From: Gemmatimonadota bacterium
GTDB taxonomy: Bacteria > Gemmatimonadota > Gemmatimonadetes > Longimicrobiales > Gaopeijiaceae
Direction of reading: 5' to 3'
Assembly (NCBI GenBank): GCA_022560615.1
Contig: JADFSR010000034.1
Coordinates: 1-45,850 of the forward strand
DNA length: 45,850 nt
Shown here: positions 1 through 45,850 of the stretch, piece by piece
Numbering within the stretch: the first letter of the stretch is position 1
Layout: the number at the start of each line of letters is the position of its first letter
The notes under the pieces: generated by a model
The model's input: only the letters and a program-made list of their open reading frames with translations
What the model was told of the DNA's origin: nothing
Databases searched by the model: none
Translations under genes and position numbers: made by a program

Positions 1-196
1 TCCGCTCCTCGCCTCGACCCTCTTTCTCGAACAAACGATCCGCTCGCTCGTACAGCTGGTCCCGCCAGCGGTAGTACATCGTCGAGCTGATCTGATGGCG
101 ACGGCACACATCCGCCACCGTCGTATCGCCTTGCAGACCCTCCAGCACGATCTGTACGCGCTGCCGCGCTGTGAAACTCCGTCGTCTCTTCTTCAT
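1..196 (-). CDS. IS3-family transposase OrfA, N-terminal part (cut by window edge)
   Basis: The minus strand reads from an ATG at 196 with a strong GAGGAG ribosome-binding site just upstream. The 65 visible residues begin MKKRRRSFTARQRVQIVLEG and continue with DVCRRHQISSTMYYRWRDQL. This is the helix-turn-helix of the HTH_Tnp_1 family (PF01527), the OrfA half of IS3-type transposases, which binds the element's terminal repeats. The C-terminus and the orfB integrase half lie outside the window, so I cannot tell whether the element is intact. No convincing terminal inverted repeat was found in the 200 bases upstream of the start. Family assignment is from recognised motif; activity is unknown. 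Confidence 0.85.
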   Translation of the reverse strand, partial: MKKRRRSFTARQRVQIVLEGLQGDTTVADVCRRHQISSTMYYRWRDQLYERADRLFEKEGRGEER

Positions 197-736
197 GGCT
201 CCTCCTCGGTCGAGCCCTCCAACATCATGCTCTCCCAGAGCGGAACCGCAAACCTATTTCCCTACCCGTTTGTCTCAATCCGCCAGATGCACTTCACAAT
301 TCCGCACCCGATATCGAGACTCCGCGTACTTGTACTGGCTGCGCTTCGGATACTTCATCGGTGAGGACTCCGGGTCGGGGGCCTATCACCACCATCATGT
401 GGCGGAACCCGGAGCCATGCACCAACGCCGGTCTTCGTCAAGGTAAAAAAGCTTGGCTCATTGGGACGTCGGCAGGCGGTCTTCATCGTGAGGAAGGGAA
501 ACGCCCTATAAGCGTCGTTAGCCGAAATTCCTGGAGGCGTGCCGAGTGTGAGTTGCGAACCAACTAGCCGCTATCCATGCCTAGGCGCATGTTCTCCGCA
601 ACATATGCCGCGAGTCAGCGTCCGAGCGCCGCGTTCGTGACCGACCTGCTCGCGGCAAATCAATAGTTCGCTATGCGGCGCTGATGTCTTCAACGTTGGT
701 CTTGGTTTCGTGGCGCCGCGTCTGAAGTGAACAGCA
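197..736. other. gene-free stretch beside the IS end
   Basis: Short open frames here have no recognisable motif and no good ribosome-binding site. I see no tRNA, no terminal inverted repeat and no clear promoter. It probably holds the IS end and flanking accessory DNA. Confidence 0.4.
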
Positions 737-1135
737 ATGAATCGACTCTTTCTGCTCCCCAGTTCGGTCAAACGCGATCCGGCCATCGATGCCTGGATGG
801 AGGAACATGCGGGTGGCTTGGGGGCTATCGCGCACTACTGGTTTGAGGTCATGCGCGAGTGTGGAGACGATGTTCGAGAACTACTGCATGACGGCCATCC
901 GACCGCATGTGTAGGTGACGCGGCATTCGCATACGCCAACGCATTCGCAGCGCACGTCAATGTCGGGTTTTTTCGTGGCGCTGAGCTTGCGGATCCGGCG
1001 GGCTTGTTGGAAGGCACTGGCAAGTATATGCGGCATGTGAAGCTCAGGCCGGACCGTGACATCGATGCTAAGGCCCTCAAAGCACTTATTGATACCGCCT
1101 ACACTGACATGAAGGGCCGCCTTGAGCCGGCCTAG
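737..1135 (+). CDS. DUF1801 domain-containing protein
   Basis: A 132-residue soluble protein with no signal peptide or membrane segment. The C-terminal half contains HVNVGFFRGAEL, then DPAGLLEGTGKYMRHVKL and DMKGRL. These are the conserved blocks of DUF1801 proteins (YdhG-like fold), a small cytosolic family without an established reaction. Length is normal for the family. The start at 737 is the only ATG giving the full domain; the ribosome-binding site (gaagtgaa) is weak. It stands alone, with no same-strand neighbour close enough for an operon. Confidence 0.8.
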   Translation: MNRLFLLPSSVKRDPAIDAWMEEHAGGLGAIAHYWFEVMRECGDDVRELLHDGHPTACVGDAAFAYANAFAAHVNVGFFRGAELADPAGLLEGTGKYMRHVKLRPDRDIDAKALKALIDTAYTDMKGRLEPA

Positions 1136-1420
1136 ATCGTGGTGGCGATCCGGAGAAGTGGCCTTTTCTTGAGCGAGTCGAAGAAGCGATTGGCCGGCGG
1201 CGCGCTCGCGCAGTGGAGACGCCAACCACGCGACGAGTCCTCGAAGGGCGGCGATCCTAGGCGGGCAGGGAGGAACGTCGGCTAACGCCAGACTCACGCT
1301 CTCGCCTCAGCTCGTTTCCTACGCGCTTCGCGCTTCGGCTCATGTGGCCGTACACGCCGCCTAGGTGCCCCGCGCGACCCATAGAAACATTGACCATGCG
1401 GGTCGCAGTACCGAGTTTTG

Positions 1421-1498
1421 TAAAACCTGGAGCCCCACGGGGAGCCGGGTTTTATCCCCCCGGTGTCTGGCTTCGGCCACACGCCGGGGTTCTTTTTT
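1421..1498 (+). terminator. tandem hairpins ending in a T-rich tract (orphan terminator)
   Basis: Bases 1421-1430 (taaaacctgg) pair with 1445-1454 (ccgggtttta) over 10 pairs including one G-U. Immediately after, CCCCGG near 1458 pairs with CCGGGG at 1484-1489, enclosing a TGGC-TTCG-GCCA tetraloop stem, followed by ttcttttttcc. The second hairpin has the form of an intrinsic terminator on the plus strand. No gene ends just upstream (DUF1801 stops at 1135), so it may end a small RNA or a lost gene, or act as a leader before the NYN fragment at 1514. Confidence 0.55.
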
Positions 1499-1513
1499 CC
1501 CGGGAACCATCCG

Positions 1514-1741
1514 ATGGCTGATCGCGCGGTCCTCTTCATCGACGGCAACAACAGGTACTACGCCCTCTCCAACGCCGGAGTCCCGGATCTCGGGCGTCTG
1601 GATTACGCCAAGATCAGCGAGAAACGTCAACGGGTCCGGCCCCTTCGGGGACACTCCGCCCAGCGTACGTACGAGTACGACGTAGTCATACGTATGGGGG
1701 CGCTGGGCTCCGCGAATGGAGTTTTCGCGGAGCACGGGTAG
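1514..1741 (+). pseudogene. truncated NYN-domain (LabA/DUF88-like) gene
   Basis: From ATG 1514 the frame reads MADRAVLFIDGNN, then RLDYAKISEK. This is the N-terminus of NYN-domain nucleases, including the first acidic metal-binding motif (FIDGNN). After about codon 38, near 1628, the similarity stops and the frame runs through palindromic DNA to a stop at 1741. A full NYN domain needs about 150-180 residues with further conserved aspartates, so the catalytic core is missing. The break coincides with the hairpins at 1640-1732. I read it as a gene cut by insertion or deletion; a functional 75-residue product is unlikely. Confidence 0.65.
1640..1732. repeat. cluster of nested inverted repeats
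   Basis: Three hairpins lie within 93 bases. CCCC-TTC-GGGG is at 1640-1650. GCCCAGCG at 1658-1665 pairs with CGCTGGGC at 1701-1708, with TACGTA copies inside. CTCCGCGAA at 1708-1716 pairs with TTCGCGGAG at 1724-1732. The block replaces the 3' part of the NYN gene. It could be a small palindromic mobile element or a terminator array. Confidence 0.5.
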
Positions 1742-1794
1742 GACCCGAGCCAGTAGCGCTCTGCGCGGAGCGAGAGCTGGCCGGCCGGCCCGGC

Positions 1795-2178
1795 TCAGAA
1801 CTCCTCCAGCACCTTCTTGGCCTTCTTGGGGTTGTCGCAGACGATGGCGATCTCGATGAGGTCGTCCGTGATCCCGGTGACGTAGAGTGCCTCGAGGTTG
1901 ATCCCCGCATCGCCGAGTCGGTTCGTGACGGCAGCGAGCTCGCCCGGGCTGTTCTCGAGTAGCACGGTGTGCACTTCGCTCTCCTCGAAACGGATGTTCG
2001 CGGCCTGGAACGCGTGGCGTGCTATTTCGATATCGTCGGGGATGATGCGCGCGATCGCGTGGCCGCCGACACTGACCACTGCGAGTGCCCTGATGTTGGC
2101 ACCGAATCGCGCGAGCGCCTCGGCCACCCGGGCGAGATCGCCGGGGTGATGCGTCAGTTGGATCGAGCAGTCCTTCAT
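1795..2178 (-). CDS. two-ACT-domain protein
   Basis: A 127-residue cytosolic protein made of two tandem ACT folds. The first spans about residues 1-60 (IQLTHHPGDLARVAEALARF) and the second about 68-127 (ENSPGELAAVTNRLGDAGIN), each with the ligand-loop pattern P-G-E/D-L. ACT domains bind amino acids or other small ligands and regulate metabolic enzymes. This stand-alone type resembles acetolactate-synthase-like ACT proteins, but no enzyme partner is next to it. Start at 2178 has an upstream aggagag-type site. It faces the NYN fragment and diverges from DUF3500. Confidence 0.8.
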   Translation of the reverse strand: MKDCSIQLTHHPGDLARVAEALARFGANIRALAVVSVGGHAIARIIPDDIEIARHAFQAANIRFEESEVHTVLLENSPGELAAVTNRLGDAGINLEALYVTGITDDLIEIAIVCDNPKKAKKVLEEF

Positions 2179-2611
2179 TGGTCCTCTCCTGTGAGACAGC
2201 GGAAGCCACGCCCCTCATCCCCTCGAGCCTGATTCTTCACGTATATCCGAAGCGTGGCAAGGTGCCTTTTTTTTGGGCAGCAGCCATCCCACAGGCACGT
2301 GAGCGGCACCGCGGGAATCAGGTAGGTCCAGAGGGGCCGACTCCAGCCGAAAGGCCCTGGGCGAGGAACGCGTGGCGAGCGAGGCAATCGTTGCTCTCGT
2401 CTGTGCCGAGCGAATCATGCCGTGGAGGTCACCCCTCGGGCACCTCGATCACCGCGTAGCCCGAGTTCGTCAGGAGTGAGGTGGAGGAGTGTCATGACTC
2501 CAATGAACACCGTGCGGAGGGTGCTCGGCCCTCTGTCGCGGCCGGCTCGCTGGCCGCATGTTTGCCGCCTTGGTACCGTCGCCGTTCCACGTCGGAAGCG
2601 GGAGGACACTC
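2179..2611. other. divergent intergenic region between ACT gene and DUF3500 gene
   Basis: A 433-base gap with no credible gene. GGCA-AGG-TGCC at 2256-2266 followed by eight T residues resembles a very short terminator, but the stem is only 4 bp. Promoters for both flanking genes should lie here; I cannot place -35/-10 boxes reliably. Confidence 0.35.
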
Positions 2612-3697
2612 ATGCGCGGCATCCTGATCATCCTCGGGGCGGCCTTCCTGACCGCCATCCTTGTGGCCGCGTCAATGGTCCGAGCCCCTGAGCCCCCACC
2701 CGCCGACACAGGCGGCCGCATGGCCGCGGCGGCCGAAGCGTACGTCGGAACCCTCGGTAGTGCCGAGCGCGATCGGGGCACGTGGGAGCTGGACGCCGAG
2801 CAACGCTTCGATTGGCATTTCGTACCTCGCGAGCGCTACGGTGTCCGGCTCAAGGACATGAACCCGGAGCAGCGCACCGCCGCCCACGGGCTCCTGCAGA
2901 GCGTTCTCAGTTCGCAGGGCTACTTGAAGGCGACCGGGGTCATGCAGCTCGAAGGGATCCTCGGCCAGATCGAGGGCCGGCCGGATCGACGTGATCCCGA
3001 GGACTACTACTTCAACATCTTCGGCGCCCCCTCCGAGGATGGCGCCTGGGCGTGGCGCTTCGAGGGACACCACATCTCGATGAACTTCACCTCGGCCGGA
3101 GGGGCTACTCCGTCTGTGACTCCGGCATTCCTGGGTTCGAATCCGCACGTGGTCGGGGAGGGTCCGAACGCCGGGCGACGCCTCCTGGGAGCCGAGGAGG
3201 ATCTGGCCCGCGAGCTCATGGCCCTCCTCACCGACGCCCAACTCCGGACCGTGATCATCGAGGCGGAAGCTCCCCGGGACATCGTCACGGGGAACGCGCG
3301 GACGGTGGAACTGGATCGCTTCGAAGGGCTGCCCGCCTCAGAGATGAACGATGCACAGAGTCATGCGCTGATGCATGTCATCGAGGAATACCTGAACAAC
3401 GCCAACGCCGACGTCGCCGTCGTGGAGATGCAGCGGATCCACGATGCCGGACTCGAGAACCTCCACTTCGCGTGGGCGGGGAGCACGGAGCGCGGCGAGG
3501 GTCACTACTACCGCATCCACGGACCTACCGTGCTGATCGAGTACGACAACGTGCAGGGTGGAGCCAACCACGTGCATTCGGTGTGGCGGGACCCCCAGAA
3601 CGACTTCGGAGACGATCTGCTCCGCCGGCATTACGAGGAAGCGGAGCACCATCAGAACGACCGTCTCCCGGCGGGATCTCGGGGAGGAGCGCGATGA
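2612..3697 (+). CDS. DUF3500 domain-containing exported protein
   Basis: The ATG at 2612 has GGAGG six bases upstream, preferred over the longer frame from 2558. The 361-residue product starts with a hydrophobic leader (ILIILGAAFLTAILVAAS) acting as signal peptide or anchor. The rest matches DUF3500: a central FEGHHISMNFT block, then LGSNPHVV, and a C-terminal HFAWAGSTERGEGHYYRIHG with LIEYDNVQ and NHVHSVWRDP. Full family length is present. DUF3500 proteins are exported and of unknown reaction; the many His and acidic residues suggest metal binding, which is inference. It stands alone. Confidence 0.85.
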   Translation: MRGILIILGAAFLTAILVAASMVRAPEPPPADTGGRMAAAAEAYVGTLGSAERDRGTWELDAEQRFDWHFVPRERYGVRLKDMNPEQRTAAHGLLQSVLSSQGYLKATGVMQLEGILGQIEGRPDRRDPEDYYFNIFGAPSEDGAWAWRFEGHHISMNFTSAGGATPSVTPAFLGSNPHVVGEGPNAGRRLLGAEEDLARELMALLTDAQLRTVIIEAEAPRDIVTGNARTVELDRFEGLPASEMNDAQSHALMHVIEEYLNNANADVAVVEMQRIHDAGLENLHFAWAGSTERGEGHYYRIHGPTVLIEYDNVQGGANHVHSVWRDPQNDFGDDLLRRHYEEAEHHQNDRLPAGSRGGAR

Positions 3698-3861
3698 GAC
3701 CCCATATCTGGACCCCGTCCTGTTCCAAAACTCCGCCTTAGCGTCAAGTCGTGAGCCTGCGGCGGGTTAGGTCGTCTGCGCGGCTCGCCTGAGACGGCGC
3801 ACCGAGAACGAGAAGCTGAATCTGCAAGTGACTGGGCTTCAGCCCAGAACAGCCAACCACG

Positions 3862-4280
3862 ATGAGCGTCCAGCCGATCCAGCCCGGTATCGGATACGCT
3901 TGCCGGGCGTCAACGCATTCCTCCTCGACTCCGACTCTGACGGTCTGACTCTTGTGGATACTGGCGTTCCCGGTAGTGCTGACCGGATCACCGATGCCGT
4001 GGATGCGACGGCTCATTCCCTCGCCGGGAGTCCTCAACGCAGTTCTGTATCGTCAGACCATCGCGCCAAAGCCAACAGCCGTAGCTCCTGCGACAACCGA
4101 CGAGCTGGTAGACGATGGGCATGAGATCCCGTAATGAGCCTGCGCCACCTGTGTCGGTACGATTTCGAGGTAGCGTGCTTCGGGCATGGCCCTCCCATTC
4201 GCCGGGCGGCCGCCAACCGGTTCCGGCAGCGCTGGGGACCTCGCGGACCGGCGGCGGGACGAAGACGAGCCCTGTGACTC
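3862..4280 (+). pseudogene. decayed MBL-fold metallohydrolase gene
   Basis: Four blocks of one family are spread over two alternating frames. MSVQPIQPG starts at 3862. RIRLPGVNAFLLDSD then GLTLVDTGVPGSADR follows in the next frame. LNAVLYRQTIAPKP with DELVDDGHEIP ends at 4134. YDFEVACFGHGPPI, the C-terminal block, is in the frame from 4134. These appear in the order expected for a glyoxalase-II-like metallo-beta-lactamase protein. The segment that should carry the zinc-binding HxHxDH motif is deleted, as is the second His/Asp region. At least three frame changes mean no functional product. Confidence 0.75.
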
Positions 4281-4464
4281 CCCTGTGGATCGGTGCTCCA
4301 TATAACGCATCACGCCGCTCTCCCGCACGGGCCCTCAGGTACGCGTCGCTGATTCGTCAGTGAGGCACTATCGTGAAGACCAACGGGCCCGGCCCTGGCT
4401 CGGTCGCCCCGATGCTTGCTGGCTCGATCACCGGTCGGCCCCCCTTAGAATCCGGGAGCTCTAT

Positions 4465-4596
4465 ATGGAGTTGGTATTCCTATTCGTTCAGATAACGATC
4501 GTGGTACTCCTGCTGGCCGTTCTCGGAGCGATGAAATCGGGATTCAACGAGGTCATCAGTGGCCTCGAATCACTCGACCGGAGACTCGGCGACTGA
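4465..4596 (+). CDS. 43-residue predicted single-span membrane protein
   Basis: From ATG 4465, with gggag 9 bases upstream, a short frame gives a hydrophobic helix at residues 3-22 (LVFLFVQITIVVLLLAVLGA). A charged amphipathic tail ending SLDRRLGD follows. The pattern resembles the first part of the small membrane protein at 9589: one helix ending LAVLGAM versus IAVLGSM, then a soluble helix. Function is not recognised, and the frame is short enough that chance cannot be excluded. Confidence 0.4.
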   Translation: MELVFLFVQITIVVLLLAVLGAMKSGFNEVISGLESLDRRLGD

Positions 4597-4786
4597 AGTC
4601 GGTCACCTGACGTTCGAGGTCTCATCAAGCCGCGCTCCTGCAGGCACATAGAGCGCCATTTCGGCATGGTCTCGCGGGGATCGTGGGGCGTGTGTACCCA
4701 GACGTCTGACGGGGTGCTGCTTGCGCCCCCCGTGCCCCGCACCGGATGTTGACGTGGTCTGATCCTCACATGCCGAAGACTTCTCG

Positions 4787-4909
4787 ATGCGCGATGCCAT
4801 CACCCGCCTGAACGCAGCCCTGGAGGGCCGCTACCCCGTGGAGCGTGAGCTAGGCGAAAGCGGCATGGCGACCGTCTACCGGCCGGATGACCAGAGGCAC
4901 GAATGCAAG
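4787..4909 (+). pseudogene. Ser/Thr protein kinase N-terminal stub 1, in frame with the next gene
   Basis: Codons from ATG 4787 read RLNAALEGRY, then ERELGESGMATVY. This is the start and glycine-rich ATP loop of the Pkn-type kinases common in Gemmatimonadota. Homology continues through DDQRHECKV, then stops where the invariant ATP-binding lysine should appear (KVALKVL in the family). The frame then runs without a stop into the methyltransferase signal sequence. The loop already carries a glycine-to-serine change (GESG instead of GEGG). No kinase core exists. It may provide an alternative upstream start for the methyltransferase. Confidence 0.75.
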
Positions 4910-5653
4910 GTGGGGAGGAAACTGCTTCTTGCCGTCGCGGTTGCTCTGAACGCGTCGTGTGGTCCGGCGCCGCCGGCTCAGGCCAATGCGTCCACCCTGT
5001 CACGCCAGCAAATGGACTTCGAGCGAGCGCGGCACCAGATGGTAGAAGAACAGATCGAGGCGCGCGGAGTCACTGACCCCCGGGTTCTCGAGGCGATGCA
5101 GCGGGTCCCCCGCCACGAGTACGTTCCTGCCGAGTATCAAGCCCGCGCCTACAGTGATAGACCGCTCCCGATCGGGCTCGATCAGACGATCTCACAGCCC
5201 TATATCGTCGCCCTGATGACCGAACTCCTCCAGCCGGAACCGGACGACCGCTTGCTGGAGATCGGAACGGGTTCCGGATACCAGGCAGCCGTTGCGGCTG
5301 AATTGGTCTCGGAGGTCTACAGTATTGAGATCATTCCGGAGCTGGCGCGCTCAGCGGCCGAGCGACTCGAGAGACTCGGAGTTTCGAACGTGTTTGTCCG
5401 TGCCGGTGACGGGTACCTCGGATGGCCTGAACAGAGCCCGTTCGACGGGATCCTTGTCACGGCGGGGGCCGAGCACATCCCCGAGCCACTGGTCGAACAG
5501 TTGAAGCCTGGCGCTCGGATGATCATCCCCGTGGGTGACCTGTCTTCCTTCCAGATCTTGAAAGTGGTTGAGAAGCTGCCCGGAGGTGAGGTCGAGATAC
5601 GTGACATCATTCCGGTCCGGTTCGTTCCGTTGCGCCGGAACGAGCGGGATTAG
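4910..5653 (+). CDS. pcm: protein-L-isoaspartate O-methyltransferase, exported or lipoprotein form
   Basis: This enzyme transfers a methyl group from S-adenosylmethionine to isoaspartyl residues so that damaged proteins can be repaired. Residues 35-247 form a full PCMT domain: QMVEEQIEARGV, then VPRHEYVP and LDQTISQPYIVALM, the SAM motif LEIGTGSGYQAA at about 116-127, and FDGILVTAGAEHIPE. GTG 4910 gives a leader (GRKLLLAVAVALNASC) with a possible lipobox cysteine at residue 17, implying a periplasmic enzyme. A start at ATG 4787 would add 41 kinase-derived residues and bury the leader, so 4910 is preferred, although gene callers may choose 4787. The catalytic domain looks intact. Confidence 0.85.
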   Translation: MGRKLLLAVAVALNASCGPAPPAQANASTLSRQQMDFERARHQMVEEQIEARGVTDPRVLEAMQRVPRHEYVPAEYQARAYSDRPLPIGLDQTISQPYIVALMTELLQPEPDDRLLEIGTGSGYQAAVAAELVSEVYSIEIIPELARSAAERLERLGVSNVFVRAGDGYLGWPEQSPFDGILVTAGAEHIPEPLVEQLKPGARMIIPVGDLSSFQILKVVEKLPGGEVEIRDIIPVRFVPLRRNERD

Positions 5654-5723
5654 ACGCGCGCGGTTGTCGACCAGTACCTTGGAGAGGTTCGGTAGTGGCG
5701 CCTCTTGACCTGAGGGCATCCCC

Positions 5724-5813
5724 ATGTCCGACCCCATCACTCGCCTGAACGCCGCCCTAGAGGGCCGCTACCGCATCGAGCGCGAGCTCGGCGAAGGCGG
5801 CATGGCGACCGTG
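5724..5813 (+). pseudogene. Ser/Thr protein kinase N-terminal stub 2
   Basis: A second copy of the kinase start (RLNAALEGRY, then ERELGEGGMATV) begins at ATG 5724 and breaks within the glycine loop at 5813. After it comes foreign sequence and a stop at 5856-5858. It keeps the canonical GEGG loop, unlike stub 1. The DNA is closely similar to 4787-4875, so the two stubs form a direct repeat flanking the methyltransferase gene. Confidence 0.75.
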
Positions 5814-5985
5814 GCGTTCCAATGGACGAGCCCTTCCGGACCAAACCCGGCGTCGTAGGCATCGAAATCCGCCCACGAATGGCCACCGGAGCGAATCGCG
5901 TATCGGCCCACCGCCTCACCGACCTCGAACGTGGATACGCCCCAGGTCCACGGGTCGTTGTTTTCGGTGCGCCATCGGGTATGGG
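5814..5985 (-). pseudogene. fragment of an unrecognised gene fused to the kinase stub
   Basis: The minus strand holds a stop-free run of about 57 codons with protein-like composition, including TENNDPWTWGVSTFEVG, then GRYAIRSGGHSW and DAYDAGFGPEGLVHWN. It has no start codon of its own and ends exactly where kinase stub 2 begins. I do not recognise the family. The Trp/Gly-rich, in-frame character suggests part of a real protein. Confidence 0.45.
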
Positions 5986-5987
5986 CT

Positions 5988-6158
5988 GAGGCTGTTCATA
6001 AAGCCGCAGACGTCGGTCTTCTCCGCCTCCCTGACGCCACATGCCTCGAGGCTCGCAACACAGTGCACCATGAGGACGTCATATTCCTCGGTGGTGATGC
6101 CAAGCCCCTGATGGGACGTTTTCATGTCCCGGCCCGTGCACTTCCCGCTTGCGCGGTG
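5988..6158 (-). pseudogene. C-terminal fragment of a group-1 truncated haemoglobin
   Basis: The minus strand reads CTGRDMKTSHQGLGIT, then EEYDVLMVHCVASLEACGV and GFMNSL. This matches helices F to H of group-1 truncated globins (family pattern YTGRDMKTAHAG), and the proximal haem-ligand histidine is kept. An in-frame TGA at 6159-6161 lies just before the block, and helices A-E with the distal pocket are absent. The fragment joins the unknown antisense fragment at about 5986. It cannot bind haem as a globin. Confidence 0.7.
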
Positions 6159-6446
6159 TCAGCCTTCTGGAGGGGACGTGGGAGTATCGAGACCGCAGGC
6201 TTTCGGGAGAGACGATCGCTGACTTGAAACGATCCAGAATCGAGAACAGCTCTTTTTTCCCGCAGTCGATAGCTTCGGATGTTGCTCTTCATGCATGGCT
6301 CGGCTCACCCGGTCAGAGGCCTACGACATCCGAGAGGTCAATCGTATACTACGTGCTCTTCGGCACGAAACTGAGACGCGCCCGGCCTGGGACGGCTCCG
6401 TCAGTAGTTTTGACGCCTTGAAATGGCGGGAATACATTCCCCCCCC

Positions 6447-7535
6447 ATGCGTATCCTACTTTCGGTCACCACGATTCTTCTCTCGACCGCCGCGCTCGCT
6501 TGCGACCAGTCCGAGACGAAGCGCTATCTGTACCTCAGCACGCCCGACGCGGCCCAGACACAGGGCCGCGCTGACGGTGCCGGCATTCTGATCTTCGATA
6601 TCGATGACGGCCACAAGTTCGTGCGCCGGATCGATATCCCCGTCTTTGAGGAAGGCCTTCGAGGTTTCGCCGCGAACCTCGAGACCCACAGCGCCTACTT
6701 CTCCACCCAGAATCCCCGGATAGGAGCCTTCGATCTGGAAACGGACCAGATCACTTGGGAACAGACCTATGCGTTGGGCAGTGATCGATCGTCGATCACG
6801 ATGGATGGCAAGAAGGTCTACGTTCCTACCGGATGGTGGATTTCCGGCGAGGAGAGCGGTGTTCTGGTCCTCAACGCGGACAACGGCGAGCTCATCAAAC
6901 ACGTCCGCGTCGGGAGTCAAGCACACAATAGCCTCGTGAGTGTCGACGGCCGGTTTCTCTATCTCGGGACAAGCATGATGCTAACGGTCCTCGATACGGA
7001 GAATGAGAGCGTAGTTCACCAAATCGAGCCCGTGGGCGAATCCGGGGGACAAGGCGTATTCCCGTTCACCGTGGACGCCGCGAACCGCATCGCCTATGTG
7101 AGCCTCGGCAGTCATGTCGGCTTCGACGTTGTCGACCTCGAGCAGGAGAGGGTGCTGCATCACGTGCTCGTGGGAGATGAACCGATTCTCCATCGTACGC
7201 ACGGAGTCGCTCTCACGCCCGATGAAACGGAACTGTGGATCAGCGACCAAGAAAGCCGGAAGCTGTTCATTTTCGACGCCACGCAGATGCCTCCGGTCCT
7301 GACGGGGGAGGTCGAGCTATCCCAAGGCGGTCATGGGTGGGTGACTTTCAGCCTGGATGGCCGTTACGCATGGACTCATACACCCGACGTCTTCGATGCA
7401 GAAACGAAAAAGCTCGTCGCCACGCTGAGGGACGAAAACGGCAACCCGGTGAGCGGCTCGAAATTCATCGAAGTTCATTTCCGCGACGGCAAAGTTGTGG
7501 CCGTGGGCAACGAGTTTGGACTCGGGCGCCGATAG
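6447..7535 (+). CDS. exported YVTN-type beta-propeller protein
   Basis: A 362-residue protein with an N-terminal leader (MRILLSVTTILLSTAALAC) and then about six propeller repeats. Examples are GVLVLNADNGELIKHVRVGS, then GRFLYLGTSMMLTVLDTEN and HGVALTPDETELWISDQES. Such YVTN/SMP-30-like propellers are surface or periplasmic binding scaffolds, sometimes quinoprotein amine dehydrogenase-like; no catalytic residue can be assigned. ATG 6447 places the leader at the N-terminus; ATG 6423 would add eight residues. The possible lipobox (ALAC) is not canonical. It overlaps or nearly abuts the DinB-like gene. Confidence 0.75.
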   Translation: MRILLSVTTILLSTAALACDQSETKRYLYLSTPDAAQTQGRADGAGILIFDIDDGHKFVRRIDIPVFEEGLRGFAANLETHSAYFSTQNPRIGAFDLETDQITWEQTYALGSDRSSITMDGKKVYVPTGWWISGEESGVLVLNADNGELIKHVRVGSQAHNSLVSVDGRFLYLGTSMMLTVLDTENESVVHQIEPVGESGGQGVFPFTVDAANRIAYVSLGSHVGFDVVDLEQERVLHHVLVGDEPILHRTHGVALTPDETELWISDQESRKLFIFDATQMPPVLTGEVELSQGGHGWVTFSLDGRYAWTHTPDVFDAETKKLVATLRDENGNPVSGSKFIEVHFRDGKVVAVGNEFGLGRR

Positions 7536-7554
7536 ATTACAGCTTACGCGGCAC

Positions 7555-8103
7555 GTGACCAGAAGGAAGCTCCGCCGAGCCCACGCCGCACTACTGGCGA
7601 GCTTGGACCTCGAGATCGAGCAGGCATCCGATCCGGCCTTGTGCGAGGCATCAGCGCCGGCGGTCTCCAAGTGGAGCGTGAAGGACCACCTGGAGCATCT
7701 CTCGATCGCCAGTGGGGGAATCGTGAGTTGGATCGCGCGAGCCCGCGACGGGGATCCCGAGCTCGACACAGGCGGTGGCCCCAGCCTGGCCGGACGGATC
7801 GTCCTGCTCGTCGGTGCGTTTCCGAGAGGTCGGGGTAAAGCTCCCGAGCGCACCCTGCCCAAGGGGACGAGCGCCGCGGAGCTGGCGGCGAAGCTTCGCG
7901 GAATCAGAGAGAGGGTGCAGGGGCTAGAGGGTTCCCTCGCGCAGTTACAGGCGTCGAGCGCCACACGAAATCACATCGCGTTCGGCAACCTCAACGCGGC
8001 ACAGTGGCTGCAGTTCGCGGTGATCCACGACAACCACCATCAGAAGATCATCCGGGACGTGCTGAAGGCGAGGTCGGACCGTGGTGCTGCAGGTGCGGCT
8101 TGA
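7555..8103 (+). CDS. DinB-like / DUF1569-type protein
   Basis: A 182-residue, mostly helical protein. The pattern is WSVKDHLEHLSIA near residue 40, a long middle helix, and AVIHDNHHQKIIRDV near the C-terminus. The three separated histidines of this arrangement are the metal site of the DinB four-helix-bundle fold. Members include thiol-dependent transferases and many uncharacterised cytosolic proteins. GTG 7555 follows the upstream stop; ATG 7495 would overlap the propeller gene by 41 bases. The substrate is unknown. Confidence 0.7.
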   Translation: MTRRKLRRAHAALLASLDLEIEQASDPALCEASAPAVSKWSVKDHLEHLSIASGGIVSWIARARDGDPELDTGGGPSLAGRIVLLVGAFPRGRGKAPERTLPKGTSAAELAAKLRGIRERVQGLEGSLAQLQASSATRNHIAFGNLNAAQWLQFAVIHDNHHQKIIRDVLKARSDRGAAGAA

Positions 8104-8119
8104 CAAGCATCTGCTTGGC

Positions 8120-9337
8120 TCAAGAACCGTCGGGGAGCTCGAACCAGAACGTGCTGCCCTTCTCCACCTGGCTCATGACGCCGATGGACCCGCCGTGGGC
8201 GTCCAGCACCATCTTGCAGAACGCGAGGCCGAGTCCGGTCGGGAGTCGTACTTGTCGGGCGTCCTGCCCGACGCGACCGAACTTTTCGAAGATTTTCTCG
8301 TGATACTCCGCCGGAATCCCCTCGCCGGTATCCCGCACCTCCACGCGCGCGAATCCATCCTCTCCCTTTCGCACAACCACCCTCACCGACCCGTCATGGG
8401 GCGTGAACCAGAGCGCGTTCGCGACCAGGTTGGCGATCACACGGGTGACGAGCGGCTCGTCGTAGGCTGCCCGGACCTCTTCGTCGGACTCCACTTCTAC
8501 GTCACGATCGGGAATCAGGCCCCCGAGAGAATCGAGCGCGGCCCGCGAGGTCTCCGCGATGTCGTGGACTCGGATGTCGAGTTCCATGTCCCCCGCTTCC
8601 ATCTTACTCACGTCGAGGACCCCGTTGATCATCTGGGCAAGCATGGAGGCGTTCCAAAGCGCCCGGGCGACGTAGCGCTCGCTCTCCTCAGCGGGGGCAT
8701 CGGGATCCGTCTCCTGGGCCATCTTGAGCCACGCGATGATGCCGGTGACCGGGTTGCGTAGGTCGTGCACGATCATGTGCGTCAGGGAATCCCTGAGCGC
8801 TTCCAGCTCCTTGAGTTGCTCGTACTGCTCGCTGAGCTCGTCGCGGGCCCGGCGCAGCTCCTCCTCGAAGCGATGCCGCTCGGTGATGTCCCTGCTGATG
8901 GCGATGAGGCCGAGCAGCTCGCCCTCAAGGCTGTAGAACGGCGCCCCGAGTGTGTCGAAGAGCGCTCTTCCGCCATCCGCGGACTCCTTCCAGGACTCGC
9001 TCCGCAGCGTCTCCTGGCCGTCGAGCACCTCGCGGTCGAGCTCGCTCCGCCGGCGCGCCTCTTCTTCATCGAAGAGCTCCGCATCGGTCCTGCCCACCAC
9101 CAGGCGGGGCTCCACCCCGACGTACCTCGAGAACGCTCTGTTGCAGAGCCAATAGACGCCATCCCGGTTCTTCACTGAGATGAGGTCGGGGATCGAGTCG
9201 ATAACGGCCCGGAGCTGGGCACGCCAGCGGATGGTCTCCCCCGAGAGCCTCTGCTTCGACCGCTCCCCCTCGGAGCTTCCGTGTGTGGACGCGGAAGGGT
9301 TCCCCTCCTGGTTCTTTCCGCCCTCGGAAGCAGTCAT
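8120..9337 (-). CDS. PAS-domain sensor histidine kinase
   Basis: From ATG 9337 the 405-residue protein has a polar N-terminus, then a PAS domain at about 40-155 (IDSIPDLISVKNRDGVYWLC, ending ISRDITERHRFEE). A coiled coil lies at about 157-185. The HisKA dimerisation helix carries the phospho-acceptor His191 in MIVHDLRNPVTGI. The HATPase domain has an N-box (NLVANALWFTP, about 303-313), a G1 box DTGEG (336-340) and a G2 box GLGLAF (368-373). No membrane segment is seen, so it is probably a cytosolic sensor. No response regulator lies beside it. The upstream open frame to 9601 lacks conserved sequence; the start is not certain. Confidence 0.85.
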   Translation of the reverse strand: MTASEGGKNQEGNPSASTHGSSEGERSKQRLSGETIRWRAQLRAVIDSIPDLISVKNRDGVYWLCNRAFSRYVGVEPRLVVGRTDAELFDEEEARRRSELDREVLDGQETLRSESWKESADGGRALFDTLGAPFYSLEGELLGLIAISRDITERHRFEEELRRARDELSEQYEQLKELEALRDSLTHMIVHDLRNPVTGIIAWLKMAQETDPDAPAEESERYVARALWNASMLAQMINGVLDVSKMEAGDMELDIRVHDIAETSRAALDSLGGLIPDRDVEVESDEEVRAAYDEPLVTRVIANLVANALWFTPHDGSVRVVVRKGEDGFARVEVRDTGEGIPAEYHEKIFEKFGRVGQDARQVRLPTGLGLAFCKMVLDAHGGSIGVMSQVEKGSTFWFELPDGS

Positions 9338-9588
9338 GACATCGTGCCCGTGCCCCTCGATCGTGCCTCTGGTCGAAGCTTTTCGGCAGCGTTGAAGAAC
9401 GTCCTGGCCAGGATTCTGCATTTTTTCCAAGGGAACGCAAGCTTCGCCCCCGGACTCTCCTCGGTCTTGCGTAGCGACCTGACGGTCTGGCTCTGCGCCG
9501 TTACCGTTCTTCCCTGCCGGGTGTGGATCCGTCGGACCGCGATACGGTTGTAGCCGTGCCACCCAAGGGCGCGCATTAGGAGAAGGCC

Positions 9589-9849
9589 ATGGGTATTGCA
9601 ATGCTCTTCTTGCTGGTCCTGATCGCGGTTCTCGGATCGATGTGGAATCGCATCAGGCAGATCGAGGGCGGACGGGAAGATCGCTCGGAGCTGGGCAAGA
9701 TCTCCCAGCAGTTGGACGCCGTCCGTGATCAGCTCTTCTCGGTCGAGGATGAGATGGCAAGGTTGAACGAACGGGTCGACTTCACCGAAAAGCTGCTGGA
9801 GGCCCCGAGAGTAGAGCCTGAGAAGGACGAGCCTTCGGACACTCGCTGA
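9589..9849 (+). CDS. 86-residue membrane-anchored coiled-coil protein
   Basis: ATG 9589 is preceded by AGGAGAAGG. Residues 2-18 form one membrane helix (GIAMLFLLVLIAVLGSM). Residues 20-72 form a heptad-rich helix (LGKISQQLDAVRDQLFSVED, then RLNERVDFTEKLL), and the tail is acidic. The layout recalls phage-shock-type or envelope small proteins, but no family is recognised. It diverges from the histidine kinase. Confidence 0.65.
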   Translation: MGIAMLFLLVLIAVLGSMWNRIRQIEGGREDRSELGKISQQLDAVRDQLFSVEDEMARLNERVDFTEKLLEAPRVEPEKDEPSDTR

Positions 9850-9899
9850 CCTTGAGCGAGAGGGAAGGCGCTGCCAGATAGATCTGTGGCGGGGTGTTC

Positions 9900-10115
9900 T
9901 CAGTCGTCGGCTTCGAACTTGAAGGAGACCTTGACCTTCGCGCGGTAGCTCTGAACGGCACCGTCCTTGAGCACCATGTCCAGCTCCGAGACCTCCGCCA
10001 CACGCAGGTCCCGCAGCGACTCGGAGGCACGCTGGACGGCTGCTGCCGCAGCCTTCTCCCACGATTCAGTAGAGGTTCCTACTAGCTCGATCACTTTGTA
10101 CACGCTTTCAGCCAT
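9900..10115 (-). CDS. dodecin family protein
   Basis: A 71-residue protein starting MAESVYKVIELVGTSTESWE, followed by DLRVAEVSELDMVLKDG and YRAKVKVSFKFE. This is the complete dodecin fold, a small cytosolic dodecamer that stores riboflavin, FMN or coenzyme A. The tryptophan that stacks on flavin in dodecins is present in the SWEKA helix. ATG 10115 has a clear GGAGGAG site eight bases upstream; longer frames to 10286 lack conserved residues. It converges on the coiled-coil protein gene and is otherwise solitary. Confidence 0.9.
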   Translation of the reverse strand: MAESVYKVIELVGTSTESWEKAAAAAVQRASESLRDLRVAEVSELDMVLKDGAVQSYRAKVKVSFKFEADD

Positions 10116-10490
10116 CTTTTTTCTCCTCCCCGGCCGTGTGGCCGACACGTAGGAAGATGAAGAGCATCTCCCACATGCCGAATCCACCGAATGAGCCATC
10201 CATCCGTCACGATGACGCTGGGCACCCCGAGACGCAAGCCGAGAGCTACTCCCCGACCCGATCCGCCTCCACCTCGAATTCCTCATGCTCGCGCATCATC
10301 TCAGTCGTGGGCGTCACGAGCAGAGTGGACATGAGGAATGCGGCCTAGCTGCTCTGCCGGTCCCGCCGAGAGACCGCGTGGCGCGTAGTACATAGCCCCC
10401 GTATCGTGCGGTACCGGTAAGGCTGCCAAAGCCGTACGAATCTATGTGGTGGCGTCTCAGGCCCGTGCTCTGGAAAAGAGGAGGGATACG
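10116..10490. other. intergenic region between dodecin and propeller gene
   Basis: A 375-base gap with no convincing gene. Promoters for the divergent flanking genes are expected here. AGGAGGG at 10479-10485 is the ribosome-binding site of the downstream gene. No structured RNA is recognised. Confidence 0.4.
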
Positions 10491-11588
10491 ATGATGACAT
10501 GTCCAATCCGAACACTGTTCGGGCTGACTGTGGCTGTCGTCGCTCTCGCGATCACCGGCGGCTCGGCGACGGCGCAGGCGGGGTCCGAACCGACGAATGA
10601 CCTACCGAATCCCTACCAGTCGATCGATGGCTGGGCCAAGATGCCGATCGGTCGACATTGGGGGGCGACGAGTTCTATCGACGTCGACCCGGACGGCAAG
10701 TCGATCTGGGTCGCCGAACGTTGTGGGTCCGACTCCCTCAATCGGAACTATTCACCGAGAAGCTGTGCTGACTCAGAGCTGCCGGTCGTCCTCAAGTTCA
10801 ACCCCGACGGCATCCTGGTCAGGAGCTTCGGCGGTGGCCTGTTCGCGCTTCCCCACGGTTTCCACGTGGACCGGGATGGTAACGTCTGGGTGACAGACGC
10901 TCCGTTCGTACTGGGGGTGGGTGGAGCTGTCAGCAAAGGGCATCAGGTCATCAAATTCAGTCCGGACGGTGAGATCCTCCTGCGACTTGGCGTGCCCGGA
11001 GAGACCGGGAACGACGAGCGCCACTTCAATATGCCGTCTGACGTGATCACGGCTCCCAACGGAGACATCTTCGTTGCCGATGGTCATGGTGGGAACAGCA
11101 ACGCCCGGATCGTCAAGTTCGCGCCCGACGGTACCTTCATCATGGCGTGGGGGGAGCAAGGATCGGGGCCGGGTCAGTTCAACGCGCCGCACGGGCTGGC
11201 CATGGACTCGCAGGGGCGGCTGTTCGTGGCCGACCGCGGCAACAGTCGGATCCAGATCTTTGACCAGGATGGGAACTTCATCGACGAGTGGTATCAGTTC
11301 AGCCGGTTGAGCGGGATCTATATCGACCAGAACGACATCCTGTATGGAGTCGATTCCGAGTCGAATCGTCTTCGAGGTCGCGGTGAGTGGAAGCGCGGGA
11401 TTCGCATCGGCAGCGCCCGGACCGGCGAGGTGACGGCGTTCATTCCCGACCCGGCCGATGCGAACGATGGGCCACTCTCAGCTAGCAGCGGCGGTGAAGG
11501 TGTGGTCGCGGACGTCGATGGCGTGATCTATAGCGCCGAGGTTGGACCGCGGGCAGTGAAGCGCTACGTCAACTACATCGATCCCTGA
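10491..11588 (+). CDS. NHL-type beta-propeller exported protein (paralogue 1)
   Basis: A 365-residue exported protein with a signal peptide ending near ITGGSATAQA and a six-bladed NHL propeller. Typical blades are VLKFNPDGILVRSFGGGLFA, then GHQVIKFSPDGEILLRLG, GPGQFNAPHGLAMDSQGRLF and ADRGNSRIQIFDQDGNFIDE. The fold is that of NHL and peptidyl-alpha-hydroxyglycine-lyase-like proteins. An enzymatic role cannot be read from the sequence. ATG 10491 is set by AGGAGGG; ATG 10494 is equally possible. It shares layout and wording with the proteins at 13235 and 20358, which implies duplication. Confidence 0.8.
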   Translation: MMTCPIRTLFGLTVAVVALAITGGSATAQAGSEPTNDLPNPYQSIDGWAKMPIGRHWGATSSIDVDPDGKSIWVAERCGSDSLNRNYSPRSCADSELPVVLKFNPDGILVRSFGGGLFALPHGFHVDRDGNVWVTDAPFVLGVGGAVSKGHQVIKFSPDGEILLRLGVPGETGNDERHFNMPSDVITAPNGDIFVADGHGGNSNARIVKFAPDGTFIMAWGEQGSGPGQFNAPHGLAMDSQGRLFVADRGNSRIQIFDQDGNFIDEWYQFSRLSGIYIDQNDILYGVDSESNRLRGRGEWKRGIRIGSARTGEVTAFIPDPADANDGPLSASSGGEGVVADVDGVIYSAEVGPRAVKRYVNYIDP

Positions 11589-11643
11589 AGCGGGGGGCGC
11601 GGTTGGGAATCATCTCGATCCACCTGACACCGAGGAGGGCACC

Positions 11644-13125
11644 GTGAGGGGCTCCGTCACACGCATCCTGATTACGCTCGTCGCCTTTTCCACCGTAGGC
11701 CCCGAGCTCACTGTCGCGCAATCCTCCTCCTCGGCCGTTGCGCGCCTCTCCCTGGCCGGGCCCGCCAAGCGCTACTGCTCCGGTATTTGGGTCTCCGAGC
11801 GGGAGCGGCACGAAGCGCTGTACAACAGCGTCCTGCTGGGCGAAGAGCTGGTGGAGGGATACGAGAGCGGTCGCCTCGACTTCGCGATCGACGACGAGCG
11901 CCGGATCGTCATGGCCTCTCGAGACGGCGTTTCGGCCAGCGCGCGTCACTTCGGCGACCAGGGCTGCGTGATTCTGCGGCCGGAGACGGACAAGCCGCTC
12001 TTCACGCCGCGGAGGGTCGTGAGCACCCTGCCCGACGCGGCGTCGACGCCGTGGCCGATGGGTGACGAGCTGCCCGACACGCCGCTGCCGCCGGATGTCG
12101 ATGCAGCCCTCCTCGACCAGGCCGCGCGCACCTTTTTCTCGAACGATCTGGACCGCCGGGCAGCGTTCATCGTCGTCCATCGAGGTCGGATCGTGAAGGA
12201 GGAGTACGGCTCGGGCGCCCACGCGGACATGCAGCTCGAGAGCTGGTCGATGGGGAAGAGCATGACGGCCACCTTCATCGGCCGCCTGATCCAGAAGGGT
12301 CGTCTGGACCTGTGGCAGCGCGCGCCGGTGCCGGAGTGGCAACACTCCCCCGACGACCCTCGCGCCGAGATCCGGATCGCCGATCTCCTTCGCATGTCGA
12401 GTGGGCTGAGGTTCAGCGGCGGCGGATCGACGCCCGAGCAGATGGCTGCGTCCTACATCCCCGGGCAAGCGGATCACGGACTCGGATACTCCGCCCCGAT
12501 CGACGTCTTCCGGTTTTCGGCCAGCCGCGATGCCGAGCATCCGCCCAACACGGTCGGACGATACCGGAACTCCGATCCGTGGACACTGGGATACATCGTT
12601 CGCCGCACCGTCGAGAACGAGCTCGGTGAGGAGTATCTGACGTGGCCCCAACGCGAGGTCTTCGACAAGATCGGGATCCGCCGCTTCGTGATGGAGACCG
12701 ACATCTACGGCAACTTCATCTTGACCGGCTACAACTACGGCACCGCGCGCGATTGGGCGCGGCTCGGGCTTCTCTACGTCCAGCGCGGAATGTGGAACGG
12801 AGAGCGGCTGCTACCCGAGGACTTCGTGGATTTCGTCCAGACTCCCGCCCCGGCCTGGGCCGAGCCCGTCTATGGCGGCCTCTTCTGGCTCAACACGGCG
12901 GACGAGACGGGACGGGGACGCCGCATCCCCACTCTGCCGCCCGACACCTACAACGCGGCGGGCGCGGGCGACCAGCGCACCTATATCATCCCGTCGCGCG
13001 ACCTGGTCATCGTGGTGATGAGCCACCGCGCCGGCGGCAACCTGGCTCGGGACCGAAGGACCCGGGAGTTCGAGGCGCTTGGCCTGGCCGTGAAGGCCGT
13101 GGACCCGACCTGGAGCTGGAACTAG
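11644..13125 (+). CDS. exported serine hydrolase, class C beta-lactamase / NylB-like
   Basis: A 493-residue exported protein using GTG 11644 after GAGGAGG. A leader of about 25 residues is followed by an unassigned domain (to about 150), then a beta-lactamase-type serine hydrolase. The nucleophile motif is SMGK (Ser202-Lys205), the Tyr motif is YRN (307-309), and a late AAGAGDQ loop corresponds to the gly-rich loop of NylB-like esterases and amidases. It is more likely a carboxylesterase or amidohydrolase than a resistance enzyme. It lies 55 bases after propeller paralogue 1 and before paralogue 2, so co-transcription is plausible. Confidence 0.85.
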   Translation: MRGSVTRILITLVAFSTVGPELTVAQSSSSAVARLSLAGPAKRYCSGIWVSERERHEALYNSVLLGEELVEGYESGRLDFAIDDERRIVMASRDGVSASARHFGDQGCVILRPETDKPLFTPRRVVSTLPDAASTPWPMGDELPDTPLPPDVDAALLDQAARTFFSNDLDRRAAFIVVHRGRIVKEEYGSGAHADMQLESWSMGKSMTATFIGRLIQKGRLDLWQRAPVPEWQHSPDDPRAEIRIADLLRMSSGLRFSGGGSTPEQMAASYIPGQADHGLGYSAPIDVFRFSASRDAEHPPNTVGRYRNSDPWTLGYIVRRTVENELGEEYLTWPQREVFDKIGIRRFVMETDIYGNFILTGYNYGTARDWARLGLLYVQRGMWNGERLLPEDFVDFVQTPAPAWAEPVYGGLFWLNTADETGRGRRIPTLPPDTYNAAGAGDQRTYIIPSRDLVIVVMSHRAGGNLARDRRTREFEALGLAVKAVDPTWSWN

Positions 13126-13234
13126 CACTAGCGGTCTTCAGTCGTGGCGGGCGAGCGTGAGGGTCGCGCACTGCGCGCGCGGCGGGCACATTGCTCGCAG
13201 CACAGAATCGCGAACCAGCGAGAGAGGAGGCATC

Positions 13235-14371
13235 ATGAAACTGGCGCGCATGGGCGTAGCCTTCGCCCTCGCTTTGTTGGCGGCGCTTCCGGCTTGCGTA
13301 ATCGAGAACCAGGCTGCGCCGCAATCGGGATCGCAAGGAGCGATCGAGAAGGGTGGGGACGATCGGACCGGAGAATACGAGGCCGTGGAAAACTGGTGGA
13401 AGCCGGCGCCAGACCACGCAGGGCCGTGGAGCTGGGGGCAGGTGTCGGGCGTCGCAGTCGACAACCCCAACCGGATCATCGTGGCGGTGTGGGGGGACCG
13501 GGACGCGCAGGGGCGGGAGCGGGAGGGGAGCACGAACTACCTGGTGGTCGTCGATCGGAACGGAAACATCATTGAGAACTGGACGCAGTGGGACTCGATC
13601 TTCAACAAACCCCACCAGGTCTACATCAGCCCTTACGATCCGGAGCGCCACGTTTGGGTCGTCGAGCGAGGTGGCGGCAAGGGGGTCAACATGCAGATCC
13701 TCAAGTTCACCAATGACGGAAGCGAGTTGGTGATGCGGCTCGTCGACCCCGACCACCCGACGACCCGGGCAGAGGCACGGGCAAATCCGAACCCGGGTCC
13801 GTTCACGTACGGCGACCCGGCGGTGCTCGCCTTCCTCCCGGATGGCAGCTTCTTGGTCGGCGACGGTTACTGGAACTCCCGTATCATCAAGTACAATGCG
13901 GACGGCGAGTACCTGATGGAGTGGGGCGAGCTCGGGAGCGGCCCTGGACAGTTCGACCTGGTGCACGGCCTCGCCGTGGACCGGGATCGCCGCGTCTACG
14001 TCGGCGACCGCACGAACAACCGCATCCAGATCTTTACGGAGGACGGTGAGTTCATCGAGGAATGGCCCGACGTGTCTGATCCCGTGGGCGTCTTCATCGA
14101 TGAGAACGACGGGGTCTGGGTGATCTCCGCGAGACTGAACCGGATTCTCAAGTACAGCCGCGACGGCGTGCTCCAGTACTACTGGGGCGCATTCGGAGGG
14201 ACGAGGGGTGGCTTTGCGGGTGGCTTGTCGCGTCCGCACCAGCTCGACGTGGACCAGGACGGCAACGTCTATATCGCCAGCTGGGACGGCGGATGGTTGG
14301 ACAAGTTCGTTCCGAGGCCGGATGCCGATCCAAGCAAGCTCATCGGCAGGTCGCTTGTGCTCGCGAACTAG
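13235..14371 (+). CDS. NHL-type beta-propeller lipoprotein (paralogue 2)
   Basis: ATG 13235 follows GAGAGGAGG. The leader (FALALLAALPACVIENQ) has a lipobox-like cysteine near residue 21, so the 378-residue protein is probably a lipoprotein. NHL blades include NYLVVVDRNGNIIENW, then GSGPGQFDLVHGLAVDRDRR, NNRIQIFTEDGEFIEEW and DVDQDGNVYIASWDGGW. Two blades are spaced by a longer insert (VDPDHPTTRAEARANPNPGP region). Catalytic function is not assigned. It precedes the cytochrome operon by 135 bases. Confidence 0.8.
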   Translation: MKLARMGVAFALALLAALPACVIENQAAPQSGSQGAIEKGGDDRTGEYEAVENWWKPAPDHAGPWSWGQVSGVAVDNPNRIIVAVWGDRDAQGREREGSTNYLVVVDRNGNIIENWTQWDSIFNKPHQVYISPYDPERHVWVVERGGGKGVNMQILKFTNDGSELVMRLVDPDHPTTRAEARANPNPGPFTYGDPAVLAFLPDGSFLVGDGYWNSRIIKYNADGEYLMEWGELGSGPGQFDLVHGLAVDRDRRVYVGDRTNNRIQIFTEDGEFIEEWPDVSDPVGVFIDENDGVWVISARLNRILKYSRDGVLQYYWGAFGGTRGGFAGGLSRPHQLDVDQDGNVYIASWDGGWLDKFVPRPDADPSKLIGRSLVLAN

Positions 14372-14506
14372 GTGACTCGCGCCCGGCCCGAGCGACGAAC
14401 TGTGTGGCCGTCCGCCACCCCGCCTCCTACATTGCTCATCTGAGTTCCATCATGCGGCGGGGATGGTACGGCTGCGCCTGAAGCCTGCATCCTCCGGGGA
14501 TGAAGC

Positions 14507-16921
14507 ATGAAGACAATCGCTGCTGGTGCCGCCTTGTTGGGGGTATGGCTTGCGGCGGGGAGCCACCCCGCCGGGACCGGCACGCCCTGGCTCGAAGCAG
14601 GAACCGTGTCCTTGCTTCCCGATGCCCCCCCCCGAACGCCCACCGAGGTGATCCAGCAGTATTGCGTCCGCTGCCACAATGAGCGCAGGCTGGCGGGGAA
14701 CCTGACGCTGGAGACATTCGTGGTCGAGGGTGCTGACGCGCGGGCCGAAACCGCTGAGAAGATGATCCTGAAGCTCCGCGCCGGGATGATGCCGCCGCCC
14801 GGGGCCCGGCGGCCGGCGGGCGACACGCTCCGGACACTCGTGGAGACGCTCGAGGCGGTCATCGACGAAGCGGCCCTGACCGATTCCAATCCCGGCGGGC
14901 GACGGTTCCAGAGACTCAACCGGGCCGAGTACCAACGCGTGATCCGTGACCTGCTGGCGCTCGACGTGGACGCCGGCCGCTGGCTTCCCCCAGACACCTA
15001 CCTGGGCAGCTTCGACAACCTGTCTGCCGCACAGGGGCTCTCGCCTACGCTGCTCGAGGCATACATGAGGGCGGCCACGGAGATCAGCCGTCTGGCTGTC
15101 GGCGTTCCGGACGCCGTCTCGTCCTCGACGAAGTACACGAGTCCGATCGAGGTCTCGCAGCACGCGTGGGACCAGCTCGAAGGCGCCCCCTACGGGACGC
15201 GTGGCGGAATCGTCGTCACGCACGACTTCCCGGCCGACGGCTCGTACGTATTCCAGGTGGAGACGCTCTTCGGCAGGGGCACGTCCTTCGAGGATATCGA
15301 TCTTTCGATCGACGGCGAAGGCGTGGCGCTGCTGGCCCTCGAGCACAACGGTGGCAGGAGCGTTCCGATCCGGACGGAGCCGATCGTCGTCGCTGCGGGT
15401 CAGCACCGGGTAGTGGCGGCGTTCGTCCGTAAGATCGATGGGCCCTACGAGGATCGGCTGAGTCCCTTCGATTGGTCGTTCGTCGGGGGCGAAGACTCGC
15501 AGGCTTGGGCCAACTACGGGATCACTGCGCTGCCTCACCTCGCCGACCTCATGATCACGGGGCCGGTCCGTGCCACAGGGGTGGTCTCCGAGACGCCGAG
15601 TCGCCGTGAGGTCTTCACATGCATGCCCACGACGTCCGCTGAGGAGCGTCCCTGCGCCGAATCGATCGTGGCGCGTCTCCTGCGCGAAGCGTACAGGCGA
15701 CCGGTCACCGCCGCGGATATCGCAGGTCCGATGTCGTTCTTCGATCGCGGCGCCGCGGAAGGGGGATTCGAGATCGGGGTCCGAACCGCGCTTCAGGCGA
15801 TCCTGGCGAGTCCTTCGTTTCTCTTCCGCCTGGAACGGGAACCGGCGGACATCGGAGAGGGCGAGAGCTATCGCCTGCGCGATCTCGACCTGGCAACCCG
15901 CGTGTCCTTCTTCCTTTGGGCCACGGGACCGGACGAGGAGCTGCTGGGGCTCGCGGCCGAGGGGCGACTCCTGGACCCCGGAGTTCTGGAACAGCAGGTC
16001 GGGCGCATGTTGGCAGACCCCCGGGCGGAGGCGCTCGCCACCCGCTTCGCGCATCAGTGGCTGCGACTACAAGACGCGGCGAAGAATCAGCCCGAGCCTT
16101 TCTTCTATCCGGACTTCACCGGCCAGCTCCGCGCTGATATGGTGCGGGAGACGGAGCTCTTCTTCGGCCACCTCGTTCGCGAGAACCTGAGCTTCCTCGA
16201 GCTCATCGACGCGGACTACAGCTTCATGAACGAGCGTCTGGCTCGGCACTACGGCATCCCGGGGGTGTCCGGCAACGAGTTCAGACGGGTGCCCTACCCG
16301 GACGACGCCCGCCGGGGTGTGTTGGGCCACGGCAGCGTGCTGCTGCTTACCTCCATGTCCGACCGAACCTCTCCCGTGCTTCGCGGAAAGTGGGTGATGG
16401 AGGTACTCATGGGAACGCCGCCGCCGCCGCCGCCGCCCAACGTCCCGGCCTTCGATCAGACGGAAAGCGTAGCGGACGGGCGTCGTCTGACCACCCGCGA
16501 GCGCATGGAGCGGCACCGAGCCGACCCGACGTGTAACTCGTGCCACCGCTTGATGGACCCCATCGGCTTGGCACTCGACAACTTCGACGTGACAGGCCGG
16601 TGGCGGCAGCGCGAGAACATGATGCCGCTCGATACACGAGGCACGTATTACGACGGCACTCCCGTGAGCAAGCTGAGCGAGCTCACCGAGGTCCTGCTCG
16701 GGCGTCCGATCCCGCTCGTGCGCAACTTCGCCACCAACCTGCTGGCGTACGCCATGGGCCGGCGGGTGGAGTACTACGACCAGCCGGCGATCCGGGCGAT
16801 CGTGAGAGATGCGGAGGCGGACGACTATCGAATGTCGTCCTTCATCCTGGGCGTCGTGAGAAGTGATCCGTTCCAGATGAGGCGATCGCAGGTGACCACC
16901 GACGCCGAGAAGGGGATGTAG
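14507..16921 (+). CDS. DUF1592-type exported cytochrome c protein
   Basis: An 804-residue exported protein with the planctomycete-type arrangement. The N-terminal leader is followed by a PSCyt1-like haem site CVRCH at residues 53-57 (RCHNERRLAGNLTLE). DUF1587 starts near residue 128 (RRFQRLNRAEYQRVIRDLL), then come DUF1595 and DUF1592 (about 390-590). DUF1588 has PPPPPPPNVPAF and a second CxxCH (CNSCH, 676-680), and DUF1585 is at the C-terminus. The two haem sites imply electron transfer outside the cytoplasm. The electron donor is unknown. It is followed after 4 bases by the DUF1552 gene, the usual partner of this family. Confidence 0.9.
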   Translation: MKTIAAGAALLGVWLAAGSHPAGTGTPWLEAGTVSLLPDAPPRTPTEVIQQYCVRCHNERRLAGNLTLETFVVEGADARAETAEKMILKLRAGMMPPPGARRPAGDTLRTLVETLEAVIDEAALTDSNPGGRRFQRLNRAEYQRVIRDLLALDVDAGRWLPPDTYLGSFDNLSAAQGLSPTLLEAYMRAATEISRLAVGVPDAVSSSTKYTSPIEVSQHAWDQLEGAPYGTRGGIVVTHDFPADGSYVFQVETLFGRGTSFEDIDLSIDGEGVALLALEHNGGRSVPIRTEPIVVAAGQHRVVAAFVRKIDGPYEDRLSPFDWSFVGGEDSQAWANYGITALPHLADLMITGPVRATGVVSETPSRREVFTCMPTTSAEERPCAESIVARLLREAYRRPVTAADIAGPMSFFDRGAAEGGFEIGVRTALQAILASPSFLFRLEREPADIGEGESYRLRDLDLATRVSFFLWATGPDEELLGLAAEGRLLDPGVLEQQVGRMLADPRAEALATRFAHQWLRLQDAAKNQPEPFFYPDFTGQLRADMVRETELFFGHLVRENLSFLELIDADYSFMNERLARHYGIPGVSGNEFRRVPYPDDARRGVLGHGSVLLLTSMSDRTSPVLRGKWVMEVLMGTPPPPPPPNVPAFDQTESVADGRRLTTRERMERHRADPTCNSCHRLMDPIGLALDNFDVTGRWRQRENMMPLDTRGTYYDGTPVSKLSELTEVLLGRPIPLVRNFATNLLAYAMGRRVEYYDQPAIRAIVRDAEADDYRMSSFILGVVRSDPFQMRRSQVTTDAEKGM

Positions 16922-16925
16922 AGCA

Positions 16926-18374
16926 ATGCAATTCATCACAGGTAAGCACGTTTCTCGGAGGACGTTCGTCCGTGGCATGGGTGCGACGGTCGCGTTGCCG
17001 TTCCTGGACGCGATGGTCCCCGCCGGGCGCTCGTGGCGTGACAGCCTAGCAGCGCCCGCCAACACTCGGCTCGTCTGCATCGAAGAGTCGATGGGGTGCG
17101 CCGGCGGCAGCGACTGGGGAGATGCTCGGAACCTCTTCGCTCCGGCGAAGCTGGGCCGAGACTTCGAGTTCTCGCCGACGAGCCAGTTGGCGCCTCTGGA
17201 GCAGTACCGGGAGTACCTGACCATCGTCAGTAACACAGATTGCCGCATGGCGGAGCCGTATCGGGCTGCGGAGATCGGCGGTGACCACGACCGCTCCACG
17301 GCGGTGTTCCTGACGCAGGCCCATCCCAAGCAAACCCAGGGCTCGGATCTCTACCTCGGGACGTCGCTCGATCAGCTGCACGCGCGGCGCTTCGGACTCG
17401 ACACCGCGCTGCCGTCACTCGAGCTGTGCACGGAGCCGATCGACCGCGGTGGCGGGTGCGCCTACAACTACCACTGCGCGTACACCACGTCGCTCGCGTG
17501 GGCGTCGCCCACGCAGCCGCTCCCGGCTATCCGCGAGCCGCGGGCGGTATTCGAGCGGCTCTTCGGCGCGGGGGATACCCCCGAAGACCGCGCGGCCAGG
17601 CGCCGGACGGATCGGAGCGTGATCGACTGGATCGCGACCGAAGTCGCGAGGTTGCGCATGACTCTGGGCGCAGTGGACCGCCTGGCCATGGACGAGTATC
17701 TGGGGCACATCCGCGAGATCGAGCGGAGGATCCAGCTCGTCGAGGCGCGTAACACCAGTGGCGAAGTGCGGGAGATGCCGGAGGCTCCGTCGGGCGTCCC
17801 GGACTCGTGGGAGGAGCACATGAGGCTGATGTTCGACCTCCAGGTGCTCGCGTTGCAGACGGACCTGACCCGCGTGATCACGTTCAAGACCGGCTTCGAT
17901 CAGTCGAACAGGACGTTCCCGGACAGCGGAACTACCAAGTCGATCCACGGAGCGTCGCACCACGGCAACGTCGCGGCCGACATCATGGACTACAACCTGA
18001 TCAACACGTACCGCCTGAGTCAGGTCGGCTACTTCCTGGAGAGGATGAAGAACACGATGGAGGGTGACTCCTCCCTGCTGGACAAGACAGCGATCGTTTG
18101 GGGCTCGCCGATGGGTGATCCCAACCTCCACAACCACCGCCGATGCCCGCTCATCCTGATGGGCCACGCGAACGGCGCCCTGGAAGGCAACCTCCACCTG
18201 AGGGCCCCGGAGGGCACGCCGATGGCGAACGTCTTCGTAAGCCTGATGCACGGCATCGGGCACGATGACATGCACGGCTTCGGCGACAGCACCGGCGAGT
18301 TCTCCTTGACGTTTCCGCGCGGCGCCGTGAGCGCTGCCGGGGCCGGCAGCGTTTCCAGGGATAGGGGCGCATGA
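16926..18374 (+). CDS. DUF1552 protein, Tat-exported
   Basis: A 482-residue protein with a twin-arginine signal (SRRTFVRGMGATVALPFLDA) starting at residue 10, so it is exported folded, probably with a cofactor or partner. The body matches DUF1552: EESMGCAGGSDWG, then ATEVARLRMTL, DYNLINTYRLSQVGYFLERM and IVWGSPMGDPNLHNHRRCPL. DUF1552 proteins are nearly always encoded with DUF1592 cytochromes and are of unknown function, with a fold related to DUF1501 sulfatase-like proteins. It begins 4 bases after the cytochrome gene and overlaps the ankyrin gene by 4 bases (ATGA), indicating one operon. Confidence 0.9.
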   Translation: MQFITGKHVSRRTFVRGMGATVALPFLDAMVPAGRSWRDSLAAPANTRLVCIEESMGCAGGSDWGDARNLFAPAKLGRDFEFSPTSQLAPLEQYREYLTIVSNTDCRMAEPYRAAEIGGDHDRSTAVFLTQAHPKQTQGSDLYLGTSLDQLHARRFGLDTALPSLELCTEPIDRGGGCAYNYHCAYTTSLAWASPTQPLPAIREPRAVFERLFGAGDTPEDRAARRRTDRSVIDWIATEVARLRMTLGAVDRLAMDEYLGHIREIERRIQLVEARNTSGEVREMPEAPSGVPDSWEEHMRLMFDLQVLALQTDLTRVITFKTGFDQSNRTFPDSGTTKSIHGASHHGNVAADIMDYNLINTYRLSQVGYFLERMKNTMEGDSSLLDKTAIVWGSPMGDPNLHNHRRCPLILMGHANGALEGNLHLRAPEGTPMANVFVSLMHGIGHDDMHGFGDSTGEFSLTFPRGAVSAAGAGSVSRDRGA

Positions 18375-20284
18375 GCGTGCGACGGCTGCAGGGGGTGATC
18401 GGCGCCGTCTTCGTGGTGGCCTTGCTCTCGGGCGCGGCGCTTCCCCTCGACACACCGCTGGTGGACGCAGCGCGTCGGGGTGAGGTGGAGGTGGTCAGGT
18501 CGTTGCTCGAGAGCGGTGTCGACGTCACCGAGGCCCAAGGGGACGGCCTGACCGCGCTGCACGCGGCGGCGGAGCGCGGCCACGTCGAGATCACGAAGCT
18601 GCTGATCTCGGCCGGCGCTGAGCTGAACGCCGAGACCCGCATCGGTCGGTACACCCCATTGCACCTCGCCGGTCGCGGCGGACACGGGCGCGTAGTGATG
18701 GCGCTGGTCGAGGCCGGCGCCGACGTGAACGTCACCACCACCAACACCGGGGTCACGCCCCTTCACCTAGCGGCCGCCGCCGTCGGTGGCGAGAAGGCTG
18801 TCGCGACGCTGCTGGAGCACGGCGCGGCGGTGAATGCGCGGGAGGCCTCGTCGGGACAGACGCCGCTGATGTTCGCCGCGGCCTACGACCGCTGGGCGGC
18901 CGTCGGGGAGCTCCTGAGCCGCGGCGCGGATCCAGCGATCACCACCGAAGTCATCGATGTGCTCCGGAGCGTCGCGATCGATCGCGAGGCCAACCGTCGG
19001 TTCCGGCAGATGGTCGCGTCCCTGCGTGACAGCGAGGAAAAGGCCGCCGATTGGGAGCCGAGTCCGGCTCAGGTGCAGGCGGTGATCCGCGCTCAACGGG
19101 AGTTCCTTCTGGCCGACGATCCCGTGGGGAAGTTCGACGCGAGCGAGCTCGTGAACTACAGGCCGGATTACCCGGGCGGACCCGACGTCGCGCGTCCTCC
19201 GTACCGGGAGACGCTCGTCGGGAAGACGGGCGGCATGACGGCGCTACTGCATGCGGCTCGAGAGGGCCACGTCGAGTCGGCGCGCATGTTGCTCGATGGC
19301 GGCGCCAACATCGACCAGGTGAGCGGTGGCGACCGAACGAGCTCCCTCCTGATGGCCACGCTCAACGGCCAGTTCGACTTGGCGCTGCTGCTCGTCGAGC
19401 GCGGTGCGGATCCCGACTTGGCCGCCTCAACCGATGGGTCTACGCCGCTCTTCGCGGTGCTCCAGACACAGTGGGCACCGAAGTCGAACTACCCCCAGCC
19501 GCGGGCGCACGACAATCAGCAGGCGGAGCACCTGGACGTGTTGCGTGCCCTCCTGGAGGCGGGCGCCGATCCGAACGTGCGACTGAACACCCACCTGTGG
19601 TACTGGGAATACGGTCTCACCAAGCTGGGGATCGATCTGCAGGGCGCGACACCGTTTTGGCGCGCCACATTCGCCCAGGACCTCACGGCCATGAAGCTCC
19701 TCGCCGCGTACGGCGCGGACCCGAACATCCCTACGTCATGGCCGGCCATTGGGATGAGAGAGCGCCGGCAGCAGGATGGGCGCCAACAGGAAGACTCGGG
19801 GCTGCCGTCGATTCCTGAGGGAGTGCCGAGCGCGTATCCCGTGCATATCGCCGCGGGAGGGGGATGGCTCGGGCTCGGCGCCTTCAGCGTCCGTAGCGTG
19901 CCCGACCAGTTCATGTCGGCCTTGATGTACCTGATCGAGGAGCACGGCGCCGACGTCGACCTCAGGGACTCGTGGGGTTACACGCCACTGCACTACGCGG
20001 CGTCCCGGGGGGATGACGAGATGATCCGTTACCTGATGGCGCAGGGCGCGGACGTCGGGGCGATCACCCGCCTCGGTCAGTCCACGGCCGACATGGCTCG
20101 CGGAGGTCGCGCTGGCTTCTTCACGCGGGTGGCGTACCCGGAGACGGTGACGCTGCTGCGGAGCCTGGGCTCGACGTTGGAGTGCCTGCACACGCACTTC
20201 TTGGACACCGGAGACTTCTGTCCGGGCGCCGGCGTGACCTGGGGAAGTGAGTTGGGGTCCCGCAAGCCCGGAAGCGGCAGGTAG
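18371..20284 (+). CDS. exported ankyrin-repeat protein
   Basis: A 637-residue protein whose start overlaps the DUF1552 stop (ATGA). A signal peptide of about 25 residues is followed by ankyrin repeats: DGLTALHAAAERGHVEITKL, then YTPLHLAGRGGHG, TPLMFAAAYDRW, MTALLHAAREGHVESARMLL and GYTPLHYAASRGDDEMIRYL. An insert without repeats lies at about 200-270. The repeats bind other proteins in the periplasm or at the surface. Coupling with the DUF1592/DUF1552 pair suggests it is their scaffold or partner. The C-terminal tail has cysteines (LECLHTHFLDTGDFC) that could form a disulfide. Confidence 0.85.
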   Translation: MSVRRLQGVIGAVFVVALLSGAALPLDTPLVDAARRGEVEVVRSLLESGVDVTEAQGDGLTALHAAAERGHVEITKLLISAGAELNAETRIGRYTPLHLAGRGGHGRVVMALVEAGADVNVTTTNTGVTPLHLAAAAVGGEKAVATLLEHGAAVNAREASSGQTPLMFAAAYDRWAAVGELLSRGADPAITTEVIDVLRSVAIDREANRRFRQMVASLRDSEEKAADWEPSPAQVQAVIRAQREFLLADDPVGKFDASELVNYRPDYPGGPDVARPPYRETLVGKTGGMTALLHAAREGHVESARMLLDGGANIDQVSGGDRTSSLLMATLNGQFDLALLLVERGADPDLAASTDGSTPLFAVLQTQWAPKSNYPQPRAHDNQQAEHLDVLRALLEAGADPNVRLNTHLWYWEYGLTKLGIDLQGATPFWRATFAQDLTAMKLLAAYGADPNIPTSWPAIGMRERRQQDGRQQEDSGLPSIPEGVPSAYPVHIAAGGGWLGLGAFSVRSVPDQFMSALMYLIEEHGADVDLRDSWGYTPLHYAASRGDDEMIRYLMAQGADVGAITRLGQSTADMARGGRAGFFTRVAYPETVTLLRSLGSTLECLHTHFLDTGDFCPGAGVTWGSELGSRKPGSGR

Positions 20285-20357
20285 AGCCACTTTGGAACCC
20301 CGAATGCTGATGTCTATTGGCACTGTCGCAGTTCCATCCGTCGAGAGAGGTGTTTCC

Positions 20358-21380
20358 ATGTCGTATGCGAGTCGAGTCGGTCTGATGTTTCTTTTCGTCG
20401 GCGCCGGAGTTGGCGCGACCGCGGTCGCGTTGGACGCGCAGAACAGTGCGCCCAACCCATATCGGACGGTGCCCGGGGTCTGGGCGCCGCTTCCCGACGG
20501 CCGAGATTGGGGTTCGACCAGTCTCGTGGAGGTATCCCCGGACGGCGAGACGATCTGGGCTGTCGACCGCTGCGGAGAGAACACCTGTGTCGGTCACGAC
20601 GACCTGGACGTCGTCTTCCAGTTCGATAAGAGGGGTCGCATCCTCAAGCAGTTCGGAGCCGGAATGTTCGAGTGGCCCCATGGGATCGACGTGGACGACG
20701 ACGGCAACATCTGGGTGGCGGATGCTCGGGGGAACGAGGAGCGCGGCCGGGGCCATCAGGTGATCAAGTTCAGCCCGGAGGGAGAGGTCTTGCTGCGCCT
20801 GGGCACGGCCGGGGTGGCTGGGCGGACCCAGACCACGCTCGACCAGCCCAACGACGTGTTGGTTGCGCCCAACGGAGACATCTTCGTGGCCGACGGGCAC
20901 CCCGCGAACGGAAACAACCGGATCGTCAAGTACTCGAGTGACGGCACGTATCTCATGGAGTGGGGCGAGACGGGCGCTGAGCGTGGGGAGTTCAGGACGC
21001 CGCACGCACTCGCGATGGATGACGACGGCCTCCTCTACGTGGGAGACCGCAGCAACCGGCGGATCCAGGTGTTCGAGCAGGATGGCACCTTCGTTCGCGA
21101 CTTCTACAACATGGGGCGGGCCAGCGGCATCACGATTCACAATAACAAGCTCTACGTGGCAGACTCGGAATCCAGCTTCACGCGCAACCCGGGATTCAGG
21201 CGCGGCATCCGCGTGATGGACCTCGACACCGGCTATGTCATCGCGTTTATCCCCGATCCGGAGACCGACCCGAGCAACGCCGGAACGAGCGCTGCCGAGG
21301 GCGTCGCGGTGGACAATGACGGCAACGTCTACGGTGCGGAGGTCGGTCCTCGTATGCTGCGGAAGCACATAGCGCGGTAG
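20358..21380 (+). CDS. NHL-type beta-propeller exported protein (paralogue 3)
   Basis: ATG 20358 has GAGAGAGG seven bases upstream and gives a leader ending near VALDAQNSA. The 340-residue body is close to paralogue 1: VPGVWAPLPDGRDWGSTSLV, then GHQVIKFSPEGEVLLRLG, NGDIFVADGHPANGNNRIVK and DRSNRRIQVFEQDGTFV. It follows the ankyrin gene by 73 bases and converges on the MFS gene. Same fold and same caveat on catalysis as its paralogues. Confidence 0.8.
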   Translation: MSYASRVGLMFLFVGAGVGATAVALDAQNSAPNPYRTVPGVWAPLPDGRDWGSTSLVEVSPDGETIWAVDRCGENTCVGHDDLDVVFQFDKRGRILKQFGAGMFEWPHGIDVDDDGNIWVADARGNEERGRGHQVIKFSPEGEVLLRLGTAGVAGRTQTTLDQPNDVLVAPNGDIFVADGHPANGNNRIVKYSSDGTYLMEWGETGAERGEFRTPHALAMDDDGLLYVGDRSNRRIQVFEQDGTFVRDFYNMGRASGITIHNNKLYVADSESSFTRNPGFRRGIRVMDLDTGYVIAFIPDPETDPSNAGTSAAEGVAVDNDGNVYGAEVGPRMLRKHIAR

Positions 21381-21412
21381 GGTCAGGACGCACAGCGTTA
21401 CCTCGGGGCCAC

Positions 21413-22600
21413 TCAGCCTGGCCTCGAGTCGTGAGTCTTCAGCGCCCTCCCCGTGGGAGGCACCCGGTTCCACAACGGGATGAGCAGCAGGCCAGCGACG
21501 AGAGCGGCGACGGAGAAGCCGTAGAAGAGAATGACGGTGGTGTCGGTGCCTGGGAACCAAGCCATGAGATAGCCTGGGAGGGCCACGCCCAGGATCTGTC
21601 CGAACGAGCCCCACCCGTTGATGAAGCCAGCCGCGCTTCCTGCACCCCTCTTGGTCCCGAAATCGATGGCGGCCGTCGCGCTCAGCATCGAGTCCGGACC
21701 GTACAGGAAAAAACCGATCAAGAAGAATGCGACAAGCATCCCCCCGGTGCTGCCTGAGCTCGTCAGCGGTCCGAAGAAGAGAAGGACGATCGACAGGAGG
21801 AGAAGGCTGAGCACGCAAGCCGGAAACCGGCGCGCTTGGAAGAGCTTGTCGGAAACGAAACCGAGGGCGATCGGTGCCACGAGACCGGCCACCTCGAATG
21901 CCGCGGGAATCGCGGCTGCGAGGGCGAAGCTGTCGGACGCGAGTCGCTCACTCGCGATGACGGGACCCCAGAAGAGGATCGCGTACCGTGCGGGCTTCAA
22001 TAGAAAATAGACCAGCGCCATGACCAGTACAGGAGGACTGCGGAACACTTTCCCGATGAGGTTCCAGGATCCCTCCTTCTCCTCATCGGGCGCGTCGCGG
22101 GCATCGACTACGGCCATCGGCTCGCCGCGGTACTCCTCGATCTCTTCGAGCCCGACATCTCGCGGTCGATCGCGCTGGAGGAAGTAGAAGGGAATCGAAA
22201 TCAGGAGGAGGACGGCGGCGCCCGAAAAGAACGCCCAACGCCAATCGTCGAAGACCGAGTAGGCGACGTACCCGGCGAACGGGGATGCGACCATCCCGCC
22301 GAAGGCGTAGCTCGTGCACCAAAAGCCCATCACCCGGCCCCTCTCCTTGGACGAGAACCAGTACGCCATGTTCTTGGTCAGGGGTGCCCACCCGGTGGAT
22401 TGGCAAAGACCTTGAACGAAGAAGAAGATGCCGAGGAGAACGACCGTGGAGGAAAGCCCCATGGCCACCGCGATAGCGGTCGACGCGAGCATCCCTCCGA
22501 GCACCACTCGCCGGGGGCCGAATCGGTCGGCGGACATGCCCCACAGGAACTGGCCCAGACCGTACGCGACGCTGTAGGCGACGTCGATGTTGCTCGCCAT
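21413..22600 (-). CDS. MFS transporter, main part (first helix out of frame)
   Basis: A 395-residue frame with 11 hydrophobic spans of a major facilitator. MFS loop motif A is seen as GMSADRFGPRRVVLGG. The family resembles organophosphate or hexose-phosphate antiporters (GFWCTSYAFGGMVASPFAGY, then FINGWGSFGQILG). A usual member has 12 spans. The first span is encoded just upstream but in another frame (see 22601-22760). As it stands, translation from ATG 22600 lacks span 1 and is likely non-functional unless the shift is a sequencing error. The substrate cannot be predicted. Confidence 0.75.
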   Translation of the reverse strand: MASNIDVAYSVAYGLGQFLWGMSADRFGPRRVVLGGMLASTAIAVAMGLSSTVVLLGIFFFVQGLCQSTGWAPLTKNMAYWFSSKERGRVMGFWCTSYAFGGMVASPFAGYVAYSVFDDWRWAFFSGAAVLLLISIPFYFLQRDRPRDVGLEEIEEYRGEPMAVVDARDAPDEEKEGSWNLIGKVFRSPPVLVMALVYFLLKPARYAILFWGPVIASERLASDSFALAAAIPAAFEVAGLVAPIALGFVSDKLFQARRFPACVLSLLLLSIVLLFFGPLTSSGSTGGMLVAFFLIGFFLYGPDSMLSATAAIDFGTKRGAGSAAGFINGWGSFGQILGVALPGYLMAWFPGTDTTVILFYGFSVAALVAGLLLIPLWNRVPPTGRALKTHDSRPG

Positions 22601-22760
22601 GAACCGGCGAGAGCCCGACCGCCGGATCCTCCAGAAGCCCGAGCTTGGCCACCGAGAATCCCTTGCGCGTAAGGTAAAACCCGGCGTAGGCGAGCCAGGT
22701 GATGCCGAAGATCCGCCAGCGCCAGCGCTCGTAGACGGGGTCCGTCTTTATCGCAGCTAT
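22601..22760 (-). pseudogene. displaced N-terminal segment of the MFS gene
   Basis: The minus strand reads DPVYERWRWRIFGITWLAYA, then GFYLTRKGFSVAKLGLLED, the normal start and first helix of this transporter family. It is shifted by one base relative to the frame at 22600; the shift falls at about 22601-22612 (GLS, then FMASNID). No ATG, GTG or TTG precedes it in frame. The only early candidates are ATA codons at 22760 and 22751, seven or more bases after the amidohydrolase stop. Read as a frameshifted pseudogene or assembly error. Confidence 0.65.
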
Positions 22761-22766
22761 GCTCTC

Positions 22767-24518
22767 TTAGCTCCCCTGGCTGCTCTCATACACGATCCTG
22801 CCACCGACGACGGTCATGTGGACCGTGATATCCTTGATCTCGTCGGCGGGGACCGCGGTCGGGTCGCTCGACAGGATCACGAAGTCGGCCAACTTCCCTG
22901 CCTCGATCGATCCCTTGATGTCTTCCTCGAACACCGAAAAGGCGCTTCCCATCGTCCACACCCGGATCGCCTCTTCGGGCGATATCCTCTGCTCGGGGCC
23001 GTAGACCTTCCCCTCCGCGCTCGTGCGCGTCACCATGCTCTGAATGCGAAGCATCGGAATCGCGGCGCTGACCCCGTAGTCCGAATTGCCGGCTACAGGG
23101 ATGCCCATGTCCAGCGCCGACCGGTTGGGGTGCATCATGCCCCATCGATCGGCCCCGAACGCCTCCATCTTGTCGCCGTGCTCGTAGACATAGGAGTGGA
23201 GAACGAGGACGAGCTCGAGCTCCCTCACCTTCTGGAGAATGGCGGGACTTACCACGCTTGAATGCTCGATTCGGTGCCGGTGGTCCGGCCTGGGCAGCCT
23301 GACGAGAGCCTTCTCGAACGCCTCGAGGAGCATCGTGATCTCCCGGTCACCGTTCGAGTGGACACCCACCTGGAATCCCGCCTCGTGGATCGTGAAGATC
23401 AGGGAATCCAACTCGCTCTGGGTCTGATCGGGCGGGATCCCGTAGTAGTCTCGCTTACCCGTGGCCGGATTGATCATGTCGTAGGGCTCGAAGAGCCAGG
23501 CGGTTCTCCCCGACAGGGAATTGCCGTGATGCGCCTTGATGGGCCCAACCTTGACCCACGAATCCCCGAATCCCGTGCCGAGTCCTCCGGCCCGGAATTC
23601 ATCGAGGTACTCACTGAGGACCATCATGACCACGCGAACGGGGGATCCCGGACCCACCGCCGCCCGGAACAGACCCAGTTTCTCGGGGGTCCCCCCCGCG
23701 TCGACGACCGTCGTGATCCCGGTCTTCGCGAACTGCCGGAGCGTCCGCTGGATCCCCTCCACTTCGTCCTGCCTCGTGATAGGAGTCTCGGGCGCTGCCT
23801 GGCGGAGGACGCGGCAGGCGACCTCACGACAGACGCCGTTCGGTGTCCCATCGTCCGCTCGATCGAACGCTCCTCCGGGAGGGTCCGGCGTGTCCCGGGT
23901 GATCCCGGCGGCCCTCAGTACGAAAGAGTTCGCAACCCCGAGGTGACCACTCGAGTGCGTGAGGTAGATGGGGTGTCTGGTAGAGGCCTGATCCAGATCC
24001 GCTCGAGTGGGGTGTCGGCCGAGCTTCGTGTCCTCGTAGCGGATGCCCCGAATCCACTGACCCTCCGGAACCAGCGCTGCTTTGGCCGAGAGCGCATCGA
24101 TCAGCTCGGCCATCGAGGCGACGCTGGCCGGGCGAAGGTCCACCGTAGCGAGGGGAGACGACTCCGGATAGGTGGGCCGGGGATGCATGTGCGCATCGAT
24201 GAACCCAGGAGTGATGGTGCGTCCTTCAGCGTCGATCACCGTCGTAGATTCACCCACCCAGCGGCGGATCTCCGACGTGGAACCCACAGCGATGAACTCG
24301 TCTCCGAGGACCGCGAAGGCCTCGGCTCTGGGACGCGCGCTGTCGACCGTGATCACGTTCCCATGCAGCACCACTAGGTCGGCCCGAGCATCGGGGCCCG
24401 ATTGGCAGGCGCCCAGAGCCAAGATGCCCCACAAGCCGAGATGACGGGACCTCGCCCGCGATCCGTGATTCCATCTCCTGCCGCTGCGGGTCCCCGCACA
24501 GGTGGCTCGCTTCGACAT
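22767..24518 (-). CDS. Amidohydrolase_3 (YtcJ-like) lipoprotein
   Basis: From ATG 24518 with AAGGAGGTG upstream, a 583-residue protein with a leader ending ILALGAC (lipobox cysteine) and an Amidohydrolase_3 domain. Metal ligands are visible: HMHPR at the N-terminal GFIDAHMHP block, VHSNGDREI, and RIEHSSVV. The active-site aspartate is likely in the GNSDYGVS block. The C-terminal GSIEAGKLADFVIL is the family's closing motif. YtcJ-like enzymes hydrolyse C-N bonds in varied substrates; the substrate here is unknown. It ends 7 bases before the MFS remnant, implying co-transcription with the transporter. Confidence 0.85.
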   Translation of the reverse strand: MSKRATCAGTRSGRRWNHGSRARSRHLGLWGILALGACQSGPDARADLVVLHGNVITVDSARPRAEAFAVLGDEFIAVGSTSEIRRWVGESTTVIDAEGRTITPGFIDAHMHPRPTYPESSPLATVDLRPASVASMAELIDALSAKAALVPEGQWIRGIRYEDTKLGRHPTRADLDQASTRHPIYLTHSSGHLGVANSFVLRAAGITRDTPDPPGGAFDRADDGTPNGVCREVACRVLRQAAPETPITRQDEVEGIQRTLRQFAKTGITTVVDAGGTPEKLGLFRAAVGPGSPVRVVMMVLSEYLDEFRAGGLGTGFGDSWVKVGPIKAHHGNSLSGRTAWLFEPYDMINPATGKRDYYGIPPDQTQSELDSLIFTIHEAGFQVGVHSNGDREITMLLEAFEKALVRLPRPDHRHRIEHSSVVSPAILQKVRELELVLVLHSYVYEHGDKMEAFGADRWGMMHPNRSALDMGIPVAGNSDYGVSAAIPMLRIQSMVTRTSAEGKVYGPEQRISPEEAIRVWTMGSAFSVFEEDIKGSIEAGKLADFVILSSDPTAVPADEIKDITVHMTVVGGRIVYESSQGS

Positions 24519-24701
24519 GAGCCGCACCTCCTTCTCAGTTGTCCAACACCTCACCGTGAACCTGCGGGAAGAGCCGATGCTCCAGCAACCAGGGAGTCGT
24601 AAGCGCCCAAGGTAGGACGAGGCTCGTGCCATCCGTCGGAAACGGACGTTACGTCCCGATCTGTATGAGGAACGGGGGGATCTTCTGGTGGTAATTGACG
24701 G

Positions 24702-25253
24702 ATGGCATGCCTAGTGAGTCCGATACCGTGCGACGATCCGGTTCGATACCGTCGCTATCTCCTCGCATTAGGCGTACTCCTGGCCGGGGTTGCGTGTGGT
24801 CCGGGTGGAGAGAGCGAGGGCAGCGTCGATCGCAGTGCCGTGGAGCATCTTGTCCATCAGCTCGCGGTGGCCTGGGAGACTGGCGACACGACCCTCCTGA
24901 AGGGAGTGCTCCATGAGAGTGCGCGTCTTGCATATCCCCGACGTCGCGTGGATCGAGCCACATGGGTGCAGGAATTAGACTCGTTCTCTCAGACTCACAC
25001 CGACACGCGGATCTATGTCCACCAAATCACGGTGGATGGCCAAGATTTCGCTGTTGAATGGCAATTCGCGACGACGGATCGCGGCTCTGGGACGCGGACG
25101 GTGGTCAGCGACGCGATCATAGGCCGGGTGCAGGACGGTAGGATTATCCTGTGGAAGGAGTACCTGGACGGCCGAGTGCCTATCTTGCAGCGGGAGGGTC
25201 AACTACATCTGGAGGAGGGGGAGGAGCCGTTCCCCTGGCCACTGGTGCGCTGA
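24702..25253 (+). CDS. NTF2/SnoaL-like putative lipoprotein
   Basis: A 183-residue protein. A leader with hydrophobic YLLALGVLLAGVAC is followed by a SnoaL-like fold: VEHLVHQLAVAWETGDTTLL, then ARLAYPRRRVDR and IIGRVQDGRIILWKEYLDGR. This cone-shaped fold holds small hydrophobic molecules or acts as an isomerase. ATG 24702 has no clear ribosome-binding site; ATG 24708 is in another reading frame and cannot serve. It is divergent from the amidohydrolase, 184 bases away, and solitary. Confidence 0.7.
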   Translation: MACLVSPIPCDDPVRYRRYLLALGVLLAGVACGPGGESEGSVDRSAVEHLVHQLAVAWETGDTTLLKGVLHESARLAYPRRRVDRATWVQELDSFSQTHTDTRIYVHQITVDGQDFAVEWQFATTDRGSGTRTVVSDAIIGRVQDGRIILWKEYLDGRVPILQREGQLHLEEGEEPFPWPLVR

Positions 25254-25424
25254 CTCGCGTGCCTCGCTTGCGGTGGGCAGATTGGTTGCGCCGCACGTGG
25301 CACACCCATAGCCCCAAGCAACGTCTTTTCGCGGCTGTCGCCAGGTGGTCAAGTCCCGTCCTGCTCCAAAACCCAGCCGATGGTGAATCGGTGAGTTCGC
25401 ACCGATCTGTCTCCTCGCTGGAGA

Positions 25425-26348
25425 TCACTCTTTGTTCCCCCGGCGCCCGACTCCGCGTGGCATGGCAAGGACCAGCGTCGTCCCGCTTCTCCATCCGCGG
25501 ACCTGAACAAGGCGCGAGCTCGCCGCGGTACGGCCGCTGACCATGTCTCTGACGGTTACCGTGAAGCGGTAGCGTCCCTTGGGGAGGGCCGATTCCACGC
25601 GACGCAGCTCCCCCAGAGAGCCGTCCGCCCGGGCTGCCGACTCACCGGAGAAGAGCGCGCGGACTGCTCGGTCTTCGCCGTCAGGGTCGTCGAGGGGCTC
25701 GATCGAGATCTCGGTCTCGTACAGGTTGCCCGAGGGGAGATTGTAGATCTCGTAGTAGACGTCGAAGGAGCTTTCAGGGAACTGACTTGTGGGCAAGAGG
25801 GCGAGCGTTACTCCGCGGCGAGACCAGCCGGTCTTCGCGTCGGGCAGCCCGAACGCGATATCGCTGAGCATCAGGTCGGTGCCGCTGTAGTCGGGGATGA
25901 TGAAGGGCGTGGTATAGAGTTGCCCTCTCCCGGGCCTGGCGGCGTCGGTTACGATCAGGCGCTGTAGCGTGGTGGCTGAGGGCTGCGCCTCGACCTCGAC
26001 GTAGGTGTGCAGCAGGTGCTGCCCGGGCAGCGCACGCGGCACGCTGACGAACACGGAGTCGATGGTGGAGAATACGGAGAGCCGCGCGGTGTCGGCCAAC
26101 ACGAACCTCACGTCGAAGCGATAACGAACTCGTCTGTCGATCCTCTCGGCGCGGAGCCTCCTCACCGGCACCGCGACCGCCGCTACGACCGTGGTGCCGC
26201 CCCCGTCGCTGCGAAACGTGTACAGGTCGTAGAAGAACGGAAGAGCCCTTGGGGGAGAAGGGAGTGGCGTATCGCCGTTCCCCGCTGGCGTTGCCGCCAG
26301 AATGCAGAGGATCGGTACGAGGCCTCGAAGCATCATCAACCTCTTCAC
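25425..26348 (-). CDS. uncharacterised exported protein, coupled to the GWxTD-like gene
   Basis: A 307-residue exported protein of beta-strand-rich composition with a leader (LVPILCILAATPAGNGD). Recognisable stretches are LPFFYDLYTFRSDGGGTTVV, then FDVYYEIYNLPSGNLYETEI and KGRYRFTVTVRDMVSGRTAA. These resemble the immunoglobulin-like C-terminal half of GWxTD proteins. It starts with GTG 26348, overlapping the upstream stop (GTGA), so its translation is coupled to that gene. Function is unknown. Confidence 0.65.
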   Translation of the reverse strand: MKRLMMLRGLVPILCILAATPAGNGDTPLPSPPRALPFFYDLYTFRSDGGGTTVVAAVAVPVRRLRAERIDRRVRYRFDVRFVLADTARLSVFSTIDSVFVSVPRALPGQHLLHTYVEVEAQPSATTLQRLIVTDAARPGRGQLYTTPFIIPDYSGTDLMLSDIAFGLPDAKTGWSRRGVTLALLPTSQFPESSFDVYYEIYNLPSGNLYETEISIEPLDDPDGEDRAVRALFSGESAARADGSLGELRRVESALPKGRYRFTVTVRDMVSGRTAASSRLVQVRGWRSGTTLVLAMPRGVGRRGNKE

Positions 26349-28129
26349 CCCTCCACGATGATCGGTCGGCTCGTCACCACCGGCGTCCGGCCGAAGAGGT
26401 CGAGTTGCAGGTGGAGCGTGTACTCGCCCGGCTCCAGATCGGGAAGCTGCAACTCCAAGGAGCGGAACACCGTCTGCACGCGGTCGGGGCCCGTCTCGTC
26501 GAACGTGATGTCCACGCGCTCGTCCGGTTCGATTACGCCCAGGAACTCTCCCACCCGCGTAAGGAAGCCCGGACGACCCCGGCTGAACCCGATGGTGACC
26601 CGGACCGGCTCCCGGATGCGAAGCCCGTAGACCTCCCAGACAACGGGGAAGCGCTCGCCCGGCCTCAGCCGCACACCGGGCCGCACGTCCGGTATCGCCT
26701 CATCGAGGGATTCCGGTAGGGGCGTCCCTTCCCTCAGGATCATCAGGTCCGATACGTCGACCAAGCCCGGCGTCAACGGGAGCTGAACCACACCCTGCCG
26801 TGCGCGCCACGCCTGCTTCCCTTCCAGGTCCACCACCTCGAGGCTGCTCACATACCGGCTGGGCCATGCCTGGATGGTGAGCACGCCTTCGGGGTCGCTG
26901 CCCTGGACGGAGACGGACTCCTCTCCGTCCTCCGGAACCAGGAAGAGCGCCGCGTGAGCGGGCCCCTCGAGGCCGCCATCGGTCCCCCATGCCGAGAGCA
27001 CGCGTCCGCTGGCGTCGACGTCGGGAACGGTGGGCCGGTAGGCACCGACGACCAGCATCTGGTCGCCTCTCCGGAAGCGGCCGACCTGTGTCTCCAATCC
27101 GCGCATCTCGGGGGCGTACGGCGGCGCGTACCACGTTCTCGCCTCTCGCGGTGCGGTGATCCAGCTCTCCGCGGGAATGTCCGAGGGCGACTCCAGGAAG
27201 TCCTCGGGGAAGAGGTATCCCCTGCTCTTCGGATGGTGATGTCCGACCATCCGGCGGGTGTCCTGTAGCCCACCGAAGCCTCTCCCTGGGTTGTGGGTGC
27301 GGCTGTACCCGGTGTTCCTCCCGTAGCGGATCAGCGTCTCTTCCATGTCCTCCTCCCACTCCAATCCCAACGGAGTGGCCGCGTCCTCTCGGTTCTTGGC
27401 CACGACCCACCGAGCAAAATGGTCCGTCAGGCGATCGTTGCCCTCGAAAAGGAAGAGCGGATCCGACAGGCGCCAGAAGAGCTCCCACTGGCGCTCACGC
27501 TCCATCGGGGAAGCGCTGTTGAATTCTTCCTCGGCGTCTCTAGTGAAGATGTAGCGGGGCGTCGTCCACTCCTGCCGCTCCTCGTCCGGCATGGCAGCGA
27601 GTGCCTCACGGAAGGCGGCCTCCGCGTCGACGTACTCGGTCCACACATGGAGGACGTAGCCGAGAAGCGCGGAGCACCACCACGTCTCCCGGATCCCGCA
27701 TTCCGTTGCGACCCGCTGTGCCTCCCCCATGTTTCGACTTTCCACGAGGTAGTGGACCAGTTGCCCGATAACCCAGCGGTCACTGACCTGTTCGAAGGCG
27801 TCGAACAGGGATCGGATCAACTCGACGCGTGCCTGTCCGACCTCGCGAAACTCACTGGGAAAGTCCTCCTCCTCCTCGCCGCCGAACCAGATGCAGATGC
27901 GACCGATGCGCTCGTCGCAGCGCCCCCCGGGCCGCTCCATCTCGACGGGGATGCGACTCTCACGGAAGCGCTCGAACTCCCGCTGAAGCTCATGCACGTT
28001 CTCGAGAACCTCAGCGGAGTCGGCGGGCGTGGTTTGGGAGAGAACGCTCGCCGGGCCGAGTAGGAGAGCGAGAACCGTTCCCCCGACCGCGGAGACCCTA
28101 GCGTCGAATGGTCGAATGGAGGTTCGCAT
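26345..28129 (-). CDS. GWxTD-like exported protein with helical repeats
   Basis: A 594-residue exported protein. A leader (GGTVLALLLGPASVLSQ) is followed by a helical, TPR-like half (about 60-200, including GYVLHVWTEYVDAEAAFREA). Next is ERERQWELFWRLSDPLF and EDMEETLIRYGRNTGYSRTH, resembling the GWxTD domain (FWxxRDP, then GW.TD.G..YIRYG) but with the GWxTD motif itself replaced by LEWEED. The C-terminal half is beta-rich (FPVVWEVYGLRIREPVRVTI). Its role is unknown. Overlap with the next gene by 4 bases indicates a fixed pair. Confidence 0.65.
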   Translation of the reverse strand: MRTSIRPFDARVSAVGGTVLALLLGPASVLSQTTPADSAEVLENVHELQREFERFRESRIPVEMERPGGRCDERIGRICIWFGGEEEEDFPSEFREVGQARVELIRSLFDAFEQVSDRWVIGQLVHYLVESRNMGEAQRVATECGIRETWWCSALLGYVLHVWTEYVDAEAAFREALAAMPDEERQEWTTPRYIFTRDAEEEFNSASPMERERQWELFWRLSDPLFLFEGNDRLTDHFARWVVAKNREDAATPLGLEWEEDMEETLIRYGRNTGYSRTHNPGRGFGGLQDTRRMVGHHHPKSRGYLFPEDFLESPSDIPAESWITAPREARTWYAPPYAPEMRGLETQVGRFRRGDQMLVVGAYRPTVPDVDASGRVLSAWGTDGGLEGPAHAALFLVPEDGEESVSVQGSDPEGVLTIQAWPSRYVSSLEVVDLEGKQAWRARQGVVQLPLTPGLVDVSDLMILREGTPLPESLDEAIPDVRPGVRLRPGERFPVVWEVYGLRIREPVRVTIGFSRGRPGFLTRVGEFLGVIEPDERVDITFDETGPDRVQTVFRSLELQLPDLEPGEYTLHLQLDLFGRTPVVTSRPIIVEG

Positions 28130-28218
28130 GGAGTCCCTGGGCGGAGGCGCGAGTCACGGTCCGGTCACTCTGCTATGACGTCAGGTACACCGGTAATCGC
28201 ACGCGTGGTCCTGCTCGC

Positions 28219-29520
28219 TCACCTCCGAGTCCAAATGAGGACGACGCCGCAGGTGCTGAACATCGAAGTGTACTCGATTGGCGTGGAAACGCCGTGGTAG
28301 ACCTCGATCGCCTCGACTTCCTGCGGAGAGACGCGGTCGAGATTCCAATCAACCATCCGTATTCCGTCCAGGTACACCGGCAGCGGACACGGACCCAGAG
28401 TTAGACTGGTGCTCCGCCTGCTGACGACTCGGGTCTCACCGGCCAGCCCATACTGTAGCCTGATGCCGGGAACGCGCCGAAAGAGGTCGGATACCACCGT
28501 GGGATCGATCCTCTCGATCTCTTGCGGGGTGAAATGGTTACCCAGGCCGTCCTTGGCCCTCCGGAAGAACCCGTTCTGCTCGAGGTAGCTGGAGCGGACG
28601 GTCACCTGGATCGCCTCGAGCTCGATCGGTTGAGTGGACATCGTCACGGAGAGCTCGACCGTTCTGCCGGGTTGCACGATCAGTGTCGCCGTGCGGGGGG
28701 CGTAGCCCAGGCGCACGAATCGGATCTCCGCCAGGCCAGGCTCCAAGTCCCTCAGAGTGAAACGGCCCTGCTGGTTGCTGTGCGAACCCCCGCGCGGCTG
28801 GGCCAGCACCGTGATGTTCACGTCCGAGAGTGCTCGGTCTCCATCTTCGGTCACCTGCCCTTCGATTCGCCCCAACGCGAATCGATCGCCCACTTCGTCA
28901 GGGTCGAGGAGAACAATGAAGTCCGGGTTCCCGGGAACCTCCAACACGCCGTTCAAGAGCTCATAGCCAACGCGCGAGATCCTCAGTAGGTGCCGGCCGG
29001 CCGGGAGGCCGACGAGCTCGAACCGACCTGTCGCGTCGGAAATCGCCCGAATTCCGAGCGCCAGCACTTCCACGATCGCCTCGCTGAGCACCTCCCCGGA
29101 ATCCGTATCACCGACCCGGCCGGATTTGGAGAACCGCTCGGTCGGTGCGTCTCCCCCCCGCTGCCCCACTTTCCCGAGCCGGTCGCACCCCAGCTTTTCG
29201 CCCCCTTCGCAAGCGACGTGGAAGAGGCCTGCCGCGCGTGCGGCATCCTGAGCAACGCCGATCCCGGCTTCATACAGGAGGCCGAGACCCGTGCAGCCCA
29301 TGAGCTCGCCGCCCTCGCAGGCTCGCTGGTAGAGATTCGCGGCACGCGAGGGATTCCGCGTGACGCCTTCTCCCTTCTCGTACATGAGCCCTAAGACGTA
29401 GCAGGCGATCACGTCTCCGTCGTCGCAGGCGGGCTGGTATAACTGCTCAATGTCCTGCGAGGCGACCGGAAACGGCAGCAGGCTCACGAGTACAGCTGCA
29501 AGCCGGGAACCGAGTTTCAT
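28219..29520 (-). CDS. Sel1-repeat / CarboxypepD_reg / TonB-plug-like fusion protein
   Basis: A 433-residue exported protein with a good site (AAGGAGG) before ATG 29520. Order: leader (1-21); Sel1-type repeats with paired cysteines (about 27-112, e.g. GDVIACYVLGLMYEKGEGV); two carboxypeptidase-regulatory-like beta domains (about 130-200 and 218-300, FELVGLPAGRHLLRISRVGY then GRFTLRDLEPGLAEIRFVRL); and a plug-like domain (about 340-433, SDLFRRVPGIRLQYG then VYLDGIRM). No outer-membrane barrel follows the plug, so it is not a TonB-dependent transporter. It may bind a partner at the cell surface; function is unknown. Confidence 0.7.
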   Translation of the reverse strand: MKLGSRLAAVLVSLLPFPVASQDIEQLYQPACDDGDVIACYVLGLMYEKGEGVTRNPSRAANLYQRACEGGELMGCTGLGLLYEAGIGVAQDAARAAGLFHVACEGGEKLGCDRLGKVGQRGGDAPTERFSKSGRVGDTDSGEVLSEAIVEVLALGIRAISDATGRFELVGLPAGRHLLRISRVGYELLNGVLEVPGNPDFIVLLDPDEVGDRFALGRIEGQVTEDGDRALSDVNITVLAQPRGGSHSNQQGRFTLRDLEPGLAEIRFVRLGYAPRTATLIVQPGRTVELSVTMSTQPIELEAIQVTVRSSYLEQNGFFRRAKDGLGNHFTPQEIERIDPTVVSDLFRRVPGIRLQYGLAGETRVVSRRSTSLTLGPCPLPVYLDGIRMVDWNLDRVSPQEVEAIEVYHGVSTPIEYTSMFSTCGVVLIWTRR

Positions 29521-29683
29521 GCCGCCTCCTTCAGCGCGATCCCGCGAATACCCACGGCCGCGAGGTTGCTACAGTAACCGCAGTGCCCGTAACGGAGTGT
29601 CCTGACGGGCCAGCCCGATCGTTCTTGGTATATCTACGTGCTCAGAGCGCGAAGCGCGACCCACGGGGCGAGGCCGGACGCCT

Positions 29684-29727
29684 GTGGAAACGGTGGGCCC
29701 CGCGGCACCGGGGCCCACCGTTTCCAC
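29684..29727. terminator. 18-bp perfect inverted repeat at the 3' end of the VPS10 gene
   Basis: Bases 29684-29701 (GTGGAAACGGTGGGCCCC) are exactly complementary to 29710-29727, with an 8-base loop. It lies 2 bases past the stop of the VPS10-type gene (stop at 29730). No T-run follows, so it may stop RNA polymerase with Rho or protect the mRNA end. It is the strongest hairpin in the window. Confidence 0.6.
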
Positions 29728-29729
29728 GG

Positions 29730-32700
29730 CTAACTGATGATCCTGCGGATCGTGATCGCTTCCAGTCCCTCCTCGCGCAGCAGCTCGTTCAAGCGCGCGA
29801 GATCCTGATCGATGATGAGTTGAAGCCGGGTCATCTCCTCCTGTAGCAAACCGTCCAGTCGATCGAATACCTGACGCGACTGCTCGGTGGGAGGGAAGTC
29901 CCCACGGGACACGCCGTTCATGAGCGCGGCCAGCTTGTTGTTGATCTTGATGGGGAAGTTGAGAGGATCCTGCCGGCTCTCGTTCTTCACCTGGTAGATC
30001 TGCGACTCCACGTCACCGAGCTTGTCCTTGACCATGTCGCCCTGCTCGTGGATCTCGGTGTTGTTGGTGCGCCCCTGCCGATCGTCGACCTCGCCCTTGA
30101 TGGCGCGGATGTCGATGACGGCCTCGTTGGCTGCGGTGACCTTGTCCCGGATCGCGAGCGCCAGCGTGAGCTGTGCCGACAGCTGCGCGATGGTCACCGC
30201 CTCGTTCCTCGGATCCAGCTTGACCTCGAAAGTCCTCGATTGCGTGTCACCGTTCGCGGATAAGCGCACCGTATACGTGTCGGGAAGAACCACCGGTCCC
30301 TGGTTGGAACCGGACCAGAAGATCATGCCCTCGAAGTCGACGTATCCGGGGTAGCGCAGATCCCACATGAACGTGTGGGCACCCGCCTTGCCGGAAGGTC
30401 TCGAACGCTCACCGCCCCCGAAACGGCGCCGGCCCCGCTGTGGCGCGGCGTCGCTGACCGTGGCATCGCCCTGGAACGACTCGATGAGCGTACCGTCCCC
30501 GTCGAGGAACTCGAGGGTCACGTCCGAGTCGTCTTTGAGGTAGTAACGAACCTGCACTCCATTGCCGACGCCTCTGTACGTGTCCACCGGACCGTAGAGG
30601 TGCATGTCGGCCTCGGCGACCTGCGCGCTCATCTCACGGAGCGGCGTGATGTCACGCATGACCCAGAACGACCGCCCGTGCGTGCCGAGCACGATGTCGT
30701 CGCCCTTCACGACCAGATCCGCGACCTGCACGGTGGGCAGATTCTGCGCGAGCGACTGCCAGGTCTGGCCGTCGTTCCACGAGACGTAGACCGTGGTCTC
30801 CGAGCCCGCGAAGAGCAGCCCAGGGGTCTGTGGGTCCTCCCGCACGGAACGCACGAAATCGTCCTCGCCGATCCCGTCGACGATCTTGGTCCACGAGCGA
30901 CCGTAGTCCTCGGTCCTCCACACGTAGGGAGCACGGTCGTTGTCGACGAGGTAGCGGATCCCGGCCACGTACGCTTTGCCAGGCGTCGTCGGAGACGCCT
31001 CGATGGTGTTGATGCGTACGAAGTCCGGAGCGTCGGGAGGCGTGACGTCGGTCCAAGTCGGCTCGGCCGCAGACGCGTTACGCGTGACGTGCACGAGCCC
31101 GTCGTCCGACCCCGCCCAGATCACGTCCGGATCGTGGAACGAGGGCGCCAGTGCGAAGACCGTCGCGTAGACCTCGACGCCGGTCTGGTCCTTCGTGATC
31201 GGACCGCCCGACTCGATCATCGTCTCGGGATCGGCCCTGGTGAGGTCCGGGCTGATGCGCGTGAAGCTCTGCCCCTCGTTCTCGGTCTTCCACACATGCT
31301 GGCTCGTCACGTAAAGCACGTTCGAGTCGTGGTTGCTGAACACGATGGGGAACGTCCACTGCACCCGTTCGACCAGCGACGCCGAAGACTGCCCCATGGG
31401 GTTCTCCGGCCAGATGTTGATCGCGCGCGACTGTCCGTTCGCTTGATTCTTGCGCGTGAGCGTACCCGAGTGCGAGCCGGCGTACAGGATCTCGGGACGG
31501 TCCGGGTGCGATGCGATGTAGCCGCTCTCGCCACCCCCCGCGTCGTACAGGAAGCGCTCCCCACCGTCCCCGCCGTACAAGTGATCCCAACCACCACTCG
31601 GCACGCACGCCGTGGAGTTGTCCTGCTGGGCGCCGCAGATGTGATAGGGGAAGTGATTCGTGGTCGTCACGCGATAGAACTGCGCGGTCTTGAAGTCCTG
31701 ATCCGTCCAGGTCTCACCCCCGTTGACCGAGACGTTGCCGCCGCCGTCGTTCGCGTTGATCATACGGTCGCGATCGTTGGGTGCGATCCACAGGTCGTGG
31801 TTGTCGCCGTGCGGCACCTCGATCCTGGTCATGGTCACTCCACCGTCGGTCGACCGGTACATGCCAGTATTAAGGGCATACATCACGTCCCGATCCAGCG
31901 GATCGGCGTACACGCGCGTGTAGTAGAACGCCCGTTGGCGAAGGCTCCGGTCGGCGTTGATGAGCTCCCAGGTGAGTCCGGCATCGTCGGAGCGGAACAA
32001 CCCACCCTCGGCCGCCTCGATTTGCGCCCACACGCGATTCGGGTCGGCCGGCGAGACCGCCACGCCGATCTTGCCGATCACGCCTTGGGGCATGCCCGGC
32101 GCCCGCGTGAGTTCGGACCAGCTCTCACCACCGTCCACGGACTTGAACAGACCGCTTCCGGGACCGCCCGAGCTCATGCCCCACGACTTGCGCCACGCTT
32201 CCCAGAGGGCCGCATACATCACGTCGGGGTTGTTGGGGTCGAGGCTGATGTCCTGCGCCCCGGTGCGTTCGTCGCGCGCCAGCACGAGCCTCCAGCTATC
32301 GCCACCGTCGGTGGTCTTGTAGACGCCTCGCTCGGGATTCGGGGCGGAGTGCTGTCCCCACGCGGCGACCCACGCCGTGTTGCAGTCGGTCGGGTGAATG
32401 CGGATGCGTGAGAAGTTCTGGGAAGCCTCGAGGCCGACGTGGGTCCACGTCTCACCTGCGTCATCCGAGCGATACACACCGTCGCCCTGCTGGATGTTGC
32501 CACGGATCTCCGTCTCGCCGGTGCCGATATAGACGACGTCCGGGTTCGCCTCGCAGACCTGCACGGCGCCCACGGACGAGCTGCCGATCTGGTGGTCCGT
32601 GACGGGGCTCCACGACGTTCCCGCGTCCGAGGTCTTCCAAAGACCGCCACCGTCGGCCCCGAAGTAGTACTCGAGCGGCCGCGCCTCACTACCCGCCACC

Positions 32701-32855
32701 GCGGTGCTGCGACCACCCCGCGCCGGGCCGATGTTCTCCCACTGCAGGTTCTCGTAGAGGTCGACCGGGTAGGTCTGGGCGTCGGCATTCGAACCCATGA
32801 CGGCGATCGCCGCGAGGGTCGTGAGCCAAGAGCCGGGCCGAAGCATATCCTTCAT
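29730..32855 (-). CDS. VPS10/sortilin-type BNR-repeat propeller protein, exported
   Basis: Start ATG 32855 with AGGAGGTG eight bases upstream. A longer frame to 33644 runs antisense into the peptidase gene and is not used. The 1041-residue protein has a leader (WLTTLAAIAVMGSNADA) and a large propeller of BNR/VPS10-type repeats: GVYRSDDAGETWTHVGLEAS, then GVYKTTDGGDSWRLVLARDE, GLFKSVDGGESWSELTRAPG and YVWRTEDYGRSWTKIVDG. A beta domain is near 800 (VVLPDTYTVRLSANGDTQ) and a helical C-terminus follows. Such proteins are often annotated as glycosyl hydrolases by fold, but no catalytic acid pair can be assigned. Confidence 0.85.
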   Translation of the reverse strand: MKDMLRPGSWLTTLAAIAVMGSNADAQTYPVDLYENLQWENIGPARGGRSTAVAGSEARPLEYYFGADGGGLWKTSDAGTSWSPVTDHQIGSSSVGAVQVCEANPDVVYIGTGETEIRGNIQQGDGVYRSDDAGETWTHVGLEASQNFSRIRIHPTDCNTAWVAAWGQHSAPNPERGVYKTTDGGDSWRLVLARDERTGAQDISLDPNNPDVMYAALWEAWRKSWGMSSGGPGSGLFKSVDGGESWSELTRAPGMPQGVIGKIGVAVSPADPNRVWAQIEAAEGGLFRSDDAGLTWELINADRSLRQRAFYYTRVYADPLDRDVMYALNTGMYRSTDGGVTMTRIEVPHGDNHDLWIAPNDRDRMINANDGGGNVSVNGGETWTDQDFKTAQFYRVTTTNHFPYHICGAQQDNSTACVPSGGWDHLYGGDGGERFLYDAGGGESGYIASHPDRPEILYAGSHSGTLTRKNQANGQSRAINIWPENPMGQSSASLVERVQWTFPIVFSNHDSNVLYVTSQHVWKTENEGQSFTRISPDLTRADPETMIESGGPITKDQTGVEVYATVFALAPSFHDPDVIWAGSDDGLVHVTRNASAAEPTWTDVTPPDAPDFVRINTIEASPTTPGKAYVAGIRYLVDNDRAPYVWRTEDYGRSWTKIVDGIGEDDFVRSVREDPQTPGLLFAGSETTVYVSWNDGQTWQSLAQNLPTVQVADLVVKGDDIVLGTHGRSFWVMRDITPLREMSAQVAEADMHLYGPVDTYRGVGNGVQVRYYLKDDSDVTLEFLDGDGTLIESFQGDATVSDAAPQRGRRRFGGGERSRPSGKAGAHTFMWDLRYPGYVDFEGMIFWSGSNQGPVVLPDTYTVRLSANGDTQSRTFEVKLDPRNEAVTIAQLSAQLTLALAIRDKVTAANEAVIDIRAIKGEVDDRQGRTNNTEIHEQGDMVKDKLGDVESQIYQVKNESRQDPLNFPIKINNKLAALMNGVSRGDFPPTEQSRQVFDRLDGLLQEEMTRLQLIIDQDLARLNELLREEGLEAITIRRIIS

Positions 32856-33123
32856 GGTGACACCTCCTATAGCGGGTCCGCACGGGGCGAAACGGTGTGA
32901 GCGATCGTCCGCAGAACCCTCGAGTGCATGGCATCCAAGGGCGGGAGGCCTCTCAAGATCGGCAGGAGTACCGGAATGCGCTACCGCATGCCGAAACGTA
33001 TCGCTCGTCGTCCTCGAAACGATCGGGCTTCGATGCCGTAGTGGTCGGAGGGCTGAACCACGGCCCAGCTTCGAGGCCTTGGTTCTCAGGCAGTGTGATC
33101 TACGTGGAGGGGGAGCCGGACCG
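32856..33123. other. divergent promoter region between VPS10 and S9 peptidase genes
   Basis: A 268-base gap between divergent genes. Both ribosome-binding sites are clear (AGGAGGTG for the left gene and GGAGGGGGAG for the right). I cannot place promoter boxes with confidence. No gene is supported here. Confidence 0.4.
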
Positions 33124-35064
33124 ATGCGGAGGATCATGAAGTGGGGCGCACTAGGCTTGGTGACGTTGCCCATCCATCTGGTGCTCGTTTTGGCGTTTAT
33201 CGGGGTGCCGAGACCGCCGGCGATTACCGCTGAAAGCGTCGGGCGTGTGGCGTGGGGCCCGGTCCTGGACAATGCCGGCCAGCTCTGGAAGTCCCGGCAG
33301 TCGAAGAGCCTCGTCGCCTGGATGCCGAACGGCTCGGGCCTGCTGGTGCAGGCCCGCCGCATGATCCTCGATTCCCGGCTCCACACGCTGTCGCGTCCGG
33401 CGGGGGACGCGGTCTTCCTCCCGCGGATCCCGCGCAACGTAGCCGGGATCCACGGCGATCCTGGTCGCGAGTACATGGTGCTCAGCTGGGATACCGACGG
33501 TGACGAGCAGTATCGCTTGTACCGCTGGGACCTGGGAGACGGCGATCCCGTTCTCCTCACCTCCGAATCCGAGCGCGCGCAATTCGGCGCCTTCGAGCCG
33601 GATGGCCCTCGGATCGCGTACGGCAGCACGCGCAGAAACGGCACCGACTTCGACGTCTACCTCCTAGACCCGCTCGACCCAAGGTCAGACCGACGAATTC
33701 TGGAGGTCGAGGGGACGTGGGGTGTTGTCGACTGGTCTCGCACAGCCGATGAGCTCCTGCTCGTCCATGTCGTGTCGAGCCTGGAGAACGAGCTCCACGT
33801 GTTGGACATCGGCACAGGTACTCTAAGGCGAATCACCGACGACGCGGACGGTGCGGTGCGGCATGGCTCTCCTCAGTGGAGTCGAGACGGGAGCGCGCTG
33901 TACTACACCAGTGATCGGGGGACCGAATTCGCGCTCTTGAGGCGGCTGGAGCTTCGCACGGGCGAGGAAGCGATTCTCTCCGACGAGATCCCTTGGGACG
34001 TCTCCTCGGTCCAGCAGACGGGCGACGGCGAGTTGCTCCTGATCGCCGTGAACGAGGACGGCAGGACGAGACACTACACGAGCGATCCGCTCGGGGAGGA
34101 GATTCACTCTCTCGAGCTGTTCTCGTCGGGCGAGTTTTCGGCGAGGCTCCACGCCGAGCAGCCGCTGCTGTTGGTCAGCCACTCCGACCCGCTCGGGGTA
34201 GTTCGCGGCTATACCTACGATCTCCGGAGCCATGAGCTCACGCTCTGGGCGGGCGGCGAGAGCTCAGAGAGTGACGTGCCGGATCCGCGTCTCATCCGTT
34301 ACCCAACGTTCGACTCGATCGATGGCGAGCCCCGCCTGATCTCCGCCTTCGTATATCCGGGAGTGGGTGAAGGCCCTCGGCCGGTACTCATCAACATTCA
34401 CGGTGGACCGGAAAGCCAAGCCCGACTCAAGACGGGGCAGGGCCCTACAGAAAAGGCCGGGATCACGCTGATCACCCCCAACGTGCGCGGCTCCACCGGT
34501 TACGGGCGAACGTTCACGACGCTCGACGATCAGTATTTGCGGGAAGACGCCGTACGGGACATCGGAGCCCTTCTCGACTGGATCGGCGAGCAGCCGGAGC
34601 TCGACGAGAGTAGGGTGGCCGTGATCGGTGGGTCCTACGGAGGCTACATGGTGCTGGCGTCGCTCGTACACTACAGCCCGCGAATCCGCTGCGGCATCGA
34701 CATCGTGGGTGTCAGCAACTTCGTGACGTTCCTAGAGAACACGGCCGATTACCGTCGGGACCTCAGACGGGCCGAGTACGGCGACGAGCGCATCCCGGAA
34801 ATGCGGGAGTTCTTGGAGTCGATTTCGCCGCTCAACAACGCCGAGCGCATCACGTCCCGGCTCATGGTCGTCCAGGGAGCCAACGATCCGCGCGTGCCCG
34901 TCAACGAGTCGCGACAGCTCGTCGAGCGCGTACGGGACAACGGCCTCGGCGTGGCGTACATGGAGGGCGCGAACGAAGGACACGGCTTTCGCCACCCGTG
35001 GAACTCGTTCTATGCCGGACTCGCGCAGCAGGAGATGACGCGCGAGTGCTTGCTGGAGGGCTAG
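33124..35064 (+). CDS. S9-family prolyl oligopeptidase-type peptidase
   Basis: ATG 33124 has GGAGGGGGAG upstream; ATG 33136 is an alternative. The 646-residue protein has one N-terminal membrane helix (LGLVTLPIHLVLVLAFIGV), a WD40/TolB-like propeller (e.g. HGSPQWSRDGSALYYTSDRG) and a C-terminal alpha/beta hydrolase. The catalytic triad is visible: Ser504 in GGSYGGYM, Asp588 in GANDPRVPV, His620 in EGHGFRHPW. It is expected to be anchored facing the periplasm and to cleave oligopeptides, often after proline. It is divergent from the VPS10 gene and may share a promoter region. Confidence 0.9.
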   Translation: MRRIMKWGALGLVTLPIHLVLVLAFIGVPRPPAITAESVGRVAWGPVLDNAGQLWKSRQSKSLVAWMPNGSGLLVQARRMILDSRLHTLSRPAGDAVFLPRIPRNVAGIHGDPGREYMVLSWDTDGDEQYRLYRWDLGDGDPVLLTSESERAQFGAFEPDGPRIAYGSTRRNGTDFDVYLLDPLDPRSDRRILEVEGTWGVVDWSRTADELLLVHVVSSLENELHVLDIGTGTLRRITDDADGAVRHGSPQWSRDGSALYYTSDRGTEFALLRRLELRTGEEAILSDEIPWDVSSVQQTGDGELLLIAVNEDGRTRHYTSDPLGEEIHSLELFSSGEFSARLHAEQPLLLVSHSDPLGVVRGYTYDLRSHELTLWAGGESSESDVPDPRLIRYPTFDSIDGEPRLISAFVYPGVGEGPRPVLINIHGGPESQARLKTGQGPTEKAGITLITPNVRGSTGYGRTFTTLDDQYLREDAVRDIGALLDWIGEQPELDESRVAVIGGSYGGYMVLASLVHYSPRIRCGIDIVGVSNFVTFLENTADYRRDLRRAEYGDERIPEMREFLESISPLNNAERITSRLMVVQGANDPRVPVNESRQLVERVRDNGLGVAYMEGANEGHGFRHPWNSFYAGLAQQEMTRECLLEG

Positions 35065-35170
35065 GCCGCCCTCTTAGCGCATCGCGCATGACCCCCCTAT
35101 CATGGTTGGGCACACGGGGCTTGGATCGCCTACGGATCAGGTCCGTGGGCACTCTCGAATGGAGGTCGAA

Positions 35171-36250
35171 ATGACCAGTCGCGTTACGGTGGCTCGCCCG
35201 GGCCGAGGGCACTTCTTCCTGCTTCTTGCGCTTCTCGTGTTGATCGCAGCCCCGGGAGTAGTTTCGACCGCCGCGGCGCAAGAGGTGGTCTCAGCCAGCG
35301 GGGACTATGTGGTGCCAAGGACAGCTGACGGCCATCCGGACCTGCAGGGGAGCTGGACGAACGTGACGCTCACTCCGTTCGAGCGGCGAGAGGGTAGGGG
35401 ACCGGTGTTCACATGGGAAGAAGTCGAGGAAATCGAGCGGGTGGATGGCGATTGCCCCGCTAGCCCAGGGACGGTCGCATGCGGGAGGACCGCCAGGCAG
35501 GGTCAGAGCAATGAAGCTCGACTGTCCGGTCAGGAGTACAGCGAGGTCTATTGGGATCGGGGCACGCGGGTAGCGATCGTCAATGGCGAACCCCGAACGT
35601 CTCTGGTGACCCGTCCGTCAAACGGCCGACGGCCGCCCCTCACCCCCGAGGGTGAGCGGCGCCAACAGGAATACAGGGACTTCAGGAGCCAATTCGGCCA
35701 GTACGACCACCCGGAGCTTCGACCCCTAGCGGAACGGTGCGTCGTTTCGTTCGGCTCGAGCGCCGGACCTCCGATGATGCCCAACACCGCCTACAACAAC
35801 AATTATACGATCGTGCAGAATGCCGATCACGTGATGATCCTGGCTGAAATGGTCCACGACGTGCGCATCATCCGGCTGGGTGAGCCCGATCCGCTGCCCG
35901 AACAGCTACGTCCGTGGTTCGGCGACTCGTGGGGGCACTGGGAAGGCGACACGCTCGTGGTCGAGACGAGCAACTTCAATCCTAGGCATCCGTTCCGGGG
36001 CATCCGACCTACGGACCATCTGAAGGTGACAGAGCGCTTCACGCGGGTCGACGCGGAGACGATCCTCTACGAGTTCACGATCGAGGACCCGACGACATAC
36101 ACCGAACCCTGGGGAGGCGAGATCCCGTTGAAGAAGTTCGACGATCTCGTCTACGAGTACGCATGTCACGAGGGTAACTACGCGCTTGCGAGCGTCTTGA
36201 GCGGCGCACGCTACGAGGAGAGGGAGGCCGAGCGGGACGGGCGCGAATAG
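35171..36250 (+). CDS. uncharacterised exported protein of the PDLQGSW type
   Basis: ATG 35171 (after GGAGGT) gives a leader ending near VVSTAAAQ and a 359-residue exported protein. The motif DGHPDLQGSWTN near residue 55 and the C-terminal half (WEGDTLVVETSNF, then LKVTERFTRVDAETILYEFT and YACHEGNY) are shared with a large family of exported proteins abundant in Acidobacteriota and Gemmatimonadota. The family's function is not known. Cysteines at CPASPGTVAC could form a disulfide. It is about 107 bases after the peptidase and possibly in the same transcript. Confidence 0.75.
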   Translation: MTSRVTVARPGRGHFFLLLALLVLIAAPGVVSTAAAQEVVSASGDYVVPRTADGHPDLQGSWTNVTLTPFERREGRGPVFTWEEVEEIERVDGDCPASPGTVACGRTARQGQSNEARLSGQEYSEVYWDRGTRVAIVNGEPRTSLVTRPSNGRRPPLTPEGERRQQEYRDFRSQFGQYDHPELRPLAERCVVSFGSSAGPPMMPNTAYNNNYTIVQNADHVMILAEMVHDVRIIRLGEPDPLPEQLRPWFGDSWGHWEGDTLVVETSNFNPRHPFRGIRPTDHLKVTERFTRVDAETILYEFTIEDPTTYTEPWGGEIPLKKFDDLVYEYACHEGNYALASVLSGARYEEREAERDGRE

Positions 36251-36381
36251 AGGTCAGCTGCCTTCTCCCTCCGCAGCCTGTCGATCGCGAGCCCGAGGTC
36301 CAGCGACTCACCGCACCAGTCGGGTGTAGCGGTCCGGGCATCCGGATCGACCCCCAGACGGTCGTTCGCCGCTTCGAGGGC
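36244..36381 (-). pseudogene. possible C-terminal remnant of a DUF222/HNH-type protein
   Basis: A stop-free run on the minus strand reads ANDRLGVDPDARTATPDWCG, then ESLDLGLAIDRLRREK. This resembles the C-terminus of DUF222/HNH proteins (pattern RTA.P.W.GE..D...A...L). It has no start and no HNH motif. The resemblance is short and could be chance. Confidence 0.3.
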
Positions 36382-36449
36382 GGGGCCGCCGCCTCAGGCA
36401 GTACCGCGGAGTTCTGCGGCACGTTCGGGAGTCGAGAAAGCCGGGGGGA

Positions 36450-36659
36450 TCAGCCCGCGACCGGATCCCGACGCCGACGCTCGGCCTGCAGGCGTTCAGC
36501 CAGGAACACCTTCAGCAGCGACTGATACGGGACGTCGCGCTGGTGGGCCAGAAGCTTGAGCTCTGCCAGCATGAAATCCGGCAGACGCAGCGAAATCGTC
36601 GACGTGGACGGACGAAGATTCGCCAGAACCGTTAGGAGCGAGAGTTCTGGCTGGGGCAC
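36450..36659 (-). CDS. CopG/BrnA-type antitoxin, C-terminal half in a shortened frame
   Basis: A 69-residue frame with GTG start. Residues 17-62 hold the antitoxin DNA-binding part: RPSTSTISLRLPDFMLAELK, then PYQSLLKVFLAERLQAERR, the ribbon-helix-helix that lets the antitoxin repress its own operon. The N-terminal part that should precede LRPST is found inverted and displaced (36637-36754). The GTG and its GGAG site come from the inverted DNA, so the first 11 residues (MPQPELSLLTV) are new. The product might still bind DNA, but the toxin-binding part is missing. No intact toxin is adjacent. Confidence 0.65.
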   Translation of the reverse strand: MPQPELSLLTVLANLRPSTSTISLRLPDFMLAELKLLAHQRDVPYQSLLKVFLAERLQAERRRRDPVAG

Positions 36660-36754
36660 GACTCCGTGGACTACCTCGACTGGAGCGAGGCGAAACCCTC
36701 GGCTTCTGACTTGAAGTCGGGGATCCTTTTTCTAGACTTCGCGCGCTTGCTCAT
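36637..36754 (-). pseudogene. antitoxin 5' part with an inverted internal segment
   Basis: On the minus strand ATG 36754 (GGAGGG upstream) starts MSKRAKSRKRIPDFKSEAEG, the usual BrnA-like antitoxin N-terminus. The next expected piece, EREFWLGHDSVDYLDWSEAK, is instead on the plus strand at 36636-36695. The minus frame therefore ends at a stop at 36671-36673. The C-terminal half resumes on the minus strand at 36635 and below. This is the signature of an internal inversion of about 60 bp. CAGAACC (36624-36630) and GGCTTCTG (36701-36708) form a short imperfect inverted repeat at its ends. Confidence 0.75.
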
Positions 36755-36872
36755 AAACCCTCCGCCCCCCCCGGCTCATGTCACGGGCAGAGATGACTCG
36801 CACCAGATCGTCTCTGATGGTGAATACGACAAGCATCGCCCGCAAGATGGTGAGCGCAACGAGGAACGTTCC
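36732..36872 (-). pseudogene. BrnT-type toxin, C-terminal fragment
   Basis: The minus strand reads FLVALTILRAMLVVFTIRDD, then LVRVISARDMSRGGRRVYEQ, ending at stop 36732. This is the C-terminal third of BrnT-type RNase toxins (family pattern LVVVFT.R.G.IRVISARDM...ER..YE). The N-terminal half with most catalytic residues is absent; similarity ends near 36872, before the dehydrogenase stop at 36924. Its end overlaps the antitoxin start by 23 bases, the normal brnT-brnA layout. The toxin is certainly inactive. Confidence 0.7.
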
Positions 36873-36923
36873 CTTCGCCGGGCAGCGTTGGTGCGTGAGA
36901 TGTCGAACGAGACCCGCTCGGAG

Positions 36924-39290
36924 TCAGTAGCCTTCGAGTCTCGGAAACAGCTCGTCGTCCGCGAGCGGCTGCACCCCGAGCGCATTGAGCGTCATGGACA
37001 CCATGCGATACCGCCCCACCGTGGCGGCCACACTCATCATCTGGTGCGTGTCGTAGCGCTCGGACAGCCTGGCCCAGGTCTCGTCGGAGATCATCGTATC
37101 CCGATGCATCTCGTTTGCCGCGTCGATCAGCGCCCTCTCGTAGTCGGTCCAGCCGAGGGCGTCCTTGCCCTGCGCGATCCAGAGCGGCTCCAGCCCATGA
37201 TCGCGGGCGCGCCCTACGCTGCCGACGTGCTTCGCCCATTCGTAGACCGCCTGTGTGTTCCAGCCCGTGCGGAGGATGAGCAGCTCGCGGTCGTGCGGGG
37301 TCATTCGAGTCCGCTCCGGATTCAGCACGTACGCCGAATTCGCGGCGTGCTCCGCCATCGCAGGGTGCCGCTCGAAGGTTCGCGTGACGCGTAACCCTCG
37401 GCCCTCCACAGGCTCGACTCGAGGCACCGTGAGCGGTGGCTCCCGGTCCGGGACTTCGATGAGGTAGGCGACTTCATCGGTGGGGATGCGCGCGGTCGCG
37501 TCGTCGTCGGGCTGGATCCCGAGGGTGTTGAAGAGGATCGCGTGCGACGTGGTCTCGGTCACCGTCACGACGGCGTCCATGAGGTTGTGGAGGTCGTACC
37601 GCTCCGAGAGCGCCCGCCATGTCTCGTCGGTGACGGACGAGTTTGTGAAGAGCTCGTCGGCCAGCCCGAGTAGGCGCGCCTCGAACTCGTTCCAGCCTTC
37701 GGCAGGCCCCTCCGCCACGCGCAGTACCTCTTCGGCGCTCAAATTCGAGTCGCTCGCTCGACTCGCGTGCGTCGCCCAGAGGTTGGCGCTCTGGGTGAGC
37801 CATGCGGTGCGCAGAATCAGCATCGCACGGTGGCGCGGAGACAGCGTGGTCTCCTGCGCGAGGTAGCGCGCGAACGGAAGGATCCGGTCGGCCAAAGCGG
37901 GCACGCGCACGAGCGTGCGCAGCGCGTTGATCGAGTGGCCGTCCGCTTCATGCCGCTCGAAAGCGGCGCGCTGATCCTCGGTCCACTCGGCCTCAGGGAG
38001 CGGTGGCACTCGGGGCTCCGTCAGCCGATCGCCGGCCCCATCAGCCCAGCGCGTGCCCGGGGAGGCGGTGATCGCGTGCGCCGGCTCGATCCGGAGCAGC
38101 GCTCCGTCGTCCTCGTCGGTCAGCAGATAGAGGTACCCGTCCGGCCCCTGTTTCACTTCTCGGATACGCTGCTTGAGCTCGGTGAGCAACCACTCACGCC
38201 TGACCTCCTCACCCAGTCGGTTGAAGACGATCCGTTCCAGGTGCCCCGTGCGCTGCATCCGCCCGACCATCATCGAGCCGACGAAGAGGTTGCCCTGCCA
38301 CTCCGGGAAGTGCTCGCCGGTGTAGAAGGTCAATCCGGTCGGCGCGACCGACGGCCACCAAAGGATTTCCGGCTCCTCGAACTCCACGAGCCACGGCGTG
38401 TCCGTCACTCGGGCGCCGTTGTACTGACGGCTGTACGAGGCGAGCGGCCAGCCGTAGTTACGGCCCGGCCGGATGATGTTGGTTTCGTCACCACCCTGAG
38501 GTCCGTTCTCCGTCGCCCACAGATCTCCGGTCTCCGGATGAAAGTCCAGGCCCATCTGGTTTCGGTGCCCCAGGGAATAGATCTCGGGCAAATAGTCGGC
38601 GTCACCGAGGAACGGATTACCGTCCGCGGCTTCACCGTCGGCGTTCAGCCGCAGGAGCTTGCCGAAATGTGTGCTCGGGTCCTGCGCGTATTCCCCAGTC
38701 TCCGCGAACACGTACGAGCCGCCGACGCTCATGAACAGCGTCCCGTCCGGGGCGAAGAGCAGTTTGGACGCCGCGATGCCCAGATCCCACCCCTTCGCCA
38801 CGAAGATGTCGCGCACATCGGTCAGTACGCCCGCGTCGAGGCGACCCCGGGCCAGCGCGACCGTCAGGCTATCCGTTCCGTCGCGCTCGATAGACTTCGT
38901 GTACGTCAGATACACCACGCGGTCGTCGTCCGGGTGAAGGGCGACGTCCATGAGCCCGGCGCGGGGGCTGCGCGAGAATACTTCCGGCACACCGGGGATC
39001 GCTCGCTCCAGCAGCCGGCCGTCACGAATCACGCGCAGCGTGCCCTTGTCGCGTTCGGTCACCAGGATGTCGCCGTTGTCCCGAAACGCCATCCCCCATG
39101 GATGCGAGAGACCGGTCGCGATGGGCACGACGCGAATGCGAGGTACCTCGGCAGTGCGGAGCACGACCTGCCGGTCCAGAGCTGGTAGCGCCGGGATGCC
39201 ATCACGTGCCTGGGCGGACGCGGACCCAATGGACAGCGTAAGCGCGAGTGGGAGCGCCAACAGACGCTGCGCTCGGCTAATGTGGCTCAT
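36924..39290 (-). CDS. GSDH-type PQQ dehydrogenase fused to two carboxymuconolactone-decarboxylase domains
   Basis: ATG 39290 follows GGGAGGAG. The 788-residue exported protein has a leader, then a glucose/sorbosone dehydrogenase propeller (about 40-400: GLSHPWGMAFRDNGDILVTE, then GHRNQMGLDFHPETGDLWAT, ENGPQGGDETNIIRPGRNYG). Two CMD/AhpD-like helical domains follow (about 430-580 and 615-785), each with RAMLILRTAW or RELLILRTGW blocks and an ending HNLMDAVVTV or HQMMSVAATV. Both lack the CxxC redox pair of AhpD. The propeller should oxidise a sugar or alcohol using PQQ. What the CMD pair does with it is unknown. Confidence 0.8.
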   Translation of the reverse strand: MSHISRAQRLLALPLALTLSIGSASAQARDGIPALPALDRQVVLRTAEVPRIRVVPIATGLSHPWGMAFRDNGDILVTERDKGTLRVIRDGRLLERAIPGVPEVFSRSPRAGLMDVALHPDDDRVVYLTYTKSIERDGTDSLTVALARGRLDAGVLTDVRDIFVAKGWDLGIAASKLLFAPDGTLFMSVGGSYVFAETGEYAQDPSTHFGKLLRLNADGEAADGNPFLGDADYLPEIYSLGHRNQMGLDFHPETGDLWATENGPQGGDETNIIRPGRNYGWPLASYSRQYNGARVTDTPWLVEFEEPEILWWPSVAPTGLTFYTGEHFPEWQGNLFVGSMMVGRMQRTGHLERIVFNRLGEEVRREWLLTELKQRIREVKQGPDGYLYLLTDEDDGALLRIEPAHAITASPGTRWADGAGDRLTEPRVPPLPEAEWTEDQRAAFERHEADGHSINALRTLVRVPALADRILPFARYLAQETTLSPRHRAMLILRTAWLTQSANLWATHASRASDSNLSAEEVLRVAEGPAEGWNEFEARLLGLADELFTNSSVTDETWRALSERYDLHNLMDAVVTVTETTSHAILFNTLGIQPDDDATARIPTDEVAYLIEVPDREPPLTVPRVEPVEGRGLRVTRTFERHPAMAEHAANSAYVLNPERTRMTPHDRELLILRTGWNTQAVYEWAKHVGSVGRARDHGLEPLWIAQGKDALGWTDYERALIDAANEMHRDTMISDETWARLSERYDTHQMMSVAATVGRYRMVSMTLNALGVQPLADDELFPRLEGY

Positions 39291-39441
39291 GGCTCCTCCC
39301 AACTGGAACCGGCAATCTACAGCGCTCACCACCGGTGGCCGCAATCACCCCACCACGACGATCCAGGCGCTCGCCTTCCGTGCGGCGGAGAATCTGGTGC
39401 AGGCGGCGAAAGCCGGAGACGTCTGACGGGTAGCGGGACCC

Positions 39442-40317
39442 TCACCGGAGGTCCTCGTACGCGGCCCTCACCCAGCGCTCTGTGCCAGCGCCGGGCTCAG
39501 CGAAGCCTCGGGCCGGATTCGCGGCGACGACCTCATCCACCGAGAGACCCTCGGCGATGTGGGCGCGGATCCGCTGACGGATGGTGACGAGCATCGAGCG
39601 ATACTCCAGCAGCTCCGTGCGCGTGGAGAGCTGGCCATGGCCGGGGATAATCGTCGTATCGTCCCCGATCAGTCCCGCGATGCCCCACAGGGCGTCGATC
39701 ATCCCGCTGATCGCTCCCCCGTTCGGCCCATCGATGAACGGCAGGCCGTAGCGCACGAAGACGTCACCGGTGTGGATGACGTTCGAATCGCGGAAGAACA
39801 CCACGGCGTCGCCGTCCGTATGCGCCGGCCCGAAGTGGACGATGTCGATCTGGTTGTCGTTGTAGTGGAAGCGGATGGATTCCCCGAAGGTGATCTTGGG
39901 CAGTCCCTCTTTCGAGTACGCCTCCTGGAGCCGGTTGGACAGAGACACGATCTGGTCCGTCTCCATCCGCCGTCGGCTGTTTTCTTGAGCCACGATGATC
40001 GCGCCGGCCCTCCCGAAGTTCTCGTTCCCGTCGGTGTGGTCGTAGTGCCAGTGGGTGTTGATGACGAAGTCGACAGGGTTGTCGGTCAGCTCAGCTATAG
40101 CCGCCGTGATCTTCTCGGTGAGCGGCGCGAATTGGTCGTCGACGATGAACGTGCCGTCGTCCCCGATCGAGACCCCGATGTTCCCACCGCTCCCCTGAAG
40201 CATGTAGATGGACTCGGTGACCCGCACTGTCCGGATCTGGATGTCGTCGAAGTTCTGGGCCGAACTCAGCGCGGGGCAGGCTAGGAGCCCGAGGACGGCA
40301 GACGTCGTGCGTCTCAT
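39442..40317 (-). CDS. exported MBL-fold metallohydrolase
   Basis: A 291-residue protein with a leader (VLGLLACPALSSAQ). The dinuclear zinc site is complete: His89-x-His91-x-Asp93-His94 (THWHYDHTDG), His166 (GPAHTDGD), Asp185 (IHTGDVF) and His227 (PGHGQ). It is periplasmic. The family is that of SoxH-like or quinoprotein-relay-type hydrolases often found near PQQ dehydrogenases, fitting its position between two quinoproteins. GTG 40323 is an alternative start. It diverges from the PQQ dehydrogenase. Confidence 0.85.
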   Translation of the reverse strand: MRRTTSAVLGLLACPALSSAQNFDDIQIRTVRVTESIYMLQGSGGNIGVSIGDDGTFIVDDQFAPLTEKITAAIAELTDNPVDFVINTHWHYDHTDGNENFGRAGAIIVAQENSRRRMETDQIVSLSNRLQEAYSKEGLPKITFGESIRFHYNDNQIDIVHFGPAHTDGDAVVFFRDSNVIHTGDVFVRYGLPFIDGPNGGAISGMIDALWGIAGLIGDDTTIIPGHGQLSTRTELLEYRSMLVTIRQRIRAHIAEGLSVDEVVAANPARGFAEPGAGTERWVRAAYEDLR

Positions 40318-40485
40318 GATCACTCTCTCTGGTTCGTGCGGTGTTCTTACTCTGCGGTGTTCTTACTCTATAGCCGGTCCGCGCACTCGCGCACCGTCAA
40401 GCAACTTGCGCGCTGCGGCCCGGACTGTCAGGATGGCGGCGGTGACCCTCACTGAAGCGGGCCGGACCCGGGAGCGAAGACGATC

Positions 40486-42606
40486 ATGACGAACGACAAT
40501 TGCTGGCGGCTTCGGCGTCTGTCCCCTTTCATCTCGCTTACACTCGGGCTCGGCGTACTGATCTCGGCGCCGATGGCGGTAGCGGCTCAGGGACCGGGGA
40601 CGGAAGACGGACAGTGGACGTTCCTCGGCGGGGACGCGTGGCACACGCGCTACACGCCGGCGACCGAAATCAACGCGGCCAACTTCGAGGATCTCGAAGT
40701 GCTGTGGCAGTGGCAGGCGGAGAGCTTCGGTTCGAGCACGTCCCGCGCGACGCCGACTTATGTCGATGGCAAGCTGATCACGGTCACCGGATACCGTCGA
40801 CATGTGGTCGCCCTCGATCCAGCGACTGGAGAGCTGCTGTGGAGCTTCACCGAGCCGAACACGGCTCGCTGGGAGTACTCCATGCGGGCCGGTTACGGAA
40901 AGGGAATCGCGTACGGTGAGATCGATGGCAGGGGCGTCGTGTACATCTCGACGCCTGGCTTCTTCCTTCACGCGTTGGACGCCGAGACCGGTCAGCCGCT
41001 CGAAGGTTGGGGGGAAGGCGTGCCGATTGATGGCTTCCCTGCCTCCGGCAGCGTGGACCTGCTCGCGGATCTGATCGAGGGCTGGGAACCGTGGGAGAGC
41101 CTGAATCAGGAGTACGATCCCTACCAGGGCATTCCGTTGGAGATCGGCTATATCACGACTTCGTCGCCGCCCATCGTGGTCAATGATGTGGTGATCGTCG
41201 GGAACTCGGCCGAGCAGGGGTACAACCAGACGCGGGTCGAGATGATCCCGGGCGACATCATGGCGTACGACGCTCGCACGGGAGACTTGAAGTGGAAGTT
41301 CCACGTCATCCCTCGTCCGGGCGAGTTCGGGCATGACACGTGGGAGAACGACGCGTGGGAATGGACCGGCGACGTGTCGTCGTGGGCGCCGATGTCGGCT
41401 GACCCGGAGCTGGGCCTCGTCTATATCCCGACGAACGGCGCCACCATGGACTTTTACGGCGGTTTTCGTCCGGGTGACAACCTCTTCAGCACGAGCATCA
41501 TCGCGCTGGACGTCGAGACCGGCGAACGGCGATGGCACTACCAGTTGGTCCATCACGACATCTGGAACTACGACACACCCACCGCCCCGATCTTGATGGA
41601 CGTCACAGTCGATGGCGAAGAGATCAAGGGACTGTTCCAGGCCACGAAGCAGGCCTTCCTCTATGCGCTGAACCGCGAGACGGGCGAGCCGATCTGGCCC
41701 ATCGAGGAGCGGCCGGTGCCGCAGTCCCTGGTGCCGGGCGAGAAGCTGGCGGCCACCCAGCCGTTCCCGACCAAGCCGGCGCCGTTCGATCTGCAGGGAC
41801 GGACCGAAGAGCAGCTCATCGACTATACGCCCGAGATCCGACGGCGGGCGCTGGAGGTCGCACGGAACGGCAACATGTTCGCACCCTTCTTCAACCCACC
41901 GACGCATGTGGGCAATCCGGAGGGAGCGGGTCCTGGACGGATCTGTCCCGGGGATACGGGTGGCGTGAACATCACCGGCCCCCCCGTGGCGGATCCGGTG
42001 GCGGGCGTAATCTTCATCACCTCGCACAGTGGGTGCGGGTCCGTGTTCCTGTCCCCCGGCGTCGAATCCCCGTTGGACGGCCCCAATCAGACGGGCGTTA
42101 CCCACTCCGACTTCTCTCGGAGCCGCAGTGGATTCGGCCGTGGCGGCCGAGGCGGCCGAGGTGGCGGAGGTGGCCGAGGTGCCGCTACGACCGTCGATGG
42201 CCTTTCGATCTGGAAGGGGCCCATCGGTCGGATCAGCGCGATCGATCTGAACACGGGTGAGTACCTCTGGGTGATCCCCCACGGCGATGCTCCGGAAGAC
42301 CAGCAGGACCGTATCCGGAATCACCCGCTGCTTCAGGGGGTCCCCGGCGTTCAGGTGAACCAGGGCCGAAGAGGGCACTCCGTTATGGTAGCGACGCCTA
42401 CGCTGCTCTTGGCCTCAGGCCAGACCAGTGACGGGACTCCTCACCTGTTCGCGATCGACAAGCGCACCGGGGAGCGTGTCGGTGCGGTGGAGCTGCCGGG
42501 TGGGACCCGGTACGGCATGTCGAGTTGGGTCCACGAAGGACGGCAGTACGTGGTCATCCAGCTCAGTGACGGCCTGGCGGTGATGGGCCTCAACCCGGCC
42601 TCCTAA
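40486..42606 (+). CDS. PQQ-dependent dehydrogenase (quinoprotein glucose/alcohol type)
   Basis: A 706-residue exported protein starting after gggag, with a leader ending PMAVAAQG. The eight-bladed PQQ propeller shows typical motifs: [20 protein letters not shown], then [59 protein letters not shown] and [10 protein letters not shown] near the end. HDIWNYD and the preceding block carry the likely PQQ and catalytic Asp residues. No CxxCH cytochrome domain is fused. A gly-arg stretch ([15 protein letters not shown], about residues 547-565) is an unusual insert. It oxidises sugars or alcohols outside the cytoplasm; the substrate is unknown. Confidence 0.85.
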
Positions 42607-42647
42607 CAGATCGGTTCTGCTCAGGGGCGTTGGGCTCCTTCGACGAC

Positions 42648-44339
42648 CTAGTTCCGAACGATCTCGATGGCTAGCAGCTCGGCGCGCCGGTCGAGGCCGA
42701 TGCGCACCGTGTAGCGTTCCGACCGCTCTTCACCGAGCGTGCCCTGGACCTGAAGAGGCATGTCGGTGGGGACCTGGCAGAACATGTAGAAGCCTCCGGC
42801 GTCGGAGGTCGTTTCGAAGCCGGACTCGTCGCCGCCGAAGGCGAGGAGCTCGGCCAACGAGGGGGCGCTATAGTCCGTCCACAGGACACGCACTGTCGCG
42901 CCGGCGACGGGACGGGCACGGGCGTCACGGACTTGCCCGGTCAGCACCGCCGAGTTTTCGGGACGGGGCTGCCCCCTGCACGCTTCGAACAGGACGTCAC
43001 CCACAGCCGGCATATGGTGGTCGAGCGTGGTCATCTCGCCTCGGATGATGTCGCGGGCGACCGGATTGGGGACGAAACCGTATTGCTCCAACTCCGGATC
43101 GATAAAGCGGACCTGGTAGCGACCTGGGCTGAGGCCGGTGATGCTGTACCGGCCTTCCGCGTTCGTATAGACCTCCTGGTTCGAACCGACCACACCCACG
43201 CGGACCCCCCGCCGCACCATGCCGAGGCTGTCCACCACGACGCCTTCGACGCCTCCGGTCTGCACTCGCGATCCGAGACTGCGCCCTCCGGCTTCCCGAA
43301 CCTCCAACACGCGCCCCCCGGTCTGATGGAAGCCGGTCACGAAGCGACGCGGCCTGCCCTGGGAATCCGTGCGCTGCGCGACGACCGGCATGCGGATCCA
43401 CCATTCAGGAACGATCCACGTGCCGTTCGGCATCCGCCTGAAGTCCACTCGGCCACCGACGCCGCGCGACGAGATGTCCGGATCGAGGTACTCGTAACGA
43501 AACTCGAGCCAACGGAGCTCGGAGGTCTTAGTGTCGATCCACATCGTGCCGGCAATGTCCGCGACCCTCTTGTTATCGCCTGTAGGCTCGAAGCTGAGCC
43601 CAATCAGGCCTTCGGTCGCGCCGCCGTCACGCGCCAAGCGGAAGCAGTGCGTATCGAGAAACGCGTCGGATAACAGCACGCTCGCGTTGGGTGCGAAGTA
43701 GAGCTGGTCGCGACCATCGGCCTGGACGAAGCCGTTAGCGACCAGGTCTTCGGCGGGACGGCTGTCGAAGGGCGTCTGCATGTACCCTTCGCGCCGTGTC
43801 TCTTCCTCGCTGAGGATCGTGTGGTCCGTATCGAGCCTACGGTTGTAGATCATCGTCTCGTATCGGTACGCGCCCTGCTCATCCGTGAAGGCCGCCGCGC
43901 TGAGCGCCTTGCGGGCCTCGTCCCAGACGACGGCGATCGCCAGCCCTTCTTCCTCCGGATGGAGCGTGCAGCGCCCGCCATCGAGCTCGACCTCGATGCC
44001 TTCGAGCTGGATCGCGCTGGACTCGAGCCGCACGTCCTGGGGAACCGACATGCCCTCGGCCACTTCGAAGAGATCGCTCTCGCGGGTCGCCATCCCGATC
44101 ATCTCGACCCGCACCCTGTACGTTGCCGCCGGAATGCCGATGAAGAGTGCTCGCCCCCTCTCATCGGTCAGCGCGGTCTGGACCGTCGCCCCGCTTGGGT
44201 CGACGAGGTACGTCAGCGCTCCAAATACGGGGTCCGATCCCGGTCCGCGCACACGGACCACGACGGTTTGGGCCGACACGGTTGCGGGCAGCAGCGAGAA
44301 GGCCGCAGCCAGTGCGTACAGCACGCGGGATCGATTCAT
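42648..44339 (-). CDS. exported CarboxypepD_reg-like protein
   Basis: A 563-residue exported protein with a leader (LYALAAAFSLLPATVSAQ). It has several carboxypeptidase-regulatory-like beta domains: FGALTYLVDPSGATVQTALT at the N-terminus, then DSLGMVRRGVRVGVVGSNQE and RYSITGLSPGRYQVRFIDPE, and a final ARPVAGATVRVLWTDYSAPS. A central part (about 190-370, with TLHPEEEGLAIAVVWDEAR) is unassigned. Cysteines are few and no barrel is present. Such proteins are surface-exposed binding modules. ATG 44339 has only a weak site; ATG 44357 is an alternative. Confidence 0.75.
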   Translation of the reverse strand: MNRSRVLYALAAAFSLLPATVSAQTVVVRVRGPGSDPVFGALTYLVDPSGATVQTALTDERGRALFIGIPAATYRVRVEMIGMATRESDLFEVAEGMSVPQDVRLESSAIQLEGIEVELDGGRCTLHPEEEGLAIAVVWDEARKALSAAAFTDEQGAYRYETMIYNRRLDTDHTILSEEETRREGYMQTPFDSRPAEDLVANGFVQADGRDQLYFAPNASVLLSDAFLDTHCFRLARDGGATEGLIGLSFEPTGDNKRVADIAGTMWIDTKTSELRWLEFRYEYLDPDISSRGVGGRVDFRRMPNGTWIVPEWWIRMPVVAQRTDSQGRPRRFVTGFHQTGGRVLEVREAGGRSLGSRVQTGGVEGVVVDSLGMVRRGVRVGVVGSNQEVYTNAEGRYSITGLSPGRYQVRFIDPELEQYGFVPNPVARDIIRGEMTTLDHHMPAVGDVLFEACRGQPRPENSAVLTGQVRDARARPVAGATVRVLWTDYSAPSLAELLAFGGDESGFETTSDAGGFYMFCQVPTDMPLQVQGTLGEERSERYTVRIGLDRRAELLAIEIVRN

Positions 44340-44456
44340 GCCTTTACGGACCCGCATGGTGCCGGTCCTGTTCCCAAACGCGAGGACGCCACCTATTCTT
44401 GCTCGAAGAACCCCTGATCGCCGGTTTCGCGGGAAGGGGATCAAGGCGAGGTGGCA

Positions 44457-45850
44457 ATGCGCGCACTCCCAACGTCCGTCGGACTGATGCCGGCCGTGGT
44501 CTTAGCGGCTGCCGCTGTGCTGGCAACCGGCGCCGAAGCCCAGAATCCCGCCGCCTTCACCAACGACATCCGGCCCATCATGGAGCGGAGTTGCTGGGAC
44601 TGTCACGGTGAGGACCAGCAGCGTTCCGGTCTCGACCTACGTACGCGCGAGGGCGCGCTGAGGGGAGGTAGCCACGGCGCGGCGATCGTGCCGGGGCGCG
44701 CCGAGGAGAGTCTCCTCTACCGCAAGGTCGCAGGGCTCGATGAACCCTCGATGCCGAGGGACGGCCCCTCGTTGACCGTGGCGGAGATCGCCGCGGTACG
44801 AGCGTGGATCGACGACGGGGCTCACTGGGACGATGGGCCGACGACCGCCGTGGACAACCCGGTGGAGGCGCTCGATGAGACGGAGCTTCCGCCCGGGGCG
44901 AGGGATTACTGGGCGTTCAAGCTCCCGGTGCAAAGCCCGGTCCCGGTGGTTCTGCCGTTTGAACATCCCGTCGATCGCTTTCTCGAGCGGACGCGCCGGG
45001 CGAACGGCGTGACCGCGGCACCGCGAGCCGGTCGGCTCACGCTGCTTCGGCGCGCCCATCTCGACCTGATCGGGCTCCCGCCCACGCCGGAGGAGACCGC
45101 GGCGTTTCTAGCCGATATGGAACCCGGGGCGTGGGAACGCCTGATCGATCGGCTGCTCGCCTCACCCCACTACGGCGAGCGTTGGGGTCGACACTGGCTC
45201 GACGTGGCGCGCTACGCGGACTCCGACGGCTTCGAGCAAGACGTCGACCGGCCCAACGCGTGGCGCTATCGCGACTACGTCATCGACGCGTTCAACCAAG
45301 ACAAGCCCTTCGACCAGTTCATCATCGAGCAGGTCGCGGGCGACGAGCTGGACGAGACCACCCACGAGACCATGATCGCAACGGGCTTCCTGCGTGCTGG
45401 TCCCCGCGTGAACTTCCGCGAGAAGGACAATCCGGAGCGCCGGTACGAGTACCTGGACGACGTGATCGCCACCCTCGGCCGTGGCATCTTGGGCCTTACG
45501 GTTCACTGCGCGCGCTGCCATTTCCACAAGTTCGATCCGATTCCGCAGACGGACTACTACCGCCTGATGGCGTCGATCTACGGGTACGTCGAGACCGAGG
45601 TTCCGCTGGTCTCCACTGAGGAAGCGGAGGCGTACCAGAGGCGCATCGCGGAGATCGATGCCCGTCAACGCGCCCTAAGGGATCAAGTCGCTGAGATCGA
45701 GGCGCCGTACCGCGAGCGACTGCGGCTCGAACGCCTGGAACGCGACTTCCCGCCCGACGTCTTGCGTGCGGTGCTGAAGCCGGAGACCGAGCGAACGCCC
45801 GGTGAGCAGCTGCTCGCCGCACAGGTGCTCTCGCTGGGGTGTGCCCAGGT
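44457..45850 (+). CDS. PSCyt1/PSCyt2 (DUF1549) cytochrome c protein, runs off the end
   Basis: ATG 44457 opens a frame that stays open to the last base; the first 464 codons are visible. A leader (LMPAVVLAAAAVLATGAEAQ) is followed by PSCyt1 with haem motif CWDCH (IMERSCWDCHGED). Then comes PSCyt2/DUF1549 from about 170 (LIGLPPTPEETAAFLADM, then GERWGRHWLDVARYADSDGF), with a second CxxCH in HCARCHFHKFDPI. A coiled-coil begins near 400. The usual C-terminal PSD1/DUF1553 domain would lie beyond the window. It is an exported multi-haem protein of unknown reaction, a different type from the DUF1592 protein at 14507. It diverges from the CarboxypepD gene. Confidence 0.88.
   Translation, partial: MRALPTSVGLMPAVVLAAAAVLATGAEAQNPAAFTNDIRPIMERSCWDCHGEDQQRSGLDLRTREGALRGGSHGAAIVPGRAEESLLYRKVAGLDEPSMPRDGPSLTVAEIAAVRAWIDDGAHWDDGPTTAVDNPVEALDETELPPGARDYWAFKLPVQSPVPVVLPFEHPVDRFLERTRRANGVTAAPRAGRLTLLRRAHLDLIGLPPTPEETAAFLADMEPGAWERLIDRLLASPHYGERWGRHWLDVARYADSDGFEQDVDRPNAWRYRDYVIDAFNQDKPFDQFIIEQVAGDELDETTHETMIATGFLRAGPRVNFREKDNPERRYEYLDDVIATLGRGILGLTVHCARCHFHKFDPIPQTDYYRLMASIYGYVETEVPLVSTEEAEAYQRRIAEIDARQRALRDQVAEIEAPYRERLRLERLERDFPPDVLRAVLKPETERTPGEQLLAAQVLSLGCAQ

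Follow-up and report, generated by a model that had tools for sequence, protein, structure and literature searches.

In the DNA analysed here (the window, 45,850 nucleotides of a Gemmatimonadota contig), the gene of a DUF1592-type cytochrome (PSD) is followed by a DUF1552 gene (HXX) and a gene for an ankyrin protein (ANK), and in most relatives of the pair an ankyrin gene was likewise found directly downstream. The same set of three recurs in many related bacterial genomes and thus very probably represents a real enzyme system. We tentatively favour the reading that the three genes together encode an extracytoplasmic redox enzyme, with the ankyrin protein as its dedicated scaffold or assembly subunit. 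With a conserved third subunit, a fold and named invariant residues for DUF1552 and a conserved ankyrin tail, what was an ill-defined pair of DUFs becomes a three-part enzyme that can be put to the test.

Organization and predicted export of the trio

The features of the trio are collected in Table 1. PSD and HXX are separated by 4 bases and HXX and ANK overlap by 4 bases (ATGA), the spacing and reading frames being as a preliminary description of this DNA had them. Its account of a two-haem exported cytochrome, a Tat-exported DUF1552 protein and an exported ankyrin protein was borne out by two CxxCH motifs (CVRCH and CNSCH) with an export signal in PSD, a twin-arginine N terminus (SRRTFVRG) in HXX, and a Sec-type hydrophobic N terminus followed by ankyrin repeats in ANK.

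Table 1. Positions of the trio genes and of the beta-sandwich insert in the window.
Feature	Length	Position	Strand	Basis
PSD (DUF1592-type cytochrome)	804 aa	14507-16921	+	ORF, Pfam, two CxxCH
CBM-like beta-sandwich coding region (PSD residues 206-354, between PSD3 and PSD5)		15122-15568	+	structure matches
HXX (DUF1552/HXXSHH), predicted Tat-exported	482 aa	16926-18374	+	PF07586 E 7.9e-80, model Z 16.5, invariant His/Asp
ANK, predicted Sec-exported	637 aa	18371-20284	+	Ank E 2.5e-65, tail motif

Export signals are also common in the relatives: the pattern RRx[FLMI] is present in 127 of 148 HXX proteins, and 107 of the 121 ankyrin proteins in the tree set have a hydrophobic stretch near the start. 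The 14 ankyrins lacking it include ORFs like those of loci L004-L006, where the stop-to-stop frame starts too early. The signals on PSD, HXX and ANK place the proteins in the periplasm or beyond; such cytochromes were predicted to be periplasmic or cytoplasmic in the account of He et al. 2017 (PMC5615132). A scan for promoters and terminators returned 0 and 0, below the counts in shuffled sequences. Three NHL-repeat proteins flank the trio (10446-11588, 13157-14371 and 20247-21380), and a beta-lactamase-family protein sits between the first two of these.

Conservation of the ankyrin partner

A gene-neighbourhood survey had been set beforehand as the test of whether the ankyrin gene is conserved beside the pair, and conservation is what was found. 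Search profiles were built from proteins of the host genome, the ankyrin profile finding any ankyrin gene; 'near' denotes an ankyrin ORF on either strand that lies at most 3.6 kb away without being the direct downstream neighbour, and 30 short loci (L087-L116) were excluded from the counts. The best 80 named loci hold 95 HXX genes, with an ankyrin directly downstream of 89, near one, none at two and a contig end at three; PSD also lies directly upstream of 83 of these 89. Among 40 regions from the same phylum, hand-picked from the matches listed and thus not random, 44 HXX genes had an ankyrin downstream in 40 cases, near in two and none in two. Some sequence is shared between the sample sets, L058 and L137 being one and the same contig. 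At least 55 of the 150 genomes in the phylum sample carry a DUF1552 gene.

The host genome (G000, 105 contigs) contains eight DUF1552 genes and eight PSD4 genes at the same eight loci. An ankyrin gene follows six of the DUF1552 genes directly and on the same strand, giving six trios; a further DUF1552 gene has an ankyrin close by, and the last, which sits on a contig of 7.7 kb, lacks one. Ankyrin matches occur in nine ORFs of this genome, two of which are away from PSD-HXX pairs (contigs C65 and C6). The binomial probability of at least six of eight downstream ankyrins by chance is 4e-15, for an assumed rather than counted 4,000 genes. The HXX proteins of the six trios are only 37-74% identical to each other, which indicates that the trio has persisted through ancient duplications.

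Among more distant DUF1552 genes the association is looser. DUF1552 matches number 40 in one complete Acidobacteriota chromosome (G185) and 37 in a second Acidobacteriota genome (G204); at 20 of the 40 loci in G185 (L161-L180), the ankyrin was downstream at nine, near at seven and absent at four. A further 20 Acidobacteriota regions, one per genome among the matches listed (which cover at least 26 of the 40 genomes) and hence not random, included an ankyrin in 13 and not in five, two being cut by contig ends. A set of 18 further regions, taken from mixed genomes, contained 19 HXX genes; the ankyrin was downstream of 15, near two and missing at two. DUF1552 relatives were also present in 15 plasmid records; four of these loci were examined, and an ankyrin was present only in that of Novosphingobium KACC 22771. 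The absent or displaced ankyrins at some G185 loci and the three plasmid loci that lack one indicate that not every PSD-HXX pair needs an ankyrin.

The ankyrin was also scored over an HXX tree (148 distinct sequences, FastTree, long branches flagged). Taking 640 bits against our own HXX profile as the border of the main subfamily, a cut picked after viewing the tree, the 115 HXX proteins above it had an ankyrin downstream in 107 cases, near in two, none in three and a cut contig in three, whereas for 33 more distant HXX proteins the numbers were 14 downstream, nine near and ten with none. The ankyrin is thus near-constant in the window's subfamily and optional outside it. Overall, the conservation counts rule out chance adjacency of the trio genes.

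By NCBI label, the named loci belong to Gemmatimonadota, Acidobacteriota and Gammaproteobacteria, with one record labelled 'Euryarchaeota'. Gammaproteobacteria are doubtful as a separate host group, as at least one genome with this label (G184, locus L010) has its matches at the same places as G132; G184 is titled Gammaproteobacteria bacterium SB0662_bin_11, G132 belongs to the window's family, and the title looks wrong. The record titled Euryarchaeota archaeon (L046) has two trios, of which the second runs into the end of the locus; the contig is probably bacterial and was mislabelled or misbinned. In L058 (3274-12964) an ankyrin-less PSD-HXX pair is immediately followed by a second, complete PSD-HXX-ANK set, and this arrangement suggests that two pairs may share one ankyrin there. 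The ORFs of L033, where an ankyrin is present, overlap by more than 300 bases.

The PSD cytochrome

The order of Pfam families in PSD is PSD3, PSD5, PSD4 (DUF1592), PSCyt3 and PSD2, preceded by a cytochrome c domain that scores under the Pfam cut-off; the N terminus is PSCyt1-like. All five families match each of the 58 aligned members, and long PSD proteins carry two CxxCH sequence motifs in 118 of 122 cases and one in the other four. No credible solved relative was found by sequence (best E 0.22). The model, built from 58 sequences, has a pLDDT of 85.9 and a pTM of 0.87, and shows the insert at residues 206-354 as a beta-sandwich resembling CBM36, CBM6 and CBM35. The highest match (Z 9.3) was to residues 204-327 of xylanase J, which we take to be its CBM36, followed by a CBM36 domain (9.2) and by CBM6 and CBM35 domains down to 7.3; Foldseek hits to the insert were weak (E 0.015-0.07, none under 0.001). 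Sugar binding by the insert is only suggested, since jelly rolls of the C1q, Pgp3 and Cry types scored almost as high (Z 7.5-8.8). Pfam lists 13 families for the 58 members, none of them a CBM family. The helical PSD4/PSCyt3 part was hardly probed by the fold comparison, as hits to the CBM-like domain took up the match lists.

The HXX protein

HXX matches the HXXSHH (DUF1552) family of Pfam with 269 bits (cut-off 30) and contains the HxxSHH motif as HGASHH at positions 341-346. The model, from 67 sequences, has a mean pLDDT of 69.9; 169 of the 482 residues reach at least 90 and 151 fall below 50, the stretch 171-236 being among the latter. It takes the alkaline-phosphatase/sulfatase fold (best Z 16.5, with an rmsd of 4.3 over 290 residues); the matches are to sulfatases and nucleotide pyrophosphatases as well as related enzymes, with Z 16.5 for a putative Bacteroides sulfatase and 16.4 for the Xac nucleotide pyrophosphatase. 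Sequence identity to the structural matches was 7-14% in the best 50 rows, and the best Foldseek row combined an E of 1.7e-4 with low TM-scores of 0.34 and 0.31. Searching by sequence gave no credible solved relative (best E 0.057, BRICK1). The preliminary description held that neither DUF has a known reaction, and this stands as far as was found, with the addition of a recognizable enzyme fold for the DUF1552 model.

Seven residues (H121, D149, D251, R263, E266, H341 and H402) are invariant in all 148 HXX proteins, and four others nearly so (H345 in 146, H346 in 143, C178 in 143 and C184 in 142); T315 is conserved at 1.00 elsewhere in the fold. H121 is the second residue of helix 120-128 of the model, the place expected for the nucleophile, as judged from the secondary structure. 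This helix has no invariant Ser, Thr or Cys among the 148 sequences: position 124 is Ser in 105 and Thr in 13, and position 125 is Ser or Thr in 121. The type I sulfatase signature for formylglycine, C/S-x-P-S-R, is absent from the window HXX as read by eye. We infer that HXX either has a His/Asp metal site with non-canonical chemistry or is a dead hydrolase. A secreted DUF1552 protein of R. baltica (RB9955) is tabulated with the remark 'regulatory mechanism' in PMC2754498.

The ankyrin protein and its C-terminal tails

The window's ANK carries CLHTHFLDTGDFC close to its C terminus. Two types of Cys-rich tail were recognized, N-x-(H/N)-x-CxxC at the C terminus and CxHTHFLDTGDxC, the window's type. 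For the 121 ankyrins downstream of HXX in the tree set, 80 tails were of the CxxC type, 13 were CxHTHFLDTGDxC, 19 were classed as 'other' and nine were cut by contig ends. In the CxxC type the second Cys is the last residue in 64 of 80 proteins, Asn occupies position -4 in all 80, and position -2 is His in 59 and Asn in 14. The 13 proteins of the window's type fall in one tree group of 17 rows together with the window (support 100). A tail of either type is present in 93 of the 98 uncut ankyrins of the main subfamily and in none of 14 in the distant set. The five main-subfamily exceptions comprise a near variant (L196), a masked sequence (L030), a protein scored on a different ORF (L148), one with a cytochrome-like CxxCH end (L186) and one with no tail (L003).

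CxxCH motifs occur in only two of 194 ankyrin ORFs. In an Acidobacteriota trio (L186, 4027-5940, minus strand) the ankyrin ends in a cytochrome c'-like stretch with CGSCH (E 0.0033, below the Pfam cut-off). In the window's genus, an ankyrin near a PSD-HXX pair (L199, 10055-12826, plus strand) also contains CxxCH, and its C terminus is weakly squalene-hopene-cyclase-like (E 0.0005, below the Pfam cut-off).

Co-inheritance and flanking genes

The distance matrices of HXX, PSD and ANK correlate with each other over 96 complete trios (Mantel r 0.90-0.93; 0 of 999 permutations as high). Such a correlation could also arise from shared ancestry alone; it shows that partners are rarely swapped, and it need not imply contact. 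The nearest neighbours of the three proteins were concordant in only 50-55% of the same 96 trios. The proposal in the preliminary description that the three genes form a functional unit is strongly supported by the conserved ankyrin partner together with the joint divergence of the three proteins.

A fourth conserved gene was not seen when 720 flanking ORFs from 127 loci, called simply as longest ORFs, were clustered. The commonest cluster, represented by a TonB receptor, occurred at 15 of the 127 loci, followed by SusD (10), a cluster with no Pfam family (9), two beta-lactamase-family clusters (8 and 7), NHL (7) and others at 7 each, the Pfam assignments being those of representatives of the ten commonest clusters. 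As the flanking genes vary between loci, the gene context names no substrate.

A model for the trio and its alternatives

If the three proteins make up one extracytoplasmic redox enzyme, as we tentatively propose, an organic and possibly glycan substrate would be held by the PSD insert and the pocket of HXX. HXX would then be a metalloprotein with an invariant His about where its relatives carry a Ser, Thr or Cys nucleophile, and electrons would pass via the two haems of PSD towards the respiratory chain. ANK would hold PSD and HXX together, its Cys-rich tail forming a disulfide or binding metal or haem, and the many divergent trio copies per genome may serve different substrates. A cluster in Sphingobium herbicidovorans with genes for cytochrome c' and cytochrome b561 (see below) fits an electron link to the membrane, and the cytochrome c'-like ankyrin end in L186 also speaks for the proposed module. 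A bolder version, which we think unlikely, makes the trio a new class of extracytoplasmic oxidoreductase, in which a nucleophile-less HXX of the alkaline-phosphatase fold would provide a His/Asp metal redox centre, PSD a di-haem exit and the ankyrin an electron or haem relay; the CxxC tail would then be a remnant or replacement of a c-haem domain that is still fused in L186.

The strongest rival is that ANK stands outside the working enzyme as a helper that supplies a partner with haem or metal or maintains its fold, with the terminal CxxC handling thiols or the cofactor. We regard this as a real possibility, although on balance not a likely one. It has a published parallel in the ankyrins encoded beside catalases (AnkB-KatB and Cj1386-KatA), and the strict form of the CxxC tail, with its fixed Asn and its frequent stop at the second Cys (80 and 64 of 80 proteins), agrees with it; the window's own group, however, has the other tail type, and the fact that each trio has its own diverging ankyrin suits a dedicated subunit equally well.

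The remaining alternatives concern HXX and the operon as a whole. HXX could be a catalytically dead member of the alkaline-phosphatase superfamily that does no more than bind substrate or PSD, leaving the redox work to PSD alone; the lack of an invariant Ser, Thr or Cys in helix 120-128 and of the sulfatase signature points in this direction, whereas the retention of H121, D149, D251, E266, H341 and H402 in every sequence, and of H345 and H346 in nearly all, resembles a kept active or metal site. We regard this proposal as distinctly unlikely. That the genes are co-transcribed neighbours with no joint function is very improbable. Unrelated genes can share an operon, and the promoter and terminator scan does not decide the matter, but the gene order recurs over divergent paralogues and in both Gemmatimonadota and Acidobacteriota while the flanks vary.

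Comparison with known systems

The closest described system is that of He et al. 2017 (PMC5615132), where planctomycete-specific cytochrome (PSCyt3/PSD) genes adjoin a conserved family of unknown genes, some PSCyt genes carry carbohydrate-binding modules, and the genes are reported at high frequency in some genomes. To that extent it resembles the window trio in having PSCyt3 and PSD domains beside an unknown family; it differs in its hosts, which are Verrucomicrobia, and in that the word ankyrin occurs 0 times in the paper. The unknown family is, we infer, DUF1552, a term that occurs 0 times in the main text and three times in the whole record.

HXX shares with the alkaline phosphatase/sulfatase superfamily its modelled fold and an invariant His/Asp set, and differs from it in lacking the sulfatase signature, in its predicted Tat export and in its link to a cytochrome. 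For the ankyrin, the nearest parallels are proteins encoded beside catalases, which are described as interacting with and promoting the catalase, help with orientation or haem binding being proposed; AnkB of Pseudomonas, termed periplasmic in the title of its own paper, goes with KatB, and Cj1386 pairs with KatA in Campylobacter (PMC10294975, PMC9426514). As in the trio, an exported ankyrin gene adjoins the gene of a haem protein, but the partner is a catalase instead of PSD and HXX.

The pMSHV cluster of Sphingobium herbicidovorans (L158, 10373-14519) has a PSD core gene followed by HXX, as in the trio, and continues with separate small cytochromes (c' and b561) in place of an ankyrin. Its DUF1592 protein is shorter: it lacks the haem part at the N terminus and is too short for the CBM-like insert. 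A TonB receptor gene precedes the cluster, and SDR and Rieske genes come after it. In Sphingobium TomTYG72, DUF1552 is followed by a glyoxalase-like gene, with no such cytochrome directly after. In the open-licence literature, none of the titles and abstract beginnings listed describes an ankyrin gene with DUF1592 or DUF1552. The PSD-HXX gene pair is already known; new here are the DUF1552 fold, the CBM-like insert and the ankyrin tails.
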